From Candidatus Wolfebacteria bacterium (GTDB lineage: Bacteria > Patescibacteriota > Minisyncoccia > Phycocordibacterales > EsbW-18), in contig JAKEFG010000001.1 of the NCBI GenBank assembly GCA_022616195.1, positions 1 through 58,843 of the forward strand: a stretch of DNA of 58,843 nucleotides. Reading direction: 5' to 3'. A program made the position numbers and the translations under genes. This document shows, piece after piece, positions 1-58,843 of the stretch (its first letter is position 1; each line of letters begins with the position of its first letter). The notes under the pieces are model-generated. The model had not been told where the DNA came from. It saw only the letters and a program-made list of their open reading frames with translations, and searched no databases.

Positions 1-126
1 ACCACTGTCACTGACGACACGCTTCGTTCTGCGGAACGGTATCTGAACGAAGTTCCTCGTCAATGTCTTGGCTTTCGGACGGCGACGGAAGTATTATTAA
101 CGGAGCACGCTAACCGAGTGTCCTAG
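1..126 (+). mobile_element. C-terminal fragment of an IS30-family-like transposase, truncated by the window edge
   Basis: Frame 1 reads TTVTDDTLRSAERYLNEVPRQCLGFRTATEVLLTEHANRVS*. The LN..PR..LG(F/Y)RT..E motif is typical of IS30 transposase C-termini. Confidence 0.7.
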
Positions 127-248
127 TTGGTGGGTACCTTGAGGTCTGGTTTTCTGCTTCTAATTATACTCCAAAAACAATCTAAAGTCAAGTCATGCTC
201 TGTGCCTCGCCGTAGAGCGGCTCAACTGGTACACTATAAGCACGTGTT

Positions 249-1928
249 ATGATTCAATTTGATGAAGACAAGCAGCGCAGTAAGCTGGCACAGCTTCGTG
301 CTGAAGAAGAAGAGGAGCTGGTACAGATCCTCGCAAAGAAAAACGAGCTTTCATATACTGACCTCACCACAACACCGATAAATACCGACGCGCTGCGGCT
401 CATCCGCGAGAAGGACGCGCGGCAAGCACAAGTTGCCGCGTTTGATGTTGTCGGCAAGACGGTTTCAATCGCGACGCGAGCTCCCACATCAACCAAAGTT
501 CAAGAAGTGCTCTCCGGGCTCACGGAACGAGGATACCAGTCAACAATTTTCATGACTTCGGAACGAAGTCTGGAGTCCGCGTGGACGCGCTACGCCGACC
601 TCTCGTATGCACGCGAGAGCAAGGCCGGGGCGCTCGACGTCTCCAACGCGGAAATCAAAGAGTTCTTGGATAAAGCACACGGCCTCGATGACGTAAAAAA
701 ATTCATTGAGGAGACGCTCCGCCTCAAACGAGCCTCGCGTATCTCGCGCATCGTGGAGGTGTTTGTTGGTGCAGCACTTGCGACCAATGCCTCGGACATA
801 CACATCGAGCCGGAGGAGGAGGGTATCCGACTCCGCTTGCGGCTCGACGGCATCCTCACCGATGTAAGCCAATTCAATGAGGACACATACAGTCTCCTAC
901 TATCACGCATCAAGCTGCTCTCTGGGCTGAAGCTTAATATCAAGAACGAGGCTCAGGACGGGCGTTTCAGTATTGAACTCGACGAGAGCGAGATTGAGGT
1001 GCGTACCTCAGTCATCCCCGGACAGTACGGCGAATCAATCGTTATGCGCATCCTGGACCCGAATGCGTTTCTCGTTGATGTTGACCACCTTGGTATTGAT
1101 AGCGACCTCCTCGACATCATCAAGGAAGAAATAGGAAGGCCGAATGGTATGGTGCTTGCTACGGGTCCAACCGGCTCTGGGAAAACAACAACGCTCTACG
1201 CATTTCTCCGCCATATCCACAAGCCATCGATAAAAATCATCACCATTGAGGACCCGATTGAGTATCATCTCAAAGGCGTCGTCCAGACGCAGGTTGACCG
1301 CGCCGAGAAGTATTCCTTCTCGTCAGGACTACGTGCCATTGTGCGGCAGGATCCCGACGTTATTCTCGTCGGTGAAATCCGTGACCGTGATACCGCAGAG
1401 GTCGCCGTACACGCCGCGCTTACCGGGCACCTTGTACTTTCCACACTCCACACCAACAACGCCGCGGGCACATTTCCACGTTTGATCGATCTTGGTGTTG
1501 GCTCGGACGTTATCGGTTCCGCAATGAACCTTGCCCTGGCAGAACGGCTTGTGCGAAAACTTTGCGATGAGTGCAAAGAAGAGGTGCCCGTCGAAGGGCC
1601 GGTGCATGAGCGCATCACAGAAGTGCTCGAGAGTGTTGTTCACAAAGAAAAGATCCGCGGTGTGGAGCGCGGGCGTATGTGGGTCGCAAAGGGGTGTGAC
1701 GCATGTGGCGGCACTGGATACAAGGGGCGTATCGGTATCTTCGAGGGTATCCGTATGAACGAGGCCATCGAAAACGCGGTGCGCAGCAACTCCAGTGAAC
1801 ATGAGATACGCGAAGCAGCAGCACCACAAGGACTCCTCACTATGCCGCAGGACGGTGTTCTCAAGGTGCTTCGCGGCATCACCTCATTCGAAGAACTCAT
1901 CCGGGTGATTGACCTTACAGAAAAGTGA
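249..1928 (+). CDS. pilB: GspE/PilB-type secretion/type IV pilus assembly ATPase
   Basis: GPTGSGKTTTLYAFL Walker A, DPIEYHLKGVVQTQV, GEIRDRDTAEVAVHAALTGHLVLSTLHTN, and a Cys-rich zinc motif CDEC..CDAC. Confidence 0.93.
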   Translation: MIQFDEDKQRSKLAQLRAEEEEELVQILAKKNELSYTDLTTTPINTDALRLIREKDARQAQVAAFDVVGKTVSIATRAPTSTKVQEVLSGLTERGYQSTIFMTSERSLESAWTRYADLSYARESKAGALDVSNAEIKEFLDKAHGLDDVKKFIEETLRLKRASRISRIVEVFVGAALATNASDIHIEPEEEGIRLRLRLDGILTDVSQFNEDTYSLLLSRIKLLSGLKLNIKNEAQDGRFSIELDESEIEVRTSVIPGQYGESIVMRILDPNAFLVDVDHLGIDSDLLDIIKEEIGRPNGMVLATGPTGSGKTTTLYAFLRHIHKPSIKIITIEDPIEYHLKGVVQTQVDRAEKYSFSSGLRAIVRQDPDVILVGEIRDRDTAEVAVHAALTGHLVLSTLHTNNAAGTFPRLIDLGVGSDVIGSAMNLALAERLVRKLCDECKEEVPVEGPVHERITEVLESVVHKEKIRGVERGRMWVAKGCDACGGTGYKGRIGIFEGIRMNEAIENAVRSNSSEHEIREAAAPQGLLTMPQDGVLKVLRGITSFEELIRVIDLTEK

Positions 1929-1993
1929 GTCAGCGATTGCTACAATACAAAACGAAATAGCACCGCCGCAACTATGCAGGGGCGCAAAAATAT

Positions 1994-2182
1994 GCTTAGG
2001 TAAGGAGAGGTGGGTGCAGAAATAAAACATCCAGCCCAGAAGCCTCTAAGCAACCCGACTGAGAGTGTGTTAAGGATACTGCTCGCAGCCCCCTCATTGT
2101 ATCCCTAGGGATACAATGAGGGGAAAACCAGCAAGGTCCTCACTCACCATCTCCTTGTCAAAGGCGTGCGTGTTGCTTAGAG
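1994..2182. ncRNA. Candidate structured (pseudoknotted) RNA between pilB and ruvB, strand unresolved
   Basis: 2002-2016 pairs with 2141-2156. 2044-2054 (CTCTAAGCAAC) pairs with 2172-2182 (GTTGCTTAGAG). There is a 34-nt perfect palindrome at 2090-2123. No ORF fits. Confidence 0.4.
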
Positions 2183-2246
2183 ACGTCTGAACTGGAAACA
2201 AGCTCTTACGCCAGACACAGGCAGTATATTAGCATATATAAAATAA

Positions 2247-3287
2247 ATGTCAAGTACCCCCCGTACAAAGCACAAAAAGACCCTCGGAGACACACCCGTC
2301 GGGCGAGAAGCACAGTTTCTGGACCAAACTTTACGCCCGACAACATGGAATGAATACGTCGGGCAAAAGCATATCAAGGACAATGTCGCCATTCTTCTTG
2401 CTGCGGCGCGTGGACGCGGGCACGCACCAGAACATCTTCTCTTTCACGGTCCGCCCGGGCTGGGAAAGACTACACTTGCTCACCTCATCGCGCACGAGAC
2501 GGGTGCGCAGATGCGCGCAACGTCGGGTCCTGCCATCGAACGCGTCGGCGACCTTGCCTCAATTCTCACCAACCTGTCGCCCGGTGACATCCTCTTCATT
2601 GACGAGGTGCACCGGCTCAACAAAATTATTGAGGAGGTGCTCTATCCTGCGATGGAGACCGGTGCTTTAGATATCATCATTGGCAAGGGTCCCTCAGCAC
2701 GCACTATTCAGCTTGAGTTGCCACCATTTACACTCATCGCAGCGACAACACGCATTGCGCTCCTCTCGGGACCATTGCGCTCTCGTTTCTCGGGTGGCAC
2801 CTTCAAACTCAACTACTATACCGAGGGTGAGATACAAAGTATTCTTGAGCGCTCCGCCCGACTCCTCGGCATTCCGGACGACGGCGAAGCACTTATCGAG
2901 ATAGCCAAGCGCAGCCGCGCCACACCGCGCACCGCAAACTACCTTTTGAAGCGCGCCCGTGACTTTGCACAAGTTGAAAAACTCCCATTCTCTCGTAAGA
3001 CCGTCTCTCAAGCACTTGTGCTCTTGGGTGTTGACGATGTTGGACTCTTTCCTTCAGACCGCGTGGTGATTGAGACAATTATTGACAAATTTGACGGCGG
3101 ACCGGTGGGACTCACCACGCTTGCGTCGGCAACTTCAGACGATGCTGCAACCATCGAAGAGGTGTACGAACCGTATCTGATGCAACTCGGGTTTCTTGAG
3201 CGCACGCCGCGTGGGCGCATCGTTACCAAACGCGGCTACAAACACCTCGGCAAGCGTACCCTCAACGCGCAAGAGAAACTTTTATAA
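2247..3287 (+). CDS. ruvB: Holliday junction branch migration helicase RuvB
   Basis: LRPTTWNEYVGQ, HGPPGLGKTTLAHLIAHE, DEVHRLNKIIEEVLYPAME, and a C-terminal winged-helix domain GGPVGLTTLA...RTPRGR. Confidence 0.97.
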   Translation: MSSTPRTKHKKTLGDTPVGREAQFLDQTLRPTTWNEYVGQKHIKDNVAILLAAARGRGHAPEHLLFHGPPGLGKTTLAHLIAHETGAQMRATSGPAIERVGDLASILTNLSPGDILFIDEVHRLNKIIEEVLYPAMETGALDIIIGKGPSARTIQLELPPFTLIAATTRIALLSGPLRSRFSGGTFKLNYYTEGEIQSILERSARLLGIPDDGEALIEIAKRSRATPRTANYLLKRARDFAQVEKLPFSRKTVSQALVLLGVDDVGLFPSDRVVIETIIDKFDGGPVGLTTLASATSDDAATIEEVYEPYLMQLGFLERTPRGRIVTKRGYKHLGKRTLNAQEKLL

Positions 3288-3292
3288 CAACC

Positions 3293-4222
3293 ATGGCGAC
3301 TTTTGACGACAACGACAAGCTGCGCACAGAGGCGGAAGAAGACACCCGCGCCGCCAAGGAACGGGAGCGTATTCGCGAGGAGCGCAAAAAGCGTTCGGAG
3401 CGGGAACGACTTGAGCGTGAACTTGAGCAGGTAAAGCGTGAATTGGAGCGTGAGGAAAAAACCGTTACGTCCCTAACCGGAGAGCTCAACGAGCTTGAAG
3501 ACGCGCTTGAAACAGAGAAGCGGGCAAGCGGCGTTGCGGCTCGCCGCGACACGGGCACGGACCGGGACGCGGACGAACTCGAGAAAAAACAAGGGGAACT
3601 CTTCAAGCTCAAGAACAAGCAGGGGACCGCGGCAAGCCACCTGAAAACGCTTGAGCGGGAGCTTCCGAAACTCGCCGACCGGGAAAAGGGCGTCGCGGTT
3701 CGCGCGGAACGCGAGGAAAAAGAACTCGCGGCCCTACGGGAAACGGAGTCCGCGCTCCTCCGCGACGAGGAAGAAACCAAACAAGCTATCGCCGAGCTCA
3801 AGCGGCAGCTTGCCGAACGCGAAATCAATTTGAGAGATCTGGAAACGAAACTCGGGGACGCGCGGAAGAAAGAAAAAGCGCACGAGGAAATACTGCGGCA
3901 TACGGAGGACGAGCGCGAAACGGGCGAGGATAGCGCGGAACGGAAAGTCGAGACGGAGCGTCTCAAGCATGATATGCAAACGATGGAGGAGACAAAAAAG
4001 CGCCTTGAGCGGGAGGTCGCCGAACTCAAGAAAAAAGTCGAGGAGCGGGAGGAAGAGCGACAGGAAGTGGTGCGAGGAGCGGCACGTGCCGATGAGGAGC
4101 GCCGCCTGCACATTCGCCAGCGGGAAGAGCGCGAGCGCAAGCTTCAAATTGCGAACCAAAACGTTGTGCGCCTCACAGAACACATCAAAAGACTGGAGAG
4201 AAAAATACAAGGAGCAGTATGA
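3293..4222 (+). CDS. Long highly charged coiled-coil protein, function unknown
   Basis: Almost entirely E/K/R-rich heptad sequence. ATG is 6 nt after the ruvB stop, suggesting the same operon. Confidence 0.75.
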   Translation: MATFDDNDKLRTEAEEDTRAAKERERIREERKKRSERERLERELEQVKRELEREEKTVTSLTGELNELEDALETEKRASGVAARRDTGTDRDADELEKKQGELFKLKNKQGTAASHLKTLERELPKLADREKGVAVRAEREEKELAALRETESALLRDEEETKQAIAELKRQLAEREINLRDLETKLGDARKKEKAHEEILRHTEDERETGEDSAERKVETERLKHDMQTMEETKKRLEREVAELKKKVEEREEERQEVVRGAARADEERRLHIRQREERERKLQIANQNVVRLTEHIKRLERKIQGAV

Positions 4223-4306
4223 AATATATGTGTGCCGCAAGAACTCTTCACATGAGTCGTAGGGCACTGCTTGATATGCGATACGGGATGCGCGATACTA
4301 ACGCTC

Positions 4307-4840
4307 ATGAGCGGACACTCCAAATGGTCTAAGGTTAAACATAAGAAAGCGGTAACGGATGCAAAGAAGAGCCGCGAGTTCAGTAAACTCGTGCGGCTCA
4401 TCAAAGCGGAGGCACGGCAGACAGGCGGCGATATAAACAGTCCAAAGTTGAAGGCGGTAGTTGAGAAAGCAAAAGCCGTCAACATGCCCAAAGATAACAT
4501 TGAACGGGCGGTACGAAGCGCGACCGACACCAGCGGCGAGAGCTATGATGCGGCCACATATGAAGCGTATGGTCCCGGCGGCGCCGCAATGATTATTGAG
4601 ATACTCACAGACAACCGCAATCGCGCGGCGGCGGAGATAAAACATATTTTTTCCAAGCGCGGACTCGCTATTGCCTCGCCAGGGGCTGCAAGCTGGGTAT
4701 TTTCCAAAGACGAGCGTGGCGAGTGGCGACCAAAACAAACGCTCACTCTCAATAACCCAGACCGCACGAGTTTGAACGAGCTTATTGAGGAGCTTGAAAA
4801 CAACGACGATGTACAGAATGTATTCACTAACGCCGCCTAG
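4307..4840 (+). CDS. yebC: YebC/PmpR family DNA-binding/translation-associated protein
   Basis: MSGHSKWSKVKHKKAVTDAKKSREFSKL...YEAYGPGGAAMIIEILTDNRNRAAAEIKHIFSKRG. Start chosen at the internal Met (4307). Confidence 0.92.
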   Translation: MSGHSKWSKVKHKKAVTDAKKSREFSKLVRLIKAEARQTGGDINSPKLKAVVEKAKAVNMPKDNIERAVRSATDTSGESYDAATYEAYGPGGAAMIIEILTDNRNRAAAEIKHIFSKRGLAIASPGAASWVFSKDERGEWRPKQTLTLNNPDRTSLNELIEELENNDDVQNVFTNAA

Positions 4841-4842
4841 AT

Positions 4843-5322
4843 ATGCGCGTCATCGGCATTGATCCAGGATATGACCGTCTTGGTGTCGCCGTTGTGGAAC
4901 GGAGGGGCGAGAAAAATCACGTGTTGTTCTCAACTTGTCTTGAGGCGTCGCGCTCGCTTTCTTTCTCCGAGCGCATCAGAACGGGCGCCGCAGGTGTGGC
5001 AGACATTGTTACAAAATACCGACCGACCGCGGCGGCGATAGAAAAAACATTTTTTAGCAAAAATCAGAAGACAGCCATCGCCGTCTCCGAAGCGCGCGGT
5101 GCAATTCTTTACGTCCTCGCCAACGCGGAGGTGCCGATAACCGAATACACACCGCAGGAGGTAAAAATTGCGGTCACTGGATACGGCAAGAGCGGCAAAG
5201 ACCATGTCGCTGACATGGTGTCGCGACTCACTGTACTCGACGACGCGACGCGACGCGACGACGAGTTTGACGCCGTGGCAATTGCCCTCACCCACCTGGC
5301 AAGTACCAAAGACTTCTCCTAG
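4843..5322 (+). CDS. ruvC: Crossover junction endodeoxyribonuclease RuvC
   Basis: MRVIGIDPGYDRLGVAVVE, AAIEKTFFSKNQKTA, VKIAVTGYGKSGKDHVADMV, DEFDAVAIALTH. Confidence 0.95.
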   Translation: MRVIGIDPGYDRLGVAVVERRGEKNHVLFSTCLEASRSLSFSERIRTGAAGVADIVTKYRPTAAAIEKTFFSKNQKTAIAVSEARGAILYVLANAEVPITEYTPQEVKIAVTGYGKSGKDHVADMVSRLTVLDDATRRDDEFDAVAIALTHLASTKDFS

Positions 5323-5337
5323 TGGCTCTGTAGAGCG

Positions 5338-5346
5338 TTATCCACA
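5338..5346 (+). promoter_or_regulatory. Perfect DnaA-box consensus TTATCCACA
   Basis: Exact 9-mer between ruvC and a small acidic ORF, followed by TTGACA (5363-5368) and a possible -10. Confidence 0.4.
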
Positions 5347-5470
5347 GCATGCCGGTGAGACCCTTGACAGGTTTGGTGGGTTTGTTAAAAATATCTGCGT
5401 CCGCAAATCAGTATTGCTGATTGGGCGGGCACTAGGTCGCATTTACGTGACTAATCACAGAACTCACACA

Positions 5471-5611
5471 ATGGATCTCGCAAGTTTGGATCTTGATTTC
5501 CTCGCAATGTCAGAAGATGAGGAAGACCTCCCCGAAATAGAAGACGGCGAAGAACAGGGGGGTACGAGCGACGACGTAGTCGGCGCGGACGAAGAGGAAG
5601 AGGAAATGTAG
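5471..5611 (+). CDS. Small very acidic protein (46 aa)
   Basis: MDLASLDLDFLAMSEDEEDLPEIEDGEEQGGTSDDVVGADEEEEEM. Upstream TTGACA-type promoter and downstream strong hairpin terminator. It is the in-frame end of track ORF 5168-5611. Confidence 0.55.
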   Translation: MDLASLDLDFLAMSEDEEDLPEIEDGEEQGGTSDDVVGADEEEEEM

Positions 5612-5622
5612 ATCCGGAATCG

Positions 5623-5665
5623 GAATAAGAAATACCCCACACAATGTGTGGGGTATTTCTTATTC
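5623..5665. terminator. Bidirectional intrinsic terminator (21-bp perfect stem)
   Basis: GAATAAGAAATACCCCACACA-A-TGTGTGGGGTATTTCTTATTC between convergent genes. Confidence 0.85.
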
Positions 5666-6862
5666 TGGAACAATCCTCACAAACCGTCGTTTGCCGACTT
5701 TGAGCGTCAAAGGTTCCTGTATACTATGCGAGTCATCGGTTATTGGGCTGTCAGCATCCGTGTTGTGTATAGCCCTCTGTTTCACAAGCCGCCGAAACTC
5801 AGATTTTGACTCCACAACTCCGTTTCCAACAAGAACATTCGCAAGTGTTACCCCCCTCGGCACCCGGAGTTCCTGAATACCCTCCGGAATATTGCCTTCC
5901 GAAAACGTTTTAATGAAGTCCTCCTTTGCTCGACGAGTCCCGTCCTCGCCGTGGTACATCCGAACAATCTCTCCGGCAAGAGCCATTTTTGCCTCTTTTG
6001 GGTGTAGGGCGAGAATCTCCTCTTGTCGGGGCGCGGAAAAATCCGTACAAACGTCAAGATAGATTGGTACAAGATTGTCGCGCATCGACATAAGCTTTCC
6101 GAACATTTGTGTTGGGGTGTCAGTAATGTAGACACAGTTTCCAAACGATTTACTCATCTTTCGGCCATCGGTACCTTCAATGAGACGTGTTGTTAATACG
6201 AACTTGTCACGCCCGCCAAATGCCGCTTGAAGATGACGGCCGGCAAGCATGTTGAACTCTTGGTCTGACCCACCAAGCTCAGCGTCTACATCAAGCACAA
6301 CTGAGTCGTACCCGACCATAAGAGGGTACAGGAACTCATGGAGCCGTATTGGTTTTCCGTCACGCATGCGTCTTTCAAACATGTCACGTTGGAGCATTTG
6401 CTGGACAGTAAATTTGCTCGCGAGTGAAACTATCTTTTCGAAATCGACAGTATCGAGCCACTCGTGATTGTAGCGGACCTCAACACGTGAAAAGTCCAAA
6501 ACCTTCTCGGCTTGTCTCCTATAGCCTTTAAAGTTCTCTCTAACCTCCTCTCGGGAAAGCTGTGTACGTTCGGCGTCTCGGTCAGTTGGATCGCCAATCA
6601 TCGCTGTAAAACTTCCTACAACAAAAATAATGTGGTGCCCCAATTCGGAGAATTGTTTGAGCTTCCGCAGCGGCACCGTGTGTCCGAGGTGAAGCTTTGC
6701 ACTGTTTGGGTCAATACCAAAGTAAACCCTAAGCTGTTCGCCGGACGAAAGTTTCTTAAGTGCCAATTCGCGCGGAATGACGTTTTCAACCCCACGAGTA
6801 AGCACCTCGCCTATCCTTCTTGGGTCGGTCACCACGTCGTGTTTCCCTCTAAAACCAAACAT
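5660..6862 (-). CDS. tyrS: Tyrosyl-tRNA synthetase
   Basis: YFGIDPNSAKLHLGHTVPL (HIGH-type), GGSDQEFNMLAGR, DGRKMSKSFGN (KMSKS), C-terminal S4-like domain. Start taken at MFGFRGKHD. Confidence 0.93.
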   Translation of the reverse strand: MFGFRGKHDVVTDPRRIGEVLTRGVENVIPRELALKKLSSGEQLRVYFGIDPNSAKLHLGHTVPLRKLKQFSELGHHIIFVVGSFTAMIGDPTDRDAERTQLSREEVRENFKGYRRQAEKVLDFSRVEVRYNHEWLDTVDFEKIVSLASKFTVQQMLQRDMFERRMRDGKPIRLHEFLYPLMVGYDSVVLDVDAELGGSDQEFNMLAGRHLQAAFGGRDKFVLTTRLIEGTDGRKMSKSFGNCVYITDTPTQMFGKLMSMRDNLVPIYLDVCTDFSAPRQEEILALHPKEAKMALAGEIVRMYHGEDGTRRAKEDFIKTFSEGNIPEGIQELRVPRGVTLANVLVGNGVVESKSEFRRLVKQRAIHNTDADSPITDDSHSIQEPLTLKVGKRRFVRIVPE

Positions 6863-6905
6863 GTGTTTAGTGTAGCATCCTCTCTGTGGTATCATAACCC
6901 CGCGC

Positions 6906-9089
6906 ATGATACACACACGAAGATTCTCACTGCGGCGTTTTATCACCCGCCACACGATTACAACCATCATTGCCCTCGGTATGGTGCTCGCTGGTATGCT
7001 CGTACTGTGGGCAGCAACACTTCAAATCCCCGACCTTGACACATTCGAGGAGCGAATCGTCCGGCAGTCAACAAAGATATACGATCGCACCGGCAAAATT
7101 CTCCTGTTTGATGTTCATGAGAACGTTCAGCGGACGGTTGTGCCGCTCTCTGATATTGCCCCGGTCATGCGCAACGCAACAGTTGCTATTGAGGATGCCG
7201 AATTCTATGAGCACCGTGGCATCAAACCAACCGCCATCATTCGCGCAACACTCGCAAATCTCGCGTCACTCACGTTTGAACAGGGTGGCTCCACCATCAC
7301 CCAGCAGGTGGTAAAGAATGCCATCTTAACCCAAGACAAAACTATTTCCAGAAAACTCAAAGAGTGGGCGCTTTCACTTAAGTTGGAGCAAGTGCTCTCC
7401 AAAGAACAAATACTTGAAATATATCTCAATGAAACGCCGTACGGCGGCAACCTCTATGGTGTGGAGGAGGCAAGCGGGGCATTCTTTGATAAAAGGGCGG
7501 GGGATCTCTCACTTGCTGAGTCGGCGTACCTCGCTGCGCTTCCCCAAGCACCAACATATTACTCGCCATACGGAGAAAACCGTGAGGCACTTGAGGAGAG
7601 AAAAAACCTTGTCTTGAAACGAATGCTTGAGAACGGCTTCATATCCAAAGAGGAGTATGACGTGGCGGCTGTTGAGCGAGTGATGTTCCAGCCCCGACCA
7701 GACCAGCGGCTGAAGGCGCCTCACTTTGTCATGTTCGTCCGTGACTACTTGGAGAAAAAGTATGGGGAGCGAGCCATTGAGGAGAGTGGCTTACGGGTAA
7801 TTACCACGCTCGACTATTCTCTGGAGGAACAAGCGGAGGAAATCGTAAAGCGACACGCGCTCCAAAACGAGAAGGTGTTTAACGCACAGAACGCGGCTCT
7901 TGTCGCTGTTGACCCGAAGACTGGGCAGATACTCACCATGGTTGGTTCACGAGACTATTTTGACACCGAAATTCCTGGGCAGTTCAACGTGACCACAAGT
8001 CACCGTCAGCCTGGCTCGGCATTCAAACCGTTTGTATACGCAACAGCACTTAAAAAGGGCTACACCCCCGAGACGGTCGTTTTTGACCTTGAGACACAGT
8101 TCTCAACCTCGTGCGCGCCAGACAGCACATCAACAAGCTATCCCTGCTACCGACCACAAAACTACGACTTGGTGACTCGTGGCCCGGTAACATTCCGCAA
8201 CGCACTTGCCCAGTCCATCAACATACCATCAGTCAAGGTGCTTTACCTCTCCGGACTTGATGCTTCACTCCAGACCGCCCGCGACATGGGTATCACAAGC
8301 TTAACTCACCGCGACCAGTATGGGCTCACTCTCGTGCTTGGTGGCGGCGAAGTATCCCCACTTGAAATGGCAAGCGCATACAGTGTGTTCGGAAACGACG
8401 GTATACGGAATCATTACACAGCGATTCTTCGAATAGAAGATCGTGCGGGTAATGTTCTTGAGGAGTTCAAACCCAGTCCGACTCGAGCACTCGACGAACA
8501 AGTCGCGCGGCAGATTTCTGACATACTTTCTGACAATGACGCTAGGGCGCCGGCGTTCGGCCCTCAAAGCTATCTTTATTTCCCCAACCGCGAAGTCGCG
8601 GTCAAAACAGGGACCACAAACGACTACCGTGATGCGTGGATTGTTGGTTACACCCCCTCACTCGCCGTCGCTGCGTGGGCAGGAAACAATGACAACTCAC
8701 CAATGGAGAAGAAAGTTGCGGGGTTCATCGTCGCCCCGCTTTGGAACGAGTTTATGCAAACAGCTCTTGCAACAACACCGGATGAGTCGTTCAGAAAACC
8801 CCGTGCCGAAACGGAAGATTTAAAACCAATCCTCCGTGGTATTTGGAGAGGTGGGGAAGCCTATCCCGTCAACACCAAAACAAGAAGACGTGTAACTGAA
8901 CAAACCCAGCAAGAGGACCAGAGTGAGGTGATAATACAGAACGTACACTCTATTCTCTATTGGGTTGACAAGGACGACCCGCGAGGACCAGAACCAGTAA
9001 ACCCAAACAAAGACCCGCAATTCTCTCGTTGGGAGATTCCTGTCCGTGCGTGGGCGGCGGCCAATAGATTGTTTGATCAGGACAATTAG
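6906..9089 (+). CDS. Class A penicillin-binding protein (PBP1A family)
   Basis: Transglycosylase motifs EDAEFYEHRGIKP, QGGSTITQQVVKN; transpeptidase SRQPGSAFKPFVYA-type SxxK, SIN, KTGTTNDYRDAWIVGYTP. Confidence 0.95.
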   Translation: MIHTRRFSLRRFITRHTITTIIALGMVLAGMLVLWAATLQIPDLDTFEERIVRQSTKIYDRTGKILLFDVHENVQRTVVPLSDIAPVMRNATVAIEDAEFYEHRGIKPTAIIRATLANLASLTFEQGGSTITQQVVKNAILTQDKTISRKLKEWALSLKLEQVLSKEQILEIYLNETPYGGNLYGVEEASGAFFDKRAGDLSLAESAYLAALPQAPTYYSPYGENREALEERKNLVLKRMLENGFISKEEYDVAAVERVMFQPRPDQRLKAPHFVMFVRDYLEKKYGERAIEESGLRVITTLDYSLEEQAEEIVKRHALQNEKVFNAQNAALVAVDPKTGQILTMVGSRDYFDTEIPGQFNVTTSHRQPGSAFKPFVYATALKKGYTPETVVFDLETQFSTSCAPDSTSTSYPCYRPQNYDLVTRGPVTFRNALAQSINIPSVKVLYLSGLDASLQTARDMGITSLTHRDQYGLTLVLGGGEVSPLEMASAYSVFGNDGIRNHYTAILRIEDRAGNVLEEFKPSPTRALDEQVARQISDILSDNDARAPAFGPQSYLYFPNREVAVKTGTTNDYRDAWIVGYTPSLAVAAWAGNNDNSPMEKKVAGFIVAPLWNEFMQTALATTPDESFRKPRAETEDLKPILRGIWRGGEAYPVNTKTRRRVTEQTQQEDQSEVIIQNVHSILYWVDKDDPRGPEPVNPNKDPQFSRWEIPVRAWAAANRLFDQDN

Positions 9090-10186
9090 CGGTTCATTGG
9101 CATCACGAGGTATGTAAACGTTTTGTCGCCGACGCCCTGTATCACCAGTGGTTTTCCCTCCCCACTGAATTTAAGTGTGGTGCTGTCAGCGGTGAGCGAC
9201 TGAAAACTATCGGTGATGTATTTATGGTTGAACCCTATTGCGAGTTCCTCTCCAACAAGCGCCGCTTCGACTTTTGTGGTGTTCTCACCAATCTCGGGAT
9301 TGTTTGTTTCAACAGTAAATTGTTTTTTCTTTGGGGAGATGTTGAAAAGCACCTGATTGAACTTGTTTGAAAAAATAGTTGAGATTTTGAGTGTGTTTAC
9401 CAGGTCGTCTTTAAGAACCGTCGCCTCTGTCGTAAAACTGGTGGGGATGATCTGTTTGTAGTCGGGAAATGTTGCGTCAATAATGCGAGTGGTGAGATAT
9501 GTTTCACCGACAATAACCGACAGTTGATTCTCGCTTATTTGGAGTGTTGCGACGTCTCCTGCTTGGTCCAGCGTCCGGACAATTTCAGTAATGTTTTTAA
9601 GTGGTATGAGAAGCGGGGAAAACGAGTCGACTCCTTTGACTCTTAGCCGCTTCTCCGCAAGCCTGAATGAGTCTGTTGCTGCAAAAACAACGTCCCCGCG
9701 CTCTTCAACAACCAACACGCTTGAGAGCTCTGGCTTCATGCTTGATGGCGATGCCGCATACCACACCGCACGAAGCCCCGAGGCAAGATCTTTTGACGGA
9801 AGCGAGATTGTGTTGGTTTGTTTTGGTTTTGGAATGGTTGGAAAGTCTTCGTGTGGGAGTGTTTTAACGCGCGCCACGCTTCGTTCCGTCGCAACCTCCA
9901 AAACACCATCTTTCGTGCTAAGTACAACCGACGATGAGTTTGGGTTGTTTGCAAGAAAACTGTTCAATATGTCGCCCGGCACCGCCACCACGCCCTCATT
10001 GGTAATTTGTGCTGGGACTTGTATTTCAATACCCAAATCAAGGTTGGTTGCGCGAACGGTAAAGTTTTTCTTCTCGGCAACAAGGAGGACTGCGCGGAGA
10101 ATGGTAAGACTAAGGTTTTTCCCGGTTACTTTTTCCGCTCGAAAAACCATTTGCTCTAGTGTGTTTTTTGGTAGTGTTACGCGCAT
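9086..10186 (-). CDS. dnaN: DNA polymerase III beta sliding clamp
   Basis: Three-domain clamp features, start MRVTLPKNTLEQMVFRAEKVTGKNLSLTILRAVLL, C-terminal YLVMPMNR. Confidence 0.95.
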   Translation of the reverse strand: MRVTLPKNTLEQMVFRAEKVTGKNLSLTILRAVLLVAEKKNFTVRATNLDLGIEIQVPAQITNEGVVAVPGDILNSFLANNPNSSSVVLSTKDGVLEVATERSVARVKTLPHEDFPTIPKPKQTNTISLPSKDLASGLRAVWYAASPSSMKPELSSVLVVEERGDVVFAATDSFRLAEKRLRVKGVDSFSPLLIPLKNITEIVRTLDQAGDVATLQISENQLSVIVGETYLTTRIIDATFPDYKQIIPTSFTTEATVLKDDLVNTLKISTIFSNKFNQVLFNISPKKKQFTVETNNPEIGENTTKVEAALVGEELAIGFNHKYITDSFQSLTADSTTLKFSGEGKPLVIQGVGDKTFTYLVMPMNR

Positions 10187-10439
10187 GAAACAATAATATA
10201 ATAATGGTTATTAAGAGAATTTCTGTTTTTTTAGATAAAACATATTACTATTATTAGTGTTGTTGATAGGTGGAAAACCAAAACAAAACCCAACAGTCTT
10301 TGTTTTTTCAAGTATATCGGTGCGTAAGCGTGGGATAAAACATCTATGATATTGTTGACAGCTTTTTACCAACTATTAAACTCTCAACTTACACACAAAC
10401 TATCAACACACACAACAAAACTATTCCACAAAGCTGTCC
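10187..10439. other. AT-rich dnaA-dnaN intergenic region, putative oriC or part of it
   Basis: Low-GC noncoding 250 bp between dnaA and dnaN next to rpmH-rnpA-yidC. No perfect DnaA box seen here. Confidence 0.4.
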
Positions 10440-11831
10440 TCAAAGTAATGCGCGTATCTGATTAATCTCTTGCTCGAGCTCTGTGTCGGTACCCAGCTCC
10501 CGTTTTATTTTTTCATATGAGTGGATAACGGTTGTGTGGTCGCGGTTACCAATTTTTTGGCCAATCGCTGGGTAGGGCAGACTGAAGTCCTCACGAAGAA
10601 TATACATGATAAGCTGGCGCGGCTTCACAACCTCCTTCTTGCGTGTTTTCTTGTACACACTCTCCTCATCAATGTTGTAGAAATCAGCTATTACCCGCAC
10701 CACGTCTTTAACAGGAATAATACGTCTCGGCCGGAGATTGTTTTTGAGAAGCGTCTTAACCTCACCCAGAGAGAGCTCTCGTTGTTTTAGTTGGCACTGG
10801 CACACTAGTGTATTGAGCGCCCCCTCAAGCTCTCGAACATTGCCGTCTATAGTTGCCGCGAGGTGGTCAAGCACCTCGTCGTTGAACGAAAACCCAAGAA
10901 GCCCCGACTTCGCCTTAAGAATAGCCACCCGGGACTCCTTGTCGGGGGCTCCAATGTCGACGATCATGCCGGCATTAAATCGTGATTTGAGCCGCTCCTC
11001 TAGGTTGGGGATATAGTTTGGATGCTGGTCCGACGAAAAAACAATCTGACGGTTACTGTCGTACAGTGTGTTAAAAAGATGAAACAACTCCTCCTGCATT
11101 TTCTCCTTGTGTGAGAGGAACTGAACATCATCCATGATGAACACATCATATTTACGATACTTTTCCTTGAACGCATTAACTTTGTTTGATTGGAGGGCGT
11201 TGACAAGCTCCTGACTAAATTTTTCCGATGTGATATAAAAAACCTTTTTGTTGGGATAATTTTTTTTCACGACATTTCCAACTCCTTGGATCAAATGAGT
11301 TTTACCATACCCTGTTCTTCCATATACAAATAGCGGGTTGTATGAGGTACCAAGATTTTTGATTACCTGTTGCGCGGCGGCATACGCAAGTTCATTGAAC
11401 GAGCCAACAACGAACGAGTCGAAAACATAACGTGGATTAAGGTTATCTTCCTTGTTGATGTACAGGTCCTGTAGGGGCAATGCTCCTGGTGTGGGTGGGA
11501 GTGTGTGCGTGTCTTCAACCTGGTCATGTTTTCGTCGGGACACAACATACTCAAGCGACCGCACATCACCCACGAACGAACGTAGAGTTTTAAGAAGTAG
11601 AGCGTGGTATTTGCTGGAAACCCACTCTTTAACAAATTGGTTGGGAAGTGACAGATATACCACCCCGTCCTCTTGTTTCGATATATATGCGTCCTTGAAC
11701 CACGTTGTAAAATTAGCTTTTGAGATACCACCCTCAATCTCGGCGAGCGCGAGCACCCACAACTCTTTGTTGTCCATTGATTGTGTTTGTGTCATACCGG
11801 ACGGTGAGTCAACGTTTTGCATTATATACAC
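10440..11831 (-). CDS. dnaA: Chromosomal replication initiator DnaA
   Basis: NPLFVYGRTGYGKTHLIQGVGN, DVFIMDDVQFLSHKEKMQEELFHLFN, C-terminal GNRDHTTVIHSYEKI DnaA-box-binding motif. Confidence 0.97.
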   Translation of the reverse strand: MYIMQNVDSPSGMTQTQSMDNKELWVLALAEIEGGISKANFTTWFKDAYISKQEDGVVYLSLPNQFVKEWVSSKYHALLLKTLRSFVGDVRSLEYVVSRRKHDQVEDTHTLPPTPGALPLQDLYINKEDNLNPRYVFDSFVVGSFNELAYAAAQQVIKNLGTSYNPLFVYGRTGYGKTHLIQGVGNVVKKNYPNKKVFYITSEKFSQELVNALQSNKVNAFKEKYRKYDVFIMDDVQFLSHKEKMQEELFHLFNTLYDSNRQIVFSSDQHPNYIPNLEERLKSRFNAGMIVDIGAPDKESRVAILKAKSGLLGFSFNDEVLDHLAATIDGNVRELEGALNTLVCQCQLKQRELSLGEVKTLLKNNLRPRRIIPVKDVVRVIADFYNIDEESVYKKTRKKEVVKPRQLIMYILREDFSLPYPAIGQKIGNRDHTTVIHSYEKIKRELGTDTELEQEINQIRALL

Positions 11832-11964
11832 CTCACGATTTTACGGAACTTGTACAAAAAGGACATATATGTTAATACTATGTGGGCAACGTGTGGGTAA
11901 CGAGAGCCCGAAAGTACAACCAAGACACATCTACAAGCGAATAGTCAATAATTGTTGAACGGTT

Positions 11965-12099
11965 ATGAAGCGGACCTACCAACCCAAAAAAAGAAAGCGC
12001 AGCAAAACACACGGCTTCAGAGCGCGGCGCTCGTCGCCCGGCGGGTCAAAAACCATTACACGCCGGCGTCGAAAAGGGCGAAGCCGTCTGGCAGCGTAG
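11965..12099 (+). CDS. rpmH: 50S ribosomal protein L34 (44 aa)
   Basis: [44 protein letters not shown]. Not in the supplied ORF track because it is short. Adjacent to rnpA. Confidence 0.96.
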
Positions 12100-12102
12100 T
12101 GT

Positions 12103-12447
12103 ATGTTGCCGAGAAGCAAGCGCGCAAACTCACAGATAATTTCCCCCACCCTCAAGCGGGGCAATGTGTATAACACCCCCCACCTCATACTGCGCGCGCT
12201 TCCAGGCAAGCGCACAGCATCAGCGTTTGTTGTTCCCAAACATCTCAACTGTAGCGCGGTTGAACGGAACACGCTTCGCAGGCGCGGGTATGCGGCGCTT
12301 GGCGAGCGTCTTGCAACAGTAGAGACACCGCACACACTCGTGTTCCTTTTTAAACGCGGCGCAAAAACATTGTCGACAAGAGTATTGGGCGATGAAATAC
12401 AAACCCTCTTGGACAAAGCAACTCCGAAGGAATACAATACACCGTAA
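12103..12447 (+). CDS. rnpA: Ribonuclease P protein component
   Basis: Basic protein with RTASAFVVPKHLNCSAVERNTLRRRGYAALGE (RNR-like motif), between rpmH and yidC. Confidence 0.85.
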   Translation: MLPRSKRANSQIISPTLKRGNVYNTPHLILRALPGKRTASAFVVPKHLNCSAVERNTLRRRGYAALGERLATVETPHTLVFLFKRGAKTLSTRVLGDEIQTLLDKATPKEYNTP

Positions 12448-13169
12448 TGTTTCGCGCTCTCGTTTACACCCCGCTCTATAACGGCCTGGTGTTTTTGATG
12501 GACCTACTTCCATGGGCGGACGTGGGAGTTGTGGTGGTTGTGTTCACGGTTGTTGTTCGGCTTGTTCTCTTTCCGCTTGCTCAGCGCGCGGTGAAAACAC
12601 AAATGGCAATGCGCGCACTGGAGCCGGAACTCAAACGCGTCAAAGAAAAACACACCGACAATAAACAGAAACAGGCGGAGGAGACCATGCGGCTCTATCG
12701 GGAGAACAAAGTGAACCCCTTCTCCAGTTTTTTAGTGCTCTTAATACAACTACCGATTATTTTTGGACTGTATTTTATTTTTTTACGCGGGGGGTTACCA
12801 AACATTGATACCGACCTTCTCTACTCATTTGTCTCAACGCCGGAGTCGGTTACCATGATGTTTTTGGGTCTCGTTGACCTGTCAAAAAAAAGCCTCATTC
12901 TCGCTGTTTTGACGGGAGTGACGCAGTTTGTGCAAGGCCGTCTTGCCGTTCCCATGACCCCGCCTCGGGCGAAGAACGCGTCGCTCAAAGACGATATCAC
13001 CCGGAGCATGCAGCTCCAGATTAAATACGTCATGCCGGTATTCATTGCTATCATTGCCTACACGCTGCCGTCGGTTATCGCGCTCTACTGGACGACCACC
13101 AACCTCTTCACGATCGGACAGGAACTCTTCGTCCGCAGAACACTCAAGAGGTCGACCAGCGCTCCCTAG
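12447..13169 (+). CDS. yidC: YidC/Oxa1 family membrane protein insertase
   Basis: MFRALVYTPLYNGLVFLMDLLPWADVGVVVVVFTVVVRLVLFPLAQRAVKTQMAMRALEPELKRVKEK... Confidence 0.94.
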   Translation: MFRALVYTPLYNGLVFLMDLLPWADVGVVVVVFTVVVRLVLFPLAQRAVKTQMAMRALEPELKRVKEKHTDNKQKQAEETMRLYRENKVNPFSSFLVLLIQLPIIFGLYFIFLRGGLPNIDTDLLYSFVSTPESVTMMFLGLVDLSKKSLILAVLTGVTQFVQGRLAVPMTPPRAKNASLKDDITRSMQLQIKYVMPVFIAIIAYTLPSVIALYWTTTNLFTIGQELFVRRTLKRSTSAP

Positions 13170-14398
13170 TCCTCACCTGCAACCGGTTCGAGTTGCACCA
13201 ACCATAACGACCCATCCCGTTTGTTGACGAATGAAAGTGAGCTACCGTCATCGCTCACGGATGGCGACACCATATCGATGGCCTCGCCGAAGTCGAATAA
13301 GTCGGCAATGAGAACTGCGAGTCCGGTCTCAGTGTCTATTTGCCACAGTGAGTCGGAAAGAGAGATGGTGCCACGGTACCATGAATCCGGCATGTCCACA
13401 GGGAGCGCATCCGGTACACCACAGTACACAACAGACGATAGAGACGTTCCCCACACACACTTCTCAGGGACCGTGCGAACGGAAAAGTGTTGTGTCACGC
13501 CACTATCGAGTATTGTTCGTTTGAGGAACATACCATCATCTGCTGACGCATAGATGACTGCGGTGCCGTCCTGATTTATGTTTGTTGTGAGGCCGCGCAA
13601 CCCAGCGAGCACTTTTGAGAACGAGCCGCTCTCAAGGGAGAGCAAGAAGAAGTATCCCGGAACGTTCCCGGACGGCTTTGTCGTCATGCCGATTACTTCG
13701 CTCCCTCCCCACTGCGGCAACCACTCACGCAGCAGCGAGGTAAACACCGATCTCACCGTGCCGTCAAGCAGTGTAATGTTACCCAGACTTCCGTCAGGAG
13801 TTCCAGTGAGGGAGAATACACCGCCCTCGGGGTTTGCGGCAACAGCGAGGAGGTTTGGCGGCAGAAAGTCGCCCGTGAGAAGCCCTCCTGTGCTGGTTCC
13901 CGCCGGTTCATGAACATTTCCCACAAACGTTTCAACGACGTTGGTGTCCTCCTCAAGATACTGCACAAACAGCCGGAGGGGGTCGATCCATACGGCGTTC
14001 TGTATTCGCGGGACGGTAGTGTTACTGACCGGAACTATCACTGTCGATGTCGCATACGCATCAAAGATGTGCCCGGTTGCTCGGTCGATGTAGCGGAGCA
14101 CCAACTTTCCATTCCGTTCGGTAAACACCGCCGCGGCGACCGGATCGGGCACCACCTGTCTCACGGGCGGGACAAATACCCCACCAGCATTGGTTGTTGT
14201 GCCGCCTTCGTCGGCATCGGTGTCGGTCTCTGCCTCGCCACCGAACAAGCCGAGCGGAAAGAACGTTCTGCCACTGTCTTCTGTAGAAGACGCAGTCTGT
14301 TCCCCATCATCACTTGTGGTGTAGAAGAAGATATACCACCCGACAGCTGCTGCTGCGGCGAGGAGAACTATGAAGATGGTGACAAATGTTTTTTTCAT
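13166..14398 (-). CDS. Secreted/membrane-anchored beta-propeller-like protein
   Basis: N-terminal TM (MKKTFVTIFIVLLAAAAAVGWYIFFY), Thr/Ser-rich linker, propeller-like repeats. Confidence 0.55.
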   Translation of the reverse strand: MKKTFVTIFIVLLAAAAAVGWYIFFYTTSDDGEQTASSTEDSGRTFFPLGLFGGEAETDTDADEGGTTTNAGGVFVPPVRQVVPDPVAAAVFTERNGKLVLRYIDRATGHIFDAYATSTVIVPVSNTTVPRIQNAVWIDPLRLFVQYLEEDTNVVETFVGNVHEPAGTSTGGLLTGDFLPPNLLAVAANPEGGVFSLTGTPDGSLGNITLLDGTVRSVFTSLLREWLPQWGGSEVIGMTTKPSGNVPGYFFLLSLESGSFSKVLAGLRGLTTNINQDGTAVIYASADDGMFLKRTILDSGVTQHFSVRTVPEKCVWGTSLSSVVYCGVPDALPVDMPDSWYRGTISLSDSLWQIDTETGLAVLIADLFDFGEAIDMVSPSVSDDGSSLSFVNKRDGSLWLVQLEPVAGED

Positions 14399-14415
14399 AA
14401 AAACCTCACCCCGCA

Positions 14416-15312
14416 TTACCTTCCGGAAATCTGACATGGTTGCCCGTAACAAATATGCCAATGCATTGACTCTTTTAAGTACTCATTGTTGCCGTGTTTG
14501 TAAATTATCCCAGCCGATGTATCTTCCGAACTGTCGGCATTGAACATTACCCATGAGTTAAAGTTACCGTTGTTGTCGTCCACATCGACGAATGGTATGC
14601 CCGGACCGTGGGTTAGGTGACCTATTGTCTCAGCACCACCCGTGACAATGATGGCACCACACCCGTTATTGTCAGTTCCGTGACCAATGACCACGTCGCA
14701 CGCATTTTTTGCTCCGATGAGACCACCAATTGCCTGTTGTGGTAGACCTGCGAGGTCGGCACAGGGACGAGTACCAGCGTTGCACGGGGCGACAACACCA
14801 ATACCCTCACCGAGCAGTCGTTCGCGTAGCTCAGCTTCTAGTGGTGTTGGGGGTAGCCCGCCCCCTGGGGCACCCGGTGGTGGAACCTGTCTCCCTACTT
14901 GATCGGTGACACGCTGGAGTGTGTTGACAATATCAAACCGCACAAGGGCGGGGTTGATGGTTTGGAGCAGGAGGAACGCGCCGAGCGCGAGGAGTAGTCC
15001 CCAGAGCGCGTCCTGAATCTTTTCCCGACCAGCGTCCTTCTTGAATATGCTTTCCGAGCCCATATATTCCACACCGCCGATGACTATCATGAGCACCGCT
15101 AAGCCGGTTGCAATGCCAAGCGCGAGCTTGAAGATTCCGTCGAGGTAGCTGCCGAGATTCGGGGCTTGTTCGCCAGCGCTCCCGATGCCCGGCAAGCTCT
15201 CCAGAAGTATTACGTTGGTGTTGCCTTGTTCTTCGGCAACGGTAATGAGGGGTGTAGCGGCCGGTGTCACAAGCAGCAGTAGAACGGCGAGTATGGTGAA
15301 AAAATGTTTCAT
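14416..15312 (-). CDS. VirB2/TrbC-like membrane protein fused to a C-terminal extracellular domain with M15/hedgehog-like motifs
   Basis: Signal peptide, two TM helices (FKLALGIATGLAVLMIVIGGVEYMGSES... IQDALWGLLLALGAFLLLQTINP), Cys-containing domain with HGPGIPFVDVD and MHWHICYGQPC. Confidence 0.55.
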   Translation of the reverse strand: MKHFFTILAVLLLLVTPAATPLITVAEEQGNTNVILLESLPGIGSAGEQAPNLGSYLDGIFKLALGIATGLAVLMIVIGGVEYMGSESIFKKDAGREKIQDALWGLLLALGAFLLLQTINPALVRFDIVNTLQRVTDQVGRQVPPPGAPGGGLPPTPLEAELRERLLGEGIGVVAPCNAGTRPCADLAGLPQQAIGGLIGAKNACDVVIGHGTDNNGCGAIIVTGGAETIGHLTHGPGIPFVDVDDNNGNFNSWVMFNADSSEDTSAGIIYKHGNNEYLKESMHWHICYGQPCQISGR

Positions 15313-15313
15313 G

Positions 15314-16045
15314 TCAGAATTCTATGGTAAAGGATGCCCGAGCCCTCTGGAGGATAGTTCGCGGGTTGGTAACGTCAAGCGCCACTGACGCGGTGCCGGC
15401 ATCTTCCCCCTTGTGCAATGTTATCTGCGGATTTTCCCCGGCGCGAGTGCCGTTGATGCGCCACGAGTAGACAAAGGCGTCCCGGTCAGGCCCGGAAAAG
15501 AAGAACGGATAGGCGCCGAAGGTTATCTCGTCGCGATTGAGCACCATGTCTTCTGAGAACGTGTGCTCAAAGAGTGTGCCGAGGAGTGGGCTATGCTCGT
15601 AGAAGAGCACCAAGGGGTCCGTGGTCGGGATCTGAACGACGCCCGCGGCGCGTATGGGTCCATCCTTGCTATCGCGAATTTCCACCGCTACCCTCACCGG
15701 CCCGCCCAAGATGCCGCCGGTGCGGTCGAGTGTCCGTCTCCCAAGCCCGGACAAACTTCCAAGCACCACCCCATCGGCTTTCCAGGTGTAGAACAATGCA
15801 TCGGGGTTACCGAACTGAGTGTCCGGTACAGCGACGATGTGCACATCCCCCCCGTCCGGATACAAGGCCTTGCCTTTATACAGGGGTGGCGTGTATGCAT
15901 TTGTCTCCCACAAAAGGTCAACGCCGGCAGGCAAGACAGTGACCGTCTGGACCGGAGCCTGCGAGTTTGCAGGCAACGGATAGGATATAACGAAAAGAAG
16001 CAGAATGACGAGGGCATATACACAATGTTTCTTACAAACTATCAT
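15314..16045 (-). CDS. Secreted protein with Ig/PKD-like repeats
   Basis: Signal peptide; repeated ...FYTWKADGVVLG... / ...FVYSWRINGTRAGENPQITL... units. Confidence 0.55.
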   Translation of the reverse strand: MIVCKKHCVYALVILLLFVISYPLPANSQAPVQTVTVLPAGVDLLWETNAYTPPLYKGKALYPDGGDVHIVAVPDTQFGNPDALFYTWKADGVVLGSLSGLGRRTLDRTGGILGGPVRVAVEIRDSKDGPIRAAGVVQIPTTDPLVLFYEHSPLLGTLFEHTFSEDMVLNRDEITFGAYPFFFSGPDRDAFVYSWRINGTRAGENPQITLHKGEDAGTASVALDVTNPRTILQRARASFTIEF

Positions 16046-16560
16046 GATTCGTTCGGTTGAGGAATAATCCCGTCAATGGTTCCTGTTGGCTGTTTCCGAG
16101 AACGTATGTCTCGGATGTTTGCAAGCCGACCGCGCGCCTCGCGGTTGTGTTCAGTGCTCTGGGTGATTCGCCTCGCGGTCTTGCGCACCGCTGACTTCCC
16201 TCCCCGGAGCGGCGCTTTCCCGGAGCCGCCGGGTTTCGGGAGCGCGATGCCGGTCTTCTCTTCGAGTTTGGTGAACAACAACTGTGCGCCGACAAACGCA
16301 ATCCATGTGGGGATGGCACTGATTGCGGGGATAAATTCAATGAGGGATGTCGTCCCTGTTGTGACAAGTCGTTTAGGGTTTGTAAAACCGATACTCACTC
16401 CATGCAGTTTAAACCACATCCAGAAATGGAGCCATGCGACCGGCACTATCACCACGTTTACGATAGGAATGAAACTCGCGAGGTCGTAGAGACCGGCAAC
16501 ACAAAACATGAGCGCCCATGTCGTATTCGGTACCCGATAGTTTGTGCTGGTGTCAGGCAT
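16042..16560 (-). CDS. T4SS-cluster membrane protein, unknown
   Basis: Multiple TM helices in the first 110 aa, basic C-terminus; same operon orientation as VirB4. Confidence 0.6.
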   Translation of the reverse strand: MPDTSTNYRVPNTTWALMFCVAGLYDLASFIPIVNVVIVPVAWLHFWMWFKLHGVSIGFTNPKRLVTTGTTSLIEFIPAISAIPTWIAFVGAQLLFTKLEEKTGIALPKPGGSGKAPLRGGKSAVRKTARRITQSTEHNREARGRLANIRDIRSRKQPTGTIDGIIPQPNES

Positions 16561-16566
16561 AGTTAT

Positions 16567-18408
16567 CTATGGCGCCGCCGGTGCTTCAAGCGGCTGTCGA
16601 CTTATGCCGCCTTGCTCCGCCCGCGCTTTTCTGATGGCGAGGATCTGCGACGGGTCGGAAGTGATTATCTGGTCTTCGGTATATGAGGCGATGATTTTAA
16701 TGGCGACGTGTTTGAGCCCCGCGAAGAAAATCCCTTCACCAGTATTTGACTCAAGCAGAAGATACTTTTCCTCATCGGTGAGATTGAATGTCCGCTGCAC
16801 CTGGTCTATGGATGTCGGCGACTGTTTGAGAAGAAGTTGGAGGGCAGAGTTGGTAATGATGGGAAGTCCATAGGGAGAGTTCAGAAAGTCACTTACGTCT
16901 TGGGTGATGGTAGCGAGCCCCACGTTATACTTACGTCCGCGCTTGGCAAGACCAAAAAGAAAAGATGCTGTGTCCTCCGACTGCATCATCCAGTGTGCCT
17001 CGTCCACAACCACGAGTTGTTTGCGAAGATCGCGACGCACCGTATTCCAGATGAAGTGTGTAACAATGTACATTGCGACAGGCTTGAGCTCGTCCTCCAT
17101 GTCGCGCAACGAAAAGACAATGAAGCGCTTGTTAATATCTACGTTTGTCGGACGATTAATGAAGCCAGCCCATGTGCCGCGGGTGTATTTTGACAGCCGC
17201 TGAGCGAGCGACTCACCACCCTCCATACCGGAGAGCACGAGCTCAAAATCAGAGAGCAAAGGCGGTTCAATACCAGTAAAATCATTCTCGCCAGTGATGT
17301 CCTTTAAGGCGTAGGTTTCTGTAATCGCGCGGTCAATCATGGAGTCCTCCTCGGGTGAGAGTCCGCCGAGCATAATGCGAAAGAGCCCGACTAGGGTTAC
17401 GATATGCGAACGAAGGATGTTCGTAGGGTCTTCATCGGCGGTAACTGGCGGGAGATCAAACGGGTTGATGTGGTGGTCACCGGCGATCGAGATATTGAAG
17501 TGCCTGCCGCCGGCGGCTTCCGCCATGTACTCATATTCGCGCTCCGGGTCAATCACGATAACACTCGTGTCGAACATGAGCGAACGGAGCACCTCAAGCT
17601 TCGTTGTGTATGACTTGCCAGCGCCGGAGGTCGCAAAGATGACCGAGTTGTAGTTTGGGAGCGAGAATCGGTCAAAGAGGACCAAACTGGAGTTGTGTCG
17701 ATTGATGCCGTAAAGAATTCCTTTGTCCGAGGTGAGGTCAAAGGAGACGAATGGGAAGAGTGAGGAGAGTGGAGAGGTGTTGAGTTTGGAGTATACTTTG
17801 AGTTCATCTTTTGCGATCGGGAGCACGCTCTGGAACCCCTGTTCTTGCTGGAAAAGTGCCGGCCGGATGTAGATCAGTTTCGACTCAAGTATTGATTTAA
17901 TCTGAGACTCCACTTTATCCAATTCGTCATCACTTGACCCATAGATGGCTATGTAGAGTCCAACATCAAAAAGTTTCTCGGTTGCTTGTTGGAGCTGATC
18001 GCGCAGGTTCTCAAGGTCTTGGTATGCAGTGTCGAGCATCGGATCGCGCACCAGCCCTTTCTCTTCACGGATGTTGATTTGACTCTGCACCTCGGCAACT
18101 TTTTTTCTGAACTCCTTGAGAACACGTGAGGTTTCCACTGGCTGTATCACAATTGATATATCGAAAACACGATCGAGATTAATGATAGGCGAGAACCAGT
18201 TATCCGAGAGAAACCGCGGATAGGATATGACAAAGAATGACCGGACGATTTTTTCACCCAGGTCCAGCTGACGGGGTGAGATTTTGAGCGCCGGGGGCGC
18301 AATGATGTCGCGAAGCTCAAGCACACCCGCCTCATAGATGTCTTTTGGGAGGATTGGTGCGATGTCGGACCGCCTTTCTTTTTTCTTTAGAAAATCAAAA
18401 AGTGCCAT
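16567..18408 (-). CDS. VirB4/TraC-type T4SS ATPase (main part)
   Basis: FATSGAGKSYTTKLEVLRSLMF Walker A, VIDPEREYEYMAEAAGGRHFNIS, QLVVVDEAHWMM Walker B, LATITQDVSDFL. Confidence 0.88.
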   Translation of the reverse strand: MALFDFLKKKERRSDIAPILPKDIYEAGVLELRDIIAPPALKISPRQLDLGEKIVRSFFVISYPRFLSDNWFSPIINLDRVFDISIVIQPVETSRVLKEFRKKVAEVQSQINIREEKGLVRDPMLDTAYQDLENLRDQLQQATEKLFDVGLYIAIYGSSDDELDKVESQIKSILESKLIYIRPALFQQEQGFQSVLPIAKDELKVYSKLNTSPLSSLFPFVSFDLTSDKGILYGINRHNSSLVLFDRFSLPNYNSVIFATSGAGKSYTTKLEVLRSLMFDTSVIVIDPEREYEYMAEAAGGRHFNISIAGDHHINPFDLPPVTADEDPTNILRSHIVTLVGLFRIMLGGLSPEEDSMIDRAITETYALKDITGENDFTGIEPPLLSDFELVLSGMEGGESLAQRLSKYTRGTWAGFINRPTNVDINKRFIVFSLRDMEDELKPVAMYIVTHFIWNTVRRDLRKQLVVVDEAHWMMQSEDTASFLFGLAKRGRKYNVGLATITQDVSDFLNSPYGLPIITNSALQLLLKQSPTSIDQVQRTFNLTDEEKYLLLESNTGEGIFFAGLKHVAIKIIASYTEDQIITSDPSQILAIRKARAEQGGISRQPLEAPAAP

Positions 18409-18410
18409 GA

Positions 18411-19067
18411 TTATTGTTGTGTTCCCGGAGGAATGGGTTTTCCCAACTCGCCCGGGTTGAAGATTTTGTAGTAGAGCTCAACCAGCTCCTCGGTACCGAG
18501 CCGCACAACGCGGATACCCGCGCCGCCGAGTCCCTGCTCTACAACGCTTAGCCGTTGTTCCAACTGGCTCCGGCTTTCTTCAAACGCCTCAATGCGGTTT
18601 TGCGCTCCCGTCTTTTTGTCACCGCCGCGCACTTTTCCAAAAATACCCTTGACACCCTCGGTTCCCTTGATGGTTGCGGCGCTGTAGGGAACGACGACGA
18701 AGAACCGTTTGGACATGATATTCACGTTCTCCACGAAACGTTTTATAAACTCAATGTATTCGCGCGTCTGGATTTTCATAAGGTCGCTGGTTTGTGCAAC
18801 GTAGCGCTCCTCAAGCAGTGCGATATAGGGGCGAATATCTAGGTCGCGTGACTCAACAAAAATCTGAATCGGGAACTCAAGAGAGTTGAGGAAATTCTGG
18901 AATTGCAAGACAATAGCCTCCTGCTCGTCCTGTGACTTAAGCGCGAAGTTTAAGGATGATGCGAGGAGCACTGCTCGCATGGATCTGTCCTTGAGCACCA
19001 CAACACCCGAGCGTATCTCCTGAATAGGCACGAAATCCTGGGATGATTTTGCTTTTGCCTGAGCCAT
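18411..19067 (-). CDS. TraC/VirB4 N-terminal-domain protein
   Basis: RSGVVVLKDRSMRAVLLASSLNFALKSQDEQEAIVLQFQNFLNSLEFPIQIFVESRDLDI; ends 2 nt before the VirB4 ATPase start. Confidence 0.75.
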   Translation of the reverse strand: MAQAKAKSSQDFVPIQEIRSGVVVLKDRSMRAVLLASSLNFALKSQDEQEAIVLQFQNFLNSLEFPIQIFVESRDLDIRPYIALLEERYVAQTSDLMKIQTREYIEFIKRFVENVNIMSKRFFVVVPYSAATIKGTEGVKGIFGKVRGGDKKTGAQNRIEAFEESRSQLEQRLSVVEQGLGGAGIRVVRLGTEELVELYYKIFNPGELGKPIPPGTQQ

Positions 19068-19082
19068 GCATCCTATTGTACC

Positions 19083-19502
19083 TTACTTTTGTTCATTCGT
19101 TTGGTCGTGTACGTCCAAACTCCATGCTAAATCTTTTAGTTTGCTATCTGAGAGTTTGGGAACGTAGAGCGCATCTTGTGTCGCCGCCCCGACCTTGCCC
19201 GCGTCTGGTTTTTTGGGTTCTTTCTTCCAAATGTAGAGACGGCTTGTAGTGAAATACTGGAAAAAAGCCGCGAGAACGTCAATGAACGGCTTGTTGTTGT
19301 ATTTATAAAATGCAAGCGCGATGGCAAGACCTGCGGCAACGGCCATCAAAGGAAGCGCGATGAGTACGGGCAGGAAGGTGTAGAGCAGGAACGCGAGTCC
19401 CGCGCCGCCAGCGAGATAAACGAATTGTTTGAAGGTCAGAGGACCGATGACCTTGTCCTCTACCTCAATAAATTGTGGCACCTGGAATCTCATACTTCGC
19501 AT
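19083..19502 (-). CDS. PrgI family (VirB3-like) membrane protein
   Basis: MRFQVPQFIEVEDKVIGPLTFKQFVYLAGGAGLAFLLYTFLPVLIALPLMAVAAGLA. The true start may be the second Met at 19493. Confidence 0.82.
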   Translation of the reverse strand: MRSMRFQVPQFIEVEDKVIGPLTFKQFVYLAGGAGLAFLLYTFLPVLIALPLMAVAAGLAIALAFYKYNNKPFIDVLAAFFQYFTTSRLYIWKKEPKKPDAGKVGAATQDALYVPKLSDSKLKDLAWSLDVHDQTNEQK

Positions 19503-19522
19503 GCGAAGTATGAGATTCCAGG
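19481..19522. repeat. 42-bp perfect palindrome overlapping the prgI start
   Basis: CCTGGAATCTCATACTTCGCA/TGCGAAGTATGAGATTCCAGG. Confidence 0.95.
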
Positions 19523-19527
19523 AAGTT

Positions 19528-19545
19528 CAAATGTCAAATGACAAA
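19528..19545. repeat. Left 18-bp inverted repeat flanking the four-helix-bundle ORF
   Basis: CAAATGTCAAATGACAAA, exact reverse complement of 19937-19954. Confidence 0.95.
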
Positions 19546-19567
19546 TGTTAAACGATGTGTTCATACC

Positions 19568-19951
19568 TCATGAATTCAACTTTGTATTAGAAATAATCGT
19601 TGAGAATATCTTAACAAACTCTTCTGCCTCTTGATAAAAATATCGACACTCTTGTTTCTTATCCTGATTGGCTCGAGCGATAACCCGCATCCAGTACATT
19701 GTTTCTTTCGCTTCCTTTCGAGAAATACCTATCTTGTGTACAAAATCCCTTTTTGATTCGGCGACATCGGCTTCCATATAGTTTGCTCCGATACTTGTTC
19801 CTGATTTTGTCGCTTGGTATACCAGCGGTCGGTTTATGGTATCCCGGGACAGTGTTTTCAAGAAAGTTATAAGATTCTCTGAGAATTGTGCTGTGCGTTC
19901 TGCCAAATCATATTCTTTCCCTGTGTGTTTTTGGATTTTGTCATTTGACAT
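19568..19951 (-). CDS. Four-helix-bundle protein (S23/IVP family)
   Basis: MSNDKIQKHTGKEYDLAERTAQFSENLITFLKTLSRDTINRPLVYQATKSGTSIGANYMEADVAESKRDFVHKIGISRKEAKETMYWMRV, the typical family pattern. Confidence 0.88.
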   Translation of the reverse strand: MSNDKIQKHTGKEYDLAERTAQFSENLITFLKTLSRDTINRPLVYQATKSGTSIGANYMEADVAESKRDFVHKIGISRKEAKETMYWMRVIARANQDKKQECRYFYQEAEEFVKIFSTIISNTKLNS

Positions 19952-19954
19952 TTG
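19937..19954. repeat. Right 18-bp inverted repeat, overlapping the four-helix-bundle start codon
   Basis: TTTGTCATTTGACATTTG, exact reverse complement of 19528-19545. Confidence 0.95.
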
Positions 19955-19960
19955 GATTTA

Positions 19961-19991
19961 TCGAATGATTTTACCGTACAAAATCATTCGA
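19961..19991 (-). terminator. 12-bp hairpin overlapping the stop of the upstream ORF
   Basis: TCGAATGATTTT-ACCGTAC-AAAATCATTCGA. Confidence 0.5.
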
Positions 19992-20607
19992 TGGGTTCCC
20001 GGTACGGATCTTGCGCGGCGGGTGGTGCATGAGGCACATCTCTATCCAGGGCAACACGGTGCTTCTCTGTCTCAGTGTGCACGGCCCCTTTGAGTTTTGC
20101 TTCAACTATGTCGCGCGGCATTGTGCGCTCGACGCCCGGGGCTGATGTTGTGGTCCTGGATGTGGGTGCGAATCCCGGTTCTTTCAGGGATGTTTCCGGC
20201 AGTGGAGTGTCAGCTTGTGTACGTTCCAATGTTTGCTCCTCGTGTTGTTCCCGGCTTTCTTCATCCCAGAGTTGTTTGAGCGACTCGCGTATAGGAGTGA
20301 AAATGAGGCGGTTGACGTCGTTGGTGACTGCCGCGGCGGACTCCGGAGAGAATTTTGCGTGTCGCTCCAGGTTACGCCCGAAATCCTCCAGGGGCTCTAC
20401 GCCGAGAAGCGCGAGCATGGTTTCGTTTTCCAGTGTTTTACTTTCGTCAACGCGCAGGTGGTTTTTCTGCGCAATTTCAAGAAAGTGCGTGTCAAGTTGT
20501 GAGTCGCTGATTGCGCGCTTTAGATCTGCCGGAAGCATGGAGAGCCGTTCGGCAATGATGCGCTCAAATTCGATGTCGCTTATTGGTTGTGTGTTATTTA
20601 TTTTCAT
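19984..20607 (-). CDS. T4SS-cluster protein of unknown function
   Basis: MKINNTQPISDIEFERIIAERLSMLPADLKRAISD... Start chosen at an internal Met; overlaps the end of the VirB6-like gene. Confidence 0.6.
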   Translation of the reverse strand: MKINNTQPISDIEFERIIAERLSMLPADLKRAISDSQLDTHFLEIAQKNHLRVDESKTLENETMLALLGVEPLEDFGRNLERHAKFSPESAAAVTNDVNRLIFTPIRESLKQLWDEESREQHEEQTLERTQADTPLPETSLKEPGFAPTSRTTTSAPGVERTMPRDIVEAKLKGAVHTETEKHRVALDRDVPHAPPAAQDPYREPIE

Positions 20608-22813
20608 CTGGTTTTGGTTCTTCTTTGGGTTTTTCATCTGGTTTTTCTTTCTCTTCACCCTTCAAAATTTTCTCAACTGCCTCTTTAATTTGTGCCTCCG
20701 GCGTCTTGCCGCGGAGAGCTTCTCTTGCGTTATCGCGCTGTGCCCGTCCCGAGAGGGTCAGGCGGCTCGCGCCGAGATCGCGCTCCGAGGAGAGGCGTTT
20801 CTGGAGCTTTTCCATCACCGCGCGCTCGGCCTGGACCGTGCGGTACTCGCGGTACGCGAGCGCATACTCTTTTTTCTCGACATTAACGGACTGGTCGAGT
20901 GCCGCCTGCAGTTCGACCACCCGCGCCGTGTCTCCCTTCTGCTGCGCCGCAACGAGCTTATTCACCAGGTTGTCGATATTCCCTCGGATAGTGCCCGCTT
21001 CTTGCGAGGTGACGGTTCGTGCGGCATCGACAAGCCGTTTTTCGCTCCCCTGCTCCCACTTGTACTTCTCTCGTTCTTGCTCCAGCTTCAGGCGTGCGCG
21101 AAGAACGTTGTTTTCTAGGGCCAGACGCTTGGGGCTGGTGGTTTGCGTTTGGGCGAGAAGTCTCTTCTGTTCCGCCAGCTCTGCCTTGGCTCTTCTTACG
21201 GGCTCGCGGCGGGCGCGCTCCACGGCTGCCGCGTCAGAAAGCTTCTTCTCCTCATCCAGCCGCTTTCGCCGGTCCTTGAGAAGCTTCTCATAGCCGCCAC
21301 GCTTCGCCTGCCCCATCTGAATGCCCGGTATGCCGAACGTACTCCGCGCGTCAAAGCTCGCCTTTTGGGTCCAGTCGCCAGTTCTCAAAAGACCGCGACC
21401 GAGCATTCGTGCGGCAACATTTTGAGAGCCGGCGAGATTACCGGCAAATTTCGATTCCCGGAGTGCTGCGCCCGCCAGCCCGAAAGTCCTGCGTCCGACC
21501 GCAGCAACAGTGCCGAACGTCGCCTTCCCGGCCATCTTGGTCGCCCAGTCCACGGCGCCCTTGGCGCTCTTGGACGCCATTGTTTTCGCGATGATGATTG
21601 CCGCGACGAGGAAGCCGATGACGATGATGAAGTTGAACGCGATGACGATGAGATCCGCCCCCTTGAACGCCTCCGCGAGGTTGCCGAGGTCGGGTTTGTT
21701 GATTTTTTCAACGAACGTCGGGTTGCTGATGATGATGTAGGAGAGCGATGCGAGGAGCATGAAAACGGGCGCCCAGATTACCTGGTCCCAGAGGGGCGTC
21801 CACCACTTGCGTGACCACTCGCTTCCCTTAGGGAGAATGAGACCGAGAAACATCACTGGCGAGGTGACGAGGAGGATGACAAGAATCACAAAGCGTATTT
21901 CAAGAAGAATCCCGACGGCGAGGAACACGAACGCCGCAATGAGAAGGAAGATGGTCACGAAGAGCTGTCGCACGACGAGCGAAATATCGGCGAAGTCAAC
22001 TGCCTCGGCGGAGAAGAGAGTAACAAGCCGGAGGTGTTGCATGAACGCGGCGGAGAAGCCGATGAGGTTGATGTTGCCTATGTTGACTTCGGTTTCGGAT
22101 GGCGTCGAGGTGCCGGTATTTACGCGAGCGGAGGCGCCGCCCGCCGCTGCCGCGATGGGTTTGTAGAATTCGTAAGTGAGGATGTTTGATGCGTCAATGA
22201 TGACGCGGGTAAAGAAGAACGAAAAGTTGATGAGGAGTGCTGCAACGATGATACTGGCGAGCATTTTCTTGCCGCCGAAACGTTCCACACGGAGAATAAT
22301 CGTGATTGCAAGGAAGAGGAGGATGAAAATGAAGAGCGCATTCATCACGTCGCGGATGAGTTCCCACGCGATGGTGATGCTTCCAATGCTCCGTATGAAA
22401 TCCGCCGCGTGAACGACAGTGATATTGATGGCGATATTGAGCACGACCCCCGCGATGCCGAGGAGTCCTGCGGCGAACGTGACGAGTATGGCGGCGACCA
22501 CGTTCAGAATAGGACTAGTAGCTGCCTGTATCACCTTTCCGGCAGAGTCTTTAATTTCCTCAATCGGGTTTGGGTTTAGGCACCTAAATATACTATTCCC
22601 ATGAATGTCGTATGATGGCCCGGCGCAGAGAACTGGATCCGGACAGGTTGCGACACATTCATTGTAGGTAGGGTAATTTTGTGCCTCAGCGTGGGGCACG
22701 GGCAACATGAAAGACGGCACATACGCCGCGAGGAGAGTCGCCGCCACAATAAGGGCGAGTATGTACCCTTTGTTGCTGCGGGGACGCTTCTTCTGTGATT
22801 GATTGTGTTGCAT
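20594..22813 (-). CDS. VirB6/TrbL-like polytopic membrane protein with a long charged C-terminal tail
   Basis: Signal/TM N-terminus, 6 or more TM segments (GLLGIAGVVLNIAINITVV..., FVILVILLVTSPVMFLGLILP), coiled-coil tail. Confidence 0.7.
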   Translation of the reverse strand: MQHNQSQKKRPRSNKGYILALIVAATLLAAYVPSFMLPVPHAEAQNYPTYNECVATCPDPVLCAGPSYDIHGNSIFRCLNPNPIEEIKDSAGKVIQAATSPILNVVAAILVTFAAGLLGIAGVVLNIAINITVVHAADFIRSIGSITIAWELIRDVMNALFIFILLFLAITIILRVERFGGKKMLASIIVAALLINFSFFFTRVIIDASNILTYEFYKPIAAAAGGASARVNTGTSTPSETEVNIGNINLIGFSAAFMQHLRLVTLFSAEAVDFADISLVVRQLFVTIFLLIAAFVFLAVGILLEIRFVILVILLVTSPVMFLGLILPKGSEWSRKWWTPLWDQVIWAPVFMLLASLSYIIISNPTFVEKINKPDLGNLAEAFKGADLIVIAFNFIIVIGFLVAAIIIAKTMASKSAKGAVDWATKMAGKATFGTVAAVGRRTFGLAGAALRESKFAGNLAGSQNVAARMLGRGLLRTGDWTQKASFDARSTFGIPGIQMGQAKRGGYEKLLKDRRKRLDEEKKLSDAAAVERARREPVRRAKAELAEQKRLLAQTQTTSPKRLALENNVLRARLKLEQEREKYKWEQGSEKRLVDAARTVTSQEAGTIRGNIDNLVNKLVAAQQKGDTARVVELQAALDQSVNVEKKEYALAYREYRTVQAERAVMEKLQKRLSSERDLGASRLTLSGRAQRDNAREALRGKTPEAQIKEAVEKILKGEEKEKPDEKPKEEPKPDENK

Positions 22814-22827
22814 TACTCGTACTATGT

Positions 22828-24645
22828 CTACGGAAGCTCGTCTCTCGGGGGAATGTTTCCGCCGCCTGGAAACTCGTCGGGGTCCCCTGGTGTCTCCGGC
22901 TCAAAGAGAGACACCGATTTGCACGACGACGGTGTGTCGCCTATGCTCACAAAACTCACGCGGAGATCTTTGTATTCCCATCCGTATGACGGCACCTCGA
23001 CGGGGTTCGGGCCGTCACTCGGGAAACTGAAGTCCATAATGAACCGCTTCCTCCCGACGTTGATACCCGGCACGTCGGGTGTACTTGTGAGACCAAGCAC
23101 GCGCCGCCCTGTGTCGCTCTCGGTCACCGTCAGCTGGATATTCTCTCCCGCCGCGTCGTAGACGTAGTTGAAGTGATATGTAGTGCCGACCTGGAGCGGG
23201 GTGCGGGATTCCACTTTTGGTTTTGCCGTGTGCATCTGGCCGACGCCGTGCACGAGCCGCGTGGCGTTTGACGAGGGCGCGTGGGTAATCGTGTAGCCAT
23301 AAAGGTCACGGTTGCCGCCGCGGGCGAGCCAGAAGATGTTGTAGCGCGCGCTGTTTACAGATGGGTGCCAGCCGCCGGGTGTCACGTCAAGGTCAACTTC
23401 AATGCGGTCGTAGGAAACGTTTGCCGGAAGCGGCAGGCTAGCGCGGCCCCATTCGTTGCTCGTAGCGCCCTCCGATGGGTTGAAGAAAGTGCCGTTTGCG
23501 GCAAAACAGGTAGAGGGTCCGGGCGGCCCCGGCGGCTGGTCGTCGCTGGGCGTCGTTGGTCCCCCACCCCCGGGAATATCGGGAATTTCAATGTCGGGAA
23601 ATTCATGCGTGAAGTCATTTCTGTTGTATCCGGCAAGACCCTTATCGCCTGTGAGTACGTCGTTGAGGAAGTAGGCAATGAGTGCATTTAGAATCTCGTT
23701 GATTTCATCAGCCATCTCTATACGGCGTGTTCCTGAGCCGAGGGAGAAGTTCACCTGTTCCTCAATGACCGAACCGGGAGTTGCTGTTTTTGAGGGATCG
23801 CAGAAACGTTCTATGCTACCCGGTGCGGGCGACCCGGCGTCCGGTATGGGAACGGTTGTGGTAGCACCCGGATTGTTCGGATCCGGGACAACCGAATAGC
23901 AATCCTGTGTTTTCCACGAGAGGAATCCTCTCCCCGCCTGAAGCTCTTCTCGTCTGGTTCCGACAGCGGCAGTGATGCGCGAGTTGAGTTCCTGCTCTGC
24001 TTCAACATACGCGCCATAGGGGTTGTTCTTGGGAATCTGCGTGAGTTGGAACCATCCTGCCCAGCTGCCCTGCGCGAAGTCGCCGTTCACGAAGTCGTCA
24101 ACGTTGTCTATCACGTCGCTCAGAGAACACTTGAATTGTTCCGGTCGGCGGTAGTTGTTGATAAGCGCAAGCTGAATTTGCGCCTTGAACGGTGAGCAGA
24201 GAAACTCCAGGTCGGTTCCGACAAACTCCCCGACGGTGTTGTCGACAATATTTCTGTAGAACGTATTGAGGTTGGTGACGAATACCGGGTTGCCGTCAAA
24301 TCCTCCTTGAATCCACGTGATGATGCTATCGGTTATTTGGTCAATGATGACGTTAATGACCTGATAGACCATACAATCAAGAAAAAGGTCTTTGAATTGT
24401 AGCCCGGTGTCGCCTACAGGGACGCTGAAGCCGAGGACGGCGAGCAACTGCTGGAAGCCATAGACAAGACCGGCAACGGCCGCGCAGGCGGCAACCCCCT
24501 TCTCTCCAACCTCAATGATGTCGTTTTCGCTGACTCCGCCAAATTGAGCATACGTTTCCTGCGGAGAGAAAGCTGGAGAGAGACTCGTACCCAGCATTGC
24601 GAGCGCAAGTATTACAACGACTGATTTTTTGAGAGCGGGTCTCAT
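22828..24645 (-). CDS. T4SS-cluster secreted protein with C-terminal concanavalin-A/LamG-like domain
   Basis: Signal peptide, long N-terminal region, C-terminal FDRIEVDLDVTPGGWHPSVNSARYNIFWLARGG...LVHGVGQ...LQVGTTYHFNYVYDAAGENIQLTVTESDTG type jelly-roll pattern. Confidence 0.5.
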   Translation of the reverse strand: MRPALKKSVVVILALAMLGTSLSPAFSPQETYAQFGGVSENDIIEVGEKGVAACAAVAGLVYGFQQLLAVLGFSVPVGDTGLQFKDLFLDCMVYQVINVIIDQITDSIITWIQGGFDGNPVFVTNLNTFYRNIVDNTVGEFVGTDLEFLCSPFKAQIQLALINNYRRPEQFKCSLSDVIDNVDDFVNGDFAQGSWAGWFQLTQIPKNNPYGAYVEAEQELNSRITAAVGTRREELQAGRGFLSWKTQDCYSVVPDPNNPGATTTVPIPDAGSPAPGSIERFCDPSKTATPGSVIEEQVNFSLGSGTRRIEMADEINEILNALIAYFLNDVLTGDKGLAGYNRNDFTHEFPDIEIPDIPGGGGPTTPSDDQPPGPPGPSTCFAANGTFFNPSEGATSNEWGRASLPLPANVSYDRIEVDLDVTPGGWHPSVNSARYNIFWLARGGNRDLYGYTITHAPSSNATRLVHGVGQMHTAKPKVESRTPLQVGTTYHFNYVYDAAGENIQLTVTESDTGRRVLGLTSTPDVPGINVGRKRFIMDFSFPSDGPNPVEVPSYGWEYKDLRVSFVSIGDTPSSCKSVSLFEPETPGDPDEFPGGGNIPPRDELP

Positions 24646-24648
24646 GTG

Positions 24649-25656
24649 TTATTGTTGAGCAGCATAAATGAGTCGCGCCCCGTCCTCCGACTGAGCAAAT
24701 GTGATGTCATGCTCTATCAAATATGCTGCGATTGCCTGAAGCGACGAAGCCATAGTATCCGTTCCTGCACGATATCGGGTAATAGTAAGGAGTGTCTGTA
24801 TGGGGTCACTTGTAAGTTTGGAGAACCCGATGAGACCATCATGAATGTCAACAAGCGCATTCAAGAGTATCACGTGTACTGACACCAATGACTCGGGGAC
24901 GGGTATTGCCCGAAGAGTCGCAATCCGTGACATGTATGCAACAATGACCGACTCGAGTGATTTCATAGATGCTGGGTCGCCGGTTTGAGCAAATTGCATG
25001 AGCGCCAAAATTTCGTTATTGTTTTCCGTTGCTTTTCCTTTGAAAACACCGCCCACATTGTTGCCGTACGCGTGTAGGGAAGTATCTGTTTCGGGAACAC
25101 CGACAACATCATCCCACGTATACGTTGCTGAAATTTTCGTTGCATCTGAGCCTTGAAGCCGAAGCAGATTTGGAAGGATGAGTTGTGCGGCGGCCTCACT
25201 GGTAACTATCCCACCCTGGCCCCCAGACTCGAGGTACTGGGTGAATATTGAGCGAGCAAGGCGCTCCGTCTCAGAGAGGTCTGTAGTGCTCTGCGTTGAG
25301 GATGCAATTACCGCTTCGTCGATTGCGTCATCTGGTCCTGCAAGTAGGGGATTTCTCCTTTCCGCAACCTCTTCACCATCAGGTGTGCCGTCTCCGTCGC
25401 TGTCGGGGTTCTCTGGATCAGTTTGCCAGAGGGTTTCTTCCCAGTCTTTGAGGGCGTCTGTGTCGCTATCCTTAGCAATGAGTGCTGCTTGCATAGCACG
25501 GGCTGTGGTGAGAGAGCCTGTCTCACGTTGGGGAGTAGTGGTGGCGTGGGGCGCGTACATATACGCTACTCCTACGAGGAGACTAGTAACGAGAAGTGAT
25601 CCTAGTGTCCAGATAAATTGTGTGCTCGGAAGCCAGCGGGCGCGCTCGTTCATTGT
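24649..25656 (-). CDS. Membrane-anchored protein with thrombospondin-type-3/EF-hand-like Ca2+-binding repeats
   Basis: DSDTDALKDWEETLWQTDPENPDSDGDGTPDGEEVAERRNP after a TM anchor. Start near MNERARWLPS. Confidence 0.65.
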   Translation of the reverse strand, partial: TMNERARWLPSTQFIWTLGSLLVTSLLVGVAYMYAPHATTTPQRETGSLTTARAMQAALIAKDSDTDALKDWEETLWQTDPENPDSDGDGTPDGEEVAERRNPLLAGPDDAIDEAVIASSTQSTTDLSETERLARSIFTQYLESGGQGGIVTSEAAAQLILPNLLRLQGSDATKISATYTWDDVVGVPETDTSLHAYGNNVGGVFKGKATENNNEILALMQFAQTGDPASMKSLESVIVAYMSRIATLRAIPVPESLVSVHVILLNALVDIHDGLIGFSKLTSDPIQTLLTITRYRAGTDTMASSLQAIAAYLIEHDITFAQSEDGARLIYAAQQ

Positions 25657-25757
25657 TTTGATTATAGAACAGAAATGGTTTGTTGTTGAGGCATAGAAAG
25701 TGTACAAAACAATGTTTTCCTATAGCACGGGATCGTTCCTAAAGGTATACTAACTGT

Positions 25758-26564
25758 ATGGTGTATTATTCTCAGGTATCGAGGCGCTCTACGCTTCTCT
25801 CTCTAGGGACACTTGTTGTTATCATGGTTCTTCCGATGATAGGAAGCGCACAGACAGCACTATTTCCCAGAAATCTTGGTGTCGGGAGTCAAGGTTCTGA
25901 TGTTATCCTTCTCCAGCGGACGCTGAATCAGGATCCCACAACCAGAGTTTCGGCTTCTGGACCGGGTTCTCCGGGGTCTGAAACTGCCTATTTTGGAGCA
26001 CAAACAGAGGCTGCAGTTCGGCGTTTCCAATCAAAGTACGCAGATACAGTACTTGCACCAATTGGTCTTTCAGCCCCCACCGGCTATGTAGGGTCAAACA
26101 CGCGCATGGAGCTAGAGAGGCTGTATGAAGGAGGACAGAGCTTTGTTAAGGATACGACGCCGTCTATTTCTAACCTCCCGGCATTGATACAGGAGGTTAC
26201 GCAAAGATCAACACCCACCCAACCCCCGTCGCTGTATCAGCAGACGGACCCGCATACACTGCCGGTTAAAGTTTTTTCTGTCACTCCAACTTCCGGAGGC
26301 GAAGGAACGGAAGTTACTCTACACGGTCAGGGATTTCTTGAAGAAGGAAACAGTGTGCACGCAGGCTTTGCCTTCCTAACTGACATTCCGTCTCCTGATG
26401 GAAAGAGGATTACATTTACCGTAGAGAGTCCGTTTCCCAATGACCTGATTTTTCCCGAAGAAGTCCGTCAACTTGTCCCGAATCTCGGCTACGGATTTGC
26501 CGTTGAAAACACAAATGGTAAAAGCAACATTGTGCAATTTATGTTTATTCCAAATATTCAATGA
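25758..26564 (+). CDS. Secreted protein: peptidoglycan-binding (PG_binding_1) plus IPT/TIG-like domain
   Basis: LGVGSQGSDVILLQRTLNQDP...FGAQTEAAVRRFQSKY..; VKVFSVTPTSGGEGTEVTLHGQGFLEEGNSV. Confidence 0.8.
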   Translation: MVYYSQVSRRSTLLSLGTLVVIMVLPMIGSAQTALFPRNLGVGSQGSDVILLQRTLNQDPTTRVSASGPGSPGSETAYFGAQTEAAVRRFQSKYADTVLAPIGLSAPTGYVGSNTRMELERLYEGGQSFVKDTTPSISNLPALIQEVTQRSTPTQPPSLYQQTDPHTLPVKVFSVTPTSGGEGTEVTLHGQGFLEEGNSVHAGFAFLTDIPSPDGKRITFTVESPFPNDLIFPEEVRQLVPNLGYGFAVENTNGKSNIVQFMFIPNIQ

Positions 26565-27040
26565 AGTTTAAATTTTTGAAAAAAAAAATTCATCCGCTTA
26601 TAACATATCCGGTGCTGGTTATTTTCTCTATCATACTTGTTTTTGTGCCGACATTCCTGTACGTGTCATCGCCGAGTTTTGCTCAGGGAGTGTTTGTTCC
26701 GTTTGAAGGAAGGATTACAAACGTGGATTATTACAGCTGTGTTTGCGGACTCTCCGTCTTACTTACCGTGGAGCCGACAACAGAAGTACAATCAGCCAAA
26801 CAGGAACGCCAACTGTTATTTTTCTACGGACCGCAGGCGCTTGAAGAACTTGGCTTTGACTTTGGCTTCGTTCCAATTCCGCGGGTTTTTGTGTTTTATC
26901 TCATCTGGTATGCAGGACCGCAAAAATTGTTGGGACTCTACACCAATGCCCGTCTTCCGTGTGTTGCGTATGCGGGAACGTCATGCACGGTGTCTGGTTA
27001 TTACCCGGCGATCTGGTTTGTCGGTACGTCAGTATATTGA
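26561..27040 (+). CDS. Membrane-anchored secreted hypothetical protein
   Basis: N-terminal TM ITYPVLVIFSIILVFVPTFLYVS; start overlaps the end of the preceding ORF. Confidence 0.55.
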   Translation: MKFKFLKKKIHPLITYPVLVIFSIILVFVPTFLYVSSPSFAQGVFVPFEGRITNVDYYSCVCGLSVLLTVEPTTEVQSAKQERQLLFFYGPQALEELGFDFGFVPIPRVFVFYLIWYAGPQKLLGLYTNARLPCVAYAGTSCTVSGYYPAIWFVGTSVY

Positions 27041-27859
27041 TTCTTCGCCTCTCTCCGCGAGAGCGCGCCACGCCGAAAGCGGCACGTCCTCCGCCCGAAC
27101 AGTGTTCGACAGGGTCGCGAAGGTAAACATACTTTCAATGAGATGTTTATCATACCCTGCATGTTTAAAGTTGTAAGCAAGCCGTTTGCGTTTATGCGCA
27201 AATCCTTTTTTCACCAGGTTAAAAAACGTTGTCTCCGCGATTCCATTGGTGACAAAAAAATCACGGGAGATGTTTGCAATTAATAAAAGTGCTGAGTCTA
27301 CTTTGGGCGGAGGGTTAAAGAGAGATGCTTTTACGGTACGCACGTATCGAGGTGTGCCATATGCTTTGACAGAAATTGAGAGTACGCTTTCTTTTCCATT
27401 TTTGGCAATAATTCGTTCCGCAACTTCTTTCTGCACAAGAAGGGTCATAGAGTCCGGTTGATGTTTGTTGGTGAGGAAGTGTTCCAGTATCGCTCCGGTA
27501 ATATAGTATGGAATGTTCGCAACCAGTTTGTAGTATGTGGCCTGCCCCGACCGAAACGTCGGGGCGAGTAGTGAGTAGTTGGAAGGATTAAAACGAAGCA
27601 CATCACTCTGGACAAGAGTGAGTTTCTGTTCCCGGATTTCTTTGGCGAAACGGATTTTGAGGAAGGTGACGAGTTCGGGGTCTTTTTCAACAGCTACGAC
27701 ATGCCCCGCGTGCGCAAGAAGCGCCTCGGTGAGGATGCCCCTCCCCGGACCAATCTCTAAAACGGCTTCATGCGGCTCTATTTTAGCGGCTCGGACAATA
27801 CTTGCCGCGATCCCTTTTGACGTCAGAAAATGCTGCCCGAGTGACTTTTTTGCCCGCAT
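27029..27859 (-). CDS. rsmA: 16S rRNA dimethyladenosine transferase
   Basis: MRAKKSLGQHFLTSKGIAASIVRAAKIEPHEAVLEIGPGRGILTEALL...LVANIPYYITGAIL. Confidence 0.95.
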   Translation of the reverse strand: MRAKKSLGQHFLTSKGIAASIVRAAKIEPHEAVLEIGPGRGILTEALLAHAGHVVAVEKDPELVTFLKIRFAKEIREQKLTLVQSDVLRFNPSNYSLLAPTFRSGQATYYKLVANIPYYITGAILEHFLTNKHQPDSMTLLVQKEVAERIIAKNGKESVLSISVKAYGTPRYVRTVKASLFNPPPKVDSALLLIANISRDFFVTNGIAETTFFNLVKKGFAHKRKRLAYNFKHAGYDKHLIESMFTFATLSNTVRAEDVPLSAWRALAERGEESIY

Positions 27860-27977
27860 AGCACCAATAAGATGAAATTTTGGTTAAGATGTCAAGTTTT
27901 TACCTGTCCACCAAGGACACTTGACGAGATTTTTGCCATTGCTAGAATGAACTCGTTCGGCAATACCGTCTGGTTTT

Positions 27978-29201
27978 ATGGCTCTATGGAGCCATTTTGA
28001 TTCTCTACGGCTTGCAGTACCTGTCGGAAAGGAGAGAAGGTTCACTGGTACACCACCTTATCTTACTTTTCCGGCTGGTACGGGGGAGAACCCGTTACTA
28101 CCTAACCCTCGGCATATAATACCTCGCCAGCAGGATCCCGACTCTTTATTCCTCTGGGTCCGGAATAGGAACACATACCTAGAGACTGGCTCCTCACGCG
28201 CCCTCTTGGCGATAGTGGTGGCGGCTTTGCTCTTGATTCCGTACGCCCTGGTGCGTACGGGATGGTTTGTTAGGGATGCTCGGGCGTCTACGGAGGACAG
28301 CATTCCCAGGGATCTCAATTCTCAGACGCTCCCACTCCCCCGCGCTCCCCAAAACCCCGGCGGTTTTCTTCTTGCCCGTGGCGGCGGCGACATCACCACT
28401 GTGGGGAACGCGCTTCTTGCCCAGTCGGGTCCCTCGGGGACTATCGCCGATATTGAAACGAATGAGGTGAAAAATGGACAGATTAGTGTCTATGTCGTAC
28501 GCGAGGGTGATACGCTCTCACAGATTGCTGAGATGTTTAGTGTATCAACAAACACCATCCGTTGGGCGAATGACATCAACAAGGACACTGCAATCCAGCC
28601 GGGCGACACACTCATTATTCTTCCTGTGAGCGGGGTTAAGCACACGGTGGCGAAAGGCGATACACTACAGAGCATTGCCAAGAAGTACGGCGGCGATTTG
28701 GAAGAAATTTTGAACTACAATGGACTTTCGGCGGGTACGGAGCTTGCAGTAGGTGACGTGGTGGTCATCCCCGATGGTGAAATTGCCGCTCCGAAACCTT
28801 CAGCGAGCCCGTCAAGTTCACGCGCTCGCATTACCGGAGGTGGTGGTCCTACGTATGCAGGTTACTACATGCGCCCAATTACCGGCGGCACCCGCTCGCA
28901 AGGGCTTCACGGCTATAACGGCATTGATCTTGCCACATACGCCGGCGCCGAGATTTACGCGTCTGCCGCTGGGGATGTCATTATCAGTAAAAATGGCGGA
29001 TGGAACGGCGGCTACGGAAGCTATGTGGTTGTTCGTCACGACAACGGCACGCAAACGTTGTATGCGCACAACAGCAATAACATCGTCGGTGTCGGTCAGC
29101 GTGTGGTACAGGGGCAGGTTATCGGCTATGTCGGCGCGACGGGACGCGCGACGGGAGCCCACGTGCACTTTGAGGTTCGCGGCGCAGCGAATCCGTTCTG
29201 A
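27978..29201 (+). CDS. Cell-wall endopeptidase: two LysM domains plus M23 peptidase
   Basis: YVVREGDTLSQIAEMFSVSTNTIRWAN, HTVAKGDTLQSIAKKYGGDLEEILNYN; HGYNGIDLATYAGAEIYASAAG, THVHF-type ATGAHVHFEVR. Confidence 0.93.
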   Translation: MALWSHFDSLRLAVPVGKERRFTGTPPYLTFPAGTGENPLLPNPRHIIPRQQDPDSLFLWVRNRNTYLETGSSRALLAIVVAALLLIPYALVRTGWFVRDARASTEDSIPRDLNSQTLPLPRAPQNPGGFLLARGGGDITTVGNALLAQSGPSGTIADIETNEVKNGQISVYVVREGDTLSQIAEMFSVSTNTIRWANDINKDTAIQPGDTLIILPVSGVKHTVAKGDTLQSIAKKYGGDLEEILNYNGLSAGTELAVGDVVVIPDGEIAAPKPSASPSSSRARITGGGGPTYAGYYMRPITGGTRSQGLHGYNGIDLATYAGAEIYASAAGDVIISKNGGWNGGYGSYVVVRHDNGTQTLYAHNSNNIVGVGQRVVQGQVIGYVGATGRATGAHVHFEVRGAANPF

Positions 29202-29205
29202 AATG

Positions 29206-29286
29206 AGCGCTTAGGTATTGGGCTCTGGGCTCTAGCGGAAAAGCTAACGCCTAGTGCCTAGCGCCTAATGGGCTAGGGGGTCTAGA
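29206..29286. repeat. Degenerate CCTAGTGCCTAGCGCCTAA-type repeat cluster
   Basis: gctaacgcctagtgcctagcgcctaatgggctag; related copies at 36811, 38376 and 38751. Confidence 0.7.
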
Positions 29287-29302
29287 TAACCCGAGATAAC
29301 AG

Positions 29303-29337
29303 AACCAAACACCCGCCGTGGAGGCGGGTGTTTGGTT
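29303..29337. terminator. Bidirectional intrinsic terminator
   Basis: AACCAAACACCCGCC-GTGGA-GGCGGGTGTTTGGTT between convergent genes. Confidence 0.85.
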
Positions 29338-29347
29338 TCTTCCTTTC

Positions 29348-30115
29348 CTACAACTCATATGTTTCAACAAGGTACTGCGCAAGAATTTCCCCCGGGAGCC
29401 CCTCTCCCTCTGTCCAGAATTCTGCCGGAGCGGTGCTCTTATCAGCTGATATGGCGACACCAACTGATGCAAGGAGCTCCACATCGTTCACGCGATCACC
29501 TATAGCAAGCGTCTCTTCGGGAGTCACTCCTATGTGCTTCATAAGTTTTTGGAGACCGGCGGCCTTTGACACGTCTCTCCGTTGAATATCAAACGCTTCG
29601 CCATTCCACATTGTCTTGAGTTCATGGCGCTCGTCATGGCGCTCCACAATATCGTACATTTCAGGTAGTTCCCGTTCAGCATGCACACTTACGATAAGTT
29701 GTTTTGGCTCAATACCCTTGATGGGAAGTGTGCGGGCATCTCTTCGTATGGCCGCGAGCATCCCGAAGTATGTCTCACTATATGCGAAGTGTTGCACAAT
29801 GCGTCCCCCGATGAGCGAGAGGTTTCCGTTTTCTGCCTGCAGGATTGTGCCATCGCCGAGGAGTGTGCCGTACATGGTTTCAAGGTGGAGGAGCGAGCGT
29901 CCGGACGCAATGACAATCATGACGCGCTTTCGGAGACGCGCGAGAAGCTCAACAAGTTTGCGATTTACCATAAACGCACGAATGGTGAGGTCAATATGCT
30001 CAGAAGAAACGTGTTCCCGAATCTCGGTACCGCGCGGTACCGATACGCCGTCGGAATCAAACACAACCAGTTTCAGGCGGTCAAGAGTTTCCCTGGGGAT
30101 ATCTTTGTTAAGCAT
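29348..30115 (-). CDS. HAD-superfamily (Cof/phosphomannomutase-like) phosphatase
   Basis: KLVVFDSDGV, MIVIASGRS, AIGDRVNDVELLASVGVAI. Confidence 0.8.
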   Translation of the reverse strand: MLNKDIPRETLDRLKLVVFDSDGVSVPRGTEIREHVSSEHIDLTIRAFMVNRKLVELLARLRKRVMIVIASGRSLLHLETMYGTLLGDGTILQAENGNLSLIGGRIVQHFAYSETYFGMLAAIRRDARTLPIKGIEPKQLIVSVHAERELPEMYDIVERHDERHELKTMWNGEAFDIQRRDVSKAAGLQKLMKHIGVTPEETLAIGDRVNDVELLASVGVAISADKSTAPAEFWTEGEGLPGEILAQYLVETYEL

Positions 30116-30120
30116 GGCGG

Positions 30121-32028
30121 TTACCGGAGAATGTCAAGCATTTTTGTTTTACTCATCATGACAACATTTGTGGTGGAGTCGGCACCGCCATAGTACAGGA
30201 AGATGGTGTCGTCGCGAAGTACCGCACCGCACGGGAACACTACCTGTGCTGTTTGCCCCTTCTGTTCATACGGTTCTGTGGGTTCTAGAAGCGGTGCGGT
30301 GGTGCGTGAGCGGACAATAGTGGGGTTCCTACGATCAAGCAGTACTGCCCCGACGCGATAGGTGTTGTCGTCGGCGATACCGTGGTAGAACAGGAGCCAG
30401 TGTTCGCCGCAGAGAAACGGCGGTGCGGCGATGCCTACTTTTTTACTATCCCACATACCGTGTCGCGGCTGGAACAACTGCACACACTTGGTAACTTTTT
30501 GTGTGCTGAAGTCCAAGCTTTCCAGAAAGTCAATACACACAACTTCGCCAATACGATGAAATAGTAAATATTTTCCCCTTACCATCTCCGGGAGAAGTGC
30601 AGTGTCTTTGTCGGCAATACCTGGCGGGGTGATGGTTTCCGGCTTGGACCACTCCCACTCACGCGCCAGGAATTTTTTTACCGGGAGAGAACTCACCGCG
30701 ACCTGCGGCTCATCCTTGCCGTTGTATGCCGTGTAAAAGACGTACAACATGTCCCCGATTTGAATAATTCTCGGATCTTCACAGCCGGAATTGCCGGCTG
30801 ATGCTTTTGTTTCAAATATCTCCCTCGGCACATAGACCGGATCATCAAGCCGCGCGTCAATCCTGATGCCGTCCTTGCTTCGCGCGTACCCCAAGGTGGA
30901 GGTGTTATCAAGTGACATGGCACGGTATAAGAGGTGTACATCACCATTGAGGTCAATTGCCGCCGGGTTGAACGTTGCCTTTGCTTCCCAGAAGTACTCG
31001 GTACGCGGGGTGATAATCGGGTTCTCTGATGCGCGGCGGACATGCCGTTCCCGCCGTTTTGGTAGCATGCTGTCCAGAAGATTTTTCAGGTTGACGTGTG
31101 CAGTGCATGACGTGGTATCCGCCGCGCCATAGAATATCTCAAGCTCATTGCCGCGCACCAGCGCTCCGGAAGGAAAGACGACATGCGGTACCAGACCGAG
31201 GTGCTCATACAGTTCATCGGGGACAAGTATCGGTCCCGCGGTTCTTCCGATACTACGGCGCGGGTCGTCTTTGTCTAGAAGAAGCACCTCAACGCCAAAC
31301 ATCTTGTCGTGTTCGGTAAAGTAGTTTTTCGTGTGCGAGTAAATGAGGAGCCATCCTGCGTCTGTTTCAATGGGAACGGCACCTACCTCCGCCCGGTCTT
31401 GCGGGCTTCGTTTCGGGTCTGGGTCAAGTAGGTGTTCCTCAAGATGCGCGTACCAGTCATTCCAGTAGTCAGGCGACCAAAAGTCCTCAATGGCATCTGC
31501 AAACGCAATGCCAACATATGAAGGCGGGAGATCGGTGTGTACCGTGAGTATGCCCGCGTACTTACCGCCTATTTTTCTCGGGAAGAGCGCAAACGCCTTT
31601 GCATTAAAGGGTGTAACGAGGTGTTTCTCATCAATGGTTTTGAAGTCCCTGGTGGTTGCAACGGCAACCCGGATGCCCTCTGCGGTGAACGGGAACGTAG
31701 AGAGTGCGGTGTAGAAAATATAGTAGATATCGCCAATCTTGGTGATGCGCGGGTCTTCGCACCCGTACCGCTCCCACTCATATTCAGGAACAATAAACTG
31801 TTCGTGGCTGGTGTAATGCTCGTGGTCAGCACTCTCCGCATGCCCGATGGTAGACATGTGGAGCTTCTCGGAACCGAGGAGCTCCGGCTCGCCCATGGCG
31901 CGGTAGAGCACATGCACAATGCCGTCTATCTCCACCGGACTCCAGTTGAACGTTGCTTCCGATTCCCATGAGTGCTCTTTTACCGGCATCAGAATGGGAT
32001 TGTGTTGTGCGCGCTTGACGACAAACAT
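30121..32028 (-). CDS. Tandem GH130-like beta-mannoside phosphorylase/hydrolase family protein
   Basis: Two units, each with NPI(L/I).P...W(E)..ATFN..., LYRAM, GCEDPRI..IGD, VVFP(S/C)GA, YYG(G/A)AD. Confidence 0.88.
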   Translation of the reverse strand: MFVVKRAQHNPILMPVKEHSWESEATFNWSPVEIDGIVHVLYRAMGEPELLGSEKLHMSTIGHAESADHEHYTSHEQFIVPEYEWERYGCEDPRITKIGDIYYIFYTALSTFPFTAEGIRVAVATTRDFKTIDEKHLVTPFNAKAFALFPRKIGGKYAGILTVHTDLPPSYVGIAFADAIEDFWSPDYWNDWYAHLEEHLLDPDPKRSPQDRAEVGAVPIETDAGWLLIYSHTKNYFTEHDKMFGVEVLLLDKDDPRRSIGRTAGPILVPDELYEHLGLVPHVVFPSGALVRGNELEIFYGAADTTSCTAHVNLKNLLDSMLPKRRERHVRRASENPIITPRTEYFWEAKATFNPAAIDLNGDVHLLYRAMSLDNTSTLGYARSKDGIRIDARLDDPVYVPREIFETKASAGNSGCEDPRIIQIGDMLYVFYTAYNGKDEPQVAVSSLPVKKFLAREWEWSKPETITPPGIADKDTALLPEMVRGKYLLFHRIGEVVCIDFLESLDFSTQKVTKCVQLFQPRHGMWDSKKVGIAAPPFLCGEHWLLFYHGIADDNTYRVGAVLLDRRNPTIVRSRTTAPLLEPTEPYEQKGQTAQVVFPCGAVLRDDTIFLYYGGADSTTNVVMMSKTKMLDILR

Positions 32029-32254
32029 GCCAAAATTTAATGAGCACTAGCGAATATAAATTTTGAGCATCCCGTTGTAACTTTACCGTCGCAGAACACG
32101 CGAGATGCGTGGCCGAATAGGCCACCCCTTGCTGGGCGAAGCGTCTCGCCTCGGAATACCTCACGGTGTTGTAAAACCACTCTACTCATGTTTTAGAAAG
32201 TAAAGTTACTGCGGGGTGCCAAATCATAATACACAGAATGCCGACGAATATATA

Positions 32255-34285
32255 TTACCCGACTACAACGCGCCTCATCTCTGTGGTAATCTTTCCTTCG
32301 CGCTTGAGCTCATGGAGAAATCGGTTGAGTGGCGCGGTGGCAACGCACACGTATTTGTCACCCCCGCCGTAGTAGATGAAGAGTGTCTTGTCCACGATCA
32401 CAACGCCGGAGGGATAGATAATGTTTGGCTTCCAGTCGTGCTCGTACCACTCCGCGGGTATCATGATGGGCGTATTCGTGCGGTGGAGCACGTTCTCCGG
32501 ATGCTCAAGGTCAAGGAGCATGGCGCCCACCTTGTAGCGGGAAATATCTTTCTTATCTACGGCGCCGTAAATGGCAAGCCAGCCGTCTTTTGTCTTGACG
32601 GGGGACGCCGCCAAACTGATTTTGTGGCTGTCCCAGTGATTGTGCCGAACGGTGATGCGCTTCTGGTGTTTGACGAGCTCCTTCCAGCGCTCGCTGAACT
32701 GAATCGCATAGCCGTGGTCGTCCGGGTAATCTGTTTCTTCAAATACAAAATGGGGGTAGGTGCCGTGATGAATGACGCACTTGCCGTTCTTAAATCGCCA
32801 ATCGGCGATTGAGGGTGTCGGGTTAATCCAGCGCTTGTCGCTTTCAAAGTTAAGGTCGGGCAGGTACTCAACAATAATGTCGGGCCACGAACGGTGAAAG
32901 ACCACATACTGACCGTTAATGGTCTCCGGCAGGAGACACGCGCTCTTGCTGTCCACTTCGGGCGGTGACATCAGCGCCGGCTCGCTCCACTTATCCCAGC
33001 GTTTATTCAAAAAGTCATCAACACTGATGGAAGAGATTGCGGTGTGTGTTGGCCAGCTTCCTGGCATGGCGACGTAGGTGAGATACACCCGGTCGCCGAT
33101 GCGGACGATTTTCGGGTCTTCGCAGCCGCCCCAGCCGCCGCCTGACGGATTGTTCTCGCTGAACCCAGTTGGATTTTTGCCGGCGCCCTCAAACCACGCG
33201 CGTGCGGCGTATGCCGGTCTCTCGCCGCGCTCGTCAATATGTATGCCGTCGCTTGCCGATGCGTAGCCGAAGCTTGAGGAGCCGTTGTAGCCGACCGCGC
33301 GGTACATAAAGTGTGTCTTGCCGTCCAAACGAAGTGCTGCCGGGTTTAAGGTGCCCATTGCTTCCCACGCGTGGTCTTCGCGCGGCGAGAGAATGGGGTT
33401 ATTATCGTGACGTTCTACCTTCACCGGCTCGCGAACTGCGCCCGTAATGTTAATGAATACGTTTGGAACTGCGACGGCGATAAGTCCTGATGTTTGGGTG
33501 TTCCAATAAAGGAAAATTCGCTCCCCAGTGATGAGCACCCCCACTGGTTTTGCGCCCCCCGTCTCAACCGAGGTGCTCCACAGTGGCTCATCAGAGCGCC
33601 AAATGACGCGGGACGGATCATTTGTATCAAAGAGCACTGCCCCGACCTGCAGGAGTGACTCGCTGGGACTCGTCTGCCGCGAGGCGTCGTATATGACGAA
33701 GAAACCATGTTCCGTCTGCACCGCACCCAAGGGCTTGAATGATGTATCAAATCGGTTGCTCCGTCCACGAGCGAGTGCGTGACCAGACGTGTGCCAAACA
33801 CCCTTGGCGTACAAGAATGCAATGTGCATATCACGCTCGCCAAAGAAGAGGACGTGATGATTGTGGTAGAGGTAACCTGGCACCACGGTTCCGGGGAGCG
33901 CGGTGGTTGTGTCGGGATTCTCGGCGTGCCAGTCAGTCAGATTATCTGAGACGGCGGTGACGCGCTCTCGCGCGTCACCGCTCCGGCGCACATACGTCAT
34001 GAAGAAACCAGTGCTGGTTTCACTTACGGAAAAGTTCTCGCACTCGCGTACGTTCTCAAGTTTTTTGCCTGGCAGTGAGATAGTGATACGTTTTTTGGAC
34101 GGGACAAATGTCAATCCATCGTCGCTTCCAAGGAATCGGAGCGTGTGATGGTCATCGCTGCGGTGTCGTGCGATGAGCACCACCTTCGTTCGGTGTCGGA
34201 GGATGCCCAGGGGCTCATACTCACCCTCGGGGCGGTATTTTTTCTTTCCTTGTATGAGTGCTGTGAACCATCTTACAATTCCCAT
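32255..34285 (-). CDS. GH130-family protein with an extra N-terminal propeller-like half
   Basis: C-terminal RHDNNPILSPREDHAWEAMGTLNPAAL...GGCEDPKIVRIGDRVYLTYVA...YPSGVVIVDKTLFIYYGGGD. Degenerate N-terminal half. Confidence 0.85.
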   Translation of the reverse strand: MGIVRWFTALIQGKKKYRPEGEYEPLGILRHRTKVVLIARHRSDDHHTLRFLGSDDGLTFVPSKKRITISLPGKKLENVRECENFSVSETSTGFFMTYVRRSGDARERVTAVSDNLTDWHAENPDTTTALPGTVVPGYLYHNHHVLFFGERDMHIAFLYAKGVWHTSGHALARGRSNRFDTSFKPLGAVQTEHGFFVIYDASRQTSPSESLLQVGAVLFDTNDPSRVIWRSDEPLWSTSVETGGAKPVGVLITGERIFLYWNTQTSGLIAVAVPNVFINITGAVREPVKVERHDNNPILSPREDHAWEAMGTLNPAALRLDGKTHFMYRAVGYNGSSSFGYASASDGIHIDERGERPAYAARAWFEGAGKNPTGFSENNPSGGGWGGCEDPKIVRIGDRVYLTYVAMPGSWPTHTAISSISVDDFLNKRWDKWSEPALMSPPEVDSKSACLLPETINGQYVVFHRSWPDIIVEYLPDLNFESDKRWINPTPSIADWRFKNGKCVIHHGTYPHFVFEETDYPDDHGYAIQFSERWKELVKHQKRITVRHNHWDSHKISLAASPVKTKDGWLAIYGAVDKKDISRYKVGAMLLDLEHPENVLHRTNTPIMIPAEWYEHDWKPNIIYPSGVVIVDKTLFIYYGGGDKYVCVATAPLNRFLHELKREGKITTEMRRVVVG

Positions 34286-34290
34286 AGCGG

Positions 34291-34644
34291 TTATGGTGTG
34301 GCGCGTCCATACTTGTCTGTGACGCGCACGATGTCGTTTTCGTCGAAGTCACCAAGGGATATTTCCAAGACGCGCACGGGCGTTCCCAAAGCTCTGATTT
34401 GGTGGTGTGTGCCGGAGGGTATGGCGTAGGTTTTGCCGGGCTCTAAGGGGTAGGTAGTATTACCAATCGTCACCTCGCCCTCTCCGTCAATCGTGTACCA
34501 GAACTCCTCACGCTCGCGGTGGTATTGCAGGGAGAATTCTTCGCCGGGGTTCACCGTGAGAATTTTCACCGTGGAGCGTTCGTTGCGGGAAAACTGTTCA
34601 AAGGTTCCCCACGGACGCCGTTCAATGTAGGGTTCGCGGGACAT
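34291..34644 (-). CDS. Cupin, type II mannose-6-phosphate isomerase-like
   Basis: ERRPWGTFEQFSRNERSTVKILTVNPGEEFSLQYHREREEFWYTIDGEGEVTIG...YAIPSGTHHQIRAL. Confidence 0.9.
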   Translation of the reverse strand: MSREPYIERRPWGTFEQFSRNERSTVKILTVNPGEEFSLQYHREREEFWYTIDGEGEVTIGNTTYPLEPGKTYAIPSGTHHQIRALGTPVRVLEISLGDFDENDIVRVTDKYGRATP

Positions 34645-34754
34645 AATGATTCCCTCTTAGTATACATCGTGAACTTTATATTTTTTGTGTGTATAAACGT
34701 CACCCGGTCTATTTTCAACACCTTGTGTTTTTGTGTCCTGCCTCCCGGACCGGG

Positions 34755-35063
34755 CTACTGTTTGCTTGAGGTGTGTGATGGGTTGCTGTGTTGGTGCAAG
34801 TGCGTATAAAAAATGAGCGTGATGACAAACGAAAGAAATGTCAGAATGATGAGGATAAGGTCGTCGAGCCCGCCGCTAAACCCCACAAGCTCGCCGATCA
34901 TCCCGAGTGAGATGTCTTTCTCCAGAATGTAGTTGCCGTGTCCGGTCAGAAATACGTTGAGTATACCAAACACGATAGCGCTGAAAAGCGCCGTCAAAAA
35001 TCCTATGCCAAGGGAGAAAATAAATCCTTTTATCACGAATACTGGTTTCTTCGCTGACCCCAT
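34755..35063 (-). CDS. Small membrane protein, unknown
   Basis: Three hydrophobic segments. Confidence 0.5.
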   Translation of the reverse strand: MGSAKKPVFVIKGFIFSLGIGFLTALFSAIVFGILNVFLTGHGNYILEKDISLGMIGELVGFSGGLDDLILIILTFLSFVITLIFYTHLHQHSNPSHTSSKQ

Positions 35064-35079
35064 GGCAACAACTGCTCTC

Positions 35080-35274
35080 TCACTTGTGTTCTTGTGATGT
35101 AGGGCGTTTTTGCCGAAAGGATGTGATGAGCCAGATAATAATAAGCACAGGATAGTAAATCGCGGCGACGATTATTGTAATGAGAAAAAGTGCGACAAAG
35201 AGCAGATTGCCGTTCTCCCCCACCGTGTTTGCAATGAGTTGTGAGAATGCCAGTGTGAGCGCGGGTATGAGCAC
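35080..35274 (-). CDS. Small membrane protein, unknown; frame stays open and hydrophobic upstream to about 35390 without an ATG
   Basis: LVLIPALTLAFSQLIANTVGENGNLLFVALFLITIIVAAIYYPVLIIIWLITSF. Upstream in-frame ENLLVLVGTFVPIIGIALTIVFGITLKNRW is also TM-like. Confidence 0.45.
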   Translation of the reverse strand: MLIPALTLAFSQLIANTVGENGNLLFVALFLITIIVAAIYYPVLIIIWLITSFRQKRPTSQEHK

Positions 35275-35392
35275 TAATGCAGCCCACCGCCACCTGTTTT
35301 TGAGAGTGATGCCAAAAACAATAGTGAGTGCGATGCCGATGATTGGTACAAACGTTCCGACGAGGACAAGAAGGTTTTCAACATGATATCAG

Positions 35393-35818
35393 TTACTCAT
35401 CAGGACACGGGGAAAATTCGCAATTGGGGCCGGTGCGTCCGACGTACGAACCGTCGGGGCAGAGCTTCGCTTCAAGCGTACACGCGGTTCCGCCGCTCTG
35501 TTCCCCTCGGATTGCAAAGAGTCCTGCAAAAACGAGTACTGCGATGACAACGAGCGCGCCAATAGTGGCAAAAGTGAGTGAGAGTGCCTCGCGCCGCTTC
35601 CCGTCGAGATACCATATCGCGGGGCGCGCGAAGATGAGAAGTCCCATCACCGCGGCGGAAATGACGAAGACAAGCAGGAAGAGCATTGGGCCGAGGTAGC
35701 CGTCCGGCTCGCCCCCGAAGATTTTTTCAACGTTTGTCATGAACGCGGCGACAAGCGCAATGTAGAGCGCCGCCCCCACCGCGTGCCCGAGCGCGTATTT
35801 GAAGATGATGTTATTCAT
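35393..35818 (-). CDS. Membrane protein, unknown
   Basis: MNNIIFKYALGHAVGAALYIALVAAFMTNV...; preceded by a TATACT -10 element 7 nt upstream. Confidence 0.6.
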   Translation of the reverse strand: MNNIIFKYALGHAVGAALYIALVAAFMTNVEKIFGGEPDGYLGPMLFLLVFVISAAVMGLLIFARPAIWYLDGKRREALSLTFATIGALVVIAVLVFAGLFAIRGEQSGGTACTLEAKLCPDGSYVGRTGPNCEFSPCPDE

Positions 35819-35841
35819 ACGGAGAAGTATAGCAAATGTCT

Positions 35842-36804
35842 TTAGTAATAGATGGTTTTTGTCCGATGATAAGGTCTGTCGTCTGGGGATTTTGTCTGTC
35901 CGGCATGCCACAGGTAATTGTCGAGTCGTGCAGAGGTCAAGTCGGGATTGTTGGGAATCAGTTGTTGCTTCATTCTTTCTACTGCCCAGATAGTTGCCGC
36001 CCGTATCTCCACTTCTTCTCTTGAGCCAGCGTGGATTTCGACGAGCGAGTCAATTCTCTCTGCAAGAGCGGGTGCGTATGTAAGAATCCCGAACCTTCTC
36101 AATATCTGGGGGACCTTGTAGTCAGCAAAGGCGGTCAGCTTATCGTGATTTGTAAGTTCCCGCTGACTCTTTTTGCCAAGTCGGTAGTTAATCATATCGG
36201 TATTCAGCTGAGCTCTCTTGTGAAAGTCAACTCGCACTCCATCAAGGGTCGTGTGGTCGTCAAAAGAAGGAAAAAATCGCACTAAAAGATTTGTGAGCTC
36301 AACCGCGTCACCGTTCGCGGCATGAAATACATTGACGAGTTGCCCGTCGAAATGTTCCAAAAGCACCTTTCCCCCTTCATGAAGACAATTTACTCGTTCA
36401 TCCAACAGGGGAATTATTATGTTGCCTTTCAACACCTCCTCTAGTTGTTCTTGAGTCATCTCTGACAAATAGTTCGCGTCAAGAACAGGAATGTCGTTTC
36501 TCAAGGCATCTTCCAGTGCGAGAAAGAGTCCGCTGGCACCGTCAAACACTTCCCCGCGGATAGTGACTCGCCATTTTTCTTCGCCCCCTCCTGTCCAAAA
36601 GCAGAAATTGACACAATTAAAGAGACACACCAAACTGATTGATTTTTCTATGTCCCATTCCTGAAGTGTATCTCCCAGCCCCGAGCTCTCGAAATTTCTG
36701 GAAGAAAACGACTTGCAGAATTCCTCAACAGCATCGTCATCGATAAAGACGTGCTCGGAGGAGTTGACTATTTTCTGTGTGGAAGGAAGAACGTCTTGCA
36801 GCAT
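35842..36804 (-). CDS. Queuosine salvage protein (DUF2419/QNG1 family)
   Basis: LVCLFNCVNFCFWTGGGEEKW, IPVLDANYLSEMTQEQLEEVL, IPLLDERVNCLHEGGKVLLEHFDGQLVNVFHAA, FFPSFDD...FHKRAQLNTDMI, ADYKVPQILRRFGILTYAPALAERI, EVEIRAATIWAVERMK all match the family pattern as I recall it. Confidence 0.8.
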   Translation of the reverse strand: MLQDVLPSTQKIVNSSEHVFIDDDAVEEFCKSFSSRNFESSGLGDTLQEWDIEKSISLVCLFNCVNFCFWTGGGEEKWRVTIRGEVFDGASGLFLALEDALRNDIPVLDANYLSEMTQEQLEEVLKGNIIIPLLDERVNCLHEGGKVLLEHFDGQLVNVFHAANGDAVELTNLLVRFFPSFDDHTTLDGVRVDFHKRAQLNTDMINYRLGKKSQRELTNHDKLTAFADYKVPQILRRFGILTYAPALAERIDSLVEIHAGSREEVEIRAATIWAVERMKQQLIPNNPDLTSARLDNYLWHAGQTKSPDDRPYHRTKTIYY

Positions 36805-36810
36805 GTGTTT

Positions 36811-36842
36811 TAGTCGGCTAGTGCCTAGAGCCTAGCAGCTAC
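36811..36842. repeat. Heptamer-type CTAGTGCCTAGAGCCTAGC repeat
   Basis: tagtcggctagtgcctagagcctagcagcta. Confidence 0.65.
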
Positions 36843-38374
36843 AAGCTGGTTAGTTGTTTTGGCCGGTACTGCAACGCCTCAAGGATGTGTGATTCGGAAA
36901 CATCGTCCGCACTCTCTAGGTCGGCAATCGTGCGCGCAAGTTTAATCACTTTGTGATACGCGCGGGCGGAGAGGTCCAGCTGTTTTGCCGACTGCTTGAG
37001 CACTTCCTCCACGTCGGGCGCGAGCGGCACAAATGTCTCCAGTTCTTTGACGCCCATATCGCTGTTGGTACGCACCGCGTCGTTCTCGCCGAACCGCGTC
37101 CTCTGCAGCTCGCGCGCACCGCGCACCCGTTCGCGTATTGAAACCGACGACTCGCCCTTCTTGTGTTTTTGCGAAAGTTTTTCGTGGCTCACGGCACCCA
37201 CGTCAAGCCAGAGATCAATGCGGTCAATAATGGGTCCTGAAAGTTTTCTGCGGTAGCGCTCAAGATTTGCCGGAGCGCACACGCAGGTTTTCCCCGTACC
37301 GAAGTTGCCGCACGGACACGGGTTCATCGCGGCAAGCAAAATAAAGTTTGCCGGAAATTGGGCGGAGCCGCGCGCGCGTGAAACGGAAACAACCCTGTCT
37401 TCAAGCGGCTGGCGGAGCGCTTCAAGCACCCGCCGTTCAAATTCCGGGAACTCGTCAAGAAACAAAACACCGCGGTGTGCGAGTGTGATCTCTCCGGGCT
37501 TGGGGACGGTGCTGCCGCCGACGAGCGAGATGTGGCTTGCGGTGTGGTGTGGACTGCGCAGGGGCGGGTGTGTCACGAGGTCGTCGCGCAAGGCACCCGC
37601 GACCGAGTGAATGCCGGTTACCTCAAGTACTTCGTCAAAGGAGAGGGGCGGCAGAATTCCCGTGAACGCTTTGGCAAGCATGGTTTTGCCTGTTCCCGGC
37701 GGGCCGTACATCGCAACGTTGTGCCCGCCCGCGGCGGCGATTTCTAGCCCGCGTTTCGCCGTTTCCTGCCCGCGCACGTCGGCAAAATCAATCACGTAGA
37801 GGGGCTCGCGGTACTCTACAATCGTCTGCGGATGTGGCGAGAGAAACGTGTTGGTCTTTTGATTTAAGTGGTCAATGATGTCGGAGAGCGAATCGGCGGC
37901 GAATACCGCAACGCCGTCAATAAGCGCCGCCTCGCGCGCGTTTGCCTCGGGTACGAAAATATCGGTGAAGCCGCGCCGCTTCGCCTCGCGCACGAGCGGC
38001 AGGACGCCGCGAAGCGGACGCAGCTCGCCGTCAAGCGACAGTTCCCCGAGAAAAAGTTTCTTCTCGGGGTTGAATTGCATATCGCCCGCCGCGAGAAGGT
38101 ACGCAAGCGCAATCCCAAGGTCAAAGTTCGCACCCTCTTTTTTGAGGTCGGCGGGCGCAAGCGAGATGACGATTTTCTGGTTCTTTTCTTTTGGCGACTT
38201 CAAGCCGGAGTTCTTGATAGCGGCGGCGAAGCGGTCGCGCGCCTCCTCCACCGCTTTGTCGGGAAGCCCCACAATGGAGAACGCATGAAGCCCGCGCGCG
38301 AGGTCGGCTTCAATGACGATGATGTGCGCGTCAAGCATTGACGTCTGCGCACTGTACACTTTTGCAAATGCCAT
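36839..38374 (-). CDS. comM: YifB/ComM Mg-chelatase-like AAA ATPase
   Basis: MYGPPGTGKTMLAKAFTGILPPLS, HRGVLFLDEFPEF, AAMNPCPCGNFGTGKTCVCAPANLERYRRKLSGPIIDRIDL. Confidence 0.95.
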   Translation of the reverse strand: MAFAKVYSAQTSMLDAHIIVIEADLARGLHAFSIVGLPDKAVEEARDRFAAAIKNSGLKSPKEKNQKIVISLAPADLKKEGANFDLGIALAYLLAAGDMQFNPEKKLFLGELSLDGELRPLRGVLPLVREAKRRGFTDIFVPEANAREAALIDGVAVFAADSLSDIIDHLNQKTNTFLSPHPQTIVEYREPLYVIDFADVRGQETAKRGLEIAAAGGHNVAMYGPPGTGKTMLAKAFTGILPPLSFDEVLEVTGIHSVAGALRDDLVTHPPLRSPHHTASHISLVGGSTVPKPGEITLAHRGVLFLDEFPEFERRVLEALRQPLEDRVVSVSRARGSAQFPANFILLAAMNPCPCGNFGTGKTCVCAPANLERYRRKLSGPIIDRIDLWLDVGAVSHEKLSQKHKKGESSVSIRERVRGARELQRTRFGENDAVRTNSDMGVKELETFVPLAPDVEEVLKQSAKQLDLSARAYHKVIKLARTIADLESADDVSESHILEALQYRPKQLTSL

Positions 38375-38375
38375 A

Positions 38376-38412
38376 GTCTAGGCGCTAGCGATTAGGCGCT
38401 AGGCTCTAGCTT
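38376..38412. repeat. Left inverted repeat region (ATTAGGCGCTAG core 38391-38402) of the second four-helix-bundle unit
   Basis: gtctaggcgctagcgattaggcgctaggctctagctt; the core is the exact reverse complement of 38754-38765 and contains the ORF stop codon. Confidence 0.85.
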
Positions 38413-38751
38413 GGTAATAAAGACATTGAGCACTTTCATAATCTCTCCCAACAATATTTCAATACGAGAATAATCGAGTAATTTGGTTTCATGAAGGCGC
38501 TTGGCAATTTCAATTTGGGTCTCAAGTTCTCCGCCCGAGCCGGACGCAATAAGCAGAAACTGTTTCATCTGCTGATTGCTCCCGCGCAGTTTTCCTTCAG
38601 CTATGTTTGATGGAATGGAAACAGCCGCGCGGCGCATCTGTGAAGTCAGACCGTAGATCTCTTCTTTCGGGAATTTTCTTGTTACAATGTAGACCTCTTC
38701 TACAAGCTCTACGGATTTTTGCCAAACAGTCAGGTCACGATAGGTTTTCAT
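38392..38751 (-). CDS. Four-helix-bundle protein (S23/IVP family)
   Basis: MKTYRDLTVWQKSVELVEEVYIVTRKFPKEEIYGLTSQMRRAAVSIPSNIAEGKLRGSNQQMKQFLLIASGSGGELETQIEIAKRL. Confidence 0.95.
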   Translation of the reverse strand: MKTYRDLTVWQKSVELVEEVYIVTRKFPKEEIYGLTSQMRRAAVSIPSNIAEGKLRGSNQQMKQFLLIASGSGGELETQIEIAKRLHETKLLDYSRIEILLGEIMKVLNVFITKLEPSA

Positions 38752-38784
38752 AGCTAGCGCCTAATGCCTAGTGCCTAATGGCTG
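38751..38784. repeat. Right inverted repeat region (CTAGCGCCTAAT core 38754-38765) of the second four-helix-bundle unit
   Basis: tagctagcgcctaatgcctagtgcctaatggctgg. Confidence 0.85.
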
Positions 38785-38786
38785 GT

Positions 38787-39191
38787 TCACTCCGGGCGGA
38801 GCGAGTCGGCGTGCGTGACGCATGTCAGCGCTGCGGGATTTGCTTCAAGACGTTTTACGTCGATCGCTTCTCCACCAACCTCACACGTACCGTAGGTGCC
38901 GTCTTCAATTTTCTTGAGTGCGCGTTTCACATTGTTGTAGCGGATTTCTAGCTCGCGCAGAACTGCGGTGTTCTCCTCATACTCTTCAATCGCATCCGCC
39001 GCTTCATTCTTATCCGCCTGCATCACATCAATGTTTTCGGGCACCGGCTCCCAGTCCCCGGGGTTGCTCGGATTGATGCGTCCCACGGTCTTGAGTTCAC
39101 CCAAAAGCTTCTGCTCTTCGGCGAGCAGTCTTTCTTTGAAATTATTCAGCTGTTCTGGTGAGAGGTCGCCCATAGTTGTTGCGGTGTCCAT
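38787..39191 (-). CDS. TraR/DksA-like protein with degenerate zinc finger
   Basis: Coiled-coil plus YGTCEVGGEAIDVKRLEANPAALTCVTHAD; two of the four canonical Cys are missing. Confidence 0.8.
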   Translation of the reverse strand: MDTATTMGDLSPEQLNNFKERLLAEEQKLLGELKTVGRINPSNPGDWEPVPENIDVMQADKNEAADAIEEYEENTAVLRELEIRYNNVKRALKKIEDGTYGTCEVGGEAIDVKRLEANPAALTCVTHADSLRPE

Positions 39192-39199
39192 GGTACCAG

Positions 39200-39235
39200 A
39201 AAAGCCGCGCGGGCAATAGCCCGCGCGGCTTTTCT
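39200..39235. terminator. GC-rich intrinsic terminator
   Basis: AAAAGCCGCGCGGGC-AATA-GCCCGCGCGGCTTTTC. Confidence 0.8.
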
Positions 39236-39275
39236 TGAGATACCTCTCTCTGAACGCGCTACGCAGGTAGTGAAT

Positions 39276-39377
39276 TCAATCGTGGAGACGCCGCAGGGGG
39301 TGGAGCGGGGCAATGCCCGCCCGTTCGTCGAGCGTTCCTCGGGCGAGGAGTCGCCCGAGAGTAAGGGTGATGTTCAT
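39276..39377 (-). CDS. Possible 33-aa small ORF
   Basis: MNITLTLGRLLARGTLDERAGIAPLHPLRRLHD*, preceded by GGGGAAGG. Speculative. Confidence 0.2.
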   Translation of the reverse strand: MNITLTLGRLLARGTLDERAGIAPLHPLRRLHD

Positions 39378-39658
39378 CCTTCCCCTCTCTTTCTTTTTTG
39401 GGTGGATTCCCAATTCCAAAGCGGTCTTTCATCCACCCCCGAAATCAACCGGTTGCGCATACCAGCTGATTCCGAGGGTGGAATGTACTGTTGAGAATAT
39501 TGCAAAGAACTTCTCTCCGACTCCCCGACCGCGTTGCGGTCAGGAAGTCGGAAGAAGTGCCGTCCGTCGCGTATCCAACGCGGAGACAGCACAGGGTGAA
39601 GCGGGGGCACTCCCGCTTCGGGTGAAAAGAACTCAGCACAGTGCCGTGCGGTGGTGGG

Positions 39659-40180
39659 TCAGGCGGGCTGTGGTGGGAGACGAAGTGCCCCCCGCAGGAC
39701 CGTCTCGCCCGCGAATCCGCGGGCGCCCTCCTCATGGACGGCGGCGTACACATACCCGCCGTCCTCCCAGAGGAGCTCGATGTGGCCGTCGGCCCCGATG
39801 GGGCCGAAGAGCTCCTCGGCGCCGCCGAGGAGCTCAGGGTCGTGCTCGGTGAAATCCTCGTTGAGGTCACCGAGCCGCCGGGCGGCGGCGGTCATGTCCT
39901 CGACAGTCCCCGCCAGGTCGTCGAGGTTGATGTCCGCCCACGCCGCCGGCACCTCCCAGCGCTGCCACGACGTGCCCTCGTCGTGGCTCTGGTGGGAGCA
40001 GGTGTCGCTGTGACACCACTCCTCCCACCGGCTTCCGAGATAGCGCCCGCCCGCGGCGGCGAGCGCCTGCTGCAGCTTCGAGGTGGGGTTTTCCACCTCG
40101 ATGACCTCGACCCCGCGCTCGGCGCGGTCGAGGCGGATTGCGGCGGCGAGCGCCTGGAGGGCGCTCTGGATCCTGTTCAT
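39659..40180 (-). CDS. Hypothetical protein of atypical high-GC composition
   Basis: MNRIQSALQALAAAIRLDRAERGVEVIEVENPTSKLQQALAAAG...; AAAGGTAAG upstream and a consensus promoter at 40342-40369. Confidence 0.65.
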   Translation of the reverse strand: MNRIQSALQALAAAIRLDRAERGVEVIEVENPTSKLQQALAAAGGRYLGSRWEEWCHSDTCSHQSHDEGTSWQRWEVPAAWADINLDDLAGTVEDMTAAARRLGDLNEDFTEHDPELLGGAEELFGPIGADGHIELLWEDGGYVYAAVHEEGARGFAGETVLRGALRLPPQPA

Positions 40181-40341
40181 ATCTTACCTTTCTGCCCCGC
40201 ACAGTCGGGGCACGCTCGGCAGGCCGGTTCATCCGGCCCCCGCCTCTTCCCGCCATCAAGTGACGAGCAAAAGCGGAGACCGGACAACACCACCTCATCT
40301 AGCGATCATTCCGTAATGAGTTAGAAGGTACTCCTGTCCAC

Positions 40342-40369
40342 ATTATACACCCAATACAATTCTTGTCAA
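40342..40369 (-). promoter_or_regulatory. Consensus sigma70-type promoter TTGACA-N16-TATAAT for the 39659-40180 gene
   Basis: Minus-strand TTGACA (40364-40369) and TATAAT (40342-40347). Confidence 0.8.
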
Positions 40370-40465
40370 GGGTTTGGGGGTGGGGTAAAAGTAAGGCTCT
40401 ACAAGGTGAGTTTTTCGCACCCTCCCGGTTTCTTTACTTTTGTTTGTTTATGTTACAATCTCGGC

Positions 40466-41440
40466 ATGAGTATTGAGCAGAAAGGAGTGCCTGTCGGCGG
40501 CGGTTCGCCCGATGAAGCAACACGTCGGGCGGTGGACGGAGAAGGTTCAGCCTGGGAAAGAAAAAAACAGCTCGGGAATGAGATGGTAAAGCTTGGAAGA
40601 GAACTCCTCGCCGTTCTTGAAGAAGAATCCGGCACATCTGGAGAAGACAGCCGGAGATTGAGGGATTTGCTTGAACGAGTCGAAGGAATGACAAGCCCTC
40701 GTGCATTGGTAGAAATGATTGAGAACAAAAACATTTTCTTTTCGTATTCTCGTGTTGATGAAGGGATGGTGACCGCATTGCGCAGGAGGTTGGAAAGTTG
40801 GGGAGCAAATCCGTTTCAGGATACGAGTGGAAGCCGGGGAATTAGTTTGGGAGCGGAGCCTAAAGTGGTACGGTCTAGTCCGTACGGGGACATTGTGCGG
40901 CAGGGCGGGCTTGCTTTTCGGAGACCGCCTGCTCTTGGATTTGAACCCAAGCGTACACGCGGGGGCAATCGTGGTGAAGCCGAAATAGATAAGGACGCAG
41001 TAAAAGAAGAGGATGAGGGGATAAGCCGAGGCATTCCTTTAGGTGTTGCATGGAAACCTGCCATCGAGAATGAACTTGCCAAAGGGAATCACGGAATCGC
41101 GGTTCTCTCGAAGAGGGGTCTTGAGAAATTTGATCAGGTGGCGGCGGAGCTTGAAGGAATGCGAAAGCGAGGGGATGTCATACTTCCGGTGTGGGTCGGC
41201 GAAAGTCGAGAGGTACGATCTAAGTTAGAGGAGTGGAAGCGTACTGGCGGAGAGGACGAAAGAGCCGCAGCGGCATTTCTTCTCGGTCTGAATGCGACAC
41301 TGGCAAAGCCGGGGGATTTCAGTGATGACGGAGGAAAACTTGACGCTCTCGGAGAAAAAATTTTGGTCACCTTGAGCGATTTGGAGCGTCGGAAGAAAGA
41401 GGAGGAAGCGGCAAGTCGCAAGCCCGGACTTGGCGGGTAA
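40466..41440 (+). CDS. TIR-domain protein with a large insertion after strand B
   Basis: NIFFSYSRVDEGMVTALRRRLESWGANPFQD ... AWKPAIENELAKGNHGIAVLSKRGLEKFDQVAAELEGMRKRGDVILPVWVG. TACAAT -10 element 6 nt before the ATG. Confidence 0.75.
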   Translation: MSIEQKGVPVGGGSPDEATRRAVDGEGSAWERKKQLGNEMVKLGRELLAVLEEESGTSGEDSRRLRDLLERVEGMTSPRALVEMIENKNIFFSYSRVDEGMVTALRRRLESWGANPFQDTSGSRGISLGAEPKVVRSSPYGDIVRQGGLAFRRPPALGFEPKRTRGGNRGEAEIDKDAVKEEDEGISRGIPLGVAWKPAIENELAKGNHGIAVLSKRGLEKFDQVAAELEGMRKRGDVILPVWVGESREVRSKLEEWKRTGGEDERAAAAFLLGLNATLAKPGDFSDDGGKLDALGEKILVTLSDLERRKKEEEAASRKPGLGG

Positions 41441-41481
41441 GGACAGTATGGTGTCGCTTTCGGGATTTGTATAAATATCCC

Positions 41482-42813
41482 TTACCCCTCAAAACGACTC
41501 ACACTCATGCGGTTGAAGAGTTCTTTCAGGGTCTCGGGGTTGGTGGTGATGATAATGAGGTTCTGTCGCGGGAAGGAGTAGAGCATGCGGATGTCACCTG
41601 CTTTGTTCTGAAGTACCCGCGCGTTGCGGTTGACGATGAGTACATCTTTGAATACATATGGTCCGCTCTCCACCTCAGCGTTCTCAGGAACCGTGTTTGT
41701 CACGGTCTCTTCGGACCCCGAGGTGTCGTCCCCGATTGCTGGTGTGGCGGTTGCCGTAGGCAACCTGTCTCTAACGGGATGAACAAGAAAGGGCAAGTCG
41801 TCTGCCATGAACGGCTCCCACCGCAAAAGTCCCGCGAAGGCGTTTTCGAAGAACGACACGGTAAGAATAAGAAACGGCTCGCTCATCCCCGCAGGAAGTC
41901 GGTGTATACCCACCATGTACTCCGGTTCAACGGAACGCAGGAATGCCGCGTCAATGTGTGTAGCGAAGAGGTTTAAAAATTCGCGCGGGCCGACTGGCGT
42001 GCTCTCTGTACTATTGTCAGCAAGCGTCGCGATGCGTGTTGGGCGTATCACTGTTACTTCGCCTGTGTCACCGGGAAGCGAGTCACGGAGTACTTCCAAG
42101 GTACCCAGAAGCTCGGAGCGAGTGAGGTTGGTAATGTCAAAGTCTGTTTCGTTGTCGGCCGGGACGAGTGTGTCAGTAATCGTTGGCGCATGCAATACCC
42201 CCTGCATTGGCTGGAGCACATAGAGGTAGCCAATGATACCCGTGCCCGCAAGTACCAACACAACACCCAAAACAACAAGGAAAACAGAGAGACCGGAATG
42301 TTTTTCTTCGCCCGCCTCCACGCCCACCCGTTCCTCACCACCCTCTTCTCGCCGTTGCTGTTCGGCGATTGCGATGTCGGCAATTGAGGTCTGGCGGCTC
42401 CGCACCGCGTCGGCGACGTCGCCGTAATAGGTACGTATGGAACTTTCCCGCCCGTGCTTGAGCGCCGCTGATTTGTCGTCGGCCTCGTCCAGGTCAAGTA
42501 TTTCGGACTCGGCCGGTTTGTCCGGAACCGTTTTTTTGGTCTTGTCTGGAAGTGGTGTGTGCTTCGTTTCTGGCTTGGGAGAAGTCATCGGTTTTTCCAG
42601 CGATGATTCAGAGGAAATACTGGTTGCTTGTGCTTTGGGCCGTATCGGCACCTCACCGCCTACGGCAGGCGTCTGCGCCATGAGTTCTTCTATTTCCTGC
42701 TGCAACAGGCGCTCTCCTGGCGGAGTAATACCTTCGTCAGGCACGTTGTTCTTAGAAGCGCCGCGGCCCACTGCGTCGGGGACGATGTTCTCCTCGTTCG
42801 GGTCGTGGTCCAT
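41482..42813 (-). CDS. Single-pass membrane protein, conserved-hypothetical type
   Basis: Disordered N-terminus, TM HSGLSVFLVVLGVVLVLAGTGIIGYLYV, folded extracytoplasmic C-terminus. Confidence 0.65.
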   Translation of the reverse strand: MDHDPNEENIVPDAVGRGASKNNVPDEGITPPGERLLQQEIEELMAQTPAVGGEVPIRPKAQATSISSESSLEKPMTSPKPETKHTPLPDKTKKTVPDKPAESEILDLDEADDKSAALKHGRESSIRTYYGDVADAVRSRQTSIADIAIAEQQRREEGGEERVGVEAGEEKHSGLSVFLVVLGVVLVLAGTGIIGYLYVLQPMQGVLHAPTITDTLVPADNETDFDITNLTRSELLGTLEVLRDSLPGDTGEVTVIRPTRIATLADNSTESTPVGPREFLNLFATHIDAAFLRSVEPEYMVGIHRLPAGMSEPFLILTVSFFENAFAGLLRWEPFMADDLPFLVHPVRDRLPTATATPAIGDDTSGSEETVTNTVPENAEVESGPYVFKDVLIVNRNARVLQNKAGDIRMLYSFPRQNLIIITTNPETLKELFNRMSVSRFEG

Positions 42814-44980
42814 AGTTTTGTTGTCCTGGGGGTGCTGGCGTCACACCTTTGCGTGACGCGAATTCCGGGTCAGCATCCTTGATGGATAGGTTTATTCTAC
42901 CGTGTTCGTCTATTTCTTTCACTATCACCGGGACTGTTTCGCCCACCGCGACAACGTCGGTTACCGCATTCACGCGGAACGGGGCGAGCTCGGATATGTG
43001 CACCATTCCCTCGCTGTCAAAACCGTTCCCCAAGGGACTTGCGCTTCCCAGGCGCACGAACGCACCGAAGTCAAGAATGCGCGTTACTTCACCCTGAAAC
43101 CGATCGCCACGCTGATGTTCGTGGGTTATCTGCTCAATGAGCTCTTTGGCGCGCGCCGTGCCGCCGTTACCGTTCTTGCCCGTGATATACACGGTCCCGT
43201 CGTCCTCGATATCAATTTCCGTTCCCGTGAGATCTTTGATGGCGTTCACGGTCTTGCCGCCGCCGCCGATGACGAGCCCTATCTTCGTTGGGTTGATTTT
43301 GATCACCTCAATGCGTGGTGCGCGCGGCGAAAGTTCGGCGCGCGGCGCGGGAATTGCATCAGTGATAACCTTTAGGATCTTCAGCCGTGCCACACGTGCT
43401 GCCCCAAGTGCTTCCGCGAGAATTGCTACGGGCACACCTGCCACTTTAATATCCATCTGCATCGCAGTAATGCCACGTAGGGTTCCGGCAACCTTAAGGT
43501 CCATGTCACCATGGTGGTCTTCCGGACCCTGAATATCGGTGAGCACTCTATAGTTCTTTTCGTCCCGCATCATGAGTCCCATGGCAATGCCGGCAACCGG
43601 CGCGGTAATGGGAACCCCGGCATCCATGAGCGCGAGTGTCGAGCCGCAGACGCTTCCCATGGAGGTGGAGCCGTTTGAGGCGAACGCTTCGGAAACGATG
43701 CGAATCGTGTATGGAAACATTTCAACAGAAGGGATGACTGCCTTCAGTGCCTTTTCAGCGAGCGCGCCGTGTCCTATCATTCGTCGATTGAATCCGCCGA
43801 TGCGCCCGGTCTCTCCGGTTGAGAACGGCGGGAAGTTGTAGTGGTGCATGAAGCGCTTCTTTCCCTGTATCTCCATGCCGTCAATGATGAGTGAGTCCTG
43901 TGGGCCGCCTAAGGTAAGTGCGGAGAAAATGTGCGTGCCGCCGCGGTAGAAAATGCCCGAGCCGTGGAGCATTTCGGAAATACCCCCGGGTTGTGCGAAG
44001 AGCGGGCGGAGTTCATCAAACGCTCTGCCGTCAACACGCTCATTCCGCTCAAGCGCCCCGCGATGCACCGCCTCGTCAATCGCGCTCTGGAGAAGCGCCG
44101 CGGCAAGGGACGGGTTTTCATCGGGGAGCTTTTCGCGAACAAGGGCATTCCACTTCTCGCCGAGTTCCCGAATGGCGTCTTTTCCCGGCGCTCTGGTAAA
44201 TATTGCCTCGTCAATCTGCGGACGAGCCTCGCTCTCAAAGAGCGCCTGCGTTTCGTCGGAAACAGTTTCAATGGAGATGTCGCGCTTGGATACCTTTCTG
44301 TCGGCGATGATGCCCTCCTGAAACTTTTGGAGATTCGCGAGCTCTCCCACCGCAGTTTCAAGCCCGAGGGTGACAACATTCTCCTCCGCCTCATTTGCGC
44401 CGGTTTCAATCATAGTGATGAGTCCCTCGCGTCCGCAGACAAGGAGGTCAATCTCATTCCCGGTGTTCTCGCGAGAGGCATAGTCGGGGTTTATCACCCA
44501 CGCCGACTCTCCTTTGTGTCTGCCGACGCGCACCGCCGAAACAGGGCCGTCCCACGGAATGTCGGAGGTCGCGAGCGCTAAGGACGCGGCGTTCACCGCA
44601 AGTGTATCGGGGTCGTCCTCCCCGACGGAGAGCACGGTGATGACCACCTGCACTTCGTTCCTGATGTCGTGGTTGAATAGCGGACGGATGGTGCGGTCTA
44701 CTGCACGACCGGAGAGCACTGCTTCGTCTGACGGCCTCCCCTCGCGTCGCATAAAGCGCGACCCGAGGATTTGCCCCGCCGCGTAGAAACGCTCCTCGTA
44801 CTCAACCGTGAGCGGAAAGTAATCAAGCCCCTCGCGCCGGCCTCCCATGACGGCGGTCGCAAGGACGACCGTATTGCCGTAGCGAAGCATGACCGAGCCG
44901 TTCGCCTGGTCCGCGAGGTCAGTGAATGTTGCTGTGAGTGTCTTACCGCCGATTTCGGTGGAGTATTCTTTTGTATGCAT
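42752..44980 (-). CDS. pnp: Polyribonucleotide nucleotidyltransferase
   Basis: RREGLDYFPLTVEYEERFYAAGQI, MHHYNFPPFSTGE, GSTSMGSVCGSTLALMDAGVP, KH and S1 domains. Start at MHTKEYSTEIGG. Confidence 0.96.
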   Translation of the reverse strand: MHTKEYSTEIGGKTLTATFTDLADQANGSVMLRYGNTVVLATAVMGGRREGLDYFPLTVEYEERFYAAGQILGSRFMRREGRPSDEAVLSGRAVDRTIRPLFNHDIRNEVQVVITVLSVGEDDPDTLAVNAASLALATSDIPWDGPVSAVRVGRHKGESAWVINPDYASRENTGNEIDLLVCGREGLITMIETGANEAEENVVTLGLETAVGELANLQKFQEGIIADRKVSKRDISIETVSDETQALFESEARPQIDEAIFTRAPGKDAIRELGEKWNALVREKLPDENPSLAAALLQSAIDEAVHRGALERNERVDGRAFDELRPLFAQPGGISEMLHGSGIFYRGGTHIFSALTLGGPQDSLIIDGMEIQGKKRFMHHYNFPPFSTGETGRIGGFNRRMIGHGALAEKALKAVIPSVEMFPYTIRIVSEAFASNGSTSMGSVCGSTLALMDAGVPITAPVAGIAMGLMMRDEKNYRVLTDIQGPEDHHGDMDLKVAGTLRGITAMQMDIKVAGVPVAILAEALGAARVARLKILKVITDAIPAPRAELSPRAPRIEVIKINPTKIGLVIGGGGKTVNAIKDLTGTEIDIEDDGTVYITGKNGNGGTARAKELIEQITHEHQRGDRFQGEVTRILDFGAFVRLGSASPLGNGFDSEGMVHISELAPFRVNAVTDVVAVGETVPVIVKEIDEHGRINLSIKDADPEFASRKGVTPAPPGQQNYGPRPERGEHRPRRSGPRRF

Positions 44981-45158
44981 GTGTGAGTACCTTGCCCACA
45001 CAGGAGAAGTCAGAAATGAGAATGCGGGAGGTTACGCTCACACCCTCTCATCTCTAACCTCTGAGGTCTGTATGGGTCTTAGGATAGTTATCCTGAGTCG
45101 TAATGTGTTCAATATAGCAGGTTTTAGTGTTATGGAAAAGTTTTCTAAGCCGAATCAT

Positions 45159-45218
45159 CAAAAAACACCGGAAATAGAGTGTCCGAATGGGAGGACACTC
45201 TATTTCCGGTGTTTTTTG
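45159..45218. terminator. 26-bp perfect-stem terminator between NYN gene and pnp
   Basis: CAAAAAACACCGGAAATAGAGTGTCC-GAATGGGA-GGACACTCTATTTCCGGTGTTTTTTG. Confidence 0.9.
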
Positions 45219-45233
45219 GGTGCACTTTGACCA

Positions 45234-45776
45234 CTAGCCTCGTCCTGGAATCCAGCTGCGTCCGGTTTTCGGAATGAGAAACTTTTTGGGGTCATCGTCC
45301 ATATCGATAAAGTCGTCCGCAGCCTCCTTGAGACGCGCCGATGACGATTTGCCGAAGGCAATCACCTCTACTTGGCACCCGTGGTTCATCTGAATGTACT
45401 CAACCAATGGTACATAGTCGCCGTCGCCCGACGCAATCACCACTGCGTCAAGCTTAGACGCGAGCGTGATGGCATCAACCGCGAGCCCAACGTCCCAGTC
45501 GGCTTTCTTGGCACCACCTGCGAATATCTGCAGGTCTTTTACTTTCGTTTCAATGCCGAGTTTTCCGAGCGCCTCAAAGAATGCCTTTTCCTCGCCCGAC
45601 TCGGTCGCGATGACGTATGCAACTGCGCGAATGAGCTGACGGTCACCGACCGCCGCCTTGAGCACTTCTTTGAAATTCACCCGAGAACCGTTGTAGATGT
45701 TTTTGGCGCTGTGGTAGAGATTCTGCGTGTCAATGAAGACCGCAACTCGCTGCGCCTTATGCTTTATAACACTCAT
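45234..45776 (-). CDS. NYN-domain (LabA/DUF88) putative RNase
   Basis: RVAVFIDTQNLYHSAKNIY, KKADWDVGLAVDAITLASKLDAVVIASGDGDYVPLVEYIQ. Confidence 0.9.
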   Translation of the reverse strand: MSVIKHKAQRVAVFIDTQNLYHSAKNIYNGSRVNFKEVLKAAVGDRQLIRAVAYVIATESGEEKAFFEALGKLGIETKVKDLQIFAGGAKKADWDVGLAVDAITLASKLDAVVIASGDGDYVPLVEYIQMNHGCQVEVIAFGKSSSARLKEAADDFIDMDDDPKKFLIPKTGRSWIPGRG

Positions 45777-45853
45777 ATGGAAATGAAAAAATCAAACATT
45801 AAAAATAAAAGAACAATCTTAAAAACTAGGAACTCAAGATTACTGTTAAAGAA

Positions 45854-46114
45854 CTACTCTTTTACTTTTTTTGCAGCTTCCTCGTAGCGTGAGGGGGATT
45901 TCTTTTTAAGATAGTTCAAATGCGTGCGGCGTTTTGACACCATGCCGAGCAGACCACGTCGAGAGTGTTTGTCCTTACGATTTCGTTTCAGGTGCGTGGC
46001 GAGCTCTTTGATTTTTCTGCTCAAGAGCGATATCTGTACTTCGGGAGAGCCGGTGTCGGTCTCGTGCGTCTGTGACTCCTTGATGAGTTGTTGCTTGTCG
46101 TCTTTTTTCAGCAT
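45854..46114 (-). CDS. rpsO: 30S ribosomal protein S15
   Basis: [72 protein letters not shown]. Embedded in longer track ORF 45854-46519. Confidence 0.96.
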
Positions 46115-46187
46115 GTTCTTGGTACGGAGTAGTATAGCAAATTTTGATGATATGCAAAAAACGGTGGGATGTCGATTACGCACACGG

Positions 46188-46880
46188 TCAATCCTTCTTG
46201 GAAAACATTTCCGACACCCCTCTCCCAAAACGCTCCCCGCGAACGATAAGCCCCCGCCCCTTTTGAGCAAGAAGGATGCAGAGTGTAAGCCAAAAGACAC
46301 CGACCGCAACCCCCGCAAGAACATCAGAGAGCCAGTGAGCGCCAAGGTAGACACGGCTTCCCGCGACGGCGAGCGCGCCCAGTATACAGAGCCCGGTGTA
46401 CAGCGTGTGCAGGAAAGGGCGTGGCCGTGAAGAGGCCAGCACATAAATGAGGACGCCAAAGATAATGGTTGCCGCGATAGTATGTCCGCTCGGAAAGCTC
46501 CAGACGCTCGATACGTCAACGAGAGCGACGGGCGGGCGCGGTGCCCGGAGCGCGGTTTTGGTTACGAATTCGGTGAGGTAACCGAGGGCGGATGCCCCAA
46601 GGAGTACAAACACCGCGCCCGCCCTACGGCGCCACAGGAGGACAATCGCGAGAAGCGCGAGAGTGGGAATAATGGCAAACCACGAGAAAAGATGAGTTAC
46701 TATCGTTGCGGCGAGAATCCACGCCGGTTGCCAGAGCTCCCGAACACGTTCGTACACCTCTATGTCAAAGAGGCGCGTGTGTTCTCCCGACACGGCGACG
46801 AGTAGTACGAGAAAGAGGATAAGAGAGGTAAGGTTAAAGAGAAGGATGCAGAGGCGGTGTCTGTGTACGTGCACTGACAT
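46188..46880 (-). CDS. PAP2-family membrane phosphatase
   Basis: [11 protein letters not shown]...[19 protein letters not shown]...[22 protein letters not shown]. Confidence 0.92.
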
Positions 46881-47011
46881 GTTTTGTTCGGCGCATTGTT
46901 ACTGTTGTGTAGTGTAGCACCCTTACCATAACACGCGTCCAAGAGGTATAATATTGTGCGACCCTACGTGTTATGTTGTTTTATGTTGTAAAGAAAGGTT
47001 AGGCAGAAACC

Positions 47012-47917
47012 ATGGAGCTCCAACGACTCAAACGGGAATTTCTCGAATACCTTGAAGTTGAAAAAGGACGGAGTTTGAAAACGGTCGCGAACTACGAGCG
47101 GTATTTGAATCGTTTTCTTGGAGAGAGCGGTGTGTTATTTCCAGGTGACATTACTGATGAGACGGTCCGTCGCTTCCGCCTCTGGCTTAACCGGCAGAGC
47201 GATGGCAAGGGCGGCACACTCAAGAAGAAAACCCAAAACTACTACTTGATTGCGCTTCGTGCGTTTCTCAAATATCTCGCGCGGCGGAGCATTCCCTCAC
47301 TTCCTCCAGAGCGTATAGAACTTGCCAAGTCACCGGAACGCTCGCTTGACCTCATATCGGCAGATGAGCTTGGGCGGCTCCTCAAAGCACCCCAAGGAAG
47401 CGATCTCAAGTCGCTCCGTGACCGAGCGCTTCTTGAACTTTTGTTTTCAACTGGCATGCGCGTGTCGGAGCTTTGCTCACTTAATCGCGATCTTGATCTT
47501 GGAAGGGACGAGCTTTCCATCCGCGGCAAGGGCGAGAAAGTGCGCGTGGTATTTCTCTCTTCTGCCGCCAAAAACACCGTCAAGACATATCTGGCGAAAC
47601 GGAGCGACATGGACGAGGCGCTCTTTGTTCGACTTGGGAGGGGTGTTCCTAAAGAGGGGTCACTTCGCCTCACTCCCCGCTCGGTGGAGCGCATCGTGAA
47701 GCACTACGCGGTGAAGGCGGGCATTACTCGCAAAGTGACGCCGCACATCATCCGTCACTCGTTTGCTACCGATTTGCTGGAGAACGGCGCCGATTTGCGA
47801 AGCGTGCAGGCGCTGTTGGGGCATGCCAACATCGCGACCACCCAGGTCTATACCCACGTAACCGACAAACATCTCCGGGAGGTGCATAAAGCTTTCCACA
47901 ACAGGCGGTGCGGATAG
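47012..47917 (+). CDS. xerC: Tyrosine recombinase, Xer family
   Basis: Integrase N- and C-terminal domains; STGMRVSELCSL, HIIRHSFATDLLENGADLRSVQALLGHANIATTQVYTHV. Confidence 0.92.
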   Translation: MELQRLKREFLEYLEVEKGRSLKTVANYERYLNRFLGESGVLFPGDITDETVRRFRLWLNRQSDGKGGTLKKKTQNYYLIALRAFLKYLARRSIPSLPPERIELAKSPERSLDLISADELGRLLKAPQGSDLKSLRDRALLELLFSTGMRVSELCSLNRDLDLGRDELSIRGKGEKVRVVFLSSAAKNTVKTYLAKRSDMDEALFVRLGRGVPKEGSLRLTPRSVERIVKHYAVKAGITRKVTPHIIRHSFATDLLENGADLRSVQALLGHANIATTQVYTHVTDKHLREVHKAFHNRRCG

Positions 47918-47985
47918 TGTTGTATGGGGGTATACTGTGCGTAAGGGTTTTTACATCATTACCCATCGATTTCCATACTATAAGT

Positions 47986-49716
47986 ATGAACAGTATGAAC
48001 ACTCGTCTTACCTTTTCTCTACTTGTTGCGGTGCTCTTTGTGGCACCGGCATATATATTAGTACCAGGGGCTCTTGCGCAGACCTGTTTTCCTCCGCCCC
48101 CAGACAATATTTCAATTCAGGCGCAAGGTGCGACGAATAACTATGGTGTAAGTGGCAGAAGCATCTCAATGACTCAGGGTGTCTCATTCAGTGCTAATAT
48201 CCAGACGCTTGGTATTAGTGGCCCGCTCTCTATCAGCGTCACCGGACTACCGCCCGGGGTTACCCAGAAAGCGAATCCGCTCTATCCGCTCGGGGGTCCG
48301 ATATTCTCCGGTACTCCGACGCAAACAGGTACGTATTCTACGCTTATCACACTTGAGAATGACTGCGGCGATGGCTCATATACTGTTCCATTTGTTGTGA
48401 GTACACCAACGGGCGGTGGTGCACCACCCACACCTACACCCACGCCCCCAACTGGAGGAACACCGTCAGGACAAAGCGGCGTCCCAGGTCAGCTCCTCCG
48501 AACACTTCTTGAGCAGCCGCTCTGTGCTTTTAAAATCTGCGCAAATGATGAGCCGCTCCTTCTGACGGGACGATACAGCCCGAGCGGACACTTTGTTGTT
48601 TCCGGACATGTAACCGTGGAGGGCCGTCAGGGCGTTTGGGCGTTTGCGGAAAATGGGAATTCGGCGGGGATTGGCAACTTGGCGCGGGATGTCGGGGTTA
48701 CGTTTGTGGATGTTCACAATCAGGGCATACGGCCGATGTTGGAGTTTAATGGGAGTTCGGGGTTTGTTCACTCTGTAAGGCCTTCCAGTCCGGCTCTCTC
48801 CTACTATGAATTTTCTGGAGGGAAACTTGCGCATCGTTCGCGTGTTGTAGATATACTTGATCAATCTGGGAATTCACTGTCGCACGACAGCGATTTTGCG
48901 GTTGCAAACGGCTATGTGGCGTTACGATACCGTACCCCACCTAATGAGCTTGTGGTATATCGCCTTCCCGATCTCATCGAAGTAAGCAGCCACTCGTCTT
49001 CGCTCGTGCCGATGATGGGCGTTGGCAATTTCATCGTTGCGGCCGCGAATAATGCCGCGAGCGCACAGGTAGGGCTCTATCGGATGGAGAGCAGTGGCGA
49101 GATAGTGTTTGTGCAGAATCTTTCGGAACTCACGCGATTTTCTGCGTTGGTTAATGATGTTGATGACAGCAGCAGCCCGCGACGTGTTCACTTTCTTGAT
49201 TATCGGTTTGTCGGATCGCCGGCCGTAGATTTAATTACCTATAGTGTAAGCACGGCGGGATTTGATTTCGTCGGAAGGCAGACAATTCAGTTTCCCCCAG
49301 AGTTTGTCACATCGGCAGGAACGGGGGGAAGAGGGTTCCATCCCTTCGCGGTGAGCGGTGGCACGATGGCATTTGCAATGTGTGAGAGAAACCGAACCGT
49401 ATCAAACGGAACCTGCGGAGCAGGTGTGTACATCAACGGCAATTACGCAGGCCTTGTTCCTGCCCCATCATTTACCGATTCGGTGGAGGGCGAGTATGGC
49501 CGCGGCCAGGCGGTCCTTGGCGTGGACATCGCGCCCTCCGGCAGGATGGTTGTGGTGAATAGATTTGGCGCCCAGCTTTGGCAGGTTGGCGCGAGCACCC
49601 CCGTTCCCGGTACAGGAGTCCCTGGCGCTCCCGGCACGGGTATTGACGTGAGTGTCTATCTTGATATTGCGCGGCAGTACATTGAGGTACTCAAACTGTT
49701 CTTCAACGCGCGGTAG
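47986..49716 (+). CDS. Secreted protein with Ig-like N-terminal domain, Pro/Thr linker and propeller-like region
   Basis: Signal peptide MNTRLTFSLLVAVLFVAPAYILVPGALAQ; GGGAPPTPTPTPPTGGTPSG linker. Confidence 0.6.
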   Translation: MNSMNTRLTFSLLVAVLFVAPAYILVPGALAQTCFPPPPDNISIQAQGATNNYGVSGRSISMTQGVSFSANIQTLGISGPLSISVTGLPPGVTQKANPLYPLGGPIFSGTPTQTGTYSTLITLENDCGDGSYTVPFVVSTPTGGGAPPTPTPTPPTGGTPSGQSGVPGQLLRTLLEQPLCAFKICANDEPLLLTGRYSPSGHFVVSGHVTVEGRQGVWAFAENGNSAGIGNLARDVGVTFVDVHNQGIRPMLEFNGSSGFVHSVRPSSPALSYYEFSGGKLAHRSRVVDILDQSGNSLSHDSDFAVANGYVALRYRTPPNELVVYRLPDLIEVSSHSSSLVPMMGVGNFIVAAANNAASAQVGLYRMESSGEIVFVQNLSELTRFSALVNDVDDSSSPRRVHFLDYRFVGSPAVDLITYSVSTAGFDFVGRQTIQFPPEFVTSAGTGGRGFHPFAVSGGTMAFAMCERNRTVSNGTCGAGVYINGNYAGLVPAPSFTDSVEGEYGRGQAVLGVDIAPSGRMVVVNRFGAQLWQVGASTPVPGTGVPGAPGTGIDVSVYLDIARQYIEVLKLFFNAR

Positions 49717-49733
49717 TGGTGGTTTATTCGGGT

Positions 49734-50327
49734 ATGGAGAGGCAACAGACACCTCGCCACCAATCTGCGTGGCGTGTTGTACTCCAAGTCGTTGCTGTTG
49801 GAGGACTTTTTGTCGTTGCGGTGTGGCTTGGCGGCGTTGCCGAAGAGAGTTCGTTGGTGCGGGAGGCGGTGTCACAATTCGGCTATGTCGGCATACTCAT
49901 CGTGTCAGTTGCAAGCGGGTTCAACCTCGCATTCCCGGTGCCGGTTGTTGCATTTCTACCGCTCTTTCTCGGTTCAGGGTTCAACTTCTGGACAACACTT
50001 GTGGTAGTGACACTCGGTATGACACTCGGTGACAGTTTAGGGTTTCTCGTCGGCGCTGCTGGACGCCGTGTAGTGGAAGCGGGTCGGCGGAACGACGAAC
50101 GCATCCTCGCGTGGTTTGAGATGGCGCACAAAAAGTTTCCGCGCGGCGCGTATGTGTTGCTTTTTCTCTACGCCGCCTTCGTGCCCGCACCCAACGAACT
50201 CATTGTTATTCCAATGTCGTTTGCGGGGTATCGCTTCCGATTTATGATTCCCATTGTGCTTGTGGGGAATTTTCTTTTCAATACGCTCTCGGCGCTGGGC
50301 ATTCTCGGCGCGGTACGGTTGTTTTGA
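49734..50327 (+). CDS. DedA/VTT-type membrane protein
   Basis: FGYVGILIVSVASGFNLAFPVPVVAFLPLFLGSG...LGDSLGFLVGAAGRR...ELIVIPMSFAGYRF. Confidence 0.65.
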   Translation: MERQQTPRHQSAWRVVLQVVAVGGLFVVAVWLGGVAEESSLVREAVSQFGYVGILIVSVASGFNLAFPVPVVAFLPLFLGSGFNFWTTLVVVTLGMTLGDSLGFLVGAAGRRVVEAGRRNDERILAWFEMAHKKFPRGAYVLLFLYAAFVPAPNELIVIPMSFAGYRFRFMIPIVLVGNFLFNTLSALGILGAVRLF

Positions 50328-50541
50328 CGTATCATTGGTGATACCTTGGGTGCCAGATGTAAATGTAAACCCGACTGACTGAAGAGGAGTAAAACACGGT
50401 GACAGCAATCAGCTTCATGGCAGATCGCGCAGGGGTTCGCTCTCTCGGCTTCACGGCGTCTGCTCTCGTTATGGACTTTGGACAAGCGGCACGACGGCGC
50501 GAGTTGCGCAGTGAGCCACCCACAATGCTATCATTGAACAT

Positions 50542-51324
50542 ATGCAGTTGGTGTCATGGAATGTCAACGGCCTCCGGGCTCTCCACAGTCAGGGCTACTG
50601 GGAATGGTTTGAGAAAAACAAACCGGATGTTTTCTGCCTGCAGGAAATAAAGGCGGAGGAACAGCAACTGCCGCCTGAAGTGCAGAGACCGGAAGGTTAC
50701 TCTGCGTATTTCAACTCTTCCCGAGGGCGTAAAGGGTACAGCGGTGTTGCGACATACACTAAAACAGAGCCGAAAGGAGTTCAGTACGATGTACTTCCGG
50801 AAAAGTTCAATACCGAAGGGCGCCTCATAGAAACGCGGTTCAAGGATTTTGTGTTGCTCAACGTCTACTTCCCGATGGGTGGTCGCGGCAATGGTCCCGA
50901 AGCAGACCGGGTGAAATTTAAATTGGAATTTTATGATGCATTTTTGGAGCATATTGAAGACCTACGCTCGCAGGGGGACTCCGTTGTTTTTTGCGGTGAC
51001 GTCAACACCGCCCACGAAGAGATTGACATTGCCCGTGCCAAGGAGAACGCGGACCATACAGGGTTTCTTCCCGAGGAGCGCGCCTGGATTGATGAACTTA
51101 TTTCCGCGGGATACATTGACACATTCAGACATTTTCATCCTAACAAGCGCGAGGCGTATACATACTGGGACGTGGTGACTAGATCCCGCGACAGAAATAT
51201 CGGCTGGCGCATTGACTATTTTTTCGTGAGTCCTGACCTTGTGCCGAAGGTTAAAAAGTCAGAAATTCTTTCGGATGTCTACGGCTCCGACCACTGCCCG
51301 ATTGTTCTTGAGCTTGATTTGTAA
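50542..51324 (+). CDS. xthA: Exodeoxyribonuclease III
   Basis: MQLVSWNVNGLRALHSQGYWEWFEKNKPDVFCLQEIKAEEQQL...YGSDHCPIVLEL. Confidence 0.96.
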   Translation: MQLVSWNVNGLRALHSQGYWEWFEKNKPDVFCLQEIKAEEQQLPPEVQRPEGYSAYFNSSRGRKGYSGVATYTKTEPKGVQYDVLPEKFNTEGRLIETRFKDFVLLNVYFPMGGRGNGPEADRVKFKLEFYDAFLEHIEDLRSQGDSVVFCGDVNTAHEEIDIARAKENADHTGFLPEERAWIDELISAGYIDTFRHFHPNKREAYTYWDVVTRSRDRNIGWRIDYFFVSPDLVPKVKKSEILSDVYGSDHCPIVLELDL

Positions 51325-51470
51325 AGGACAGTTGTCCACACCAATGTCCTTTACAAAAAAGACATGTCCTTTAGAATTATCCCAGGATCGCGGGGGCCAC
51401 GATGTCCTTTAGGAATCTCCAGAAGGACACATCCCGCTCTGCGGGAAACAACAAAATAAAACCCCACAAA

Positions 51471-51706
51471 CTACTCTAGGTGGCTCCCACGGAAGTGGTT
51501 CTTTGAGAGTCTCGAGACTCGAAAAGATCGTCTGGGAGTTGCTATCCAGGGCTACACACTCTCTCAAACACACAAAAACCTTAAAACTTTAGGTTTGTGT
51601 GCCTGGATGGACAGCTTTCTGGACACTTCTTTTCCCCACTGTGTCCGCCCAGTGAAAAAAGTGAGGCGGTAAACCGCCTTGTTACACGTGAAACCTCCAC
51701 CCACGA
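51471..51706. ncRNA. Candidate structured noncoding element between xthA and cca
   Basis: Outer stem CTACTC-ta-GGTGG (51471-51483) with CCACC-cac-GAGTAG; inner hairpins ATCCAGG/CCTGGAT, ACCT/AGGTTTGTGTG, GGACAC/GTGTCC, GGCGGT/ACCGCC. Confidence 0.3.
51680..51695. promoter_or_regulatory. parS-like site 1
   Basis: TGTTACACGTGAAACC, 14/16 match to parS TGTTTCACGTGAAACA. Confidence 0.45.
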
Positions 51707-51735
51707 GTAGCTCCGGCGGTTTTTGCATTTGGGGT

Positions 51736-51751
51736 TGTTTCACAGGAAACA
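51736..51751. promoter_or_regulatory. parS-like site 2
   Basis: TGTTTCACAGGAAACA, 14/16. Confidence 0.45.
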
Positions 51752-51864
51752 TCTCAAGGCGGGCAAATGCTTACTGACAACGTAGAGCGAGAGAAGCGAG
51801 CTCCAGTACACAGGGCTTGGTTCCACTGAGGTCACCACCGAAGTGCCCCGTGGTTACATACCCT

Positions 51865-53394
51865 TTACTCAACCCAGTGTTTCCCGCGTATTTTCTTCAC
51901 CTCTTTTTCCTCTTCCTCCTCGCGACGTTCCTCACCGGCTTTCCCAAGTTTTCTAAGCTCGTTGTCGGAAAGTTTTATGAGTTCCAGAGTCCTTTTTTCA
52001 AGGTATTCGGGCGTGTTGTTGGCCGGGTCATCCAGGATCTCCTCAAGGAGCGCATGGAGAATCCACCCCACTCGCGGTCCGGGTGTTTCATGTGTAACCT
52101 CCATAATCCGTGAACCGTCAATTTTAAGCATTCCCACCGAGACGGGGTCTCTGCTCACTTCTTCAATCATCGCCTGGTATTTCCGAAATCGATAGGGTTT
52201 TTCCTTGGGGCGTCCTGTGCCGATACGATCGGCCACACGGAGATTCATGAGGTCTGAAACGTTCTCATACCCGACGTTTCGCATGAGACGTCGGACAGCG
52301 GAGTGGGTTATTTGCTCGGTGTCAGAGAAGAACATGTGCCAGCGGACGAGCTTATATACCTTGTCTATGACGGCGCTGGCGAATTTAAGCCGCTGTAGAG
52401 CCGTTTTGGCGATTCTTGCACCCGCAACCTCATGCCCGTGGAACGACCAGTCGTTTTTCTTATCCTCCCAAGCTCGTGCCTTTGGTTTTGCGCTGTCGTG
52501 AAATAGTGCCGCAAGGCGAACCTCAAGCTCCCACTTCTTGTCAGCCGTTGCCTGAAGTGTGCGCAAACCATGTTCCCAGACGGTATACGAGTGCGCCTGG
52601 TTTTGTTCTACCCCGATTCCCCACTCAATTTCGGGAAGAATGTAGTGCAGAAGTCCTAATTCATGGGCGAGTTCGAGGCCGGATTTTGGGTTATCCGACA
52701 TAATAATCTTCACAAACTCATCCCGGACACGTTCTTTGGCCACTGCGTCTATGTTTTGGGCCATTTTTTTGATTGCTTCTCCTGTTTCACGGGAAACAGT
52801 AAACCCAAGCTCGGTTGCTAAGCGGACGGCACGGAGTATACGCAAAGCATCTTCGCCAAATCTGTCTTCCGGTCTTCCCACCGTTCGTATGGTTTTGTCC
52901 TTTATGTCCTTTATGCCGCCAAAGAGGTCAACCAAATGTCCTTTAGGGCTGTCCTTTTCGGTGCTGAACCCGTCAATGTCCTTTGCTCCCACAGGGAGTC
53001 CGAGCGCGACGGCGTTTATGGTAAAATCACGTCGCTTGAGATCGTCCTCAAGCTTTGAGCTGAACGAGACGTTATCTGGATGTCTGCTATCGGAGTACGT
53101 TGATTCAAGCCGGTATGTCGTTACCTCTATGGTTTTGAGGGTTGGGTCGTTCGTGTTGTCGTTGACGACTCCCACGGTCCCGAACTCGTTTTCGTAGAAA
53201 GCATGTTCAAAAAGCCCCTGAATTTGTTCAGGTCGTGCGTTCGTGGTGATGTCCCAGTCCTTTGGTTTTTCCCCGCGCAAAAGGTCCCGGACGCATCCGC
53301 CGACAAGATATGCCTCAAAACCGGCATTTTGAAGGGTGTCAGAGACCAGGCGTACCTCTTCAAAAATCTTTATTTTTTGGGTGTTTTTTGGCAC
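51865..53394 (-). CDS. cca: CCA-adding tRNA nucleotidyltransferase / poly(A) polymerase family with HD domain
   Basis: AYLVGGCVRDLLRGEKPKDWDITTNARPEQI, DDLKRRDFTINAVALG, RPEDRFGEDALRILRAVRLATELGFTV, ALFHDSAKP. GTG start inferred, because the longer track ORF runs through tRNA-Arg. Confidence 0.92.
   Translation of the reverse strand: MPKNTQKIKIFEEVRLVSDTLQNAGFEAYLVGGCVRDLLRGEKPKDWDITTNARPEQIQGLFEHAFYENEFGTVGVVNDNTNDPTLKTIEVTTYRLESTYSDSRHPDNVSFSSKLEDDLKRRDFTINAVALGLPVGAKDIDGFSTEKDSPKGHLVDLFGGIKDIKDKTIRTVGRPEDRFGEDALRILRAVRLATELGFTVSRETGEAIKKMAQNIDAVAKERVRDEFVKIIMSDNPKSGLELAHELGLLHYILPEIEWGIGVEQNQAHSYTVWEHGLRTLQATADKKWELEVRLAALFHDSAKPKARAWEDKKNDWSFHGHEVAGARIAKTALQRLKFASAVIDKVYKLVRWHMFFSDTEQITHSAVRRLMRNVGYENVSDLMNLRVADRIGTGRPKEKPYRFRKYQAMIEEVSRDPVSVGMLKIDGSRIMEVTHETPGPRVGWILHALLEEILDDPANNTPEYLEKRTLELIKLSDNELRKLGKAGEERREEEEEKEVKKIRGKHWVE
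52783..52798. promoter_or_regulatory. parS-like site 3 (inside cca)
   Basis: TGTTTCACGGGAAACA, 15/16. Confidence 0.5.
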
Positions 53395-53453
53395 AGATGC
53401 ATTGTAGAACACCTTTTGCCTGCGGTCTATTTTGACGCTATGATGGTGTGTTC

Positions 53454-53525
53454 GCTCCCGTGGTGAAACGGATATCATATCTGCCTTCGAAGCAGCAGTT
53501 CCAGGTTCGAATCCTGGCGGGAGCA
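53454..53525 (+). tRNA. tRNA-Arg (anticodon TCG), no encoded CCA
   Basis: GCTCCCG...CTGC-CTTCGAA-GCAG...CCAGG-TTCGAAT-CCTGG-CGGGAGC-A cloverleaf. Confidence 0.93.
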
Positions 53526-53570
53526 CACTAGAAAGTCGAGAGTGCTCGTGTATAATTACTCACGCTTCAA

Positions 53571-53644
53571 GCGGGCATGGTTTAGTGGTAGAACACGTCC
53601 TTGCCAAGGACGAGACGGGAGTTCGATTCTCCCTGCCCGCACCA
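53571..53644 (+). tRNA. tRNA-Gly (anticodon GCC), CCA encoded
   Basis: GCGGGCA...CGTCC-TTGCCAA-GGACG...GGGAG-TTCGATT-CTCCC-TGCCCGC-ACCA. Confidence 0.95.
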
Positions 53645-53856
53645 ACGAGGGATTTTTGTTTGTGTCCTTTTAATAATCCCCAAACTATGGGAACAAAGCG
53701 ACAAAAACACAAAATATTGGGGATAACTCTGTGAGTATGTGTAAAAGACATGTCCGTTAGAAACTAAAAACTAAGGACTAAAAACTAAGGACTAAAAACT
53801 TAAAACACTCTTACACAGAGCCATATTTGTCAAAAAGACGTCCTTTATGTGTTAAT

Positions 53857-53872
53857 TGTTTCATGTGAAACG
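53857..53872. promoter_or_regulatory. parS-like site 4 (upstream of yraN)
   Basis: TGTTTCATGTGAAACG, 14/16. Confidence 0.45.
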
Positions 53873-53874
53873 TT

Positions 53875-54282
53875 ATGAGGACTGAAAAGAGGTTTATCGG
53901 AGACATTGGGGAGGAGGTTGCCTGTCGGTTTCTCAAGAAAAAAGGGTATAACATCATTGAGCGGAACTATCTCAAAAAATGGGGTGAGATTGACATTATT
54001 GCACGCAAGTCGGGCGAACTACACTTTGTTGAGGTAAAAACGGTGCAGTCAAAAGTTGAAAGTTCAAAGTCCAAGAATGTTTCACAGGAAACGGAAGGGT
54101 ACCGCCCGGAGGAAAACGTGCACCCGGCAAAGCTCAAGCGTCTCGCCCGAACCGTGGAGACCTATCTATTGGACAAAGGCGTATCGGACAGTGTGCCGTG
54201 GCAAATTGATGTGGTAACTGTTCTCTTGGATCTAAAGGACAAAAAGGCGAAGGTGGATATGCTTGAAAATGTTATTTTGTGA
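53875..54282 (+). CDS. yraN: YraN/UPF0102 family endonuclease-like protein
   Basis: GDIGEEVACRFLKKKGYNIIERNYLKKWGEIDIIARKSGELHFVEVKT. Confidence 0.92.
   Translation: MRTEKRFIGDIGEEVACRFLKKKGYNIIERNYLKKWGEIDIIARKSGELHFVEVKTVQSKVESSKSKNVSQETEGYRPEENVHPAKLKRLARTVETYLLDKGVSDSVPWQIDVVTVLLDLKDKKAKVDMLENVIL
54078..54093. promoter_or_regulatory. parS-like site 5 (inside yraN)
   Basis: TGTTTCACAGGAAACG, 13/16. Confidence 0.35.
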
Positions 54283-54355
54283 TGAAAAAGAAAAGAACCC
54301 GTTTTACGTCCCCCGCCGTGGCGGGGTGGGTTCGTGACAGGGTTACTGGCCTGGT

Positions 54356-55060
54356 TCACGGTTCTCGGACAAGGAATCGAGTTTTTCTGTACCAACCTTT
54401 TTCTTTTTGGTTGTATTCCTCGTACTGGTGTGCACCGACGGCCAGAACGGCGCCATACTCATCACCACAAACCCCCAAGAACTTTGTTGAGTTCTCTCCT
54501 TCCCACAGCGGGGCGTCGGACTCTTGCCCGGGGGCGATGATGGGCCAGTCAGAAAGGCTGACATGTATTTGGTAAAACCCAACCAACTCATGCGCTCTTG
54601 CGAGTAGGCGGCCTCTCTCGTTAGCTAGTCGCTTGAGCTCCTCCTGTGTGACGGGCCGGTTGAAGTTCCAGAATCGAAAACGCACAAGCTCCTTTCCTTG
54701 CCCGTTGCTTGGAAACATTGCGTCTAGCGAGAGATGCTGCGGAATTTTCCTTGTTGAGGTTGAGAGGCGAAGGGTTCGGCTCGCAGCGATCTTTTCCACG
54801 AGTGTGGTGTCATGGTCGATCTCTGTCTCAAAGACGTCGCTTTCGTAGTCAACACGCGGGAGCCAGCCTATGTACTCTCTGACGAATGCCCCGGCTGCGC
54901 TTTCCATGCCATCTCTTGACTGCCCCTTAAGGAGTTCTAGAAGCTCCAGTCGCCGAGCGTCGACCCCCTCCACCTTCATTGCCTCAACGAGCACCCCTCT
55001 CAACGTCTCCAACCAGAGGTCGCTTGTTTCGGGATGCTCTAGGTCAAGATACTTCTTCAT
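54356..55060 (-). CDS. Hypothetical protein with strong Shine-Dalgarno
   Basis: MKKYLDLEHPETSDLWLETLRGVLVEAMK...; GGGAGGAGGTTGACA upstream of the ATG. Confidence 0.65.
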   Translation of the reverse strand: MKKYLDLEHPETSDLWLETLRGVLVEAMKVEGVDARRLELLELLKGQSRDGMESAAGAFVREYIGWLPRVDYESDVFETEIDHDTTLVEKIAASRTLRLSTSTRKIPQHLSLDAMFPSNGQGKELVRFRFWNFNRPVTQEELKRLANERGRLLARAHELVGFYQIHVSLSDWPIIAPGQESDAPLWEGENSTKFLGVCGDEYGAVLAVGAHQYEEYNQKEKGWYRKTRFLVREP

Positions 55061-55225
55061 TGTCAACCTCCTCCCATCTTTGTTGTTTTTAGTGAGCTGA
55101 TCGAAATCCGTCATTATTTTGACACAAAATATATCTCCAGTCAAGAAATATTTTCCCACATATTGCAAATGGTAGATTTTTTGCTATAGTGTAAGCATAT
55201 AAAAAGTGTCATAAAACACAACACT

Positions 55226-55969
55226 ATGCAACAGACAAACTCCGCAATAAAAGCCCTTGGTCTCTCTGATATGGAAGCGGAAGTGTACCTTGCCGCCCTT
55301 GAGCTTGGCGAGGGAACCATGCAGGCGCTTGCAAAAAAGTCGGGAGTGAACCGTTCAACAATTTATACCTTTATTGATGAACTCAAAGAGCGGGGGTTCA
55401 TTACGGAAACGAAGCGCGGAAAACGACGGTTGTATGTTGCAACTAACCCCGAGCGTTTGGTACAAATGCAAAAAGTGCGTACTGGTGAATTGGAACGGGC
55501 ACTTCCCGAGTTGCTCGCGATCCACAATAGTGCACGTAACAAACCGAGAGTCACTTTTTATGAAGGTGTGGAGGGCATCAAAGAAATACACGCGGATATG
55601 CTGACGGCAGAACAGGAGATACAAGCATATGAGGACCTGGAGGGGTTGAAGAACAACCTCCCAGCGAGCTTTTTTGAGCAGTTTCCGAAAGAGCGTATGC
55701 GGAGGGGGATTTTATACCGCTCAATTTCTCGGGATTCAGAGACAGCTCGTGTATTTGTGAAAAATAATATTGGATTTTTACGTGAAACAAAGCTTATTAT
55801 CACGGAGCCTCTGAATATTGAGGTCAGTATCTATGGCGATAAGGTGGCACTTATGAGTCTGACATCAAATCCGCCTTTCGGCGTTTTAATTCAAGATAAA
55901 AATATCGCACAAGTGCAACGTATCATGTGGCAAGAATTGTGGAATAGGCTTGGAGAGAAAATTGGATAG
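55226..55969 (+). CDS. TrmB-family transcriptional regulator
   Basis: ALGLSDMEAEVYLAALELGEGTMQALAKKSGVNRSTIYTFIDELKERGFITETKRGKRRLYVATNPERL wHTH plus C-terminal TrmB-type domain. Confidence 0.88.
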   Translation: MQQTNSAIKALGLSDMEAEVYLAALELGEGTMQALAKKSGVNRSTIYTFIDELKERGFITETKRGKRRLYVATNPERLVQMQKVRTGELERALPELLAIHNSARNKPRVTFYEGVEGIKEIHADMLTAEQEIQAYEDLEGLKNNLPASFFEQFPKERMRRGILYRSISRDSETARVFVKNNIGFLRETKLIITEPLNIEVSIYGDKVALMSLTSNPPFGVLIQDKNIAQVQRIMWQELWNRLGEKIG

Positions 55970-56011
55970 GAAGCAAAATCTATAATAATCTGTTACAATG
56001 CCGACGAATTA

Positions 56012-56082
56012 CGGGGCGTAGTATACCGGTAGTACGCCTGCTTTGGGAGCAGGTAGACCGAGTTCGATTCTCGGCGCCCCGA
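56012..56082 (+). tRNA. tRNA-Pro (anticodon TGG)
   Basis: CGGGGCG...CCTGC-TTTGGGA-GCAGG...CCGAG-TTCGATT-CTCGG-CGCCCCG-A. Confidence 0.94.
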
Positions 56083-56160
56083 AAGAAGAAAATTTTATAA
56101 AGGTAACTTTTTTGAAAAAGAGGCTATGTAAAGAGCTTTGAAGGAAGAGAATAAAAATAC

Positions 56161-56188
56161 TTGACAAAGTTAATGTATTTGCTATAAT
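56161..56188 (+). promoter_or_regulatory. Consensus promoter TTGACA-N16-TATAAT
   Basis: TTGACA 56161-56166, TATAAT 56183-56188. Confidence 0.88.
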
Positions 56189-56194
56189 ATTCCT

Positions 56195-56295
56195 AGAATT
56201 AACTAACACATCCTGATAGTTTATTCCGTCTAACCCACGGATGAGCGGGGAGCAATATCGAAAGACTGCGCTATCTGCTCATCCGTGGGTTTTAC
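56195..56295 (+). ncRNA. Candidate sRNA/leader ending in a 15-bp hairpin
   Basis: AACCCACGGATGAGC (56232-56246) pairs with GCTCATCCGTGGGTT (56277-56291), followed by TTTTACATT. Confidence 0.45.
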
Positions 56296-56365
56296 ATTAA
56301 AGGGTGTGTTATAGAAGTTCTTTGAAAGCACAGGTTTCTATCCTGTCAGTTTGAGTCGCCTACAA

Positions 56366-56462
56366 AGCGGACAGACGAGGATGTCTCAGAGCACGGCGTT
56401 TTAAGAGTAACTAAACAAGCCGTGTTTGTAACGAGATATCTTCATCTGTCCGCTTTTTTCGT
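56366..56462 (+). ncRNA. Long wobble-containing hairpin leader / terminator upstream of a secreted-protein gene
   Basis: GCGGACAGA-c-GAGGATGTCTC pairs with GAGATATCTTC-a-TCTGTCCGC through two G-U pairs; inner CACGGC/GCCGTG; followed by TTTTTT. Confidence 0.5.
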
Positions 56463-56506
56463 TGGCATGCCGCCAGCGAGACGACTTTTACCAAAGGAGG
56501 GAGACA

Positions 56507-57049
56507 ATGAAAAAGACGACGATGATTCTCGGTGTGTTCTTCGCTCTCATGACCGCCACTGCCTACGGGCAGGAGACGGGAGCTCGCGATGAGCGGGGGC
56601 TGCGGTTCCAGCTCAAGCCCGCGAAGTTTCAGGTTTTCGTTGGAGTCGGTGAGGTGATCATCGATGGCGACACCGTCGCCGAGACGCAGATCGGTGGTAT
56701 CGCCACGATCCACCCGATCGGCAAGAAGTTCTTCCTGCGCCCGTACCTGTCCGTTGGCACCATCGATCCTGAGAAGGCTGGTGCAGAGAGCTTTGAGGCA
56801 GTGCAGGGAGGTGCGCTCGTTGGCTACAAGGTGAGTAAGCGGTTCACTGTTCTCGCCGGCGGGTCGGTGACGATGCTGTTCCTCGACAAGGAGACGGAGT
56901 ATCGACCCACCCTGAACGTCGCCACCGCTACGACCATCAAGAAGTTCGAGAGCGGCACGCTGCAACTGCTTACGCCGATCAGCGTGAATCAAACGCCCAA
57001 CGGCGACTGGAGTACCGTTGCAGTTGTGGGCATCGGATTCGTCTTCTAG
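56507..57049 (+). CDS. Secreted beta-barrel-like protein (outer-membrane-protein-like), unknown
   Basis: Signal peptide MKKTTMILGVFFALMTATAYGQ, alternating beta-rich sequence ending in aromatic ...VGIGFVF; SD AAAGGAGGGAGACA. Confidence 0.65.
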   Translation: MKKTTMILGVFFALMTATAYGQETGARDERGLRFQLKPAKFQVFVGVGEVIIDGDTVAETQIGGIATIHPIGKKFFLRPYLSVGTIDPEKAGAESFEAVQGGALVGYKVSKRFTVLAGGSVTMLFLDKETEYRPTLNVATATTIKKFESGTLQLLTPISVNQTPNGDWSTVAVVGIGFVF

Positions 57050-57067
57050 ACCTCGCTTCAGGGTTTC

Positions 57068-57105
57068 GCCTCATCGTACTCGACCACGGTCGAGTACGAT
57101 GAGGC
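57068..57105 (+). terminator. 18-bp perfect hairpin downstream of the secreted-protein gene
   Basis: GCCTCATCGTACTCGACC-AC-GGTCGAGTACGATGAGGC; no clear T-tract. Confidence 0.6.
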
Positions 57106-57204
57106 ACATTCTTGAGCTTCGAAAATTAATTTGGGAGCTCAAAGATGTTTACTAACAACAGTCACCACGATATGCAATTTTAGAATGGTATACTTTGTGG
57201 TGTT

Positions 57205-58626
57205 ATGAAACCGTCTCTTACTATTGGTCACTTTCCGATTATTGACCACCTCATTCTTGGTGTTGCGGTTCACAACGATAGTTCGCAATATAAGCACTTC
57301 ACACTTAGGACAAAGCTCTTTACCGACTGGCCTGCTATTTCGGAGGCGTTAGAAACAGGTGCGATTGATGGGGCCTTCGTGTTATTTCCCCTGGCGTTTG
57401 AGCTTTTCAGAAGAGGGCTCAAGAGTCATCTTGTTCTACTTGGCCACCGCGAGGGGCAGATACTAATTGCAAAAAAAGGTATCACGAAGGTAGAGGAACT
57501 TAAAGGCAAAACGGTTTTTGTTCCAGACAAGTACTCGACGCACCATATATTATTGTGCCTCGCGTTACGGCAGGCAGGACTGACGCTCGATGATGTCAAG
57601 ATTCAGATGGGTTTCAGTCATCCTCGCGAAATGGTAAGTATGCTTGAAGAAGGGAAGATTGATGCCTTTGTTTCGGCAGAACCGATGGGAAGCGAAGCAG
57701 TGGAAAAGGGAGTAGGGAATGTGTTGAAGCTCTCGCATGATATCAGTGCACACCATGTGGACTGTGTTTTTGTGGTACGAGACGATCTGATAAACAAGAA
57801 TTCCAGTAGCGTTGAGGAGTTCGTTAGCAGTCTGGTAAAGGCTGGATTGTTTATTAACGCGTATCCCCGACAAGCAGCAGAGATTGGAGAATTATTTTTA
57901 GGATGGCCCCAGAAACTACTCTTGCGGGCACTTACTCACGATCGAGCACATATCTTATTTTGGGACTTGCTGCCTCGAATAGAGGAGTTTGCAGAGCTAC
58001 AGGATATCGCAGTAGAGGAGACGCATCTTTGGGATACGGGCATTGATCTAGAAACCTTTATCGAGCCGAAATTTGCCCAAGCTGCATATCGTGAATGGGT
58101 GATTGATACTCGAAGAGAAGTAAAAGATCGAGGTCGCGAGCGCAATCTGCCTGGAAATTTTCGCGAAGCGGCAGATCGCTTCCAGCAATTATTTAGTACT
58201 TCCATACCAATCGCTGGGCTTAGATTCATCGCTTCAGGAGAAGCATATCCAAAAGGAACAGAACGATTAAAGGAAATTTCTGAACTACGGCGGGAGTTTC
58301 TTGAGGACGTATTTGCTGGGCACGCGTATAGTATTACTACTCCGTATGCGAAAAAGAAAGCGTTATCCTTTTTTGTTCCAGAAAATGGTAGTGAACCGGA
58401 TCGAGTCTTGTTTAAACTTACTCATGAGGAGGCGTTGAAGGTGCTCCAAGCATTAGAATGGGGCGAGCGTTTAGCAGAGGTAAAAAAATATAGCGAAGCG
58501 ACTGCAGACAGAGATCTCTTTTCATCGACGGGGAGTATTTCAGCGGTGCAGGATGAAATCCATGTGTATTTTTCTATTGACCTTACAGTGTTTCGATTTT
58601 TGGTTTTGTTGCTCCATTATTTTTAG
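57205..58626 (+). CDS. NMT1/SsuA-like substrate-binding-fold protein without signal peptide, with C-terminal extension
   Basis: LFTDWPAISEALETGAIDGAFVLFPLAFELFRRGLKSHLVLLGHREGQILIAKKGITKVEELKGKTVFVPDKYSTHHILLCLALRQAGLTLDDVKI. Confidence 0.7.
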   Translation: MKPSLTIGHFPIIDHLILGVAVHNDSSQYKHFTLRTKLFTDWPAISEALETGAIDGAFVLFPLAFELFRRGLKSHLVLLGHREGQILIAKKGITKVEELKGKTVFVPDKYSTHHILLCLALRQAGLTLDDVKIQMGFSHPREMVSMLEEGKIDAFVSAEPMGSEAVEKGVGNVLKLSHDISAHHVDCVFVVRDDLINKNSSSVEEFVSSLVKAGLFINAYPRQAAEIGELFLGWPQKLLLRALTHDRAHILFWDLLPRIEEFAELQDIAVEETHLWDTGIDLETFIEPKFAQAAYREWVIDTRREVKDRGRERNLPGNFREAADRFQQLFSTSIPIAGLRFIASGEAYPKGTERLKEISELRREFLEDVFAGHAYSITTPYAKKKALSFFVPENGSEPDRVLFKLTHEEALKVLQALEWGERLAEVKKYSEATADRDLFSSTGSISAVQDEIHVYFSIDLTVFRFLVLLLHYF

Positions 58627-58637
58627 ATTCTGGTGGA

Positions 58638-58843
58638 ATGATAGATTCTTCATTTAAAGATTTTGTATTAGACCAGTTGGGTCATATCGAAGGCATTCGA
58701 GCGAAGCGAATGTTTAGCGGGTTTGGAGTCTATGCAGAAGACGTATTTTTCGCCATTATTTCTGATGATGTGTTGTATTTTAAAACAGATGAGAGAACAC
58801 GAAAGCGCTATACAGAGGCGGGTGCTGGTTGTTTTCGACCAAG
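58638..58843 (+). CDS. TfoX N-terminal domain protein, truncated by the window edge
   Basis: MIDSSFKDFVLDQLGHIEGIRAKRMFSGFGVYAEDVFFAIISDDVLYFKTDERTRKRYTEAGAGCFRP... Confidence 0.85.
   Translation, partial: MIDSSFKDFVLDQLGHIEGIRAKRMFSGFGVYAEDVFFAIISDDVLYFKTDERTRKRYTEAGAGCFRP

Follow-up and report, generated by a model that had tools for sequence, protein, structure and literature searches.

The S23 ORFs of rRNA intervening sequences (IVSs), the heptamers of Coxiella and the IVP ORFs in CPR rRNA insertions are already known. The 23S rRNA IVS of Coxiella burnetii has an S23p ORF preceded by three tandem heptamers (GACAGAT); rRNA IVSs sit in rRNA helices, from which they are cut out by RNase III, and the S23 protein of Xanthomonas is a ring of five (PMC4990558). 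Insertion sequences in CPR rRNA genes carry IVP ORFs; the study in question considered rRNA genes only and is not known to report heptad ends (PMC11270868). Separately, heptameric tandem repeats have been described in Nostoc and Xanthomonas (PMC4692102) and in Beggiatoaceae (PMC4679880); they are intergenic, show a preference for about four units, often form convergent inverted pairs in Xanthomonas, and were reported without a linked gene or source.

Here we describe an element carrying a four-helix-bundle (4HB) gene in the window, by which we mean the whole 58,843-nucleotide stretch of Candidatus Wolfebacteria DNA that was analysed. The element resembles the rRNA IVSs in its protein family, its length of about 430 bp and its terminal inverted repeats, which are predicted to form a stem (PMC4990558). 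Unlike them, it lies between protein genes, outside any rRNA gene, and has the repeat unit CAAATGN; one relative (L046) does have a 4HB copy inside its 16S rRNA gene. With the CPR rRNA insertions (PMC11270868) it shares the protein domain, the occurrence in Patescibacteria and the position of the gene inside an insertion. The 7-nt units and the preference for about four of them are as in the Nostoc, Xanthomonas and Beggiatoaceae repeats, but in the present case such units form the ends of an element that carries a gene. With MITEs and IS elements it has in common the terminal inverted repeats, the ORF-less copies and, in cyanobacterial relatives, the precise empty sites; it differs from them in having no transposase, no fixed end sequence and no general target duplication. 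The protein is homologous to Avd of diversity-generating retroelements (DGRs) and has the same four-helix fold; Avd, however, adjoins a reverse transcriptase, whereas none adjoins the window element, the only RVT_1 match of the genome being on contig C20. In contrast to RAYT/REPIN systems, the element has no Y1 gene, and the Y1 gene on contig C17 of the same genome has TTGGGAATC palindromes. A search of open-access papers found no prior account of such an element outside rRNA, of subfamily-specific heptads or of the breadth reported below, and the novelty of the non-rRNA element is accordingly provisional.

The 4HB gene and its arms

The sole ORF of the element (19568-19951, minus strand) encodes a 127-residue 4HB protein that matches PF05635 (E 5e-14) and TIGR02436 (E 9e-21), the 23S_rRNA_IVP/S23 type. 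An AlphaFold2 model has four helices with a mean pLDDT of 90.6, and the closest solved folds are 2rld and 2gsc, followed by DGR Avd; 2gsc is the S23 protein Xcc0516 of Xanthomonas campestris, a species whose genome has GGGAATC heptamers. No transposase, nuclease or other catalytic protein is encoded within the element. Downstream lies the T4SS gene prgI (19083-19502, minus strand; PF12666, E 4e-12) and upstream a gene of the T4SS cluster (19984-20658, minus strand), which is without a family match and ends in ...DPYREPIE*. Both are outside the element, in agreement with an earlier note that had placed the 4HB gene between a T4SS-cluster gene and prgI. In genomes without the insert, the DPYREPIE-type gene end sits about 20 nt before prgI.

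The same note had reported perfect 18-bp inverted repeats around the ORF, and both are exact: CAAATGTCAAATGACAAA at 19528-19545 and its exact reverse complement at 19937-19954. The inverted repeat can be extended to 19523-19545/19937-19959, and the limits of the whole element, estimated from its arms, are 19523-19959 (about 437 bp). Each arm consists of tandem 7-nt repeats, the two being inverted to each other. The 5' arm (19937-19954, sense on the minus strand) reads CAAATGT-CAAATGA-CAAA and contains the ATG of the ORF, as had been noticed. Within the ORF its series of CAAA heptads continues with CAAAATC-CAAAAAC as far as about 19927, giving CAAATGT-CAAATGA-CAAAATC-CAAAAAC for the full arm in the direction of the gene. 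The 3' arm (19528-19548, plus strand) reads CAAATGT-CAAATGA-CAAATGT, of which 18 bp are the exact reverse complement of the 5' arm; the CAAATGA units pointed out earlier are thus real and belong to the tandem heptads of both arms. RNA folding predicts an 18-bp stem closing around the ORF (z -5.5).

The earlier note had considered a low-complexity origin of the arms possible; the repeat is confined to this locus and so is not low-complexity sequence scattered through the genome. Allowing up to 3 mismatches, the arm repeat was found in the whole 631-kb genome only at these two sites and at one overlapping, shifted match, and no CAAATG repeat was found elsewhere in that genome. The separate search for inverted repeats of any sequence covered 602 kb of it. 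In dinucleotide-shuffled versions of the window such matches averaged 0.06, and by a rough estimate a given gene would be flanked within about 60 nt by perfect 18-bp inverted repeats about 1e-6 times.

Two further structures lie just outside the element. A 42-bp perfect palindrome (19481-19522), predicted to form a hairpin, spans the prgI start and is made up of the first codons of prgI and their reverse complement. A hairpin of 13 bp with a 7-nt loop (19960-19992) covers the 3' end of the upstream gene; in a genome of another family (L029) a different palindrome occupies the same gene end, also beside a 4HB insertion.

The window genome has five PF05635 genes, all with inverted ends of short tandem repeats, mostly of period 7, and with a different unit at each. 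At the four other copies the units are of the GCCTAAT type, the ACCCTAA type, an 8-nt TTAGTTTA and the CGAAATT/TTCGNNN type, the last being the most degenerate. The genome also contains dispersed, REPIN-like perfect palindromes of about 32-44 bp without an ORF, of the type CTATTCCTAAATTCTTAAGAATTTAGGAATAG and with period 8 (C4 1866, 2630, 12624 and 28172; C5 246 and 56740; C6 17408; C7 1149 and 11469; C9 11366 and 11449; C12 15167; C14 10903). On contig C17 (about 13990-14755) a Y1 (RAYT-like) transposase gene is accompanied by three CTTGGGAATC-type palindromes, which lie within the gene and next to it, and contig C20 (2703-3305; L028) carries a reverse transcriptase together with an Avd-like 4HB relative, a pair that is probably a DGR.

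Heptad ends across relatives and phyla

Among 134 4HB genes with full flanks in order-level relatives, 81% had matching inverted ends by local alignment; the figure was 2.0% for the 588 genes that served as controls and 3.6% when left and right flanks were paired by permutation. Self-matching of the flanks peaked at lag 7, where the rates were 0.40 and 0.39 and the background about 0.29, the signal recurring at 14 and 21, and most arms held 4-5 heptads. The median size of 108 such elements was 446 bp, and in 88 of the 108 both neighbours were co-directional with the 4HB gene. In about 40 relatives almost every 4HB copy shared this plan and differed in its letters. Hence the expectation that the same inverted repeats would surround related 4HB genes holds for the presence of inverted ends but not for a fixed sequence, each element having its own unit; as judged by sequence comparison, the constant feature is the 7-nt period and not the letters.

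The family occurs in 204 of 380 genomes of the window's phylum, some with at least 12 copies. In named genomes elsewhere, the same layout was seen in Bacteroidota (76% of 25), Bacillota (86% of 14), Acidobacteriota (9 of 9) and Pseudomonadota (3 of 3), as well as on cyanobacterial plasmids. Detectable arms are missing at about a fifth of 4HB genes, including some DGR Avd relatives, and no heptad ends were found at the Avd-like relatives beside reverse transcriptases (L028, L049-L052); because these relatives lack them, the ends belong to the IVP type and not to the fold. One element (L321, 1492-1860) is flanked by genes for ribonucleotide reductase subunits, both of which run in the other direction, and co-orientation is therefore not required. 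On an Anabaena plasmid (L325, 1100-1450), about 300 bp of GGTGACA/GGGAACA heptads precede a 4HB gene situated between cas6 and cas4; a related plasmid (L346) has neither the heptads nor the 4HB gene.

The arms were then compared between pairs of 4HB genes. Where the proteins were at least 60% identical, arms were common to 52% of the pairs with non-homologous neighbours (119 pairs) and to 54% of those with homologous neighbours; at less than 40% identity the figure was 1.1%. In the subfamily of the window protein (motif S..S..[AS]N..E[AT]), tandem CAAA/AAAC was present in 6 of 9 members and in 0 of 105 others (p 3e-8), and in the NYIEGYA subfamily tandem TAAC was present in 4 of 6 and in 0 of 108 others (p 2e-6), both p-values being optimistic since the motifs were defined after inspection of the sequences. 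At the level of sequence, these comparisons show that the arms are part of the element and travel with the gene, and that the unit follows the protein subfamily. The layout had been read earlier as that of a minimal terminal-repeat cassette, a reading upheld by arms that follow the 4HB gene between unrelated contexts, by orthologous T4SS spacers that are mostly empty and by the nearly identical cyanobacterial plasmid sites seen with and without an insert.

Empty and filled sites

Orthologous T4SS loci do not always carry the 4HB gene. It lies directly upstream of prgI in 9 of the 50 genomes with a usable prgI locus and is absent from that position in the other 41, the shortest empty spacers being about 20 nt (L076, L077). 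T4SS loci are a pronounced hotspot: of the roughly 55 4HB genes from 41 genomes, about 9 lie within about 1 kb of prgI. A single orthologous clade of prgI-linked 4HB genes was considered and is not supported by the protein tree, on which these genes are scattered (24 changes among 25 rows); the tree is poorly resolved (113 columns) and the number of independent insertions is a guide only. ORF-less heptad arrays were present in the 4HB-free prgI spacer of 6 of 19 genomes with 4HB elements elsewhere, compared with 1 of 22 genomes without such elements (p 0.036); L142, the single exception, is a truncated 4HB relic.

On cyanobacterial plasmids of 90-97% identity the same spacers are seen both empty and filled. 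One conjugation-gene spacer is AAAAAGTAATTAACAAAT in its empty form (three plasmids at about 97% identity) and AAAAA-GTAAT-[element]-GTAAT-TAACAAAT when filled, which corresponds to a 5-bp duplication. At a second spacer the sequence would allow a duplication of 4-5 bp (TTCTA), a string to which the heptad is itself similar, and the remaining sites are less clean, leaving GTAAT at one cyanobacterial site as the only clean target duplication. One plasmid has a truncated relic, and on another an ORF-less hairpin with the same heptads is inserted within a 4HB gene, with a possible 4-bp TTGA repeat as judged by eye. On four Nostoc plasmids (L341, L324, L342, L347) the content of one spacer downstream of a TraM-like gene varies, being a full element, its ORF-less version or an unrelated heptad hairpin. 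Nostoc ATCC 53789 is among the strains with several copies.

No statistical excess of target-site duplications was found beside the arms of the 108 Patescibacteria elements. The earlier suggestion that T4SS loci with and without the gene would reveal excision and target duplication is thus borne out for the empty spacers, which are common, and not for the duplication in Patescibacteria. We infer the insertion of the window copy from distant orthologous spacers that are empty, as opposed to a near-identical empty site, and comparison of genomes likewise points to the mobility of these elements as a group.

Nature of the element

Collectively our data make it very probable that the window element belongs with the selfish insertion elements of the rRNA IVS kind, although it resides in a protein operon. 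It is made up of a single 4HB gene of the S23/IVP type with an arm of 7-nt repeats at each end, the two arms being inverted, and was inserted, we suppose, into a spacer of roughly 20 nt upstream of prgI. The element would be transcribed with the operon, and its arms would pair into the predicted 18-bp stem around the ORF. The 4HB protein, a ring of five by homology, may bind the heptads in tandem, of which an arm typically has 4-5, and in this way recognise its own element, with cutting and joining presumably supplied by another component of the cell.

Might the gene instead be an ordinary, vertically inherited member of the T4SS operon, with repeats that are incidental or form a local hairpin for operon regulation? 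The T4SS hotspot and the co-directional neighbours in 88 of 108 cases agree with this, but with 41 of 50 loci lacking the gene directly upstream of prgI, with prgI-adjacent copies that are scattered over the tree and have unrelated arms, and with such arms also framing 4HB genes elsewhere, in the setting of rRNA, CRISPR or ribonucleotide reductase, we regard it as highly unlikely. Another reading, in which slippage during replication and repair templated by a hairpin (quasipalindrome correction) produce heptads at any small hairpin and the 4HB gene only tolerates them, also seems very unlikely. Several genomes have an excess of heptanucleotide repeats, for which slippage by a polymerase with a 7-nt footprint has been proposed (PMC4679880, PMC4692102); arms that match within an element and differ between elements would fit as well. 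Against this, such ends occur at only 2% of the control genes from these genomes, the unit follows the protein subfamily, and the arms move with the gene between contexts. Slippage may still account for the drift of the unit and the continued matching of the arms.

The remaining alternatives concern the means by which a selfish element would move. RNA-mediated mobility, with a cellular reverse transcriptase copying an IVS-like RNA much as Avd works with the DGR reverse transcriptase, is suggested by the similarity of fold to Avd, the predicted closed RNA stem and the orientation with the host operon. It is improbable nonetheless: across 197 genomes 4HB elements showed no association with reverse transcriptase (p 0.31; p 0.67 with one genome per family), a result on which we rejected this enzyme as a partner, and several near-complete genomes with 2-5 copies have no reverse transcriptase. 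A more specific form of the preferred explanation, in which a non-autonomous element is moved in trans by a Y1 (HUH) transposase and the 4HB protein is a targeting or hairpin-handling partner, is possible if rather doubtful. Y1_Tnp was present in 37 of 41 genomes with 4HB elements and in 17 of 47 without (odds ratio 16, p 2e-7, one genome per family). Genome size did not explain this association in the 41-genome check, and rve transposases, taken as a general mobile-element control, showed no association with 4HB elements. However, no Y1 was detected in 19 of 95 4HB genomes, and a duplication of 5 bp, as seen at one site, does not resemble the insertion of IS200/IS605 elements. Furthermore, no heptad ends were found around Y1 genes, which have hairpin or palindromic ends of their own, and the link may therefore be indirect. 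The Y1 transposase is the only tested candidate with statistical support, in the form of a correlation.

Returning to the selfish insertion element, the presence of 4-5 heptads per arm, private to a protein subfamily, suggests that the ring could read one heptad per subunit. We tentatively extend this to a broader proposal, which is possible, though less likely than not. Each of the five subunits of ring-shaped S23/IVP 4HB proteins would read one heptad of its own element, as TRAP does with GAG/UAG repeats, and ring and heptads would co-evolve. These elements would then be a pan-bacterial mobile class of about 0.45 kb that is mobilised in trans, possibly through a Y1 transposase, and would supply, as ends or ORF-less copies, many of the unexplained heptanucleotide repeats in cyanobacteria, Xanthomonas and Beggiatoaceae.

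For the family, the annotation 'four helix bundle protein, function unknown', found in many phyla, would give way to a testable proposal, that of a self-recognising mobile element. Three loose ends that were described separately, namely rRNA intervening sequences, S23 proteins lacking a function and heptanucleotide repeats lacking an origin, would be joined, and the element-specific heptads predict a binding code.
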